Below are positions 1-36,728 of a DNA stretch of 36,728 nucleotides, in pieces (positions within the stretch are counted from its first letter, which is position 1; each line of letters opens with the position of its first letter). This DNA comes from Pseudomonadota bacterium (GTDB taxonomy: Bacteria > Desulfobacterota > Syntrophorhabdia > Syntrophorhabdales > Syntrophorhabdaceae). The notes beneath the pieces were generated by a model, which saw nothing but the letters and a program-made list of their open reading frames with translations, was not told the origin of the DNA and did not search any database. The stretch spans positions 1 through 36,728 of the forward strand of contig JAPLKC010000087.1 of NCBI GenBank assembly GCA_026388255.1, given 5' to 3'. Made by a program: the position numbers and the translations under genes.

Positions 1-175
1 AGTTTATTCTTTCCCCCTTCCGGAACATTTATGATAAAATGGTTAAGATTAAATGAAAGCAAATACCAGAAGATGTTGGGAAAATTATCAAAATAACAAA
101 CCGGCAGGTTAGAATCAGATATACTGCTTACAAAAATATATTATATTCGGTAAACACTACTCAGGGAGGTAGAGA

Positions 176-2881
176 ATGAGAGGAAAAACAACCAGGATGC
201 TCCTGATTGGAGCGGTGGTTATAATTGCGTTGGCAGCATCAAGAATAACAAACTTTTATGTTGACTGGCTGTTTTTTGAAGAGGTGGCCTATGGGAATGT
301 ATTTCTGAAAACATTTTCCACCGAGATTTTTACAGGTCTTATTTTCGGTTTAATATCCTTCATCGTTGTCCTTGTCAACATGCTCTTGGTGAGCCGGATG
401 CAATTTCCTTCCGTCAATATTGCCTTATCGCAACAAATGGGTATTTCCCTGAACCTGGATATGCTGAACAGATTTTCAAAGCCTTTCAGTGTTCTTGTTG
501 CAGCAATTATAGGTTTTCTCGGAGGGACATGGGGGAGCAGCTTCTGGTCTCAGACGCTTATTTTTCTTAACAGCATAGATACAGGCATGAAAGACCCCAT
601 CCTGGGTAAGGATGTAGGCTTTTATCTTTTCAAACTCCCTTTTTATGAATTACTCACCGCCTATGCGGGTTTCATTATTTTTATCACGCTCATTCTTGTT
701 ATCGCAGCCTATGCAGTGAGAGGCGGCTTTCTTGCAAGCAGCGCAGGCATATCCCTTTCAAAAGAAGCAAAAAGGCACATCGGCATCCTTGCCGGATTAT
801 TCCTTTTCAAGATTGCCTCCGGTTTCTATCTCGACCGCTTTGAGTTGCTCTATTCGGCACATGGGGTGATTGTGGGCGCAGGCTACACCGATGTGAATGC
901 GAGGCTTTTTGTTCTTGGCTTGCTCTCATTGCTTACAATCATTGCCGGTTTTGCCTTTATTACTGCATTTACGAGGGTGTCGTGGAAGATTACCCTCTAC
1001 CCCCTTGCCCTGGTATTGCTGGTTTATATCGTTGGTATCGTTGTCTATCCGGCACTGATCCAGAATTTTAAGGTTGCCCCGAACGAACTTGACGTTGAGA
1101 AACCATTTATAGAACATCATATTGCCTTTACAAAGTACGGATACAATCTTAAAAATGTGTCTGTCAGGCCCTTTAACGTTTCATACGGCCTAACCGAAAA
1201 GGATGTTCAGAAAAATTCCGCCACCATAAAGAACATCCGACTGTGGGACGAATCACCGCTGCTCAAGACTTACAGTCAGTTACAGCAGATAAGAACATAC
1301 TACCGGTTTACGAATATCGATAATGACCGCTATACCATAGACGGTGAATACAGACAGGTCATGCTGTCGGCAAGGGAATTGTCTTATGACGATCTTCCGA
1401 GTAAATCCTGGATTAATGAAAAATTTGTCTTTACACACGGCAATGGCATTACCATGGGGCCGGTAAGCCGTATTACACGGGAGGGGCTGCCGGAGTTCAT
1501 TATAAAGGATATTCCGCCTGTTTCCAGCTCTGACATAAAGATAACAACGCCGGAGATATATTTTGGCGAACTCACCGGCGACTATGCAATCGTGAATACA
1601 AAGATTCCCGAATTCAGCTACCCCACCTCGGAAGGGAACATATACACCTCGTACAAAGGCGGAGGTGGCGTCCCTCTTGACTCTCTGTTGAAGCGCGCAT
1701 TATTTGCATTATCATTCCGAACCGCTAAAATCGTCCTCTCCTCTGACATAAAGAATGAAAGCAAGATCCTTTATAACAGGAATATTGTGGAAAGGGTTCG
1801 TAAGATCGCTCCTTTTCTCAAGCTTGATTCAGATCCATATATTGTAGTTTCAAAGGAAGGAAAACTCTACTGGATCATGGATGCATATACAGTATCCGCC
1901 ATGCTGCCTTATTCAAAACGTCTCAAGAATCATATAAATTATATGCGGAACTCTGTAAAGATAACGGTGGATGCTTATACCGGAAAGGTAAACTTCTACC
2001 TGAGCGATGCCGAAGATGCAATTATTAATGTCTACAACGCTATTTTTCCGGGGCTTTTAAAACCCATGTCCATGATGCCGGCAGACCTGAAGGCGCATAT
2101 AAGGTATCCGAGAGAATTTTTTGCCATCCAGACGCATATATATGGAACCTATCACATGGAGGACCCGAAGGTCTTTTACAATAAGGAAGACCTGTGGGAA
2201 ATACCCTCCCGCGCCGAAAAACCCATGGAGCCTTACTACCTGATTATGAAACTCCCGGAGGAAAAGAAAGAGGAATATGCACTGCTGATGCCGTATACGC
2301 CTTCAAAAAGAGACAATCTGGCTGCATGGTTTGCGGCAAGATGTGATGAGCCTTATTACGGGAAACTGATTGTTTACACCTTTCCAAGGGACAGGCTTGT
2401 TTTCGGGCCGAGGCAGATTGATGCTCGAATAGATCAGGATTCCTTCATTTCCCAGCAGCTAACCCTCTGGGGACAGCGCGGTTCACAGGTCATCCGGGGG
2501 AGCCTCCTTATTATACCGGTTGAAACATCGCTCATGTATGTCCAGCCGCTGTATCTTGCGGCAGAGGATAAGGGAGGTCTTCCGGAACTGCGGCGCGTGA
2601 TTGTGGCATACGAGAATGATGTGGTTATGGATGACAACCTTGAATTATGCCTCCAGCGGCTTTTCGGGGGCAGAAAAGGTGCACCTGTTGCAGCGTCAAC
2701 AGGGGCAGGGGCAACAGCAGCATCTTCGCCGCAGAAAAAAGCTTCTGTCAATGAACTTTCAAGAGAAGCCATGAAATATTTCGAAAAAGCCAGAGAACTT
2801 CAGAAGCAGGGCGACTGGGCAGGTTACGGGGAACAGCTCAAGAAACTCGAACAGGTGCTGAAACAGATGACTACCCAATAA
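176..2881 (+). CDS. UPF0182 family (COG1615) large membrane protein
   Basis: This 901-residue protein matches the UPF0182 family: about seven hydrophobic segments in the first 300 residues (roughly 7-29, 50-72, 105-125, 160-182, 203-220, 245-270 and 275-298), then a large soluble domain of ~520 residues likely to lie outside the cytoplasm. The length is usual for the family, whose function is unknown. The C-terminus has an Ala/Thr/Ser-rich linker (about 826-848) and a charged helix rich in Lys, Glu and Gln, also typical. The ATG start is set by a clear GGAGGT Shine-Dalgarno at 165-170, 5 bases upstream. It is followed 46 bases later by the YdbH-like gene on the same strand, so the two may be co-transcribed, although a TATAAT-like sequence occurs between them. 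Family assignment is firm; no reaction or partner can be given. Confidence 0.9.
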   Translation: MRGKTTRMLLIGAVVIIALAASRITNFYVDWLFFEEVAYGNVFLKTFSTEIFTGLIFGLISFIVVLVNMLLVSRMQFPSVNIALSQQMGISLNLDMLNRFSKPFSVLVAAIIGFLGGTWGSSFWSQTLIFLNSIDTGMKDPILGKDVGFYLFKLPFYELLTAYAGFIIFITLILVIAAYAVRGGFLASSAGISLSKEAKRHIGILAGLFLFKIASGFYLDRFELLYSAHGVIVGAGYTDVNARLFVLGLLSLLTIIAGFAFITAFTRVSWKITLYPLALVLLVYIVGIVVYPALIQNFKVAPNELDVEKPFIEHHIAFTKYGYNLKNVSVRPFNVSYGLTEKDVQKNSATIKNIRLWDESPLLKTYSQLQQIRTYYRFTNIDNDRYTIDGEYRQVMLSARELSYDDLPSKSWINEKFVFTHGNGITMGPVSRITREGLPEFIIKDIPPVSSSDIKITTPEIYFGELTGDYAIVNTKIPEFSYPTSEGNIYTSYKGGGGVPLDSLLKRALFALSFRTAKIVLSSDIKNESKILYNRNIVERVRKIAPFLKLDSDPYIVVSKEGKLYWIMDAYTVSAMLPYSKRLKNHINYMRNSVKITVDAYTGKVNFYLSDAEDAIINVYNAIFPGLLKPMSMMPADLKAHIRYPREFFAIQTHIYGTYHMEDPKVFYNKEDLWEIPSRAEKPMEPYYLIMKLPEEKKEEYALLMPYTPSKRDNLAAWFAARCDEPYYGKLIVYTFPRDRLVFGPRQIDARIDQDSFISQQLTLWGQRGSQVIRGSLLIIPVETSLMYVQPLYLAAEDKGGLPELRRVIVAYENDVVMDDNLELCLQRLFGGRKGAPVAASTGAGATAASSPQKKASVNELSREAMKYFEKARELQKQGDWAGYGEQLKKLEQVLKQMTTQ

Positions 2882-2927
2882 ACCCATCTCTTGCGTTCTG
2901 TGCTATAATTGCACAAAAGGACAGGGT

Positions 2928-5552
2928 GTGAAGAAAAGACCTTATCTTATAGCCATATCGCTATTGTTATTGTTATCGATAAGCACAGCCTTTTTAATCC
3001 GGGCTGCCTTTATTTCTCATAAATTAAGCAGTTTTGCAGAATATCTTTGCGGGTACAAAATAAGTTTTGCAAGCCTTTCGTTAACGCATTTCGTAAATGC
3101 CGGCATATCGGAATTAGAGGTTAGAGAATCAAAGGATAACCGGATAGTTTTTTCAAGCCGTCGCCTTGATATCGAAAGCAAGCCGGGTAGTGTTTTTAAA
3201 GGCGAAGTCGAAAAACTTATTTTAAAGGAACCAAAACTGCAATTGCGGCTGGGTGGTGATAAAAAAACCGACCGCTCTTTTATTAAAAAAATCCCTCCCG
3301 TTGATATACTTATTGTTCAAAAAGGTGAATTTAAACTTTCTTTTAACTCTTCGCTTTATGAAATAACGTTTAAAAATATTGATCTCCAGGTGAATAATTT
3401 TTCTCCGGAAAAAGGGGGTGCACTTACTTTTGAAGCGCTCCTTGACGTTACCCACCCGGAAAACACTGATATTAAAGGACATGGCCGGTGCAAGGGATAT
3501 ATCAAACTGACCGGTCTTATGCCAAAGCCCATAGGGACAGGCTTTCTGGAAATTTATATAGATTCCGGCACACTAAAGGCGACGGCCTTCAAGAATGCTG
3601 CCCTGAAATTTGCCCTTAACCTTGAAAAAGACAGAATCACATTTTCAAAAGCAACCCTCTTTGCAGACACCTTAATGTTACAGGGAAACAATAATCACTC
3701 TACGATAAAAACATCAACAGTCAGGGCAGATATAATATATAATCTTGAGTCCGGAACGCTGCACGCCGGACAGGTTCAAGGTGAAATACCGGGGCTTGGA
3801 ATTTTTCAGGGTGCTTACGAAACCGTGCTGAAGGGTGTTTTTCCATGGAAGGCAAGCGTTGAAGCGCCTAATATCGATTTCGCCAGGCTCTTTTCTTTAT
3901 TTAAGCCATTTTTTGAGAAATTAGGCGATAAGAAATGGTCCATTCAGGGCAAGGGAGCTATTAGAGCCGGGGTTCAGGGCAATATGTCCGGCGAGAAACC
4001 GGGGTTTTCAGGAGAGGCAACACTTGAATTCCTGAAAGGCGGGTTCAGTTCGGAAGACGGTACAAAAGCAGGGCAGGGGATAGAAGGGAAGATGATTTTA
4101 AAATTCAAGCTTCCCTCAGAGGATAAAAAAGCGGATGCCGTCCTTTCATCAGAACTTTCCTCGGGCGAATATCTGTGGGGAACATATTACAAAGACCTGA
4201 CAAAAGAACCGGCAAAGTTCTCGACAACAATAAATATTTTTGTGGATAAAAATGAGCATTTACATTTTTATGGCCCCCTCAATCTCTTTGAAACAGGGGA
4301 ATACGCCTGTAAGGGTCATCTTGATAAGGATAAATGGTCTTTTTCCCTGAGCGCGAAAAAGATTTCCGGCAACAGGATTGCATCTTTTTTTCTGTATGAA
4401 TATCTCAATCAAAACATCCCTTTTTTTAAAGGTCTTCAGGCAGCGGGCAATATTGACGCAGATATCAATGCTGAAGGTGCGGGGGAAACCTTGCATATAA
4501 AAGGCGGCGTGAGGATGAACAATGCATCCTTGATAGTCGAGGACAGCGCTTTGCTGCTCAACAACATAAATATGGCGATTCCCCTTAATCTTTCTTACCC
4601 TTTTAGGGAAACATCTTTAAAAGATAAAAATGAAGCCGGTTTTATAAATATAGGAACATTTAAAAAAGGAATAATGAACCTTACAGACCTGAATATCCCC
4701 TTAACAGTTTCAGAAAACAGCATATGGCTTTCTGAAGCCGTAAATATACCGTTTTTTAAGGGACAGATTAATATTTTGCAATGTAAGGCAGACAATATTC
4801 ATTTGCCGTCCGGACGACTTTCCCTGACTTCAACGGTTAAAAACATAGACATAAGTTCATTTCTTCAGAAATTGACGGGCATTCATCTCCCCGGCAATAT
4901 GGAAGCCAGTTTTCCTATGATTAAATATCAGGACAGGAAATGGGCAACAGAAGGGAAAACTCTCGTAAATATCTTCGGAGGGGAGATAGAGATATCCGAC
5001 ATGTATGCAAAAGACCTCTTTTTGTCATCAAGAAAGATTGGCGGTAATATATATTTCAACAATATAAATCTCGGGAGTATTACCGATGCTATTAAAATCG
5101 GCAGGGTTACAGGGATTATCAAAGGTTTTGTAAAAGGCCTGGAGATCGAATATGGACAACCTGCCCGCTTTGCTTTTGAAGTGGATTCTGTCAAAAAGAG
5201 TGGCATAGATCAAAAGGTCAGTGTAGATGCCATAGAAAACATCTCTATCATTGGCACAGGTTCAGATGTTGTCGGTATTATATTACGAAGCGGCATAAAC
5301 CGGTTTTTTAAAGAATATCCATACAGACAAATGGGTATACGATGTGATCTTGAGAATGACAACTTTCATATAAGGGGTAAAATCATTGAATCCGGCAATG
5401 AATATCTCATACGCCGGGGTTTCTTCAGGGGTATAGATGTAATCAACCGTGATCCTGAAAATATGGTAAGCTTCAAGGATATGCAGGAGAGGGTCAGCAG
5501 AGTGTTCAAACGTGGTGGAAAGGTTTCGGTTTCACCGGTGAGTACAAACTGA
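2928..5552 (+). CDS. ydbH: YdbH-like (AsmA-like superfamily) inter-membrane transport protein
   Basis: The 874-residue protein has an N-terminal signal-anchor (about residues 5-27) and a long beta-rich body, as in YdbH, one of the AsmA-like proteins that bridge inner and outer membranes and are implicated in phospholipid movement. The length is close to that of E. coli YdbH. The C-terminal stretch (about 785-860) with the motif GIRCDLENDNFHIRG and the following RRGFFRGIDVI resembles the conserved YdbH end. The next gene encodes a DUF1318 (YdbL) lipoprotein, matching the ydbH-ynbE-ydbL arrangement of enterobacteria and supporting the call. The start is GTG at 2928, preceded by an AAAGGACAGGG ribosome-binding stretch. 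A TATAAT-like box at 2904-2909 could be a promoter. An unnamed AsmA-like protein is the alternative. Confidence 0.8.
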   Translation: MKKRPYLIAISLLLLLSISTAFLIRAAFISHKLSSFAEYLCGYKISFASLSLTHFVNAGISELEVRESKDNRIVFSSRRLDIESKPGSVFKGEVEKLILKEPKLQLRLGGDKKTDRSFIKKIPPVDILIVQKGEFKLSFNSSLYEITFKNIDLQVNNFSPEKGGALTFEALLDVTHPENTDIKGHGRCKGYIKLTGLMPKPIGTGFLEIYIDSGTLKATAFKNAALKFALNLEKDRITFSKATLFADTLMLQGNNNHSTIKTSTVRADIIYNLESGTLHAGQVQGEIPGLGIFQGAYETVLKGVFPWKASVEAPNIDFARLFSLFKPFFEKLGDKKWSIQGKGAIRAGVQGNMSGEKPGFSGEATLEFLKGGFSSEDGTKAGQGIEGKMILKFKLPSEDKKADAVLSSELSSGEYLWGTYYKDLTKEPAKFSTTINIFVDKNEHLHFYGPLNLFETGEYACKGHLDKDKWSFSLSAKKISGNRIASFFLYEYLNQNIPFFKGLQAAGNIDADINAEGAGETLHIKGGVRMNNASLIVEDSALLLNNINMAIPLNLSYPFRETSLKDKNEAGFINIGTFKKGIMNLTDLNIPLTVSENSIWLSEAVNIPFFKGQINILQCKADNIHLPSGRLSLTSTVKNIDISSFLQKLTGIHLPGNMEASFPMIKYQDRKWATEGKTLVNIFGGEIEISDMYAKDLFLSSRKIGGNIYFNNINLGSITDAIKIGRVTGIIKGFVKGLEIEYGQPARFAFEVDSVKKSGIDQKVSVDAIENISIIGTGSDVVGIILRSGINRFFKEYPYRQMGIRCDLENDNFHIRGKIIESGNEYLIRRGFFRGIDVINRDPENMVSFKDMQERVSRVFKRGGKVSVSPVSTN

Positions 5553-5586
5553 AAAGTATATTAACAATCAAGAGGAGGATTATATT

Positions 5587-6177
5587 ATGATAAAAAGGAT
5601 TAAAAGTCTCACATTTATAGGCATTGCGCTTCTGTCTGCCTGTGTTACCGTAAATATCTATTTCCCTGCCGCTGCCGTTCAAAAAGCTGCTGATGAAATT
5701 GTTGATGAAGTGCGCGGTACAAAGGATCAGCAGAAACCCGATAAGAAACCGGGTTCACAAAGCTGGTTTCTTAACGAACTGAGATTCAGTGTTGGTCCAA
5801 AAGAGGTGCAAGCCCAAACAGTAAATATTATTGTGTCAACCCCCGCAATAAGGGAAATGAAACATGCAATAAGGGAAAGATTCCATCTGGTTAAACCCTT
5901 CTATGAACAGGGCAATGTCGGGGAAAACAAATCGGGACTTATTGAAATAAGAAATACAGACAACCTCGGCCTGAAAGACAAGGCCGATATTACAAGACTT
6001 GTAGAACAGGAAAATAATAACCGTATGATGCTTTACACTGAGGTCATGAAGGCGAACAAACTCAGCGCCCAATCAATGCCGGAAATTCAGAAAATATTTG
6101 CAAATAGCTGGCGAATCAAGTCTCAGCCCAACTGGTGGATACAGAATGACAACGGGCAGTGGGAGAAAAAGAAGTAA
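5587..6177 (+). CDS. ydbL: DUF1318 / YdbL-family lipoprotein with YnbE-like N-terminus
   Basis: This 196-residue protein begins with a lipoprotein signal peptide whose lipobox is LSAC, placing the lipidated Cys at residue 19; the +2 residue is Val, consistent with sorting to the outer membrane. After the Cys comes a short strand-like segment, VTVNIYFPAAAVQKAADEIV, reminiscent of mature YnbE-like lipoproteins. Residues ~115-196 match DUF1318/YdbL: a conserved LVEQENNNRMMLY segment and a final GQWEKKK resembling the YdbL end. In E. coli the YnbE lipoprotein pairs with YdbH and YdbL modulates this; here one polypeptide may do both jobs. The gene lies 34 bases after ydbH with an AGAGGAG ribosome-binding site. 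Family assignment is firm; the fused role is inference. Confidence 0.82.
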   Translation: MIKRIKSLTFIGIALLSACVTVNIYFPAAAVQKAADEIVDEVRGTKDQQKPDKKPGSQSWFLNELRFSVGPKEVQAQTVNIIVSTPAIREMKHAIRERFHLVKPFYEQGNVGENKSGLIEIRNTDNLGLKDKADITRLVEQENNNRMMLYTEVMKANKLSAQSMPEIQKIFANSWRIKSQPNWWIQNDNGQWEKKK

Positions 6178-6187
6178 GACAATCTTG

Positions 6188-6324
6188 ATGAACTCGTAAA
6201 AAGTCGTATTTCTGTCGTTTTGTCATTCCCACGAAAGTGGGAATCCAGAACTAATTGAATTCACTGGATTCCGGATCAAGTCCGGAATGACGAAAAGGGA
6301 AATATCGACTTATTACGAGCCCAT
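6188..6324. repeat. 137-bp palindromic MITE-like repeat
   Basis: The two halves are imperfect reverse complements. The outer arms read ATGAACTCGTAAAAAGTCG at the left and, reverse-complemented, ATGGGCTCGTAATAAGTCG at the right. Inside lie TCATTCCC...GGGAATCCAG and CTGGATTCC...GGAATGACG, a dispersed motif seen in many proteobacterial genomes. There is no room for a transposase. It sits between the convergent genes ydbL and lolD, where it could also end transcription from both sides. Confidence 0.75.
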
Positions 6325-6420
6325 TAAATATAATTCAAAAAAACAGGGAAAGGTTGTAGTTTCAGCGCCATCCGATGACGAAGCCAACGATGATAGCGCT
6401 TTTGTTTGGAACTGGAATAA

Positions 6421-7101
6421 TCAGAGCAGAAAGAGTTCTCCATCAACCATATTAAACTTTCTTTTTCCGATGGAGCCTATTTCAGGATCATGGGTGACGA
6501 GAATAAGGGTAGATGAAAGCCTTTCATTCACTGAGAGGATATAATCAAGCACCTCGCGGCCTGTTTTCCTGTCGAGATTGCCTGTGGGTTCGTCTGCAAG
6601 GATTATCTCCGGTTCATTCACAAGGGCCCTTGCAATGGCAACTCTTTGCTGCTCACCGCCTGACAACTCACCTGGCCGGTGGTTTCTTCTGTCTGTGAGA
6701 CCCATAATCTCAAGAAATGCTTCTGCCTTCTTTAATGCTTCAGCCTCGTTTATCCGGCGTATCATGAGAGGGATCATAATATTTTCAATGACATTGAAAT
6801 CCTGCAACAGATGATAGAATTGAAATACAAAACCTACCTTTTCATTCCTGAATATGCTTGACTCATCTTCGGTGAAACCACGGACATTCTGACCCCTGAA
6901 ATGTATCTCGCCTTCAGTGGGTGCGTCCAGTGTGCCGAGTATATGGAGGAACGTGCTTTTTCCTGCCCCTGAAGGCCCCATGATTGTAATAAAATCCCTC
7001 TGATGTATTTTAAGGTCGATACCCTTAAGGACGTTGACCTCCACACCGTTCTTGTCGAATCTTTTTTTCAGTCCTGATACGGTCATGATAGGCTCATTCA
7101 T
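6421..7101 (-). CDS. lolD: lipoprotein-releasing ABC transporter ATP-binding protein LolD
   Basis: A 226-residue ABC ATPase that powers release of outer-membrane lipoproteins from the inner membrane. Walker A is GPSGAGKST at residues 42-50, the Q-loop is near Q94, the signature LSGGEQ is at 146-151, Walker B IILADEP at 166-172, and the switch His lies in LVTHD near the C-terminus. GNLD after Walker B and the overall length fit the LolD/MacB group. Its ATG overlaps the end of the permease gene by 8 bases, so the two are translationally coupled. MacB-type or FtsE-like ATPases are less likely, given the LolC/E-type permease next door. Confidence 0.93.
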
Positions 7102-8293
7102 ATCTCAGAGCCTCCACGGGATCGATCTTTGATGCCTTGTATGAGGGGTACAATGTTGAAAGGGTACAAATAATCATGGTTGTTGATGCAATGAGAATAA
7201 CATCGAGAATACTTATCATCATAGGCAGTGTGGTTATATAATAAACATCCGGCGCTAATTTAATGATCTGGAATCTCCTTTGAATCTCACATAACATATA
7301 GCCGCTGAAGGAGCCGATCAGGGCGCCGACAACGCCTATGGCAATGCCCTCTATCATAAATATCTTCATGATGCTTCTTTTTTTTGCTCCCATGGCCTTC
7401 AGGATTGCTATATCCTTTTTCTTTTCCTTAACCGTCATAACGAGGGAGCTGATTATATTGAAACTTGCCACTAAAATAACCAGGGCAAGTATGATAAACA
7501 TGGCAATCTTTTCGAGTTTCAGCGCTGAAAAGAGGTTTTTGTTCATCTCGATCCATGTCCTGCCGAAGTATCCGAACCCGATTCGTTTCCCTATCTCTTT
7601 TCTGATCTCGTTTGCACGGTATACATCCTTCAACTTTACCTCTATGCCTGTTACACCTGCACCGATAATATTCTCCACATCCTTCAACGGCATAATAATC
7701 AGGGTATTGTCAATCTCATACATACCGGTCTCGAATATTCCCCCTACCTTGACTCTCACCGTCTCAGGGGTGGCGCCCATAGGCGAGACTCCGCCAAAAG
7801 GAATCATAACTGCGAATGTATCTCCTGATAGTAACCCCATATGTTTTGCCAGCTCTTTGCCTATGAGGACACTTCCTTGTTTGTTAAGGGCGCTTATATT
7901 GCCTTCTTTTAGCAGATTTCCCATGAACTTTACATCTTCGGCATTCAAGCCCTTAACAAGGACGCCCGACAACTGCCTGCCGCTTTGAACCATGGCCTGG
8001 AATGAAACAAAAGGAAAGGCTTGAGTGACCCCGTCTACCTCTTTGATAGTGTTTACAAGTTTCGCCGGTTCCTGTATATCCCTATCAATGCTCATTACGA
8101 GGATATGCGGATTTATACCGAGTATGCGCTCCCTGATCTCATTCTGGAATCCTGTCATAACGGCAATTACAATAATTAAGGCCAAAACGCCGATTGCAAT
8201 ACCGACAACGGAAATCCAGGTGGTGAAGGATATAAAGGCCTCTTTTCTTTTGGAACGCAGGTAGCGTAAGCCTATTGAAGTTTCGTAGGTCAT
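7094..8293 (-). CDS. lolC: lipoprotein-releasing ABC transporter permease LolC/LolE
   Basis: A 399-residue permease with the LolC/E plan: one N-terminal membrane helix (about 22-45), a large periplasmic domain (~46-265), and three C-terminal helices (~268-300, ~318-345 and ~357-385). The start ETSIGLRYLRSKRKEAFISF and the end [18 protein letters not shown] are hallmarks of this family. Only one permease gene is present beside lolD, so the transporter may be a homodimer of this subunit (LolF-like), or the second permease may lie elsewhere. Its stop overlaps the lolD start. The gene is 58 bases downstream of lysS in the same direction; that gap holds a short TAGTGAA tandem repeat. Confidence 0.92.
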   Translation of the reverse strand: MTYETSIGLRYLRSKRKEAFISFTTWISVVGIAIGVLALIIVIAVMTGFQNEIRERILGINPHILVMSIDRDIQEPAKLVNTIKEVDGVTQAFPFVSFQAMVQSGRQLSGVLVKGLNAEDVKFMGNLLKEGNISALNKQGSVLIGKELAKHMGLLSGDTFAVMIPFGGVSPMGATPETVRVKVGGIFETGMYEIDNTLIIMPLKDVENIIGAGVTGIEVKLKDVYRANEIRKEIGKRIGFGYFGRTWIEMNKNLFSALKLEKIAMFIILALVILVASFNIISSLVMTVKEKKKDIAILKAMGAKKRSIMKIFMIEGIAIGVVGALIGSFSGYMLCEIQRRFQIIKLAPDVYYITTLPMMISILDVILIASTTMIICTLSTLYPSYKASKIDPVEALRYE

Positions 8294-8351
8294 GACAGTT
8301 CAGTGAATAGCAAATAGTGAATAGTGAATAGCATCAATATACCGCGGCCTC

Positions 8352-9815
8352 TCACGGTTTCAGCAATGGGAAGAAAATTACTTCCCTGATCGAAGGTGAA
8401 TCCGTAAGGATCATGGTAAGCCTGTCAATCCCGATGCCTTCGCCTGCTGTAGGCGGCAGACCATATTCAAGGGCTGTTATATAGTCCTCGTCCATCATTG
8501 CGCCTTCCTCTTTTTCCCTGATTTGTTCTTCAAAGCGCGCCCTCTGGTCTACGGGGTCATTCAACTCGTTGAACCCGTTGGCTATCTCCATCCCGCTGAT
8601 ATACATCTCAAACCTCTCGGTAAGATCGGGGTTTTCTTTGTTCCTCTTTGCCAGCGGCGATACCTCAACAGGATAGCGGGTGATAAAGGTCGGTTGAATC
8701 AACTGTTTCTCACAGAGCTCTTCAAAAATCTTTGTAATAAGCTTCCCCTTTGTCTCCTTTTCAGCCCCGTCTATTTCCAGTTCTTTTGCATAGGAGGCGA
8801 GCCATCCTATATCGCCCAAACGGGCAAGATCAAATCCTCCCAGGTCCCGCAAGGCCTCCTCCATGGTCATTTTTCTCCAGGGCGGCGTAAAATCTATTTC
8901 CTGGCCGCTATACATAACCTTGTAACTCCCGAGAAGTTCATACACCAGAGACGATACCATATCTTCTGTAAAGGCCATCAGGTCTTCATAGTTGGCGTAT
9001 GCCTGATAAAATTCGAGCATGGTGAACTCCGGGTTATGTCGGACAGAGATGCCCTCATTCCTGAAATTCCTGTTTATCTCAAAAACCCGTTCAAACCCGC
9101 CTACGACAAGTCTTTTTAAATACAATTCCGGGGCAACCCTGAGATAGAGTTCCATATTGAGTGCATTATGGTGGGTAATAAAGGGCTTAGCTACTGCGCC
9201 TCCTGCAATGACATGCATCATAGGTGTTTCCACTTCAACAAAATCCTTCTTTATGAAATAGTTTCTTATAAATTCAATTATTTTTGCCCTTTTTGTGAAA
9301 ACGTCCTTTGCCCGCTCATTGACGATAAGGTCCAGGTACCTCTTCCTGTATCGCTCTTCCACATCCTTCAGGCCATGCCATTTTTCAGGCAATGGGCGGA
9401 GAGACTTCGTGAGAAGCTTTATATTTTCTGCGAGGATTGTCAGCTCTCCGGTCTTGGTCCTGAATACCCTGCCTTCAATGCCGACAATATCGCATATATC
9501 AAATTTTTTAAAAATGCCGTAATCCGGGGACTTGAGCATATCTTTTCTCACATATGCCTGGATTTTCCCCTTTCTGTCCTGGATATGGATAAAACTGCTC
9601 TTGCCGAAATCCCTGAAGGCCATGACCCTGCCTGCAACACGGACATGTTCTTCAATCTTTTCAAGATCGTCATGTGAAATCTCCCCGAACTTTCTCTCAA
9701 TGTCCTCTGCGGTAATGTAGGGACCGTTATCCTGAGGATATGTTTCTATACCGGCATCCCTGAAGGCCTTTTCTTTTTCTTTTCTGACGGCAACTAACTC
9801 ATTAATCGGTTCCAT
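8352..9815 (-). CDS. lysS: lysyl-tRNA synthetase, class II
   Basis: The 487-residue protein charges tRNA-Lys. An OB-fold anticodon-binding domain occupies about residues 55-155 (VRVAGRVMAFRDFGKSSFIH), followed by the class II catalytic core. Motif 2 is FRNEGISVRHNPEFTMLEFY and motif 3 is GEGIGIDRLTMILTD near the C-terminus, ending EVIFFPLLKP as in other bacterial LysRS. Length is normal. The ATG has an AGGAG site just upstream. It shares the minus strand with rimO upstream and lolC/lolD downstream, but a perfect palindrome lies between rimO and lysS and may split the transcript. Confidence 0.97.
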   Translation of the reverse strand: MEPINELVAVRKEKEKAFRDAGIETYPQDNGPYITAEDIERKFGEISHDDLEKIEEHVRVAGRVMAFRDFGKSSFIHIQDRKGKIQAYVRKDMLKSPDYGIFKKFDICDIVGIEGRVFRTKTGELTILAENIKLLTKSLRPLPEKWHGLKDVEERYRKRYLDLIVNERAKDVFTKRAKIIEFIRNYFIKKDFVEVETPMMHVIAGGAVAKPFITHHNALNMELYLRVAPELYLKRLVVGGFERVFEINRNFRNEGISVRHNPEFTMLEFYQAYANYEDLMAFTEDMVSSLVYELLGSYKVMYSGQEIDFTPPWRKMTMEEALRDLGGFDLARLGDIGWLASYAKELEIDGAEKETKGKLITKIFEELCEKQLIQPTFITRYPVEVSPLAKRNKENPDLTERFEMYISGMEIANGFNELNDPVDQRARFEEQIREKEEGAMMDEDYITALEYGLPPTAGEGIGIDRLTMILTDSPSIREVIFFPLLKP

Positions 9816-9832
9816 CTATATTCTCCTGTTAC

Positions 9833-9906
9833 AGGGGTCAAATCTTTATTCTTGACATATACACAATGCTTACAACATTAATGTCAAGAATAAAGATTTG
9901 ACCCCT
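9833..9906. repeat. perfect 26-bp inverted repeat (REP-like hairpin)
   Basis: Arms 9833-9858 and 9881-9906 are perfect reverse complements separated by 22 bases. The arm begins AGGGGTCAAATC and ends CTTGACAT. Its GGGGTCA...TTGACA pattern resembles repeats that accompany REP-associated (Y1, RAYT) transposases. No transposase is nearby. It lies between rimO and lysS, only 18 bases upstream of the lysS start, so a transcript from rimO would form a strong hairpin just before the lysS ribosome-binding site. Confidence 0.85.
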
Positions 9907-9933
9907 TATTCTTGTTCCTGCCGTTGGCGGGCT

Positions 9934-11202
9934 TTACACCTCTACTATAACATCATAATCGAGGGTTTTCACTATTTTACCTTCTCTTATCTCCCCGATA
10001 TTGCATGTCCCCTTAATAAAAACCATGCCATCTATGTCAGGCGCCTGGGTCAGGAGCCTTCCTGCCATATATCCCCCTTCTTTTCCCTCGACGATTACCT
10101 TCATATTTTTTCCGATAAGACTTCTCAGCCTTTCCTTTGAAATATCCTTTTGCAAGGCAATGATTGTATTGTGTCTTTCCTGTTTAACCCCTTTTTTGAT
10201 GTGTCCTTTCAATTTTGAAGCCACTGTGCCTTCTTCCTTAGAATACATAAAGGCGCCGAGCATATCGAACTCCCATGTTTTTATAAAATCACAGAGATTT
10301 GAAAACTCATCCTGTGTTTCTCCCGGAAAGCCAACAATCACAGTAGTTCTCAATAAGGCATCAGGGATATCCTCTCTTATATTTCCAAAGAGCCTTGCAA
10401 GGTATCGTTTATCATAGCCCCTGCCCATGAGGTTGAGGATGTTGTCTTCCGAATGCTGGATGGGTATATCCATATATTTGATAATCCTGTCTTCATTGCC
10501 TATGAGGTCTATTAAATCTTTATTTATTCCTTTGGGATGCATATAAAGGAGTCTTAGAAAGTAATCCCCCTTTATCTTAAGCAGGTAAGACAGCAACCTA
10601 CGGAGATTCAGGCCGTCATATTTCCCGTAGGAGGTAATATCCTGCCCGATTATGTTTATTTCCTTGAAGCCTTCTGCCAGAAGCCATTCAAGTTCCTCCC
10701 TGATGCTTCCCATGCTTCTGCTTCGCAAACCTCCCCGTATATTTGGCACAGTGCAATAACTGCACCTGTTGTCGCAACCTTCCTGAATTTTCAAGTATGC
10801 TGTAGGTTTGGCTGTTAGAACTTTCCTTGGAAAACTCTCTGAAAAATTACCCTGCCGCTGAAAGAATCCTTTCTTATCTATCAGCGTCCCGATTTCATCA
10901 TAGAAGTTCCTGCCTACAAAAAGGTCTACTTCCGGAAGCAATTCCCGTAATTTTTCCCCGTAACGCTCGACAAGACAGCCTGTCACTACCAGCCTTTTCT
11001 TCTTGCCCTCACGGTTAATAGTTTCTTCAAGGATTGTTTCAATGGATTCCTTTGCTGCATCTGTAATAAATGCACAGGTATTGATAATGACCGTATCGCA
11101 CTGATCCGAAAGTATATCCCCTCTTTTTTCAAGACTTGCTGTAATATATTCCGATTCGACGAGGTTCTTCGGACAACCAAGACTGACGATTTTAAACCGC
11201 AC
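9934..11202 (-). CDS. rimO: ribosomal protein uS12 methylthiotransferase RimO
   Basis: A 422-residue radical-SAM enzyme that methylthiolates an aspartate of ribosomal protein S12. The N-terminal UPF0004 domain carries the three cluster-binding cysteines C10 (SLGCPKNLVESE), C43 (INTCAF) and C76 (VTGC). The radical-SAM motif is C143-x3-C147-x2-C150 in EGCDNRCSYCTVP. A C-terminal TRAM-like domain follows from about 365. SLGCPKNLVESE separates RimO from the tRNA-modifying MiaB. The ATG at 11202 is followed directly by the conserved start of the family. It reads on the minus strand between pfk and lysS. Confidence 0.95.
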   Translation of the reverse strand: MRFKIVSLGCPKNLVESEYITASLEKRGDILSDQCDTVIINTCAFITDAAKESIETILEETINREGKKKRLVVTGCLVERYGEKLRELLPEVDLFVGRNFYDEIGTLIDKKGFFQRQGNFSESFPRKVLTAKPTAYLKIQEGCDNRCSYCTVPNIRGGLRSRSMGSIREELEWLLAEGFKEINIIGQDITSYGKYDGLNLRRLLSYLLKIKGDYFLRLLYMHPKGINKDLIDLIGNEDRIIKYMDIPIQHSEDNILNLMGRGYDKRYLARLFGNIREDIPDALLRTTVIVGFPGETQDEFSNLCDFIKTWEFDMLGAFMYSKEEGTVASKLKGHIKKGVKQERHNTIIALQKDISKERLRSLIGKNMKVIVEGKEGGYMAGRLLTQAPDIDGMVFIKGTCNIGEIREGKIVKTLDYDVIVEV

Positions 11203-11320
11203 TATGTAATTTTCTCCTTTTTTATGTCTTTAAATCTACAATAATTTGAACATGAAGTAAATCGGCAAGGAATTTTGATCTATTATGCTTTTAGCGGCTG
11301 CCAAAGTCCTTAAAATATAT

Positions 11321-12427
11321 TTACAGTATCATCGATCTGCGTCCGTTATATCTTTCAATATCATAAAATTTATCAACATCAACAAGCTTCAGTTTGTTGA
11401 TAATCTCTTTCATGGGAACGCTTGTAATTTGGCCCCGTAAAAGGCTTACCATGCGTCCGAAATCCTCGTTGATTAACATATCGACAGCGGCAATGCCAAA
11501 CCGCCTTGCCATTAAACGATCATGTGACGAGGGCGTTCCTCCGCGCTGTAAGTAACTTAAGGCGATTGGGCGTGATACGAATCCTGTCTTTTTTTCTATT
11601 TCATCGGAAACATAATTTGCTATGCCTCCAAGCGAGGGGTGTCCGAATTCATCTATCTTGCCATCTCTAAGAAATTCATGCTCCCCTGAAGGCGATGCGC
11701 CTTCGGAAACGACAATAATTGAATAGTTTATTTCCCGTCCTCTTCGTTCACTGAGAAGTTCACATACCCGGTTCATATCAAAAAGATGTTCCGGTATTAA
11801 AATAATATATGCACCACTGCATTCGCCTCCATGCAAAGCGAGCCATCCTGCATGACGTCCCATTGTTTCAACAACAAAAATACGGCCGTGAGAACCTGCT
11901 GTGGTTCTCAGCCGGTCTATTTCCTCCATAATCACATTAACAGCAGTATCAAAACCGAGGGAATAGTCGGTTCCTGTAAGATCGTTGTCAATGGTCTTGG
12001 GTATGCCTATTGTCTTGATGCCTGCTTTGTACAATTTATAGGCTACTCCAAGCGTATCTTCTCCGCCGATTGCAACAACCGCGTCTATCCCGAGTTTTTT
12101 AATATTATCTATTACCTTTTCAGAATTATCATTTTTTGGATTAAAGGGGTTTGTGCGCGAGGTGCCGAGATTTGTTCCCCCATACCGGTCCCATGTTCGA
12201 ACAGTCTCTTCGTCAAGATGTTTAAGGTGTCGTTCGCAGCTTTTAGGATCATCGGGATCAACCTCTACCAGTCCCTTCCAACCGTTAGTGATACCGATAA
12301 CGTCAAAAGAAACTGATCGCTTCTCAACGAGTTTTGGATCAAGGGCACTTTTTGTTACCCATTTGACTGCACCATTCAGGCCGGGGCAATCTCCTCCACC
12401 TGTTAAAACAGCTATTTTCAGTTTCAC
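11321..12427 (-). CDS. pfp: 6-phosphofructokinase, probably pyrophosphate-dependent
   Basis: A phosphofructokinase of 368 residues when started at the GTG at 12427, which follows a GGGGGAAGGG ribosome-binding stretch and opens directly into the family start KIAVLTGGGDCPGLN. A longer ATG start at 12499 would add 24 unconserved residues. The donor-site motif is GGEDT (121-125) and the catalytic motif PKTIDND (143-149). E. coli ATP-PFK has Gly at the positions taken here by D124 and K144; Asp and Lys there are the signature of pyrophosphate-dependent enzymes. MGRHAGW for sugar-phosphate binding is also present. The enzyme would thus be reversible and use PPi. Family certain; donor inferred from two residues. 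Confidence 0.9.
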   Translation of the reverse strand: MKLKIAVLTGGGDCPGLNGAVKWVTKSALDPKLVEKRSVSFDVIGITNGWKGLVEVDPDDPKSCERHLKHLDEETVRTWDRYGGTNLGTSRTNPFNPKNDNSEKVIDNIKKLGIDAVVAIGGEDTLGVAYKLYKAGIKTIGIPKTIDNDLTGTDYSLGFDTAVNVIMEEIDRLRTTAGSHGRIFVVETMGRHAGWLALHGGECSGAYIILIPEHLFDMNRVCELLSERRGREINYSIIVVSEGASPSGEHEFLRDGKIDEFGHPSLGGIANYVSDEIEKKTGFVSRPIALSYLQRGGTPSSHDRLMARRFGIAAVDMLINEDFGRMVSLLRGQITSVPMKEIINKLKLVDVDKFYDIERYNGRRSMIL

Positions 12428-12613
12428 AATCCCTTCCCCCTTTAATTCGGAAAAGTTTCTATTACAATTGGAATGAAGTAAATAAACATTAATATTCATA
12501 TTGCCACGTCAATCAAGGTGTGTCAATGAAAATAAGGTTGCAAAAAAGAGGGATTTATATTATTAGTTTCCTGCAAAGATTATATGCATAAATTGATTTA
12601 AAGGAAGATTATC

Positions 12614-13879
12614 TTGAAATCACCGGCAAAAAAAATCTATTTACCAATATTTTTATATCTCTTCATATCAAGTTGTCTTATCTTTTTTTCTTTTTTTCCA
12701 TCTGCTGCAAATGTGATTGAAAGTGATGAAGATGAGGTTGAAGAAGTAAATATAGAAGATTCTATTGAATTTGAATCCCCATCGGAGTTGCGCGAAATCA
12801 TCAATTTTAATATCTTTGCCGATATATCCAGAGCAAAAGAAATGCTTGAAAATATGACCTGCGGTTTTAAGGTTGTAAAAATGACAAAAACTGAGAAAGT
12901 AAAAAAACCGATAAAAGGAAAAAAACCAAAAAAGAGGCTTAAAGGAAAAAAGGGGAAAACAATAACAAAGGTCAGAAAAGATAGAAGCAACGAATTAGGT
13001 GATTTTACTATTCTCCTTGCTATTGAGAACCTGAAAAACAGAGACATCCAGGTTGTCAGGATTCATCCAAAGTTCGGTGCCAGATCGGAAGGTGTTGTTA
13101 TCGAACCGGGCAAATCAAATGGCGTCAATACGAAATTTACCATCGTATATCCGGAACATCATATAGTGCTGGCCCTTAAAAGACCGGTACGCCATGGCAC
13201 AACCTTCAAAGAAGTTGTTTATACCCCTTATTCTGAAAGTCTTGATATCCCTGATGTGAGAAAAGCAGGCCTGGATTATTTGAAAAACGTCCTTAGCAAG
13301 GCGAAGAACAATCTCATCGAAAGAGGTGTGAGACCTTTGTCTGGCAACGAGTTTATTGCAGATGATGTCTCCCTTACGCTGGCAATTATTGAACATATAG
13401 ACCCACAAAAATTCGAAAGCGGAAGATATACAACGGAAAGGCTTATCCATGAAACGCTTGTAATAATGGGGACAAACAAGCAGAGCGCTTACCGTTACTC
13501 GGCGTCAAAGGCTGGAGCAAGAGGACTCTTTCAGTTTATCCCCGATACATACAAGAGAATTGCACGCCTGTATCCCCGCGCAGGTCTGGAAAATGATTTT
13601 ATTCATGGCATGGAAGATCATGAAAATGCTGCAAAGGCCTCTTTTCTACTTTTTGATGCCGACATGCGTGCGCTTAACAATGGAAGAAAAGATCAAATTA
13701 TGAATGACCCACATGCTTTGGGGAGGTTCCTTGCCTCTGCATATAACTGTGGTGCCGGAAGGACAAAAGGGGCTATAGACAGATACAGAGGAAACTGGTG
13801 TTCAGGCGTGCCTGCAGAAACACAGATTTACCTTAAAAAGTATGATGCAGTTTGGGAATGGCTCCACCGTCAACCATAG
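12614..13879 (+). CDS. exported transglycosylase-like (SLT-fold) protein
   Basis: A 421-residue protein with an N-terminal export signal (about 8-32), an acidic segment (36-54), a strongly basic stretch (91-123, many Lys/Arg, KGKKPKKRLKGKKGK), a middle domain without a recognised family, and a C-terminal region (~250-421) resembling the lytic transglycosylase fold: SASKAGARGLFQFIPDTY and LASAYNCGAGRTKGA match the family's S-x-AGA-x-GLMQ and AYN-G motifs. The Glu that normally sits nine residues before the AGA-type Ser is Lys289 here, so catalysis is uncertain. The start is TTG with an AAGGAAG site 6 bases upstream. It ends 10 bases from the convergent HAD gene. Confidence 0.75.
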   Translation: MKSPAKKIYLPIFLYLFISSCLIFFSFFPSAANVIESDEDEVEEVNIEDSIEFESPSELREIINFNIFADISRAKEMLENMTCGFKVVKMTKTEKVKKPIKGKKPKKRLKGKKGKTITKVRKDRSNELGDFTILLAIENLKNRDIQVVRIHPKFGARSEGVVIEPGKSNGVNTKFTIVYPEHHIVLALKRPVRHGTTFKEVVYTPYSESLDIPDVRKAGLDYLKNVLSKAKNNLIERGVRPLSGNEFIADDVSLTLAIIEHIDPQKFESGRYTTERLIHETLVIMGTNKQSAYRYSASKAGARGLFQFIPDTYKRIARLYPRAGLENDFIHGMEDHENAAKASFLLFDADMRALNNGRKDQIMNDPHALGRFLASAYNCGAGRTKGAIDRYRGNWCSGVPAETQIYLKKYDAVWEWLHRQP

Positions 13880-13889
13880 ACATTAACTA

Positions 13890-14555
13890 TCACACGGCGC
13901 GAAGAAGCTCATCATAGCCTTTAATCACATAATCCGGCTTTGCCGCCAGAATATCTTCCTTTATATTTTCTCCTTCTGTAATGATTATAACCCGAAGACC
14001 TGCATTTCTTGCAGCATTGACATCGTCCAGGCTGTCGCCCATGAAAATGCTGGTATCCTTCTTTGCTCCCAAACGTTCTATGGCCATGTTTAACCCATCG
14101 GGATTGGGTTTGAGATTCAGGACATCATTACGGCTCAGGGTAATATCGAAAAATCCTTCCAGACCAAGTTTCGACAAAGCCTTTATGAGGGTCTTGCCCC
14201 CTACGTTGCTTACAAGGCCGGTATGGACCCCCTTTGCCTTGATCGCATGAAGGAAATCCTTTGCGCCAGGTCGCAGTGCCCAACGCGTCAGAGCATCCTC
14301 ATCGTATCGGTCATAGACGCAGCCGATCTTCTCCCGAACCTGATCCGGCTGTAATCCTATTTCAACCGCCATCTGCATGGCCTCTGACAACAGGGTGGAA
14401 TATCTTCTGCTGAGAATCTGGTTTTTAGCGAAACCTATATCCCAGAGCATTTTTAGGGTCTCTTCAACTGCCTTGGAAAGTTGCCATTGAAAGTCGACCA
14501 AGGTTCCTTCATAATCAAAAAGCATTGTATTAATATTGTCTAAACGTATTTCCAT
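13890..14555 (-). CDS. HAD-superfamily hydrolase (IA-like phosphatase)
   Basis: A 221-residue HAD hydrolase, probably a small-molecule phosphatase such as phosphoglycolate phosphatase. Motif I is LFDYEGTLVDF with nucleophile D14; the second acid, usually Asp, is E16. Motif II is the Ser in LVSNVGG, motif III the Lys in LKPNPDG, and motif IV GDSLDD. A helical cap lies between motifs I and II (about 25-95). It is divergent from the Memo gene, sharing a 177-base intergenic region, and convergent with the transglycosylase-like gene. The substrate cannot be told from sequence. Confidence 0.85.
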   Translation of the reverse strand: MEIRLDNINTMLFDYEGTLVDFQWQLSKAVEETLKMLWDIGFAKNQILSRRYSTLLSEAMQMAVEIGLQPDQVREKIGCVYDRYDEDALTRWALRPGAKDFLHAIKAKGVHTGLVSNVGGKTLIKALSKLGLEGFFDITLSRNDVLNLKPNPDGLNMAIERLGAKKDTSIFMGDSLDDVNAARNAGLRVIIITEGENIKEDILAAKPDYVIKGYDELLRAV

Positions 14556-14697
14556 GGTTTGTCACACCCCTTTATAAATATTTCTTTGCCGTAATATCAA
14601 TTTCCGCAATGATTGCTTTGATCCGGCACACTTTTTTTGCCGGAAGCATCCCGGCCCTGTTTACAGGCTTCGCAATTATTATAACAACTTTAGCTTG

Positions 14698-14733
14698 TTT
14701 ACACCAAGTAAAAATGTGATATAATTAGCAATA
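14698..14733 (+). promoter_or_regulatory. extended -10 promoter, possibly giving a leaderless Memo mRNA
   Basis: TTTACA (14698-14703), a 16-base spacer, then TGATATAAT containing an extended -10 (TATAAT at 14720-14725). The ATG of the Memo gene begins 8 bases after the hexamer, where transcription would be expected to start. No Shine-Dalgarno fits in between. Confidence 0.6.
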
Positions 14734-15584
14734 TGGGATATATCAGAGAACCGGCAGTGAGCGGTATGTTCTATCCGGGCAATCCGGAAGTTCTTAGACA
14801 TGATATAGCAAAATACTTAGAAAATGCAACCTTTGATGCTGTTGAGGGAGATGTTGTCGGCATGATTTCTCCCCATGCAGGGTATGCTTATTCCGGTCCG
14901 GTGGCTGCTTACGGTTATAAGTCCTTACTTGACAAGGCGTATGATATTGTAATTGTAATAGCACCGAGTCATAGGGCGCATTTTGAAGGGGTTGCAATAC
15001 AGAATAAGGGCGGTTACAGAACTCCCCTTGGAATAGTAGACATAGACGAGGACATATCTGAGGAAATTTTAAAAGAGGGTAGTGCAGTCAATATCAATCT
15101 AAAAGCACACACAGGTGAGCATTCCCTTGAAGTACATCTTCCCTTTCTGCAGGTTGTTCTCAAATCATTCATGCTTGTTCCACTTGTAATGGGAACACAG
15201 GATTTGTCGATTTGCGAGGAATTGTCCCGATGCCTTTATGAAGTCATAAAAAAGAGCGGCAAGCGGGTCTTAATAGTAGGAAGTTCTGACCTTTCCCACT
15301 ATTATTCATATGACAAGGCAGTAAACATTGATAATATTATTGTGGAACATCTTGAAAAATTTGATATAAAAGGTCTGGCAGAGGATTTTAATCGGAATAA
15401 ATGCGAAGCATGCGGCTTCGGTACCATGATTACAACTATGACGGTGGCTGAAAGGTGCGGTGCAACGGGTTCAAGGGTTTTAAAATATGCAAATTCAGGG
15501 GATGTATCCGGTGATAAAAGCGGGGTTGTAGGTTATGTATCCGGCGTATTCTATAAGCCTTTTGAAAATAAGGAGCAGTCTTAA
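14733..15584 (+). CDS. amrB: AmmeMemoRadiSam system protein B (Memo family)
   Basis: A 283-residue Memo-family protein, a fold related to class III extradiol dioxygenases. Conserved residues appear in MISPHAGYAYSGP (residues ~43-56), PSHRAHFEGVAI (~78-89), HTGEHSLEVHLPFLQ (~125-140) and SSDLSHYY (~187-194). Length fits the family. The AMMECR1 gene starts at the very next base after its stop, the standard A/B pairing of the AmmeMemoRadiSam system, which normally also includes a radical-SAM enzyme. That third gene is not next to it. The protein's reaction is unknown. Confidence 0.92.
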   Translation: MGYIREPAVSGMFYPGNPEVLRHDIAKYLENATFDAVEGDVVGMISPHAGYAYSGPVAAYGYKSLLDKAYDIVIVIAPSHRAHFEGVAIQNKGGYRTPLGIVDIDEDISEEILKEGSAVNINLKAHTGEHSLEVHLPFLQVVLKSFMLVPLVMGTQDLSICEELSRCLYEVIKKSGKRVLIVGSSDLSHYYSYDKAVNIDNIIVEHLEKFDIKGLAEDFNRNKCEACGFGTMITTMTVAERCGATGSRVLKYANSGDVSGDKSGVVGYVSGVFYKPFENKEQS

Positions 15585-16118
15585 TTGAGTATTTCTGAAG
15601 AAGAAAAGGCAGACCTTAAAAGGCTTGCGAGAAATGCAATAGAAGCTGTTTTATTCGGGAAGCAGGGCGAGGCCGCACATATCTCGGAAAGATTAAAGGA
15701 AAAAGGCGGCGCATTTGTTACAATTAAAAAGAAAGGCGATTTAAGAGGATGTATTGGATACATACATGCTACGTTGCCGATCTGTGATACTGTTAGAGAA
15801 GCAGCAATACAGGCAGCATTTCATGATCCGAGGTTTGACCCTGTTGATTTAAAAGAATGGAAGGATATCGATATAGAAATTTCTGTCTTAACCCCGATGA
15901 AGAAGATAGAAGATACAGCAGAGATAGAAGTTGGCATACATGGTTTATATATCCAAAAAGGATATCATTCGGGGCTTCTGCTCCCCCAGGTAGCTACAGA
16001 ACATAACTGGGACAGGATGACCTTTCTTGAGCATACGTGTTATAAAGCAGGTCTTCAAAAGGATGCCTGGAAATCCAAAGATACGTATATACATATCTTT
16101 TCAGCAGATGTTTTCTGA
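15585..16118 (+). CDS. amrA: AmmeMemoRadiSam system protein A (AMMECR1 domain)
   Basis: A 177-residue AMMECR1-domain protein. The conserved core LRGCIGYIHA lies at about residues 49-58, followed by AAFHDPRFDPV and the VLTPMKKIE segment. It begins with TTG immediately after the TAA of the Memo gene (no gap), so it is read by re-initiation after that gene. Biochemical function is not established. The absence of the radical-SAM partner nearby is noted in the findings. Confidence 0.9.
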   Translation: MSISEEEKADLKRLARNAIEAVLFGKQGEAAHISERLKEKGGAFVTIKKKGDLRGCIGYIHATLPICDTVREAAIQAAFHDPRFDPVDLKEWKDIDIEISVLTPMKKIEDTAEIEVGIHGLYIQKGYHSGLLLPQVATEHNWDRMTFLEHTCYKAGLQKDAWKSKDTYIHIFSADVF

Positions 16119-16200
16119 TATAAGGTATTATAAAGGTTATCGTGAAAAGTTATGGACAGTATATGAAGATGAGCATGTTAAATTGTGATATATGGAAATA

Positions 16201-16302
16201 GCTCACACAGTGAGCGAGAAGGGGTGGCTCCGACAGCTTCGCTGGTGGAGGGGGCGACCCACCTCCGCTAACGCTGCGGAGGACAGGCGCAAGCCCCATT
16301 AA
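16201..16302. other. GC-rich multi-hairpin intergenic segment
   Basis: This ~100-base stretch is much richer in G+C than its surroundings and folds into successive small stems: GCTCAC-ACA-GTGAGC at 16201-16215, CAGC-TTC-GCTG near 16234, GGTGG...CCACC around 16245-16264, and CCTCCGC...GCGGAGG near 16262-16282. It encodes no convincing protein. It may be a dispersed repeat or a structured leader of the DUF1858 gene. Confidence 0.4.
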
Positions 16303-16319
16303 TTGTAAGGAGTATTAAA

Positions 16320-16520
16320 ATGATTGAGAAAAATATGTCTATTGACGATGTTGTAAAAAAGTATCCTGAGACAATCAGGGTGTTTGAACAGCATGGACTT
16401 GGTTGTATCGGGTGCCAGGCTGCTCTTTTCGAGAACATAGAGCAAGGGGCCGAGATCCATGGGATTGATGTAAGGGTGCTGATCAACGACCTTAATAAAG
16501 CACTATTAAAAAACCTATAA
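16320..16520 (+). CDS. DUF1858 domain protein
   Basis: A 66-residue protein that is all DUF1858: helix-forming MSIDDVVKKYPETIRVFEQHG, then the CIGCQ motif (Cys-x-x-Cys at about residues 29-32) and a second helical part. Such small CxxC proteins occur in anaerobes, alone or fused to hybrid-cluster and redox proteins, and may bind metal or form a disulfide. The ATG has a TAAGGAG site 7 bases upstream. It lies between the AMMECR1 gene and the molybdenum-maturation operon; a functional link to either is unproven. Confidence 0.85.
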   Translation: MIEKNMSIDDVVKKYPETIRVFEQHGLGCIGCQAALFENIEQGAEIHGIDVRVLINDLNKALLKNL

Positions 16521-16614
16521 CAGACAGGCAGCTTTCAGCCGTCAATTTTCACCAAATTATTAATAATTGTTTTGGTATGTTTTCAAGCTGGTAGCTGTTG
16601 GTTCATGGCAGAAC

Positions 16615-17238
16615 ATGCAAAAAATATATACGGTAATATTAGCTGCCGGCACCTCAAGCAGGCTTGGTTTTAATAAGCTTACAGTAAAAATAGACGGTCA
16701 GTCGGTAATCACCAGGGCCGTTGAGTCCTTCTGCGTAGAAGGTATTGAAAAGATATTTGTTGTTACAAATCCTGAAAGCCTTGAAATTAAAAAAGACCTT
16801 GAAGACTTTTTTCTATCCCGTTCTATGCCCGTTGTTCTTGTGAACAATCCTTATTACAGGGATGGTATGTCCTCATCAGTAAAAGCTGCGCTTCCATTTA
16901 TCGAGGACGCTGATAGCGTCTTTTTTCATCTTGGCGACAAGCCTTTTATAAAAAGGGAAACAATAAGCAGTATGCTGGACATGTATTTGAGAGACGGTGT
17001 CCGTATGCTTATTCCTGAATATAAAAACAAAAAGGGACATCCTGTAATGATGAAAATCAAGCTTTACCTTGAGGAAATGAAGGTATTAACAGGGGACAGA
17101 GGCTTGAGGGAAATCATAGATAAACATATGGAAGATGTGGTACTTATAAAGGGTGATGAGGGAAGTGTTTTTGACATAGATACTGTTGAAACAATAAATC
17201 TCTTAAAGGAAAGAGGATACAGAATTGAAAAAGGTTAA
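16615..17238 (+). CDS. mocA: MocA-like molybdenum cofactor nucleotidyltransferase
   Basis: A 207-residue NTP-transferase. The nucleotide-binding motif VILAAGTSSRLG is at residues ~7-18, and FHLGDKPFI (~104-112) and KKGHPVMM carry the typical downstream motifs of the MobA/MocA group, which add a nucleotide (CMP for MocA) to molybdopterin. The ATG at 16615 was chosen because the family motif begins seven residues later; a TTG at 16567 would add 16 unlike residues. No strong ribosome-binding site precedes it. Its end overlaps the MoeA-like gene by 14 bases. With YqeB and XdhC downstream, its job is probably cofactor maturation for a molybdenum hydroxylase. CMP rather than GMP specificity is inferred. 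Confidence 0.82.
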   Translation: MQKIYTVILAAGTSSRLGFNKLTVKIDGQSVITRAVESFCVEGIEKIFVVTNPESLEIKKDLEDFFLSRSMPVVLVNNPYYRDGMSSSVKAALPFIEDADSVFFHLGDKPFIKRETISSMLDMYLRDGVRMLIPEYKNKKGHPVMMKIKLYLEEMKVLTGDRGLREIIDKHMEDVVLIKGDEGSVFDIDTVETINLLKERGYRIEKG

Positions 17239-18241
17239 TGTGGAAGATGCACTCGGTTTAATGCTTGCTCATGATATTACCGAGATTATCCCCGGAAAGA
17301 AAAAGGATGTGGCCTTTAAAAGAGGCAGGATTATCGAAAAAGATGATGTGGAAAGGCTTTTAGACCTTGGTAAAAGGCATATATTCATTTTTGATAAAGG
17401 CGAAAAAGGTATCCATGAGGATGAGGCAGCCAAGAGAATTGCGCAGTCCATAATGGACAGCAACATGGAACCAGTCCCTCCGAAGGAAGGAAAGGTAAAT
17501 ATAATAAGCAAGGTGAATGGCCTTTTTTATGTGAATGACAAGCATCTCTATGAGGTAAACAGGATTACTGATGTGCTTTTGAGTACAGTCCCGAACAGAC
17601 ACCCGGTGAAAGAAGGGGATGTTGTGGCAGCGACAAGGATTATCCCTCTTTACACGAGCGAGAAGACGCTGAGAAGGGTGGAGAGGGTAGGGGAGAAGGG
17701 CATTATTTCAATAAGCCCTCTCAAATACTTTAAAGTTGGTCTTGTTATTACAGGCAGCGAGGTTTTCAGCGGCAGGATACAGGACGGTTCTTATGTTGTT
17801 GAAGAGAAAATCAGAAGTTACGGGTTGGATATTATCGGTAAGACGCTTGTCCCGGACGATGTTGAAGTTATCGGCTGCGCCATTAATGCACTTTTTCAGT
17901 CAGGGGCCGAGATTGTTATAACGACAGGAGGTCTCTCTGTAGACCCTGACGATGTGACAAGGGAAGGGATTGAATCAACAGGGGCTGAAGTATTGTTTTA
18001 CGGTACGCCCGTTTTTCCCGGGGCCATGTTCCTTGTCGCCCGTATAAACGGGAAGTATATTCTTGGCGCGCCTGCATGTGTGTATTACAGCAAATATACT
18101 GTGCTTGATATTATTCTCCCAAGGATTATGGCAGGAGAGAAGATGCATAAGAACGATGTGGCGAAGCTTTCGTATGGCGGCCTTTGTCTGCACTGTGATG
18201 TCTGCCATTACCCTGCATGTTTTTTCGGGAAAGGACCATAA
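17225..18241 (+). CDS. MoeA-like molybdopterin-binding protein with Cys-rich C-terminus
   Basis: A 338-residue protein. Residues ~1-170 resemble the N-terminal part of MoeA, and ~175-310 form a MoCF-biosynthesis domain with GLVITGSEVFSGRIQDGS and the binding loop TTGGLSVDPDD. The last 20 residues hold LCLHCDVCHYPACFFGKG, a Cys-x2-Cys-x2-Cys-x4-Cys arrangement not found in ordinary MoeA. Proteins of this shape recur beside YqeB-family genes in anaerobes. The start is TTG, overlapping the previous gene by 14 bases, and its TAA shares one base with the next ATG. It probably handles molybdopterin during insertion into a hydroxylase; the Cys tail may bind metal or a redox group. Confidence 0.82.
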   Translation: MKKVNVEDALGLMLAHDITEIIPGKKKDVAFKRGRIIEKDDVERLLDLGKRHIFIFDKGEKGIHEDEAAKRIAQSIMDSNMEPVPPKEGKVNIISKVNGLFYVNDKHLYEVNRITDVLLSTVPNRHPVKEGDVVAATRIIPLYTSEKTLRRVERVGEKGIISISPLKYFKVGLVITGSEVFSGRIQDGSYVVEEKIRSYGLDIIGKTLVPDDVEVIGCAINALFQSGAEIVITTGGLSVDPDDVTREGIESTGAEVLFYGTPVFPGAMFLVARINGKYILGAPACVYYSKYTVLDIILPRIMAGEKMHKNDVAKLSYGGLCLHCDVCHYPACFFGKGP

Positions 18242-19047
18242 TGAATAACAGAATATCGAATTTAAAGGTTGTAATTAAGGGTGCAGGTGAGATGGCAACG
18301 GGAATTGCCTGCAGACTTTTTATGGCCAATCTGAAACAGATTGTCATGACAGAGATACCGAAACCTCTTACCGTGAGGAGAACCGTTGCTTTTTCCGAAG
18401 TAATCTATGAAAAGGAATGGGCGGTTGAAGGAGTTACGGCAGGTCTGGCGATGAGTGCGGACGAGATTGCGAAAATCTGGAAAGATGGGAAAATAGCGGT
18501 AATAATTGACCCTGAATGGAAAATTGTCGAAGAAATGAAACCGGATGTTGTCATTGATGCAATAATGGCAAAACGGAATATTGGGACAAAGAAAGATGAA
18601 GCGCCACTGGTTATTGGGGTAGGTCCCGGTTTTTCAGCCCCGCAGGATGTACATGTCGTAGTTGAAAGCAACAGAGGACATAACCTCGGAAGGGTTTTCT
18701 ACAGCGGTGCAGCAGAGCCGCATACAGGGACACCTGGCCCTGTCATGGGTTATACGACTGAAAGGGTATTAAGATCGCCTCACGAGGGTCTGATAAAGCA
18801 TGTCAAGACATTAGGGGACTATGCAAAAAAGGGTGAGACAGTGATGTTTGTCAATGATACACCTGTGCAGGCTCCATTCGATGGTTTGCTGAGGGGACTG
18901 ATACGTGAGATCTATGTGAAGGCAAACGAAAAGATAGGGGATATTGACCCAAAAGCAACAAAAGAACACTGCTTTATTATAACTGAAAAGGCAAGGGCAA
19001 TAGGCGGCGGCGTACTTGAGGGGATTATGCACTTTTTTTTCGCATAA
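18241..19047 (+). CDS. yqeB: YqeB / EF2563-family selenium-dependent molybdenum hydroxylase system protein
   Basis: A 268-residue protein with a Rossmann-like start (VVIKGAGEMATGIACRL), the family segments TVRRTVAFSEVIYE, VVIDAIMAKRN and VIGVGPGFSAPQDVHVVVES, and a C-terminal swivelling domain including EGLIKHVKTLGDYAKKGETV. This matches the short EF2563/YqeB family known from genome-context work as a maturation factor of molybdenum hydroxylases that carry labile selenium. The ATG at 18241 overlaps the previous TAA by one base and has AAAGGA in front; an upstream GTG-type extension was rejected. Placement between MoeA-like and XdhC fits. Family call is strong; biochemical role is unknown. Confidence 0.85.
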   Translation: MNNRISNLKVVIKGAGEMATGIACRLFMANLKQIVMTEIPKPLTVRRTVAFSEVIYEKEWAVEGVTAGLAMSADEIAKIWKDGKIAVIIDPEWKIVEEMKPDVVIDAIMAKRNIGTKKDEAPLVIGVGPGFSAPQDVHVVVESNRGHNLGRVFYSGAAEPHTGTPGPVMGYTTERVLRSPHEGLIKHVKTLGDYAKKGETVMFVNDTPVQAPFDGLLRGLIREIYVKANEKIGDIDPKATKEHCFIITEKARAIGGGVLEGIMHFFFA

Positions 19048-19108
19048 CTTGTAGAGTAAAGTATTTTGTCCCCAGGTTTACGGTTTCCAGCCGATAGATG
19101 AGGTTGAT

Positions 19109-20107
19109 ATGGATTTATACGAGGCAATTGAACAGTATATTAAAAACAGGCAAAAAGGTGTACTGGCGACTGTAATATACAGAGCCGGATCGGCCCCGAG
19201 AGATATCGGAGCCAAGATGTTTGTAGGCGATGACGGAAAATGTTTCGGTACTGTAGGTGGCGGTCGTCTTGAATTTGATGCGTGCAATGAAGCAATGCGT
19301 ATAATGGAAACCGGGGAATTAAAAATTCTCCATGTCAGGATGAATTCAAATGCAATTGCAGAAGACGGAATGCTTTGCGGAGGGGACGTTGATATCCTTC
19401 TGGAGCCTGTGAATGAAAAATATATCGAGCTTTACAGGAAAATCGGTAGCCTCTTGCAGAAAGGCGGGAAGGGTGTTGTTGTTACAGGATTTGAAGGGAA
19501 TATTATCCGCAAGACTCTCATTGAGCAGGGTGCCGTAATAACCGGTGATTTCCTGGAAGATAAAGAGATACAAAGATTCTATGGATATATTCAGGGAAAC
19601 CAACCGGCGGTCATTGACGGGTTTGTTGTTGAACCCTTAAAGGTTTTTTCTTTGCTGTACATTTTTGGTGCAGGACATGTTTCGCAATTCATATCTAAGA
19701 TCGCGAAAATTGTAGATTTCTATGTTGTAGTGATTGACGACAGGGAGGAATTTGCAAACAGGGAAAGGTTTCCCGAGGCAGATGAGATTGTTGTGGAAGA
19801 TTTTCATACAGTCTTCGAAAAATTGAAATTTACCGGACAGGAATTTGTCGCCATCGTTACAAGAGGGCATAAATATGATGCGGATGTCCTTGCTGAAGTG
19901 TTAAAAAGACCTTTGAGATATACAGGGATGATCGGCAGCAGAAGAAAGGTCAGGATTGTTTTTGACTTTATGAGGGAATCAGGTTTCAGCGAAGAAGCAA
20001 TAGAGAGGGTACATGCGCCTATCGGTCTTGCCATCAGCGCCGAAACGCCTCAGGAGATTGCCGTCAGTATAGTTGCTGAGCTTATTAAGATAAGGGGAGA
20101 TCATTAG
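19109..20107 (+). CDS. xdhC: XdhC-family molybdenum hydroxylase maturation factor
   Basis: A 332-residue XdhC/CoxI protein. The N-terminal domain has AIEQYIKNRQKGVLATVIY, RAGSAPRDIGAKM and the glycine-rich FGTVGGGRLE; the C-terminal half is a Rossmann domain starting at LYIFGAGHVSQFI (about 184), followed by VIDDR and YTGMIGSRRK. XdhC proteins bind molybdopterin, promote its sulfuration and deliver it to xanthine-dehydrogenase-type enzymes. The ATG at 19109 has a GAGG site just upstream. It ends three bases before the rpoH-like gene. In this operon it is more likely part of the selenium-molybdenum branch than a lone xdh accessory, but the target enzyme is outside the window. Confidence 0.92.
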   Translation: MDLYEAIEQYIKNRQKGVLATVIYRAGSAPRDIGAKMFVGDDGKCFGTVGGGRLEFDACNEAMRIMETGELKILHVRMNSNAIAEDGMLCGGDVDILLEPVNEKYIELYRKIGSLLQKGGKGVVVTGFEGNIIRKTLIEQGAVITGDFLEDKEIQRFYGYIQGNQPAVIDGFVVEPLKVFSLLYIFGAGHVSQFISKIAKIVDFYVVVIDDREEFANRERFPEADEIVVEDFHTVFEKLKFTGQEFVAIVTRGHKYDADVLAEVLKRPLRYTGMIGSRRKVRIVFDFMRESGFSEEAIERVHAPIGLAISAETPQEIAVSIVAELIKIRGDH

Positions 20108-20110
20108 GGT

Positions 20111-21013
20111 TTGACAGACAAAATCTTGATTGACGAAAACAAAGATGTCTTAGAAGAAGTAGTGGAAAAAGGTCTTGCCATACCCTACGACCCTCTCAAA
20201 AAGTATCTTGCAGAGGTATCAAAATATCCTGTTTTATCGAGAGACGATGAATTGGAAATTGCCGTAAAGATATATACAGACAAGGACAGAGAGGCAGCAC
20301 AAAAGCTTGTTGTCTCCAACCTTAAGCTTGTTGTAAAGATTTCCCTTGAATATTATAATACCTATCTCAATATTCTCGATCTTATTCAGGAGGGGAACGT
20401 AGGGCTTCTTCATGCAGTGAAGAAATACAACCCCTATAAGGGCACAAAATTTTCAACATATGCTTCCTTCTGGATACGAGCATACATATTGAAATATATC
20501 ATGGATTCATGGAGTCTTGTAAAAATTGGTACTACTCAGAGCCAGAGGAAGCTCTTTTACAGGCTGAATAAGGAGAAGCAGAAGCTCGAAGCTATTGGCA
20601 TTTTTCCTGCCCCCCAGCTTTTAGCAAGCACCCTTGATGTGAAAGAGGAAGAAGTAGAGGATATGCAAAAAAGGTTATTTTATTCGGATATTTCCCTCGA
20701 AACTCCCCTTAATGACGAGAGCGACGATACTATTATGGATTTGATAGGGTCGGGCAGCGACGTAGAGGAAATTGTTTCGGATAAAGAAAAAAGTGAAATT
20801 TTATCAAAAAAAGTGGCTGAATTTAAAAAAACCTTAAACAGTAAAGAAATTTACATTTTTGATAACCGTATTATGAATGATGAGCCTCTAACTTTACAGG
20901 ATATTGGCACTAAATTCGATATATCACGCGAAAGGGTAAGGCAGATAGAAAATAAAGTACTGAAAAAGTTTAAAGAACGATTTAAAGGTGAATTGAAAAA
21001 ACTTGACTTCTGA
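20111..21013 (+). CDS. rpoH: RNA polymerase sigma factor RpoH-like (sigma-32 family)
   Basis: A 300-residue sigma-70-family factor without region 1.1. Region 2 is clear (LVVSNLKLVVKISLEYY, DLIQEGNVGLLHAVKKYNP, FSTYASFWIRAYI, about 66-128). The RpoH box QRKLFYRL follows at 145-152, pointing to the heat-shock sigma-32 group rather than RpoD. Region 4.2 has the helix-turn-helix LQDIGTKFDISRERVRQIE (~257-276). It starts with TTG three bases after the xdhC stop; GGGGAG at 20095-20100 can serve both. Co-transcription with the molybdenum operon is implied by spacing. Confidence 0.9.
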   Translation: MTDKILIDENKDVLEEVVEKGLAIPYDPLKKYLAEVSKYPVLSRDDELEIAVKIYTDKDREAAQKLVVSNLKLVVKISLEYYNTYLNILDLIQEGNVGLLHAVKKYNPYKGTKFSTYASFWIRAYILKYIMDSWSLVKIGTTQSQRKLFYRLNKEKQKLEAIGIFPAPQLLASTLDVKEEEVEDMQKRLFYSDISLETPLNDESDDTIMDLIGSGSDVEEIVSDKEKSEILSKKVAEFKKTLNSKEIYIFDNRIMNDEPLTLQDIGTKFDISRERVRQIENKVLKKFKERFKGELKKLDF

Positions 21014-21118
21014 TTTTTAATAAATATAATAACTCCTTATATTACAATATTTTATTAGCTTATTAATATGTATTACATGAGGTAATATCAATAACACGTT
21101 GATAAATAATAATATAAT

Positions 21119-21208
21119 TGGCGGAGGGAGTAGGATTCGAACCCACGGGACGCGTAAACGTCCAACGGTTTTCAAGACCGCCGCTTTCGGCCACTCAGCC
21201 ATCCCTCC
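21119..21208 (-). tRNA. tRNA-Ser (anticodon UGA)
   Basis: The reverse strand folds as a class II tRNA: acceptor GGAGGGA/TCCCTCC with discriminator G, D-arm with GGCTGAGTGG, anticodon loop CTTGAAA giving UGA, a long variable arm (GGACG TTTA CGTCC-like), and T-loop GGTTCGAATCC. CCA appears to be encoded after the discriminator. The long variable arm and UGA anticodon identify serine. Confidence 0.95.
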
Positions 21209-21305
21209 GATTAAATCAGTGTTGAATTATGAGTTTTGAGTGATGAGTTAAAGATATTTTAAAGATTAGAACATATAACTTAGCACTAAAAACTCAAAAC
21301 TGTTT

Positions 21306-22292
21306 TTACCACTTAATAAGGCTGCTGCCCCATGTGAGACCGCCACCAAATGCTGCAAGAAGGACAAGATTGTCCTTCACGATTGCGCCGCTTCTTGCAG
21401 CTTCATCAAGCGCTATCGGCACGGTAGCGGACGAAATATTCCCGTATTTCTGGATAGTCATATATACCTTATCCATCGGTACCTTTAATTTTTTTGCCAT
21501 GCCCTGGAGAATCCGGATATTTGCTTGATGAGGTATTATTAAATCAACGTCATCAATTGTATAACCATTTGTTTCAACGGCTTCCTCGCAAGCTTCAGCA
21601 AATCTTCCGACAGCCACTTTGAAAGATTTATTTGCCTCAATCATCCTTAAAAAATGAAGACCTTTATCAACACTCTCGTGGGATATAGGGGTAGTCATTG
21701 AGCCGCCACCCGGCATTAATAAAGTGTCTCCGCTTGACCCGTCTGTATGGATGTGTGTTGAAAGGATTTTAGCGCCTGATGCCGATTCTGTTATGACTGC
21801 TGCACCTGCTCCGTCACCCCAGAGTATACAGCTTTCTCTTTCCTTCCAGTTTACAACCCTGCTCATAATCTCACCGGCAACTACAAGGGCGGTTTTGTTT
21901 GTACCTGCCTTGATAAGCATCTCTGCCACATGCAAGGCAAAAATAAAACCCGAACATGCAGCCGTTATGTCAAAAGATACGGCATTTTTACAACCCAGTT
22001 TGGCTTCCAGCCAGTTTGCTCCTGCCGGGCAATGTGTATCCGGCGTTATAGTGCCAAGGATAATCAAATCAATATCGTCCGGTTTTACTCCAGCCATATC
22101 CATTGCCCTTTCACAGGCAATCTTGCACAAATCGGATACAGCTTCGTTTTCTTTTGCAATCCTTCTTTCTTTTATGCCTGTCCTTGTAAATATCCATTCA
22201 TCGGACGTGTCCAGGAACTTCTCAAAATCATTATTTGTCATAATATGTTCGGGAACATATGAGCCTGTTCCTATAATGTTGATTTTTTTCAT
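21306..22292 (-). CDS. fabH: beta-ketoacyl-ACP synthase III
   Basis: A 328-residue FabH that starts fatty-acid synthesis by condensing acetyl-CoA with malonyl-ACP. The catalytic triad is visible: C113 in ITAACSGFIFAL, H255 in IPHQANIRI and N285 in QKYGNISSATVP. The N-terminus IIGTGSYVPEHIMTN and the end AAFGGGLTWGSSLIKW are standard. AGAGG precedes the ATG. It stands alone on the minus strand between tRNA-Ser and the divergent tat genes, without the usual fab/plsX neighbours. Confidence 0.96.
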   Translation of the reverse strand: MKKINIIGTGSYVPEHIMTNNDFEKFLDTSDEWIFTRTGIKERRIAKENEAVSDLCKIACERAMDMAGVKPDDIDLIILGTITPDTHCPAGANWLEAKLGCKNAVSFDITAACSGFIFALHVAEMLIKAGTNKTALVVAGEIMSRVVNWKERESCILWGDGAGAAVITESASGAKILSTHIHTDGSSGDTLLMPGGGSMTTPISHESVDKGLHFLRMIEANKSFKVAVGRFAEACEEAVETNGYTIDDVDLIIPHQANIRILQGMAKKLKVPMDKVYMTIQKYGNISSATVPIALDEAARSGAIVKDNLVLLAAFGGGLTWGSSLIKW

Positions 22293-22456
22293 TAAGAACC
22301 TCTGTTGTAAAGTGGCGTTGGTTCAAAGCAAATGCAAGTTTAATTTAGTATAAATAGAACAATAAAGGACAAATAAAGTCAAGGATAAAGATGGCAGATG
22401 GGAATCAACCGTTATTTTCTTTAAACTTTCAATACTTTTATGATATTTTATCTTCA

Positions 22457-22780
22457 ATGTTTGGCATAGGCTTACCGGAATTTATAGTAATCATGATTGT
22501 AGCCCTTCTTGTAGTGGGTCCCACAAAACTTCCCGAGCTCGCAAAATCACTGGGCAAGGCACTTCAAGAATTCAGGCGTATGGCAGATGAGGTAAAAGAA
22601 ACGATAGATGAAGAGATTTTAAAAGAGGAACCATCAAAAGAAGAAGCTAATAAGGGGGAACTTTATTTACAAAAAGATGCTAAAACTGAAGAAAAGACCG
22701 ATATAAATAGCGCTGTACAGCATACGCTACAAGATGAAGCATCAATGAATAAAGAAAAACCCATCACGCATCATACTTAA
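22457..22780 (+). CDS. tatB: Sec-independent translocase protein TatB
   Basis: A small Tat component. From the ATG at 22457 the 107-residue protein begins MFGIGLPEFIVIMIVALLVV, a short N-out helix followed by GPTKLPELAKSLGKALQEF, an amphipathic helix, then an acidic, Lys/Glu-rich tail. The MFGIG-PE start and long tail favour TatB over TatA. An upstream ATG at 22391 has a better ribosome-binding site (AAGGA) and would add 22 residues before the membrane helix, so it cannot be excluded. tatC follows 13 bases after. At least two Tat substrates are in this window. Confidence 0.85.
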   Translation: MFGIGLPEFIVIMIVALLVVGPTKLPELAKSLGKALQEFRRMADEVKETIDEEILKEEPSKEEANKGELYLQKDAKTEEKTDINSAVQHTLQDEASMNKEKPITHHT

Positions 22781-22793
22781 TGGGTTAGAAGGG

Positions 22794-23546
22794 ATGGCAG
22801 ATAAAACCCGGTTAGAAGAAAAACAGCCTTTTATTTCACATTTGAAAGAATTACGTGACAGGATCATCGTCTGTGTTTTTGCTCTTGGCATAGCATTTAT
22901 TTTCACCTTTTATTTTAAAGAAAAAATTTTTGATTTTCTCATGCAGCCCTTCATCAGGGTAATGCCGGAAAAAAGTTCCTTCATATTCACATATGTAACA
23001 GAAGCATTTATTACATATGTTAAAGTTTCTTTTGTTGCAGCTATTTTTATAACAGCCCCGGTCATACTATATGAATTCTGGATGTTTGTATCCCCAGGCC
23101 TCTACGAAAAAGAAAAAAAGTATCTCTTCCCCTTTATTTTTTTTGGCAGCACCTGTTTTTTATGTGGTGCATTATTCTGTTATTATGCGGTAATGCCGAT
23201 TATATACAAGTTTTTTGTAAGCTATGCCGGCGAATTTATCATACCGATGCCCGACCTGAAGGAATATATGAGCCTTACTTTACGAATGCTTGTAATATTC
23301 GGGCTTATATTTGAGCTTCCCCTTGTTGTATATTACTTGTCGAAGGCAGGCATAATAAACCATAAATTTCTTTCTTCAAAGAGACGGTATGCTATCCTCG
23401 GGATATTTATTTTAAGCGCTGTTGTTACTCCACCGGATGTTACGAGTCAGATATTGATGGCAATTCCCTTGTGCGGGCTCTATGAATTTAGTATCCTTAT
23501 ATCGAGATTATTCGGGAAAAAGGTGGTAAGCAATGAAAAAGCTTAA
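22794..23546 (+). CDS. tatC: Sec-independent translocase protein TatC
   Basis: A 250-residue, six-helix membrane protein. It opens with the signature F-SHLKELRDRI (residues ~13-23) and has EAFITYVKVSF, the FVSPGLYEKEKKY segment and FGLIFELPLVVYYLSKAGI, all typical of TatC, the receptor for twin-arginine signal peptides. AGAAGGGATGGC places the ribosome-binding site next to the ATG. Its last 14 bases overlap the glmU-like gene, implying coupled translation. Confidence 0.95.
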   Translation: MADKTRLEEKQPFISHLKELRDRIIVCVFALGIAFIFTFYFKEKIFDFLMQPFIRVMPEKSSFIFTYVTEAFITYVKVSFVAAIFITAPVILYEFWMFVSPGLYEKEKKYLFPFIFFGSTCFLCGALFCYYAVMPIIYKFFVSYAGEFIIPMPDLKEYMSLTLRMLVIFGLIFELPLVVYYLSKAGIINHKFLSSKRRYAILGIFILSAVVTPPDVTSQILMAIPLCGLYEFSILISRLFGKKVVSNEKA

Positions 23547-24528
23547 TATCGTAATACTTGCAGCAGGCAGAGGCGAAAGGATGTTATCGAAAGGGCCGAA
23601 AGTCATGCATGATGTTATGGGTAGACCCATGATAGGCCACGTAGTGGAAAGAGCAAAAGAACTTTCCCCATCCGAAATTGTTGTTGTGACAGGTTTTGGC
23701 AGGGAAAAAGTAGAGGCATATCTGGAAAGCCGCAATGTTGATGTATCTGTTCAGACTGAACAAAAAGGAACGGCGCATGCGCTCCTTACTGCCGAAAAAT
23801 TCATAAACAGCGGAGATGTTCTTGTTCTTTACGGAGATGTACCGTTGATTGAAAGCTCTACATTGAACGATTTTCTCTCGTTTTATATGAAATTCAACTG
23901 TATTGCCTTTTTAACCACCCAAGTCGATAATCCGCAAGGATATGGACGGATGATTATGAAAGACGACGAAATTCTGGATATTGTCGAAGATGCCGATGCC
24001 ACTCCTGAAGAGAAGGAGATAAGGGAGATAAATACGGGGATTTGCATTATTCCTGAGGAGCGCTTCCAGCTTCTCAAACTGATTGAACCGAACAACAAGA
24101 AGGGCGAGTACTATCTTACCGATATTTGCAAGGTTGCAAAAAAGAAAGGTCTGAATATAAAGGGTTGTCATCATAATGAGTCAACTGAAGTTCTTGGCAT
24201 TAACAGCAAAAAAGAACTTCTTGATGCGAATATGACCATGCGGGACAGGATGCTCGACAAGCATATGCAAAGAGGTGTAACATTGTTTGACAGGAATGTT
24301 TATATTGAGAGCGATGTAATTATCGGTAAAGACACGATAATCTATCCGGATTCTTACATACTTGGCAGTACTGTAATAGGCGATGATGTAGTAATCGGGC
24401 CGAATACTGTTATAAAGAATTCGAAAATAAATAATAATGTATGGGTTGAAGGATTTACCATCATAGAAGATTCTGAAGTAAACGAGGATGCAAATATCGT
24501 AGCATTTTCAAGGATAAAACCGGAATAG
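23533..24528 (+). CDS. glmU: short GlmU: UDP-GlcNAc pyrophosphorylase lacking the acetyltransferase half
   Basis: A 331-residue protein with the full N-terminal GlmU uridylyltransferase domain: VILAAGRGERM and GPKVMHDVMGRPMIGH, then QTEQKGTAHALL, YGDVPLIE and INTGICI. From about 250 it enters the left-handed beta-helix (hexapeptides such as VIIGKDTIIYPDS and VIGDDVVIGPNTVI) but stops at SRIKPE, where bifunctional GlmU (about 455 residues) continues into the acetyltransferase site. No remnant of the missing part is seen in the 95 bases before glmS. It would make UDP-GlcNAc from GlcNAc-1-P only. Adjacency to glmS supports the pathway. A related sugar-1-P nucleotidyltransferase is possible. Confidence 0.85.
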   Translation: MKKLNIVILAAGRGERMLSKGPKVMHDVMGRPMIGHVVERAKELSPSEIVVVTGFGREKVEAYLESRNVDVSVQTEQKGTAHALLTAEKFINSGDVLVLYGDVPLIESSTLNDFLSFYMKFNCIAFLTTQVDNPQGYGRMIMKDDEILDIVEDADATPEEKEIREINTGICIIPEERFQLLKLIEPNNKKGEYYLTDICKVAKKKGLNIKGCHHNESTEVLGINSKKELLDANMTMRDRMLDKHMQRGVTLFDRNVYIESDVIIGKDTIIYPDSYILGSTVIGDDVVIGPNTVIKNSKINNNVWVEGFTIIEDSEVNEDANIVAFSRIKPE

Positions 24529-24623
24529 AGCTAAAGACTGATGACTAATAGGAATTATTTATGTTAAAAGTTTCAATACTTGGTATTAAATGCTCTATGC
24601 TATTTTAAAAAGGAGAAAATATT

Positions 24624-26444
24624 TTGTGCGGAATAGTCGGATATATTGGAAAAGAAGAGGCATGCAGCATACTAATTGAAGCGCTGAAAAAGCTCGAATA
24701 CAGGGGATATGACTCTGCAGGCGTTGCGATCTGGTCTGATGGCAAAGTTGTAATTGCAAGGGAGAAGGGCAAAGTTGACGACTTGAGGAAAACCGTGTCT
24801 GAAGGCGTGTTTAGGGGCACAATGGGGCTTGCCCATACAAGGTGGGCTACACACGGAGCACCTTCGAAGCAAAATGCACATCCGCATAAAGCCGGCGATG
24901 TGATTGTTGTCCATAACGGCATCATTGAAAATTATGTTGAGATAAAGTCAAAGCTGAAAGAGGAAGGTCATAGATTCCTGTCGGATACAGACACTGAGGT
25001 TGTTCCTCATCTGGTTACCAACTATTTGAACAAAGGGAAGGACTTTATAGAAGCGGTAAGGCTTACCCTGAAAGAACTGAAAGGTTCTTATGCACTGGGC
25101 ATTATGAGGGAGAAGGAAAGGGTAATTATTGCTGCAAAAAAAGAAAGTCCCCTTATAATTGGTGTTGGAGACGGGGAATACTTTGTTGCAAGCGATGCAC
25201 CGCCTATTCTCAACAGAACGAACAGACTCATATTCCTTGAAGACAACGATATTGCCATTTTTAAGGATGATACATTCAAGCTTATCAACCAGGATGGCGA
25301 TATTGTCGAGAGGAAGATTCATCGGGTAAACTGGTCCGGCGCAATGGCAGAGAAAGGTGGTTATAAGCATTTTATGCTGAAGGAGATATTCGAGCAGCCC
25401 AGGGCTATTTCAGATACTCTCATAGGAAGATTGAAGGAAGAGAAGGGGCAGATTGACTTTGACGAGCTGAAGATACCGGATTTGAAAAAAATAAAGAAAA
25501 TATGGATGGTAGCTTGCGGCACATCATACCATGCATGCATGATGGGAAAACACATGATTGAAGCAAATCTGCGTATACCTGTCGAGACTGATTTAGCCTC
25601 CGAGTTTCGTTACAGAGACCCTATTTTAAGCAGGAACGATATGCTTATCCTTATTTCACAGTCAGGTGAGACGGCGGATACTATTGCCGCAATGAAAGAA
25701 GGTAAGAAGAAAGGCGCCTATACCTTATCGATCTGCAATGTCCTCGGTAGTACCCTTGCAAGGGATGCCGACGGTGTAATATTTACTCACGCCGGTCCTG
25801 AAATTGGCGTTGCCTCGACAAAGGCATTTACCACACAGATTTCAGTAATTTTCATGCTGATGCTTTATATGGGCAAAAAGCTGGGGATTATGGATAGTAA
25901 CAACATCAGGGAGAAAATAAGTGAGATTAAGAAGATCCCTCACAAGGTTCAGGTGATTCTTGATGCATCGAAGACCCTGGAAGAGCTTGCGAGGAAATAT
26001 ATGGGATTCAAAGATTTCCTTTATATTGGAAGGGGAATAAACTATTCAACAGCCCTGGAAGGCGCCCTGAAACTTAAAGAGATTTCATATATCCATGCTG
26101 AAGCATACGCAGCAGGGGAGATGAAACACGGTCCTATAGCCCTGATTGACGAGAATTTACCGGTTGTGGTTATATCGCCGGATGACTCGACATATCACAA
26201 AACATGCGGTAATATCGAAGAGGTAATGGCAAGGAGAGGGATGGCAATACTTTTCACGGACAAAGATACACATGAAATGGCAGACAGGGCTGATGCCTGC
26301 TTTATCGTTCCATCAACCATTTATGAGCTTCAGCCGATCTTATCTGTCCTGCCGCTCCAGCTTCTCGCCTACTATATTGCCAATCTGCTTGGTACTGACG
26401 TGGATCAACCCCGTAACCTGGCAAAAAGCGTAACAGTAGAATAA
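24624..26444 (+). CDS. glmS: glutamine--fructose-6-phosphate aminotransferase
   Basis: A 606-residue GlmS that forms glucosamine-6-phosphate. The start is TTG at 24624, fixed because the next codon is the nucleophile Cys of CGIVGYIGKE; AGGAG sits at 24611-24615. The glutaminase domain (to ~240) contains LEYRGYDSAGVA and TRWATHG. Two SIS domains follow, with ACGTSYHA and SQSGETADT in the first. The end QPRNLAKSVTVE is the standard GlmS tail. It follows glmU in the hexosamine pathway. Confidence 0.97.
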   Translation: MCGIVGYIGKEEACSILIEALKKLEYRGYDSAGVAIWSDGKVVIAREKGKVDDLRKTVSEGVFRGTMGLAHTRWATHGAPSKQNAHPHKAGDVIVVHNGIIENYVEIKSKLKEEGHRFLSDTDTEVVPHLVTNYLNKGKDFIEAVRLTLKELKGSYALGIMREKERVIIAAKKESPLIIGVGDGEYFVASDAPPILNRTNRLIFLEDNDIAIFKDDTFKLINQDGDIVERKIHRVNWSGAMAEKGGYKHFMLKEIFEQPRAISDTLIGRLKEEKGQIDFDELKIPDLKKIKKIWMVACGTSYHACMMGKHMIEANLRIPVETDLASEFRYRDPILSRNDMLILISQSGETADTIAAMKEGKKKGAYTLSICNVLGSTLARDADGVIFTHAGPEIGVASTKAFTTQISVIFMLMLYMGKKLGIMDSNNIREKISEIKKIPHKVQVILDASKTLEELARKYMGFKDFLYIGRGINYSTALEGALKLKEISYIHAEAYAAGEMKHGPIALIDENLPVVVISPDDSTYHKTCGNIEEVMARRGMAILFTDKDTHEMADRADACFIVPSTIYELQPILSVLPLQLLAYYIANLLGTDVDQPRNLAKSVTVE

Positions 26445-26534
26445 ACCGGCTTACAACGTCTTGATTTTTCAGTCTGTGAATGTTACTGTTATCATTGTTA
26501 ATACTATTCTATTGATTAATGAAAGGTGTTCTTT

Positions 26535-28154
26535 ATGAAGAAATTTAAAGTCCTCGTTACAGACAATATCTCAAAGAAAGGCGTAAATATACTGGAGCGC
26601 GAAGGCAATATTAAAGTTGATATAATGGCAGGTATCAAGGCAGATGAACTGAAAAAGATTATTGGCGAATACGATGCAATTCTAACGCGGAGCGGCACGA
26701 ATGTAACTGAAAGCTTGCTGGAAAACCCCGGCAAACTACGCATTATAGGACGCGCAGGTGTCGGTGTTGATAATATAGATATTGAAGCTGCGAGTAAAAA
26801 AGGTATTATCGTTATAAATGCCCCTACCGGCAACACCCTTGCAGCAACAGAGTTGACAATGGGGCATATACTTGCTGCTGCACGAAAGATACCCCTTGCT
26901 CATAATTCGCTTAAAGCAGGCAAGTGGGACAGAAAAAGCCTGGGTGTCGAGCTTTATAATAAAGTGCTCGGTGTTGTAGGGCTTGGCAGGATTGGAAGTA
27001 ATGTTGCCATAAGGGCTAAGAGCTTCGGCGTGAAGGTAATTGCCTATGACCCTTATATTAAAAGGAGCAAGGCTGATGCCCTTGGTGTAATGTTATACGA
27101 TAAACTGGAAGACTTGCTTAAAGAGGCTGACATAATTACATTCCATACCCCATTGACACCTACTACAAAAAACATGATTACTGCCAAAGAGATTGCTTTC
27201 ATGAAAGATGGTGTCATTATTATCAACTGTGCAAGGGGCGGAATTGTAAATGAAGACGATCTGTATAATGCTTTAAAATCAGGAAAGATTTTTAGTGCCG
27301 GTATAGATGTATTTGTAAAAGAGCCTCCAGAGAACAGCAAACTTCTACAGCTTGATAATTTGTTTGTAACACCGCATATCGGGGCCAACACAACAGAAGG
27401 ACAGGAGGCAGTTTCCGTAATTATAGCCGAACAGGTTGTCAATGCCCTGAACGACAGGCCATGTCTTAATGCGATTAATATACCCTTCATGAAATCACAG
27501 CTTCCTGAAACCATGCAACTCTACTTTAACCTTACCGAAAAAATGGGAAAGTTTGCTGCACAGATTTCAGAAGGAAGACCTGAAATGATAAAGATTATAA
27601 TGGTAGGTAAAAACTTTGAGGAAGATCTCTGTGAACGGAGATTCGACGTTCCCTTCAGCTACCAGCCTTTTACCATTGCAGGGATCAAAGGATTTTTTGA
27701 AGTAAACCATAAGGGGTCTGCCACCTATATTAATGCTCCCTATCTGGCAAAAGATGGAAATATTGACATAGAGGAGACAAAGGCAGCACAGTTTGATAAG
27801 TTTAATGATCTTATACTGTTTATCATCAAGACGGACAAAGGTGAAACCTCCATCGGCGGGACGGTATTTCCGGACAAGCTTGGAAGGATTGTTTTGCTTG
27901 ACCGGTTTCATCTTGATATGGTTCCTGAAGGTTCGTTTTTACATTTTAGAATTTTTGACAAGCCGGGTATTGTCGGAAAAGTAGGGACGATACTTGGAAA
28001 TAACAATATCAATATTGCAGGTTTTGGTATGTCCCGGCAAAAAAGCGGGGAAGAGGTTGCTTTTGTTTCTGTTGATGACTCTATCAGCAGTGTAGTGCTC
28101 GATGAGATATCGAAGATAGACGGGATGATTGAAGCAAAGGTTATACATTTGTAG
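26535..28154 (+). CDS. serA: D-3-phosphoglycerate dehydrogenase
   Basis: A 539-residue SerA of the long type: substrate/NAD-binding domains with GVVGLGRIGSNVA, NCARGGIVNEDDLY and TPHIGANTTEGQ, then an intervening (ASB) domain and a C-terminal ACT domain (RIFDKPGIVGKVGTILG) that usually mediates serine feedback. It oxidises 3-phosphoglycerate in the first step of serine synthesis. The ATG at 26535 is preferred over a GTG at 26526 because GAAAGG lies 8 bases before it and MKKFKVLVTDN is the usual beginning. Confidence 0.96.
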   Translation: MKKFKVLVTDNISKKGVNILEREGNIKVDIMAGIKADELKKIIGEYDAILTRSGTNVTESLLENPGKLRIIGRAGVGVDNIDIEAASKKGIIVINAPTGNTLAATELTMGHILAAARKIPLAHNSLKAGKWDRKSLGVELYNKVLGVVGLGRIGSNVAIRAKSFGVKVIAYDPYIKRSKADALGVMLYDKLEDLLKEADIITFHTPLTPTTKNMITAKEIAFMKDGVIIINCARGGIVNEDDLYNALKSGKIFSAGIDVFVKEPPENSKLLQLDNLFVTPHIGANTTEGQEAVSVIIAEQVVNALNDRPCLNAINIPFMKSQLPETMQLYFNLTEKMGKFAAQISEGRPEMIKIIMVGKNFEEDLCERRFDVPFSYQPFTIAGIKGFFEVNHKGSATYINAPYLAKDGNIDIEETKAAQFDKFNDLILFIIKTDKGETSIGGTVFPDKLGRIVLLDRFHLDMVPEGSFLHFRIFDKPGIVGKVGTILGNNNINIAGFGMSRQKSGEEVAFVSVDDSISSVVLDEISKIDGMIEAKVIHL

Positions 28155-28173
28155 AATCCCGTAAAGGAGATAG

Positions 28174-28611
28174 ATGAAATACCAAACCGGTGAAGTCGGC
28201 AGGGTAATTGTTGCAAGGTTTGAAGATGGCGATGTTATCCTTGACAATATTATCGGGATTGCAAAAAAAGAAGCAATCCGGGCCGGCGTTTTTTATCTTG
28301 TCGGCGGAATGAAAAATGCGAAGATCGTTGTGGGCCCTGAAAAAGATGAACTGCCGCCTGTACCGGTATGGCGTGAGATTAAAGAAAGTCATGAGATTGT
28401 TGGTATAGGAACGATTTTCTGGCATGGCGAAGAACCGAAGATCCATTTTCACGGAGCCTACGGCAAGCATGACAATGTAAGGGCAGGGTGTCTCAGAGAG
28501 ACGGCAGATACCTTTATCGTCCTTGAATGTGTAATACTTGAAATAAAAGGTGTAAACGCAACAAGAGAGCTTGACCCTGCATCGGGTATGGTGCTTCTTA
28601 ATCTGCTGTAA
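28174..28611 (+). CDS. PPC / DUF296 domain protein
   Basis: A 145-residue single-domain protein of the PPC (DUF296) family, related to the AT-hook-associated domain of plants and found as stand-alone trimers in bacteria. Landmarks are FEDGDVILDNIIGIAKKE, YLVGGMKNAKIVVGP and the HFHGAYGKHD metal-like motif (about 91-100). An AAAGGAGATAG site precedes the ATG, 19 bases after serA. It ends exactly one base before the stop of the convergent polyferredoxin gene. DNA binding is often annotated but unproven for bacterial members. Confidence 0.85.
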   Translation: MKYQTGEVGRVIVARFEDGDVILDNIIGIAKKEAIRAGVFYLVGGMKNAKIVVGPEKDELPPVPVWREIKESHEIVGIGTIFWHGEEPKIHFHGAYGKHDNVRAGCLRETADTFIVLECVILEIKGVNATRELDPASGMVLLNLL

Positions 28612-30150
28612 TTAAGACCGAGATTTATTTTTAGCTGCCGGGAATACTTCTATCGCAGATTTTCCTTCTAAAGGACACTTGTTTTCACAAATCCCGCAGC
28701 CCGTACACAATTCATCAATAACATAAGGTTTCTTCAGGACAATTTGTTTGCCGTTATAGTCTTTTTCCCCGGATAACTCGAACCTTATCGCCTTTTCCGG
28801 GATTGGGCAATGTTCTTCACAGACAAGGCAATTGATCTTTTTTGCATAAGGAAGGCAATGGTTTTTATCAAACACAGCAACGCCTATGATGCTTTTTTTC
28901 TTTTGTGATAATGGAAGATTAGGAATAGCACCTGTAGGACAGACCTGGCCGCAGAGGTTACAGTTGTATTCGCAATACCCCAGGCGGGGGATTATAACCG
29001 GCATAAAAATACCATAGGCGCCTGTCTGAAAGAGGGCAGGGTACAGTGCACTTCTTAGACAGACCTTTATGCATTCGCCGCATCTTACACATTTTTTAAG
29101 GAATTCTTTTTCATCAGAAACGCCTGGAGGTCGCAGGCATCTTTCCTGACCCGAGGGCAACTGAAAAGAAAAAACTCTTGAAACAAAAAAGCCTGACAAT
29201 AGTCCGCCCAGAAAGATTCTTCTTCCTATAACAACAGGCGTTTTTTTTGATTTGGCCGCACTAATGGCCGGGGCTTTGCCAACAAACGGCAATTTTATTG
29301 TAAACTTTACCCTTTTAAATTTGCATTTAAGCCTGCAATCCATACAGAGAATGCAATCCTGTTTTTGGAAAACTTCCTCATCAAATCCTGTTGGACAGGT
29401 TGTTTTGCATTCCCTGCAATCTTTGCAGAGAATTGACGGAATTCTTTTGAATAAAGCGAAGCTGCCCAGCAGACCCAGAAGTGTACCGAGGGGGCAAAGG
29501 TTCTTGCACCAGTTCCTTTTTTCGTATCTTTCGAGGAAAACGATGAAAAGGAAAAATACGAAGGAGATAACGGCAAGGGGATAAAAGGTTTCTCTGAATG
29601 GCAGAATGTAGTCCTTCAGGAAGGTATAAACGGGTGCGACATAATCTCTGTTCTCACCTGCCACATAATATAAGCCTGTCCACCCGGCTTTTGCAGTGTA
29701 TCCCAGGAGAGGGTAAAGAAAAAATGTCAAAGCCCTTACTAGTATGGCAATGGGGTCAAAAATACCCGAAATATTCACGTTAAAAAGTGCAGCAAATAGA
29801 AGTGTAAACAGAAAATAATACTTAAATTTTGTCTTTAGTAACCCGATAGGTATGGTTTTTTTAATTTTGTCGGTAACAAGGTCGATAATGGTGCCCAGCG
29901 GGCAAATCCATCCGCAGAAAAAGCGGCCGAGCAATACTGAAAAAACCAGCATCAATATTCCCGGTACGAGAAGCAACGTTATTGTTTTTACAGCGAGAAG
30001 ATAGCTTACAATAATAAGGGGATTGGCCCTGAAAAAACTATTTATTGCAATGGATATCTCATCTTTTCCTCTGTATTCGGTGTTGACAAAAAGGATTAAA
30101 AATACTGCCAGGAAGATTAATTGTGAAAGGCGTGACAGAGTAATTTTCAT
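28612..30150 (-). CDS. NapH/NapG-like membrane polyferredoxin (fused)
   Basis: A 512-residue protein. The N-terminal ~235 residues have about five membrane helices with NapH-type motifs FCGWICPLGTIID and NWCKNLCPLGTLLG. Two ferredoxin clusters follow (CKDCRECKTTCP and CILCMDCRLKC, ~240-275). Then comes GRRIFLGGLLSGFF, a twin-arginine-like segment, and a NapG/MauM-like domain with CVRCGECIKVC, CEYNCNLCGQVCP, CLVCEEHCP and CTGCGICENKCP. It therefore looks like NapH joined to NapG in one chain. It probably moves electrons from quinol or ferredoxin to periplasmic acceptors. The DUF362 gene lies 50 bases upstream on the same strand and may be its partner. Confidence 0.85.
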   Translation of the reverse strand: MKITLSRLSQLIFLAVFLILFVNTEYRGKDEISIAINSFFRANPLIIVSYLLAVKTITLLLVPGILMLVFSVLLGRFFCGWICPLGTIIDLVTDKIKKTIPIGLLKTKFKYYFLFTLLFAALFNVNISGIFDPIAILVRALTFFLYPLLGYTAKAGWTGLYYVAGENRDYVAPVYTFLKDYILPFRETFYPLAVISFVFFLFIVFLERYEKRNWCKNLCPLGTLLGLLGSFALFKRIPSILCKDCRECKTTCPTGFDEEVFQKQDCILCMDCRLKCKFKRVKFTIKLPFVGKAPAISAAKSKKTPVVIGRRIFLGGLLSGFFVSRVFSFQLPSGQERCLRPPGVSDEKEFLKKCVRCGECIKVCLRSALYPALFQTGAYGIFMPVIIPRLGYCEYNCNLCGQVCPTGAIPNLPLSQKKKSIIGVAVFDKNHCLPYAKKINCLVCEEHCPIPEKAIRFELSGEKDYNGKQIVLKKPYVIDELCTGCGICENKCPLEGKSAIEVFPAAKNKSRS

Positions 30151-30200
30151 TAATGGCTTCCTGTTTCCTGTTATGTGTTAAGGGTAGCGAGATATGCGTT

Positions 30201-31079
30201 TCATGCTTTAATGACCTTTATCTTGTTGAGATTCATTTCCCCCAGACCTCTTTTGTATGCGGCAACAGTTGTGGATATATCCTGTGGATTCAGGCCGAAG
30301 AGTGTTGTAGCAAAAGCGTCGGCTGCGACTATGTCTGTGGAGGCGATGACCTTATTCAGCACCTTTACGTCATTGAGATTTCCGCCCTGGGGTCCGTGGT
30401 TTAAGAGGATACGCGTTGCATCTATGATTGTCAGGTGAGTTTTTACGAAGGCATTCATATCAGAGAGAGCTTCATCTATATTTCTATGAATATACCCCCT
30501 GTTGCCTCCCATTATACCCATGATATTTTTTAAGCCGAGGGTGAGACGTGTAAGGTTGTGGTGCTTTGCGATAGGCATGTTGATGAGAACATCGGCAAGG
30601 AGCGCTTCATCATAAAGCTCCCATTCTTTCAGAAAAACGCCGTTGATCTTTGTGTTTTTAAACCGCTCGCTTTCAACGTATTTGAGCTCAACATTTTTTA
30701 AACCCTTCAATGCTGCATTAATGCCGCTGTTTTCGTAACATCTCCTTGAATCGTTACAGGTATTATCAAAGACTTTAACCTTCTTTGCACCGGCTTCCAG
30801 ACAGTCTTCAATAATAGCCTTGATAACTGCAGGGTGGGTGGTTGCCGCGTATTCCGGCCTTCTATCCCAGCCTATGTTCGGCTTGACAACAACTACGTTA
30901 CCTTTTTTTACAAATTTACCGATACCGCCCAATGCGGCAACAGCATTCCTCGTTATAGCTGCATAGTCTTTACCTTCTGCAACTGCCAGGACAGGAGGTT
31001 CTTTTGCGAAGATATTTTTGTAGAATCCGCTGAAAAGTACGGATAATGCTGCAAACCTCAAAAACTCCCTTCTTTTCAT
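30201..31079 (-). CDS. DUF362 protein with Tat signal
   Basis: A 292-residue DUF362 protein, a family found with ferredoxin domains and redox enzymes in anaerobes; reaction unknown. The N-terminus MKRREFLRFAALSVLFSGF has the twin-arginine motif RREFLR and a hydrophobic core, so it is probably exported by Tat. Family segments are VVVKPNIGWDR, VFDNTC, NMPIAKHH and LGLKNIMGIM. It lies directly upstream of the NapH/NapG-like gene on the same strand and is divergent from the molybdopterin oxidoreductase gene, whose product also carries a Tat signal. Confidence 0.87.
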   Translation of the reverse strand: MKRREFLRFAALSVLFSGFYKNIFAKEPPVLAVAEGKDYAAITRNAVAALGGIGKFVKKGNVVVVKPNIGWDRRPEYAATTHPAVIKAIIEDCLEAGAKKVKVFDNTCNDSRRCYENSGINAALKGLKNVELKYVESERFKNTKINGVFLKEWELYDEALLADVLINMPIAKHHNLTRLTLGLKNIMGIMGGNRGYIHRNIDEALSDMNAFVKTHLTIIDATRILLNHGPQGGNLNDVKVLNKVIASTDIVAADAFATTLFGLNPQDISTTVAAYKRGLGEMNLNKIKVIKA

Positions 31080-31120
31080 AAGGATAATTTTAACTATTCT
31101 GTGCGGTTTGTCAACTGTAG

Positions 31121-31136
31121 TGTTATAATTAATATA
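31121..31136 (+). promoter_or_regulatory. extended -10 element giving a probable leaderless mRNA
   Basis: TGTTATAAT is a perfect extended -10 (TATAAT at 31124-31129). The oxidoreductase ATG starts at 31136, precisely where transcription should begin. No Shine-Dalgarno exists between them and no clear -35 is visible. Confidence 0.5.
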
Positions 31137-31819
31137 TGGACAGGCGTGATTTCATAAAATTTATATCCGTACTGGGGATAGGCTTTATGCTTCCGCACTC
31201 CACGCTTACAGCAAAGGAGATTGAGAAGGTACTGGAAAACGAGGACAGGGAAGGGTTTTATATCAGGTTTTATAAGCCCTTTAAACCTGTTGACCCTGAT
31301 AGATGGACGCTAAAAGTCGGCGGTTTGTGTGAAAACCCGAAGGCGTTCAACCTTTCCGATATAAAAAGACTCAGGAAAGATACTCAAGTTTCGCGGATGA
31401 AATGTGTGGAATCGTGGTCAAGCAAAGCAAAATGGGGAGGCTTCAGGTCGAAGACGCTTTTTGATATTGTAAAGCCTGGAAAAGAGGCAAAGTTTGTATA
31501 TTTTTATTCAGCAGATGACTATTATGAGTATATTTCCATTGATGATCTTTTAAAACAACGGGTGATTTTTGTCTACGAGATGAACGATAAATTACTTCCT
31601 GATATACACGGCGGCCCGTTGAGGCTGATAATGCCCTTCAAGTACGGATACAAAAGCGTGAAGACTATTATAAGTCTTGATTTTGTGAAGGAGGAAGGCA
31701 CAGGCTTGTGGTCTAAGTATGGCTACTCCAGGGATGCAACCATTAAAACCGGTGAAGATCACGCCCTTGATTTAGGAGAGTACAGGACGCTGAAAAAAGA
31801 GGGCGAACCGGACTATTAA
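31136..31819 (+). CDS. Tat-exported molybdopterin oxidoreductase (SUOX/YedY fold)
   Basis: A 227-residue protein of the sulfite-oxidase/MsrP (YedY) fold. A Tat signal begins MDRRDFIKF. The Mo-ligand Cys is C90 in SRMKCVESWSSKAKWGG, comparable with the CVE-WS motif of MsrP. HGGPLRLIMPFKYGYKSVK is the other family hallmark. It has only the molybdopterin domain. The MsrP membrane partner MsrQ is not beside it; the divergent polyferredoxin could serve instead, which is inference. The gene ends 4 bases from the convergent sfsA. Substrate unknown. Confidence 0.88.
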   Translation: MDRRDFIKFISVLGIGFMLPHSTLTAKEIEKVLENEDREGFYIRFYKPFKPVDPDRWTLKVGGLCENPKAFNLSDIKRLRKDTQVSRMKCVESWSSKAKWGGFRSKTLFDIVKPGKEAKFVYFYSADDYYEYISIDDLLKQRVIFVYEMNDKLLPDIHGGPLRLIMPFKYGYKSVKTIISLDFVKEEGTGLWSKYGYSRDATIKTGEDHALDLGEYRTLKKEGEPDY

Positions 31820-31823
31820 CCCA

Positions 31824-32978
31824 TCACCGGCTGAGATCATCCATGTTCCGTTCCATCCTGTAGTAGAGGAGCAGGTCGACAAATTCCCTCGATTCTACAG
31901 GATTTCTATCCATATAAAAAAGATGTGAATTGCAGTTGCAGTCCGAAGAGCCGAAGCCCTTTACCTGATCTTGTGAAATCTTAGAGACCGACGCGGCGAT
32001 TTCGCATTCAAGACGGGAAGACGAGCGTATAGGAAGGGCATGGACAACAGTGGCACGCTCTCTCAGATAATCAATATGCCAGAAGAGATTTTTTCTTTTT
32101 CGCTTATGCCTTTCTATCCTTGCGGTAAGGTCTTTCATTGCTGAACCGATGTAAATATAAAAACCCTTTTTAAAAAAGATCATGCCGAGCTTTCCTATCG
32201 TAATTTCTTTATCAACATCAAGGTTGAGGATAAGTAAGTAGCTTCCGCAGTCCGCCCCTTCTTTTTCATAAATGTCCCATGGGATATCAAGCTCTGTTGC
32301 TTTATCTTCAACGGAAAGGTCATGTCCCCAGATAACGGATACGGCTTTTACGAATATATCATTACGTAGGATATAAAGGGTCTTTGAGAACTCAGGATCA
32401 ATATGGTATTCAGGCAGGAAATGTTTAACTGAAGAGGAATGAACGACAAACAGCACCCCTCCGTGGTAGGAAGAACCGGCAATATCTACAATGTGCCTCC
32501 GTCCTCTGTCTGTTACTGCATCAGGAAACATGGCCATATTTTTATGGAACAGTGTGCAGGATTTTACCTCAAGAAGCATTTTTTCGTTCCCTTTTCTGAG
32601 AAGAAAATCAAACCTGCTTCTGCCGACGGTAAATTCAGGCTTTTCTATTACATAGTCTTCAAGCCCCGGTATCCCCTGTTTTCCAATAAGCCACCCGACG
32701 ACGGTATTTGTGTGATGCGTGTGGAGAAAGACCGGTACACCGTCTTTATCAACTGCAATGACGGTATATTCTGTGCTCCTGTCTGAGATATGTGCTGTTT
32801 TGGTAATATAGAGGAGTTGATTTTTCTGTAAGAGTTCCCAGAGCCTGCCGGGGTTCGGGAGATATGCCGTGATTGCCCTGCCTTTATGGAAACATTCAAC
32901 CATAAACCTGTTAGGCCTTGCGATAAATTCGGCAGTTTCTATATGATTGAAAATGTTAAGTTTTGTAATCTTTCCCAT
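31824..32978 (-). CDS. sfsA: SfsA nuclease fused to a GIY-YIG-like DUF123 domain
   Basis: A 384-residue two-domain protein. Residues ~1-235 are SfsA: FIARPNRFMVEC, AYLPNPGRLWELL and the PD-(D/E)xK nuclease elements RSRFDFLL and LLEVKSCTLF. Residues ~250-375 match DUF123 (GIY-YIG-like): YLLILNLD, GFYIYIGSAMKDLTARIERH, HIDYLRERATV and GFGSSDCNCNSHLFY. SfsA is usually ~235 residues, so the tail is a true fusion in one reading frame. Both parts suggest nucleic-acid cleavage. It lies next to the decayed integron but is oriented with the ordinary chromosome genes. Confidence 0.88.
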   Translation of the reverse strand: MGKITKLNIFNHIETAEFIARPNRFMVECFHKGRAITAYLPNPGRLWELLQKNQLLYITKTAHISDRSTEYTVIAVDKDGVPVFLHTHHTNTVVGWLIGKQGIPGLEDYVIEKPEFTVGRSRFDFLLRKGNEKMLLEVKSCTLFHKNMAMFPDAVTDRGRRHIVDIAGSSYHGGVLFVVHSSSVKHFLPEYHIDPEFSKTLYILRNDIFVKAVSVIWGHDLSVEDKATELDIPWDIYEKEGADCGSYLLILNLDVDKEITIGKLGMIFFKKGFYIYIGSAMKDLTARIERHKRKRKNLFWHIDYLRERATVVHALPIRSSSRLECEIAASVSKISQDQVKGFGSSDCNCNSHLFYMDRNPVESREFVDLLLYYRMERNMDDLSR

Positions 32979-33014
32979 CCAGTTATACTCACTAAAAGTC
33001 TGCGTATTCCTCCA

Positions 33015-33173
33015 TTATGACTTCAACATGATATCAAGAGAACTCTTCAAGGCATTTGTCGTATCTCTTATGACATGGGTATAAATTATAGTCGTCTCAA
33101 CATTGTTATGGCCTAGAAGCTCCTGCCCCTCCCGTGAAATATCTTTCAAACTTTCTTGTGCCATAAACACCAT
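33015..33173 (-). pseudogene. C-terminal remnant of an integron-type tyrosine recombinase
   Basis: The reverse strand encodes a 52-codon open frame whose last ~40 residues are the end of a tyrosine recombinase: QELLGHNNVETTIIYTHVI contains the active-site His (LGH) and nucleophile Tyr (IYTHV). The following NALKSSLDIML resembles the GV-SPLD tail peculiar to integron integrases rather than XerC/XerD. Everything upstream (about 270 residues of a normal IntI) is missing. Its direction, away from the cassette-like genes, is that of intI in integrons. Recombinase origin is strong; IntI identity is moderate. Confidence 0.72.
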
Positions 33174-33317
33174 AAATTAAGATTTTGTTTTTGTTCTTTA
33201 TTATCACTAAAAGTGAATACCATGCAATAAAAAATAAAGAAATTATACATTTATTGGTTGTATTTCCTCAAACAATTCATGTAGTATTGAAATAAATACG
33301 ATAGTCGTATATTAAAT

Positions 33318-33324
33318 GTTAGCT
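33318..33324 (+). other. possible attI-type core site
   Basis: GTTAGCT is the only near-match to the GTTRRRY core between the integrase remnant and the first cassette gene; its sixth base (C) departs from the consensus. Position and strand fit the attI/cassette junction, but support is weak. Confidence 0.3.
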
Positions 33325-33349
33325 TATATCGAGCATCAGGAAGGATTGA

Positions 33350-34057
33350 ATGACCATCGAACGATTTGTAGAAAACGATAAAGCCTATCTGTCTTGGCGA
33401 AGTGCGCACCCTGGCGGCTTCGTGGCTAACGTTTCGGCACAGGGTCGCTCCTATGTCATGCTCCACAGAGTTTCACACAATCTTTCCAGTCGTGGCTCAA
33501 ACCATCCGAATTGTCACACCCACACATATATGAAGATGGCGAGCGAAGACCTCCCTTCCCTTGAAGCAGCGGTTGTTGCCGCAGGGTACTCACCACATGT
33601 CTTTCACGATTGTAAAATTTGCCGTCTTGGGACTGCAAGACGCTTCGAGCCAACCACTAATCTTCAATTGCTCAACGAGGCTACTTATGATCTCTTGGCA
33701 ACGGGCATCATGCCAGAGTATCCGGAAGGATATAGGAACCCCAAGGTGGCTCTACGCAAAACTAAGGAATACTATCGTTGCTCAAGGGTTAAGGCTTGGG
33801 TGCTATGGCAAGCGAGGTGGCAATGCGAAGGCTGCAAGGAAGGTGCTCCATTTACAGATTCGAGAGGTATGCCATATCTGGAAGCGCACCATATTATTAG
33901 CCTCTCGGCGGAGGGTCCGGACATTGTAGAAAATTGTGTCGCCTTGTGTCCCAATTGCCATAGGGAAGCGCATCTAGGTAGTAGAGCGTCGCAATTGATT
34001 CCCCTCTTGGAGGAAGCAATAAGGCAACGTGTGAAGGGAAGGAAATGGAAAAGCTAA
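33350..34057 (+). CDS. HNH endonuclease-type protein in an integron cassette
   Basis: A 235-residue protein with a C-terminal HNH domain (about 150-220): CEGCKEGAPF, LEAHHIISLSAEGPDIVENC and LCPNCHREAH give the two Cys pairs and the His-His/Asn/His core. The N-terminal ~110 residues have no family I recognise; they contain CHTHTY and CKIC, possibly a second metal site. The ATG has an AGGAAGG site 5 bases upstream. Its stop codon lies inside the left end of attC1, as is usual in cassettes. Its base composition is clearly richer in G+C than the next gene. It may be a defence or restriction nuclease. Confidence 0.8.
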   Translation: MTIERFVENDKAYLSWRSAHPGGFVANVSAQGRSYVMLHRVSHNLSSRGSNHPNCHTHTYMKMASEDLPSLEAAVVAAGYSPHVFHDCKICRLGTARRFEPTTNLQLLNEATYDLLATGIMPEYPEGYRNPKVALRKTKEYYRCSRVKAWVLWQARWQCEGCKEGAPFTDSRGMPYLEAHHIISLSAEGPDIVENCVALCPNCHREAHLGSRASQLIPLLEEAIRQRVKGRKWKS

Positions 34058-34108
34058 CAATCGCATCCACCGGACGGCTAAAGCCGCCGGTGATGCGTGT
34101 CGTTAGAT
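34052..34108 (+). repeat. attC-like site 1 (57 bp)
   Basis: Left core AGCTAAC (34052-34058), right core GTTAGAT (34102-34108), a match to GTTRRRY. Between them the arms GCATC-C-ACCGG-A-CGGCT and AGCCGCCGGTGATGC pair fully except for two single bases, C and A, on the left arm. On the folded bottom strand these are extrahelical G and T, the recognition feature of attC sites. Total length equals the shortest known attC sites. Confidence 0.75.
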
Positions 34109-34147
34109 GGACGCCTTCGGCGCATCAAAAGAAGATGGAGAGGTAAA

Positions 34148-34786
34148 ATGGATATTGCGATTCGAAATGAAACAGAAAAAGATTTTCACGAAGTTGAAGA
34201 ATTAACAAGGGAGGCTTTTTGGAATTTATATTTCCCGGGATGCAATGAGCATTATTTAGTTCACCAAATGAGGAATCATCCAGATTTTATAAAGGAGCTT
34301 GATTTTGTTGCAGAATACAACGGAAAAATAGTTGGAAACATAATGTATACAAAAGCATGGTTGATCAATGAAAATAGGCAAGAAAAAGAGATTATAAGCT
34401 TTGGCCCTCTCAGTGTTCTTCCAGAATATCAGCGCAAAGGCATTGGTAGCTCATTGATTAGCCATACAAAAGATATTGCTCTCACAAAGGGTATAAAGGG
34501 TATAGTGATATTAGGTGATCCGCACAATTATTGTAAACATGGTTTTAAAAGTGGCAAAGATCAAAATATTAGTGATATGAATGGGGAATACCCTTATGGA
34601 ATGCTCGCTCTTGAATTAGAAGAACGGGCATTTGAAGGACATAAATGGAAATTTAAATACAGTGATGCATTTAATATAAATGAAGAAGATACTGAGAGTT
34701 TTGATAAAAATTTTAAGAGAAAAGAAAAGGATTATAAATATTCGCAAGAAATTTTCTCAATTGCCTTTAGATCATATATCAAATAA
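34148..34786 (+). CDS. GNAT acetyltransferase in an integron cassette
   Basis: A 212-residue GNAT-family N-acetyltransferase. The family core is DFVAEYNGKIVGNIMYTK, FGPLSVLPEYQRKGIGSSLI (acetyl-CoA loop Q-x-x-G-I-G) and IVILGDPHNYCKHGF. The C-terminal 50 residues are charged and lysine-rich. The ATG at 34148 has GGAGAGG just upstream; a longer upstream frame would run back into attC1. Its AT-rich composition contrasts with the HNH gene before it. GNAT genes are common integron cargo. Substrate unknown; nothing indicates a specific antibiotic. Confidence 0.85.
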   Translation: MDIAIRNETEKDFHEVEELTREAFWNLYFPGCNEHYLVHQMRNHPDFIKELDFVAEYNGKIVGNIMYTKAWLINENRQEKEIISFGPLSVLPEYQRKGIGSSLISHTKDIALTKGIKGIVILGDPHNYCKHGFKSGKDQNISDMNGEYPYGMLALELEERAFEGHKWKFKYSDAFNINEEDTESFDKNFKRKEKDYKYSQEIFSIAFRSYIK

Positions 34787-34791
34787 CTTTC

Positions 34792-34848
34792 ATCTATCTC
34801 TTGCAACGGATCACAAAAAGCCGAGCCCGCTGAAGAGCGACGTTAGAC
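34792..34848 (+). repeat. attC-like site 2 (57 bp, degenerate)
   Basis: Right core GTTAGAC (34842-34848) fits GTTRRRY; left core ATCTATC (34792-34798) is one change from ATCTAAC. The arms CTCTT-G-CAACGGATC (34798-34812) and GAGCCCGCTGAAGAG (34823-34837) pair with one bulged G and a few wobbles or mismatches. Same span as attC site 1, at the end of the GNAT gene. Confidence 0.5.
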
Positions 34849-34926
34849 AGTATAGACAAGCATAATATTCAACTTAATTGTTATATACTATATGTTCATT
34901 ACTCGATTATTTGAAAGGAGATAAGA

Positions 34927-35262
34927 ATGGAATACATAAGAGTTGCAGCAACAGGCGAATTGCCTACAAACACGAGGACAATCGTTCTTATAAATGGTAA
35001 GGAAGTTCTTTTGGCGAATTTGGATGGTTCATACTATGCTATCGCCAACAAGTGTACTCATGCTGGAGGTTCACTGGCAGGAGGTGTTCTGAAAGGAGGC
35101 ATTATTACTTGTCCAAACCATGGAGCTCGATTCAACGTGATGACAGGAGAGGCTGTCGGGCAAATTAAGGTTGGGTTTAGAGAAATAAAGACTGAGAATG
35201 TTGAATGTTATACTGTCAAGGTTGAAGGAATAGATATTATGGTGGGAATACCAGAAGTGTAA
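34927..35262 (+). CDS. Rieske [2Fe-2S] ferredoxin-like protein
   Basis: A 111-residue stand-alone Rieske protein. The cluster ligands are visible as CTHAGG (Cys-x-His, about residues 40-45) and CPNHGARFN (Cys-x2-His, ~60-68). It resembles the small ferredoxin components of dioxygenase or nitrite-reductase type systems. An AAAGGAGATAAG site precedes the ATG. It starts 78 bases after attC site 2, so it may be a third cassette, but no convincing attC ends it. There is no oxygenase or reductase partner nearby. Confidence 0.9.
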   Translation: MEYIRVAATGELPTNTRTIVLINGKEVLLANLDGSYYAIANKCTHAGGSLAGGVLKGGIITCPNHGARFNVMTGEAVGQIKVGFREIKTENVECYTVKVEGIDIMVGIPEV

Positions 35263-35531
35263 ATATTGATAAAAGGTGTCTCAGGCATATATTGAGTACT
35301 TGCATTGTTTCCGGGGTCAGAGGTGTATGCATATAGACAAACGTTCCTTAAAAAAATTATCTTTAAAAATGGGGCTGAATTAATCCAGGAAAACCAAAAA
35401 AAGAACTTGTCCAACAAATATGTGCAGCCAAACGACCCGAGCCTCTGGCTGATTTTTATGTTGGAACCAAATGATGAAAAAATATCGATTTCATATCATG
35501 TCGTGCGATTACAAACACTGTGTCTATAGTG

Positions 35532-35554
35532 TTAACGCCAACAGTTGGCGTTAA
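35532..35554. repeat. 23-bp perfect dyad A (11-A-11)
   Basis: TTAACGCCAAC, a central A, then its exact reverse complement. The one-base centre makes an RNA hairpin unlikely and a dimeric protein site or vestigial recombination site more likely. It ends in GGCGTTAAAC, which contains a GTTRRRY match. Confidence 0.7.
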
Positions 35555-35608
35555 ACAGAAAATATCCATAAACCCAATACTGGCCTTGCTTTGGACTACA
35601 GAACCATT

Positions 35609-35631
35609 TTTGCATCCACAGTGGATGCAAA
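35609..35631. repeat. 23-bp perfect dyad B (11-A-11)
   Basis: TTTGCATCCAC, a central A, then its exact reverse complement. Same architecture as dyad A, 54 bases further on, with a different sequence but the same AC-A-GT centre. Confidence 0.7.
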
Positions 35632-35882
35632 TAATTAAGAGGACCATGATTCCTTCATGTTTTCCCTCTTACGACGGTTTGTATGGAATGAGGATGCACC
35701 TTCAACTAATTTGGTAAAGGAATTACAACTATATATCTTTATATTTTCTCCATGTCGAAAGGTTGTCGAGGTATTTCGGTGTTTTGTCTCCGGGAAAGTC
35801 CTTTTTAATTGTTTTATCACAAGTTGTCTGGTATTTTATCATGTTCAGCATTGACAGTTATATGTAGACAGGTTAAAAGCAA

Positions 35883-36290
35883 ATGATGAAGGAAAAATAC
35901 TTCCTCAATCTAAATGGTAGTTCCGAAGAAATATCACCATCAGGAGAGCATCGTCGAAGCATACGGTTTCCGGTGAGTCTCTCTGTTAAATATGGAGAAA
36001 AAACTCCCGTTGAATATACGAGTTTTATTATAAATATGAGCGAGAGAGGTGTTTTTATTCAAACCGAAAATCCTCTCCAGACAGGCGCCAAAATTGTAAT
36101 GTCCTTTTATATACCCCCGAATGTTAAGATTCTTGCTAACGTCGTTGGAAATGTACAATGGGTAAACAACGGTGATTCTAATCTTCCGAGAGGCATGGGG
36201 ATCAGTCTGGAAGTCTATAGCATAGAGTCAATACAACTACTTGAAGATTTCCTGGAAGAGCGAAAACATTTAGTCGATCTAAAAGGATAA
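35883..36290 (+). CDS. PilZ domain protein
   Basis: A 135-residue protein consisting of one PilZ domain, the receptor fold for cyclic di-GMP. The motif parts are RRSIRFPVSLSVKY (Arg pair, about residues 22-35) and NMSERGVFIQT (position of the D/N-x-S-x-x-G motif, ~56-66), followed by MSFYIPPNVK and GMGISLE. It resembles the stand-alone PilZ proteins common in Myxococcus-like and deltaproteobacterial genomes. A second ATG at 35886 is an equally possible start. No enzyme partner adjoins it. Confidence 0.85.
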   Translation: MMKEKYFLNLNGSSEEISPSGEHRRSIRFPVSLSVKYGEKTPVEYTSFIINMSERGVFIQTENPLQTGAKIVMSFYIPPNVKILANVVGNVQWVNNGDSNLPRGMGISLEVYSIESIQLLEDFLEERKHLVDLKG

Positions 36291-36433
36291 GCCGCTTAAA
36301 CATATCGCTAAGTTTTGTTTCCAATGAGCCGCCTCGCAGTTCTGTTGAGGGGCAGGGAAACAGAAGAGTCAGCCCTTGCATTTGAATATGTAATGGGAGA
36401 TAACGATATTTAACTTAATAATAACAATTAGTT

Positions 36434-36500
36434 GCTTAACAATTCGCTGGAGCCAATCGGCAACAAAAAACGTTGCCCCCGGCTCAATTCTGCGTTACCA
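36434..36500 (+). repeat. attC-like site 3 (67 bp)
   Basis: Left core GCTTAAC (36434-36440) fits RYYYAAC exactly and is followed by AATTCGCTGGAGCC, close to the left end of classical attC sites. Two nested stems pair: GAGCC (36450-36454) with GGCTC (36481-36485), and GGCAAC (36459-36464) with GTTGCC (36472-36477). The right core GTTACCA (36494-36500) deviates from GTTRRRY, so the site may be inactive. Confidence 0.6.
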
Positions 36501-36524
36501 CCCAGAATGAATGTGCAATCTTTA

Positions 36525-36579
36525 GTTGCATTATGTTGCATTATGCTATTCTGAGAGATACAATTATAGCATGTTGCAA
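36525..36579. promoter_or_regulatory. probable antitoxin operator
   Basis: GTTGCATTAT occurs twice in tandem (36525-36544). The second copy extends to TTGCATTATGCTAT (36536-36549), which is inverted at 36566-36579 with 12 of 14 bases matching. Position just upstream of the antitoxin gene suggests autoregulation. Confidence 0.55.
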
Positions 36580-36602
36580 TAAAGATGTTCGGAGGAACGA
36601 TT

Positions 36603-36728
36603 ATGGCTACAGCAGTAAGAATATCAGAAAGACTTGTAGATGAAGCAAAGAGATTTGGACGAATTGACCATAGGTCTTTAGCCGGGCAGATTGAGCACTG
36701 GGCACAAATGGGCAAATGTGTCGAAGAG
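36603..36728 (+). CDS. ParD-like antitoxin (partial, runs off the window)
   Basis: The first 42 codons of a gene with a perfect GGAGG site 6 bases before the ATG. The product begins MATAVRISERLVDEAKRFG and continues RSLAGQIEHWAQMGK, matching the ParD-like antitoxin family, ribbon-helix-helix-type proteins that bind their own operator and neutralise a toxin. The toxin gene, if present, lies beyond the window. It follows attC-like site 3, so it may be a toxin-antitoxin cassette. Confidence 0.8.
   Translation, partial: MATAVRISERLVDEAKRFGRIDHRSLAGQIEHWAQMGKCVEE

Follow-up and report, generated by a model that had tools for sequence, protein, structure and literature searches.

An attC site at the end of an McrA-like HNH nuclease gene in a decayed chromosomal integron of the Syntrophorhabdaceae

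A short imperfect palindrome overlaps the 3' end of an HNH endonuclease gene at positions 34052-34108 of the window, the whole 36,728-nucleotide stretch of DNA analysed here. Is this element the recombination site of a gene cassette, and if so, to what kind of integron does it belong? A sequence-only reading had proposed an attC site. That proposal did not include the remnant of an integrase, the additional cassettes or the decayed state of the locus. Our work indicates that the element, here called attC1, is almost certainly the attC site of a 784-bp cassette with an McrA-like HNH nuclease gene, and that this cassette is the first in the array of a decayed sedentary chromosomal integron.

A hairpin with the features of attC sites

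34052-34108, plus strand: attC1, with R'' at 34052-34058, R' at 34102-34108 and the loop at 34079-34082
34067/34068 (C, bottom-strand G) and 34074 (A, bottom-strand T), left arm (R''-L''): bulged bases of attC1

The sequence AGCTAACAATCGCATCCACCGGACGGCTAAAGCCGCCGGTGATGCGTGTCGTTAGAT occupies exactly these coordinates and is bounded by the outer cores AGCTAAC (left) and GTTAGAT (right). The stem has 15 pairs in blocks of five, six and four (CGCAT, CACCGG and CGGC with their partners), separated by two one-base bulges on the left arm; sequence, coordinates and fold all agree with the 57-bp element of 15 paired positions that had been described. The right core fits GTTRRRY fully, whereas the left core fits RYYYAAC at six of seven positions, the mismatch being the G at position 2. 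Published attC sites span 57-141 bp (PMC3053210), so that calling the length minimal was fair, even if it is not extreme in this genome, where another attC-like site has 56 bp. The stop codon of the HNH gene (TAA, 34055-34057) lies inside the R'' core, as had been noted.

When the two strands were folded separately as DNA, the bottom strand was slightly more stable than the top strand (-19.7 vs -18.3 kcal/mol; z = -6.0 vs -5.7), so that the objection of equal stability is not upheld. The five inner R-box pairs likewise form with a probability of 0.92-0.96 on the bottom strand vs 0.79-0.86 on the top strand. The bulged bottom-strand bases had been named as G and T, and the ensemble probabilities bear this out: the T opposite 34074 is unpaired with p = 0.99, and the G bulge is shared by two adjacent G opposite 34067/34068 (p about 0.5 each). 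Because either G can bulge, the spacing is T-N6-G or T-N5-G. On the R''-L'' arm of published attC sites there are two or three extrahelical bases; a G in L'' is conserved, a T lies at a distance of 6-8 nt, and the extrahelical G directs the choice of strand (PMC2727003). Sites with T-N6-G were excised best by the tested integrases (PMC3053210). In attC1, the bulged bases fit this pattern by the arm on which they lie and by their identity, and the proposed strand-selection feature thus stands. Given the small stability gap of 1.4 kcal/mol, strand choice at attC1 would rest on these two properties (PMC2727003). Moreover, the bottom-strand base that follows the AAC of R' is a G, as is conserved in the attC literature (PMC2727003, PMC3053210).

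The attC sites of class 1 cassettes (aadA / ant(3'')-Ia, ereA2, oxa2) share with attC1 the GTTRRRY right core with a near-complementary left core, the extrahelical bottom-strand G and T on the R''-L'' arm, the unpaired spacer, the small loop and the short size (PMC2727003, PMC3053210). In contrast to them, attC1 has its own stem sequence, a left core one base off RYYYAAC and a four-base TTTA loop.

The HNH cassette and its edges

33318-33324, plus strand: core GTTAGCT, the left edge of cassette 1 with crossover G|TT; exact reverse complement of AGCTAAC at 34052-34058
33319-34102, plus strand: gene cassette 1, 784 bp, its edges being the two core crossovers
33350-34057, plus strand: gene for an HNH endonuclease of 235 aa; McrA-like / type IV restriction enzyme in the C-terminal half

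A cassette extends from the last six bases of one core through the G of the next, and its own left edge should therefore complement its own R'' core. Here the left edge GTTAGCT is complementary to R'' at seven of seven positions and the right core GTTAGAT at six of seven, the last six bases of the latter belonging to cassette 2. The complete complementarity of left edge and R'' therefore defines cassette 1 as 33319-34102.

The C-terminal half of the encoded protein matches the mREase_IV model of PADLOC (2.4e-29), and the Pfam HNH domain was detected as well (6.5e-11). The protein has this C-terminal HNH domain in common with McrA-type (type IV) HNH restriction enzymes but differs from them in the N-terminal ~90 residues, which had no match in the libraries used. 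A role of the gene in defence by restriction is thus likely, as judged from these domain matches. An IscB-like assignment was also considered: the NCBIfam score (4e-7) is far under the cut-off, and the McrA-like assignment by PADLOC is preferred. Matches to the protein were found in 5 of the 60 genomes searched, its own included. In Vibrio atypicus (locus L030, 1431-1556), a VCR-like attC site overlaps the stop codon of the relative, so that members of this HNH family are carried as cassettes in other genomes as well; at most loci of HNH relatives in the named genomes, the scan found no attC adjoining the gene.

The downstream array and its counterparts in a same-genus genome

For a census of attC sites, 12 attC-like sites from this genome served to build the covariance model R1, which was applied at E <= 1e-3. 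Downstream of attC1, the array continues with GNAT, Rieske, PilZ and ParD-like genes, with one degraded and two standard attC sites between them:

34103-34842, plus strand: gene cassette 2, with a GNAT acetyltransferase gene at 34148-34786 (Pfam Acetyltransf_1, 1.2e-10)
34792-34848, plus strand: degraded attC2, with R'' ATCTATC (expected ATCTAAC) and R' GTTAGAC; no stable hairpin (-5.3 kcal/mol)
34843-35460, plus strand: gene cassette 3, with a Rieske ferredoxin gene at 34927-35262
35409-35466, plus strand: attC of cassette 3 (model R1, E 5.5e-7)
35461-36494, plus strand: presumed cassette 4, with a PilZ-domain gene at 35883-36290
36434-36500, plus strand: attC of cassette 4, of the dominant type of the genome and a training member of R1
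36495-36728, plus strand: cassette 5, truncated where the contig ends; a ParD-like antitoxin gene starts at 36603 (Pfam ParD_like, 1.4e-11)

The non-coding stretch 35460-35595, 3' of the Rieske attC, contains a perfect palindrome (35529-35557) and is repeated some ten times in this genome and in G001, a genome of the same genus, often directly behind an attC site.

Parts of the window align to separate loci in G001, and the homology breaks at G|TT core crossovers (33318, 34842 and 36494). The match of the region upstream of cassette 1 (33150-33320, 86%) ends at the first core GTT, and a different first cassette follows in G001. The homology of the Rieske cassette begins exactly at 34842, the G of GTTAGAC, and that of the ParD cassette (92%) begins at 36493 (CGTTACC). 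Integrase-driven exchange of cassettes predicts breaks of this kind at core crossovers; three independent ones are hard to explain otherwise. The GNAT gene has a homolog in G001 with 78% DNA identity that ends in an intact attC site with R'' ATCTAAC, the very sequence predicted for the degraded attC2. The GNAT cassette is common to both genomes through the first R'' bases ATCTA; beyond these, a degraded, unrelated attC body is present here (34792-34848) vs an intact one in G001 (C25 9322-9390). The HNH cassette itself had no match in G001.

Structure, position, the complementarity of the cassette edges and the homology breaks at core crossovers relative to the same-genus genome thus support the attC reading that had been put forward.

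An integrase remnant upstream of the array

33027-33149, minus strand: intI remnant, the C-terminal ~38 residues with the catalytic-Tyr motif (ELLGHNNVETTIIYTHV), TIGR02249
33150-33318, no strand assigned: presumed attI-side leader, with no hairpin at its end; 86% conserved in the same-genus genome

A complete integron has an intact intI beside attI and cassettes, whereas the locus in the window has retained a remnant of 38 residues at 33030-33146. Its translation, ELLGHNNVETTIIYTHVIRDTTNALKSSLD, matches TIGR02249 with 6e-7 in the genome search and 1.5e-8 as a fragment, and its DNA is 78% identical to the 3' end of the intI gene on contig C45. The N-terminal side, of which about 276 residues are missing, is directed toward the cassettes, and this is the usual divergent layout. 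On the other side of the remnant, the region 31824-32978 encodes SfsA fused to a DUF123 domain; it is syntenic at 81% in G001 (C58), where it is free of integron pieces.

Two decayed integrase lineages and many attC sites

Model R1 detected about 45 attC sites in the genome and 41, 33 and 22 in three relatives. Among 26 attC-type sites examined elsewhere in the genome, 23 follow a gene on the same strand, often within ten bases of its end. The exact attC1 hairpin is present as a single copy; a scatter of the hairpin outside gene ends, which would have spoken against the attC reading, is thus not seen. The covariance model of the dominant type did not match attC1. Since attC1 is not of this type, the HNH cassette probably arrived from another integron pool, as far as the site sequences tell.

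No intact intI gene was found in this genome; all integron integrases found are broken. C94, C126, C86 and C87 carry fragments, and the copies on C45 and C53 have frameshifts, which in a draft assembly could also be sequencing errors. Intact IntI does occur in the family (genomes G010 and G016). Broken and multiple copies of intI are common in integron-bearing genomes (PMC2426708). One C-terminal sequence type is common to the intI sequences of C45 and C87, which are divergent from their attC sites; those of C53, C94 and C126 belong to another type, are co-oriented with the attC sites and point toward them. Such co-orientation of intI and cassettes has been reported for Treponema integrons (PMC3607928), which the C53, C94 and C126 remnants resemble in this respect; unlike these, the remnant in the window and that of C45 have the usual divergent arrangement.

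The locus in the window has attC sites at 34052, 35409 and 36434 and the degraded site at 34792 without an intact integrase, and the breaks relative to G001 mark its cassette edges. It thus resembles the sedentary chromosomal integrons and CALIN elements (IntegronFinder terms, PMC9024848) in its same-strand cassettes, its mostly uniform attC type and its intI remnant. In contrast to the usual case, two integrase lineages of opposite gene orientation have decayed in this genome. It is quite conceivable, if a little short of probable, that this genome and its family hold two integron platforms, one with a divergent and one with a co-oriented intI, that share one attC type; both integrases would be dead here, while about 45 attC sites and their cassettes persist, among them cassettes such as that of the McrA-like nuclease with a fully competent attC site.

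Alternative explanations

Could the hairpin be something other than an attC site? Its position at the 3' end of the HNH gene and its strong fold on both strands would also suit an intrinsic transcription terminator or another RNA structure. However, no T-run follows the stem (GGACGCC follows 34108), and a search of Rfam at a permissive threshold returned nothing relevant and no match to attC1. Moreover, a terminator predicts neither the match of the core to the left cassette edge nor the intI remnant nor homology breaks exact to the core, and we regard this explanation as highly improbable. Still less credence is due to a chance or REP/MITE-like palindrome without any tie to an integron: palindromes are common, and the two strands of attC1 are similar in stability, but none of 200 shuffles folded as well as the attC1 hairpin. 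In a scan for attC-like core pairs combined with bottom-strand folding, attC1 was the sole match in the window (-0.35 kcal/mol per nt), and none of 300 dinucleotide shuffles of the whole window reached even -0.25 kcal/mol per nt. Furthermore, no exact copy of the hairpin exists elsewhere in the 3.8-Mb genome, and the cassette edges, the flanking attC sites and the crossover-exact cassette differences to G001 all fit an integron. A plasmid collection held no match to attC1, and an inverted-repeat finder did not pick up the hairpin because of its bulges.

More weight has to be given to the idea that attC1 is a fossil, i. e. a former attC site that is now as non-functional as attC2, since every intI copy found in the genome is broken and attC2 is degraded. 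Against this, attC1 has kept its paired R boxes, both extrahelical bases in the favoured spacing, the conserved G after the AAC of the bottom strand and a strong fold. We therefore consider a fossil site unlikely, and attC1 is likely to be competent for recombination, as far as its predicted structure allows this conclusion.

Proposed recombination at attC1 and the fate of the integron

If attC1 behaves as established integron biology suggests, the bottom strand of 34052-34108, once single-stranded, would form the hairpin, and an integron integrase would recognise it via the two extrahelical bases (T and G). The cut would fall between the A and the C of the AAC in the R' box, i. e. after G 34102 in top-strand terms, and joining of the cut site to attI or to another attC site would insert or excise the cassette. 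With no intact integrase found in the genome, the HNH cassette probably no longer moves, except through an integrase acting in trans.

Taken by itself, attC1 is an ordinary, well-formed attC site, and a cassette in a degraded sedentary integron is of a known kind. As this case confirms, raw sequence allows a correct reading of attC sites through their strand-asymmetric hairpin. The case is also a clean one, as the inferred cassette edges were verified at nucleotide resolution by a same-genus genome. Most unusual is the context, as a divergent and a co-oriented integrase lineage have both decayed in one genome. This genome, in which many attC sites remain, several integrases are broken and a likely gene for defence by restriction has been retained as a cassette, is a useful test case of integron death.

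Follow-up and report, generated by a model that had tools for sequence, protein, structure and literature searches.

How does the gene of a ParD-like antitoxin come to start close behind an attC-like hairpin at the very end of a contig, and what lies beyond that end? The window, by which the whole stretch of 36,728 nucleotides that was analysed is meant, is an entire contig (C87) of an assembly of 147 contigs and 3.83 Mb. With high confidence a type II toxin-antitoxin gene cassette can be said to begin at its end; this cassette is mobile in relatives and runs into a second contig, C42. The sequence displays an attC site and a crossover boundary, behind them an operator with the genes of antitoxin and toxin forming one operon, and finally a closing attC that has decayed. 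Comparison finds the pair, with the same boundary, at unrelated loci of other Syntrophales-like genomes, where attC sites flank it. Toxin-antitoxin gene cassettes are already well known and the one described here is no new kind of system, but with it a mobile ParD-like/ParE-like cassette is on record in several genera, together with the exact position of its crossover boundary. Within the open-access literature covered by our search this group of bacteria is little described in this respect, one paper combining integron, Syntrophus and attC.

The attC site and the array of the window

Towards its end the window carries the following features:

33030-33146, minus strand: C-terminal remnant of an integron integrase (TIGR02249, 30.4 bits), with a translation resembling the end of the integrase of contig C45
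33350-34057, plus strand: HNH endonuclease gene, first cassette of the array (PF01844, E 6.5e-11)
34049-34111, plus strand: attC site with canonical AGCTAAC and GTTAGAT ends (fold, covariance models R1 and R2)
34148-34786, plus strand: GNAT acetyltransferase gene in the array (PF00583, E 1.2e-10 for 34097-34786)
34927-35262, plus strand: Rieske ferredoxin-like gene in the array (PF00355, E 7.2e-15)
35406-35469, plus strand: attC site of the preceding cassette (R2, 39.4 bits, E 3.2e-8)
35883-36290, plus strand: PilZ-domain gene, in the cassette closed by the next site (PF07238, E 3.4e-10)
36434-36500, plus strand: attC site with R'' GCTTAAC at 36434-36440 and R' GTTACCA at 36494-36500 (direct reading, blastn, covariance models)
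36494-36495, plus strand: G^TT, putative point of integrase crossover, at which the toxin-antitoxin cassette starts (blastn boundary, six-way alignment)

The integrase remnant matches 38 profile positions and points away from the array, which is the arrangement of classical integrons. The structure at 36434 had been called attC-like in the preliminary description, and its ends agree in part with the attC end consensus (R'' RYYYAAC, R' GTTRRRY): GCTTAAC matches, GTTACCA deviates, and R'' and R' mismatch at three of seven positions. The deviation of R' would be expected if its last bases are part of the next cassette; canonical R''/R' ends are found at 34049-34111 of the window and in some relatives. 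A blastn search of the same genome with 36291-36728, made before any model, gave a best copy of 89% over 57 bp (E 1e-14) and about ten weaker ones, and the related sites lie on eight other contigs (C45, C134, C97, C89, C37, C53, C85 and C42). Two covariance models were then used, R1 with 11 sites, two of them from the window, and R2 with 16 sites and no window sequence, which removes the circularity. Over 49 kb, made up of the window and 12.4 kb of C42, R2 reported four matches in all up to E 10, namely window 36431-36503 with 64.7 bits (E 3e-15), two other sites of the window array and the decayed site of the pair itself. The recovery of the site by a model free of window sequence turns the attC-like structure into an attC site. 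The conserved hairpin of attC sites, an imperfect one in which the arms are complementary and L'' has an unpaired base, is borne out by this score and by the alignment of the 16 sites, in which 78% of the cells are paired in the attC structure as compared to 27-44% when the partners are slid, with a covariation score of 0.248 versus a shuffled mean of 0.145. The canonical site at 34049-34111 reaches 37.7 bits with R1, which contains it, and only 15.6 bits (E 0.14) with R2. A search of 33000-36728 against Rfam gave no attC match, its sole match being a chance one to mir-155 on a palindrome.

Alternatively, the hairpin at 36434-36500 could be a terminator or a REP-like element belonging to the PilZ gene, since it lies 143 bp past the PilZ stop and folding alone does not set it apart: the bottom strand of the site is weakly special (z -1.69, with 9 of 200 shuffles equally stable), and 34051-34112 folds strongly (z -6.03). 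This explanation is extremely improbable, as a terminator scan found no T-run terminator at 36434-36500, as the copies of the hairpin have R''/R' ends and conserved outer arms and lie between unrelated genes, in one orientation, clustered and in some cases close to integrase remnants, and as R2 already contradicts it.

Within the array, window 35520-35640 belongs to a non-coding repeat that is about 150 bp long, contains two palindromes and is dispersed in the genome, with copies of 74-80% on several other contigs, some of them beside attC sites; no Rfam family matched it at threshold.

The toxin-antitoxin pair and the end of the array

What follows the attC site, and where does the array stop? 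The last 141 bases of C87 are exactly identical to the first 141 bases of reverse-complemented C42, an overlap that would represent a branch in the assembly graph. On account of this identity C42 is read as the continuation of C87, with a little doubt because the join rests on a contig overlap of 141 bp. Operator, pair and closing site are then located as follows (coordinates in C42 are those of L009):

36526-36579, plus strand: operator/promoter region (direct reading, conservation in relatives, motif statistics)
36603-36728, plus strand: first 42 of the 72 codons of the ParD-like antitoxin gene (PF11903), complete in C42
C42, L009 12409-12191, minus strand: complete antitoxin gene, 72 aa (PF11903, E 2.5e-17)
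C42, L009 12184-11885, minus strand: ParE-like toxin gene, 99 aa (PF15781, E 1.5e-22)
C42, L009 about 11880-11811, minus strand: putative decayed attC site, 4 bp past the toxin stop

The full reading in C42 confirms the antitoxin as ParD-like, and its ATG at 36603 lies 102 bp past the end of R', in keeping with the distance of about 100 bases first noted. The toxin gene predicted downstream from the window letters alone was indeed found in C42, 6 bp past the antitoxin gene, so that PF11903 and PF15781 form one operon with the antitoxin first, the arrangement of type II systems. Neither protein has a match in NCBIfam. A sequence search of the PDB with the toxin returned RelE alone, at E 0.3 and above, and because this result was so weak the fold was examined by structure prediction. 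The predicted structure of a homologue (L101, not this copy; mean pLDDT 90) has its best Z of 11.8 with RelE1 (9g12_A, rmsd 1.6 A over 76 residues) and aligns with RelE1, YoeB/ParE, RelE2 and ParE1 at Z 11.5-11.8, a range that does not separate RelE from ParE. Judged by this homologue model, the toxin would have a RelE/ParE fold. The activity of PF15781 is given as unknown in a report in which clustering points to mRNA cleavage (PMC11980606). The toxin described here would more likely be an mRNA interferase of RelE/ParE fold than a gyrase poison.

In front of the antitoxin gene a 10-bp direct repeat of TTGCATTATG at 36526-36545, inverted arms at 36536-36549 and 36566-36579 and a -10-like TACAAT at 36559-36564 can be read. 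That these repeats resemble an operator, as had been suggested, is supported by their conservation: the motif TTGCATNATGCAA, with at most 2 mismatches, is present upstream of 49 of 70 usable related antitoxins, versus 0/66, 1/64, 1/63 and 1/62 in shifted control windows, and among the matches listed it is common to cassette and non-cassette copies. The operator of this genome has an additional 10-bp TTGCATTATG. Since a scan with consensus promoters found no promoter on the plus strand, the presence of one is deduced from the conserved -10-like box together with the operator.

The site 4 bp past the toxin stop is read as a decayed attC, as R1 matches it over 70 nt with 18.3 bits (E 0.039) and R2 recognises the apical hairpin only, with 18.0 bits (E 0.029). 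It is followed by a cyclic-nucleotide/GGDEF gene, and in the last 12.4 kb of C42 one further R1 match is found, at chance level (15.6 bits, E 0.19) and not reported by R2. The suggestion that the array continues beyond the window thus holds for one toxin-antitoxin cassette and no further, because the last 12.4 kb of C42 are without another attC above chance, and this cassette is the last recognisable one of a short array. Similarly, where a toxin gene and then another attC had been anticipated, the toxin gene is present and an attC closes the cassette in relatives, whereas the local closing site has decayed.

The crossover boundary and the copies of the pair in relatives

A cassette should be recognisable by its ends in other genomes. 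The search for relatives covered 60 genomes, own included, of which 15 have a match to the toxin, and five close relatives (G001, G016, G037, G010 and G008) have it at 75-91% identity. In G037, G010 and G008 the pair is flanked by attC sites on both sides, G001 has a clear attC downstream only and G016 upstream only, with a GGGTAAC remnant past the toxin. With R1 the closing attC scores 24.6 bits in G008, 32.4 in G010, 31.9 in G001 and, weakly, 18.4 in G037, and 18 in the own copy. When the window is compared by blastn to the loci of G001 and G016, homology begins at 36493 and 36494, respectively, which places the cassette boundary at G^TT in R'. In the six-way alignment all six copies of the pair start at GTTAYC, and the closing R'' boxes of the relatives (GGATAAC, GGGTAAC or GGGCAAC) are complementary to this start.

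How far does the association with attC sites extend in the wider toxin family? Among toxin homologue loci of named genomes, of which the best 80 of 113 were analysed, R1 gave 47 matches in 22 loci and R2, the alignment of which includes a few of these loci's sites, gave 53, all on the strand of the pair. An R1 attC adjoins the pair in 18 of these best 80 of 113 loci (10 upstream, 12 downstream, 4 both), and its presence varies with toxin identity, being found in 17 of 44 loci at 70% or more, in 1 of 20 at 60-69% and in 0 of 16 below 60%. No adjoining R1 attC was found in the remaining 62 of the best 80 of 113, from which the PF11903/PF15781 family appears to exist also outside integrons, or in arrays whose attC sites are of other types. 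The start of the cassette and the R'' that closes it are complementary at six or more of seven positions in 20 of the best 80 of 113 loci, versus 7/71, 4/70, 7/66, 4/64 and 3/59 in shifted windows, a test that is weak alone as about 5-11% of shifted windows pass it. For the own copy the complementarity match was discarded as spurious, since it uses the operator.

The sister species G001 allows the same place to be viewed in another genome. The window is collinear with it over 26453-32969 (80.5%) and the collinearity then stops; in 14 kb at the syntenic place of G001 the best attC match has 10.9 bits (E 1.2) and there is no homology to the toxin-antitoxin genes, and the species' own copy of the pair lies on another contig. 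Conservation of the antitoxin at the same locus in integron-free relatives, which the preliminary description had named as the observation that would speak against a cassette, is not what this locus displays, because neither attC nor toxin-antitoxin genes are present there. Genes of C42 map to 76-109 kb of contig C58 of G001, and one to C20, and the SfsA gene of the window maps to C58 at 164 kb. The downstream side is rearranged in G001 and therefore offers no clean empty site, which the upstream side does provide. Orthology of the GGDEF gene was tried as a downstream anchor and failed, its best match in G001 having 39% identity.

Could the pair be an ordinary chromosomal toxin-antitoxin operon that chances to adjoin an attC site without being a cassette? 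The family is common outside integrons, as the 62 loci above indicate, and distant relatives, all under 60% identity, occur on 73 plasmid records. However, homology between copies at unrelated loci begins within 1 bp of the crossover point, by which this explanation is largely refuted, and the pair has attC sites on both sides in three relatives and is absent from the syntenic sister locus. Such a coincidence is very unlikely. The leave-window-out model, the R''/R' ends and the shared boundary led us to reject the terminator, REP and chance-neighbour readings.

Integrase remnants, persistence and possible role of the cassette

If the pair is a cassette, what could have moved it, and can it still move? 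Over the genome R1 gave 52 matches up to E 10, 41 of them at E 0.0043 or below. The large chromosomal integron that had been assumed as the setting was not found; instead, short arrays are scattered over many contigs and accompanied by broken integrase genes only. Integron integrases are broken in C45 (a stop and a change of frame) and in C53 (three pieces), and C-terminal fragments remain in C94, C126 and at window 33030-33146. Further TIGR02249 matches, for example of 318 aa in C42 and 299 aa in C90, reach at most 73 of the 265 bits that the cut-off requires; they probably represent tyrosine recombinases of another kind. Neither in the fragmented assembly of this genome nor in G001, which has 35 attC matches and no integrase at E 1e-40 or below, was an intact integron integrase found, and the arrangement of a sedentary integron with an active integrase, an intact intI beside attI and array, was not encountered as the TIGR02249 genes are broken or fragments. 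The relative G010 has an intact integrase. Integrase pseudogenes are common, making up about a third of those surveyed (PMC2426708). Clusters of attC sites without an integrase are known as CALIN elements (PMC8618304), and the array described here resembles them in having several attC sites in one orientation with no functional integrase nearby, but unlike them it retains a C-terminal integrase fragment in the classical divergent position. The integrase is divergent from the array in C45 and in the window, unlike in C53, C94 and C126, where the remnants (L031 at 12258-13195, L068 and L067, respectively) have the same orientation as the attC array.

It is likely that an integron integrase inserted the cassette by recombination at G^TT, IntI presumably acting on the folded bottom strand of attC. 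The pair would then express itself, with the antitoxin repressing the operon through the palindrome, and a cell that lost the cassette would be harmed by the stable toxin, freed from its antitoxin. With its broken integrase genes and a closing attC that has decayed, this genome probably keeps the cassette fixed in place. The superintegron of Vibrio cholerae holds 19 toxin-antitoxin cassettes with their own promoters (PMC11023631), which share with the present one the two-gene type II operon, the own promoter (deduced here) and the bounding by attC. Stabilisation of the array, as proposed for those cassettes, is by analogy plausible for this addiction module too. The genome described here differs from Vibrio cholerae in that its arrays are short and lie scattered, that the search yielded no intact integrase and that its toxin is of PF15781.

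Alternatively, the cassette may be kept as a defence against phages or incoming plasmids and not for stabilisation of the array. According to one proposal toxin-antitoxin cassettes act against homologous systems of plasmids and phages (PMC8618304), and the distant homologues on plasmids would fit such a role, but no phage match was found in 50,697 records, and we consider the proposal rather doubtful.

Signs of decay are seen in the local copies. A 7-residue tandem insertion, in frame and in the KHKLETA region, distinguishes the toxin of this genome from those of the five close relatives, and at a position where it has Leu an Arg is found in 71 of 80 homologues (61 by script and 10 by eye); these changes may weaken it. 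In the sister species G001 (L081, antitoxin before 1501) an internal deletion frameshifts the antitoxin, giving 59 aa with a different C-terminus; the toxin frame is intact, and the toxin there is apparently without a full antitoxin. The insertion and the Leu change here and the frameshift in G001 would fit relaxed selection, in two cases only. Together with the broken integrase loci and the decayed closing attC these changes also make it conceivable, at less than even chances, that the local copy is a relic in which integrase and toxin-antitoxin genes decay and no longer function. Against this stand the intact frames of antitoxin and toxin, the intact operator and the retention of the conserved HENYY segment, and in the homologue model L101 the insertion maps to residues 55-58, a predicted beta-hairpin turn, where it may be tolerated.

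Is this cassette alone in the genome? The open reading frames behind 50 attC sites were inspected (48 R1 genome matches, the four weakest being left out, and two weak ones in C42), and Pfam was run on 20 of the 68 reading frames, picked by eye. Nine of the 50 sites, including that of the present cassette, are followed by toxin-antitoxin genes of which one partner or both exceed the cut-off of Pfam, the families being Phd/YefM, ParE, PemK/MazF, PIN, Unstab_antitox and MazE or ParD-like. Four more sites have toxin-antitoxin matches that are weak, unspecific or unscanned (C126:4821, C37:24947, C97:351 and C79:151). In addition, 6 of 13 matches to ParE_toxin (PF05016) lie within 1.5 kb of a same-strand attC, on 1.2% of the stranded sequence (binomial P 4e-9). 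Cassettes of metagenomic integrons are rich in BrnTA, RelBE, ParDE and HigBA (PMC7370490), and toxin-antitoxin systems rank with the most frequent functions of metagenomic cassettes (PMC7370490; PMC8618304). The same kinds of families follow attC sites in this genome, for which, unlike in the metagenomic catalogue, the loci, a comparison to a sister species and the crossover boundary are available. Cassette-borne toxin-antitoxin pairs thus persist where an intact integrase was not found, and this natural situation would allow one to examine whether arrays are stabilised by such pairs when the integrase can no longer excise them. A further-reaching proposal, which we think unlikely, would be that the genus lost the integrase while dozens of attC sites and about a dozen toxin-antitoxin cassettes persisted, addiction modules outliving the integron, holding the relics of dead arrays and decaying once excision is impossible. 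Elsewhere in C42 (L070, 10717-12120) a Phd/ParE pair is followed by an Unstab_antitox/ParE pair, with two attC sites in between.
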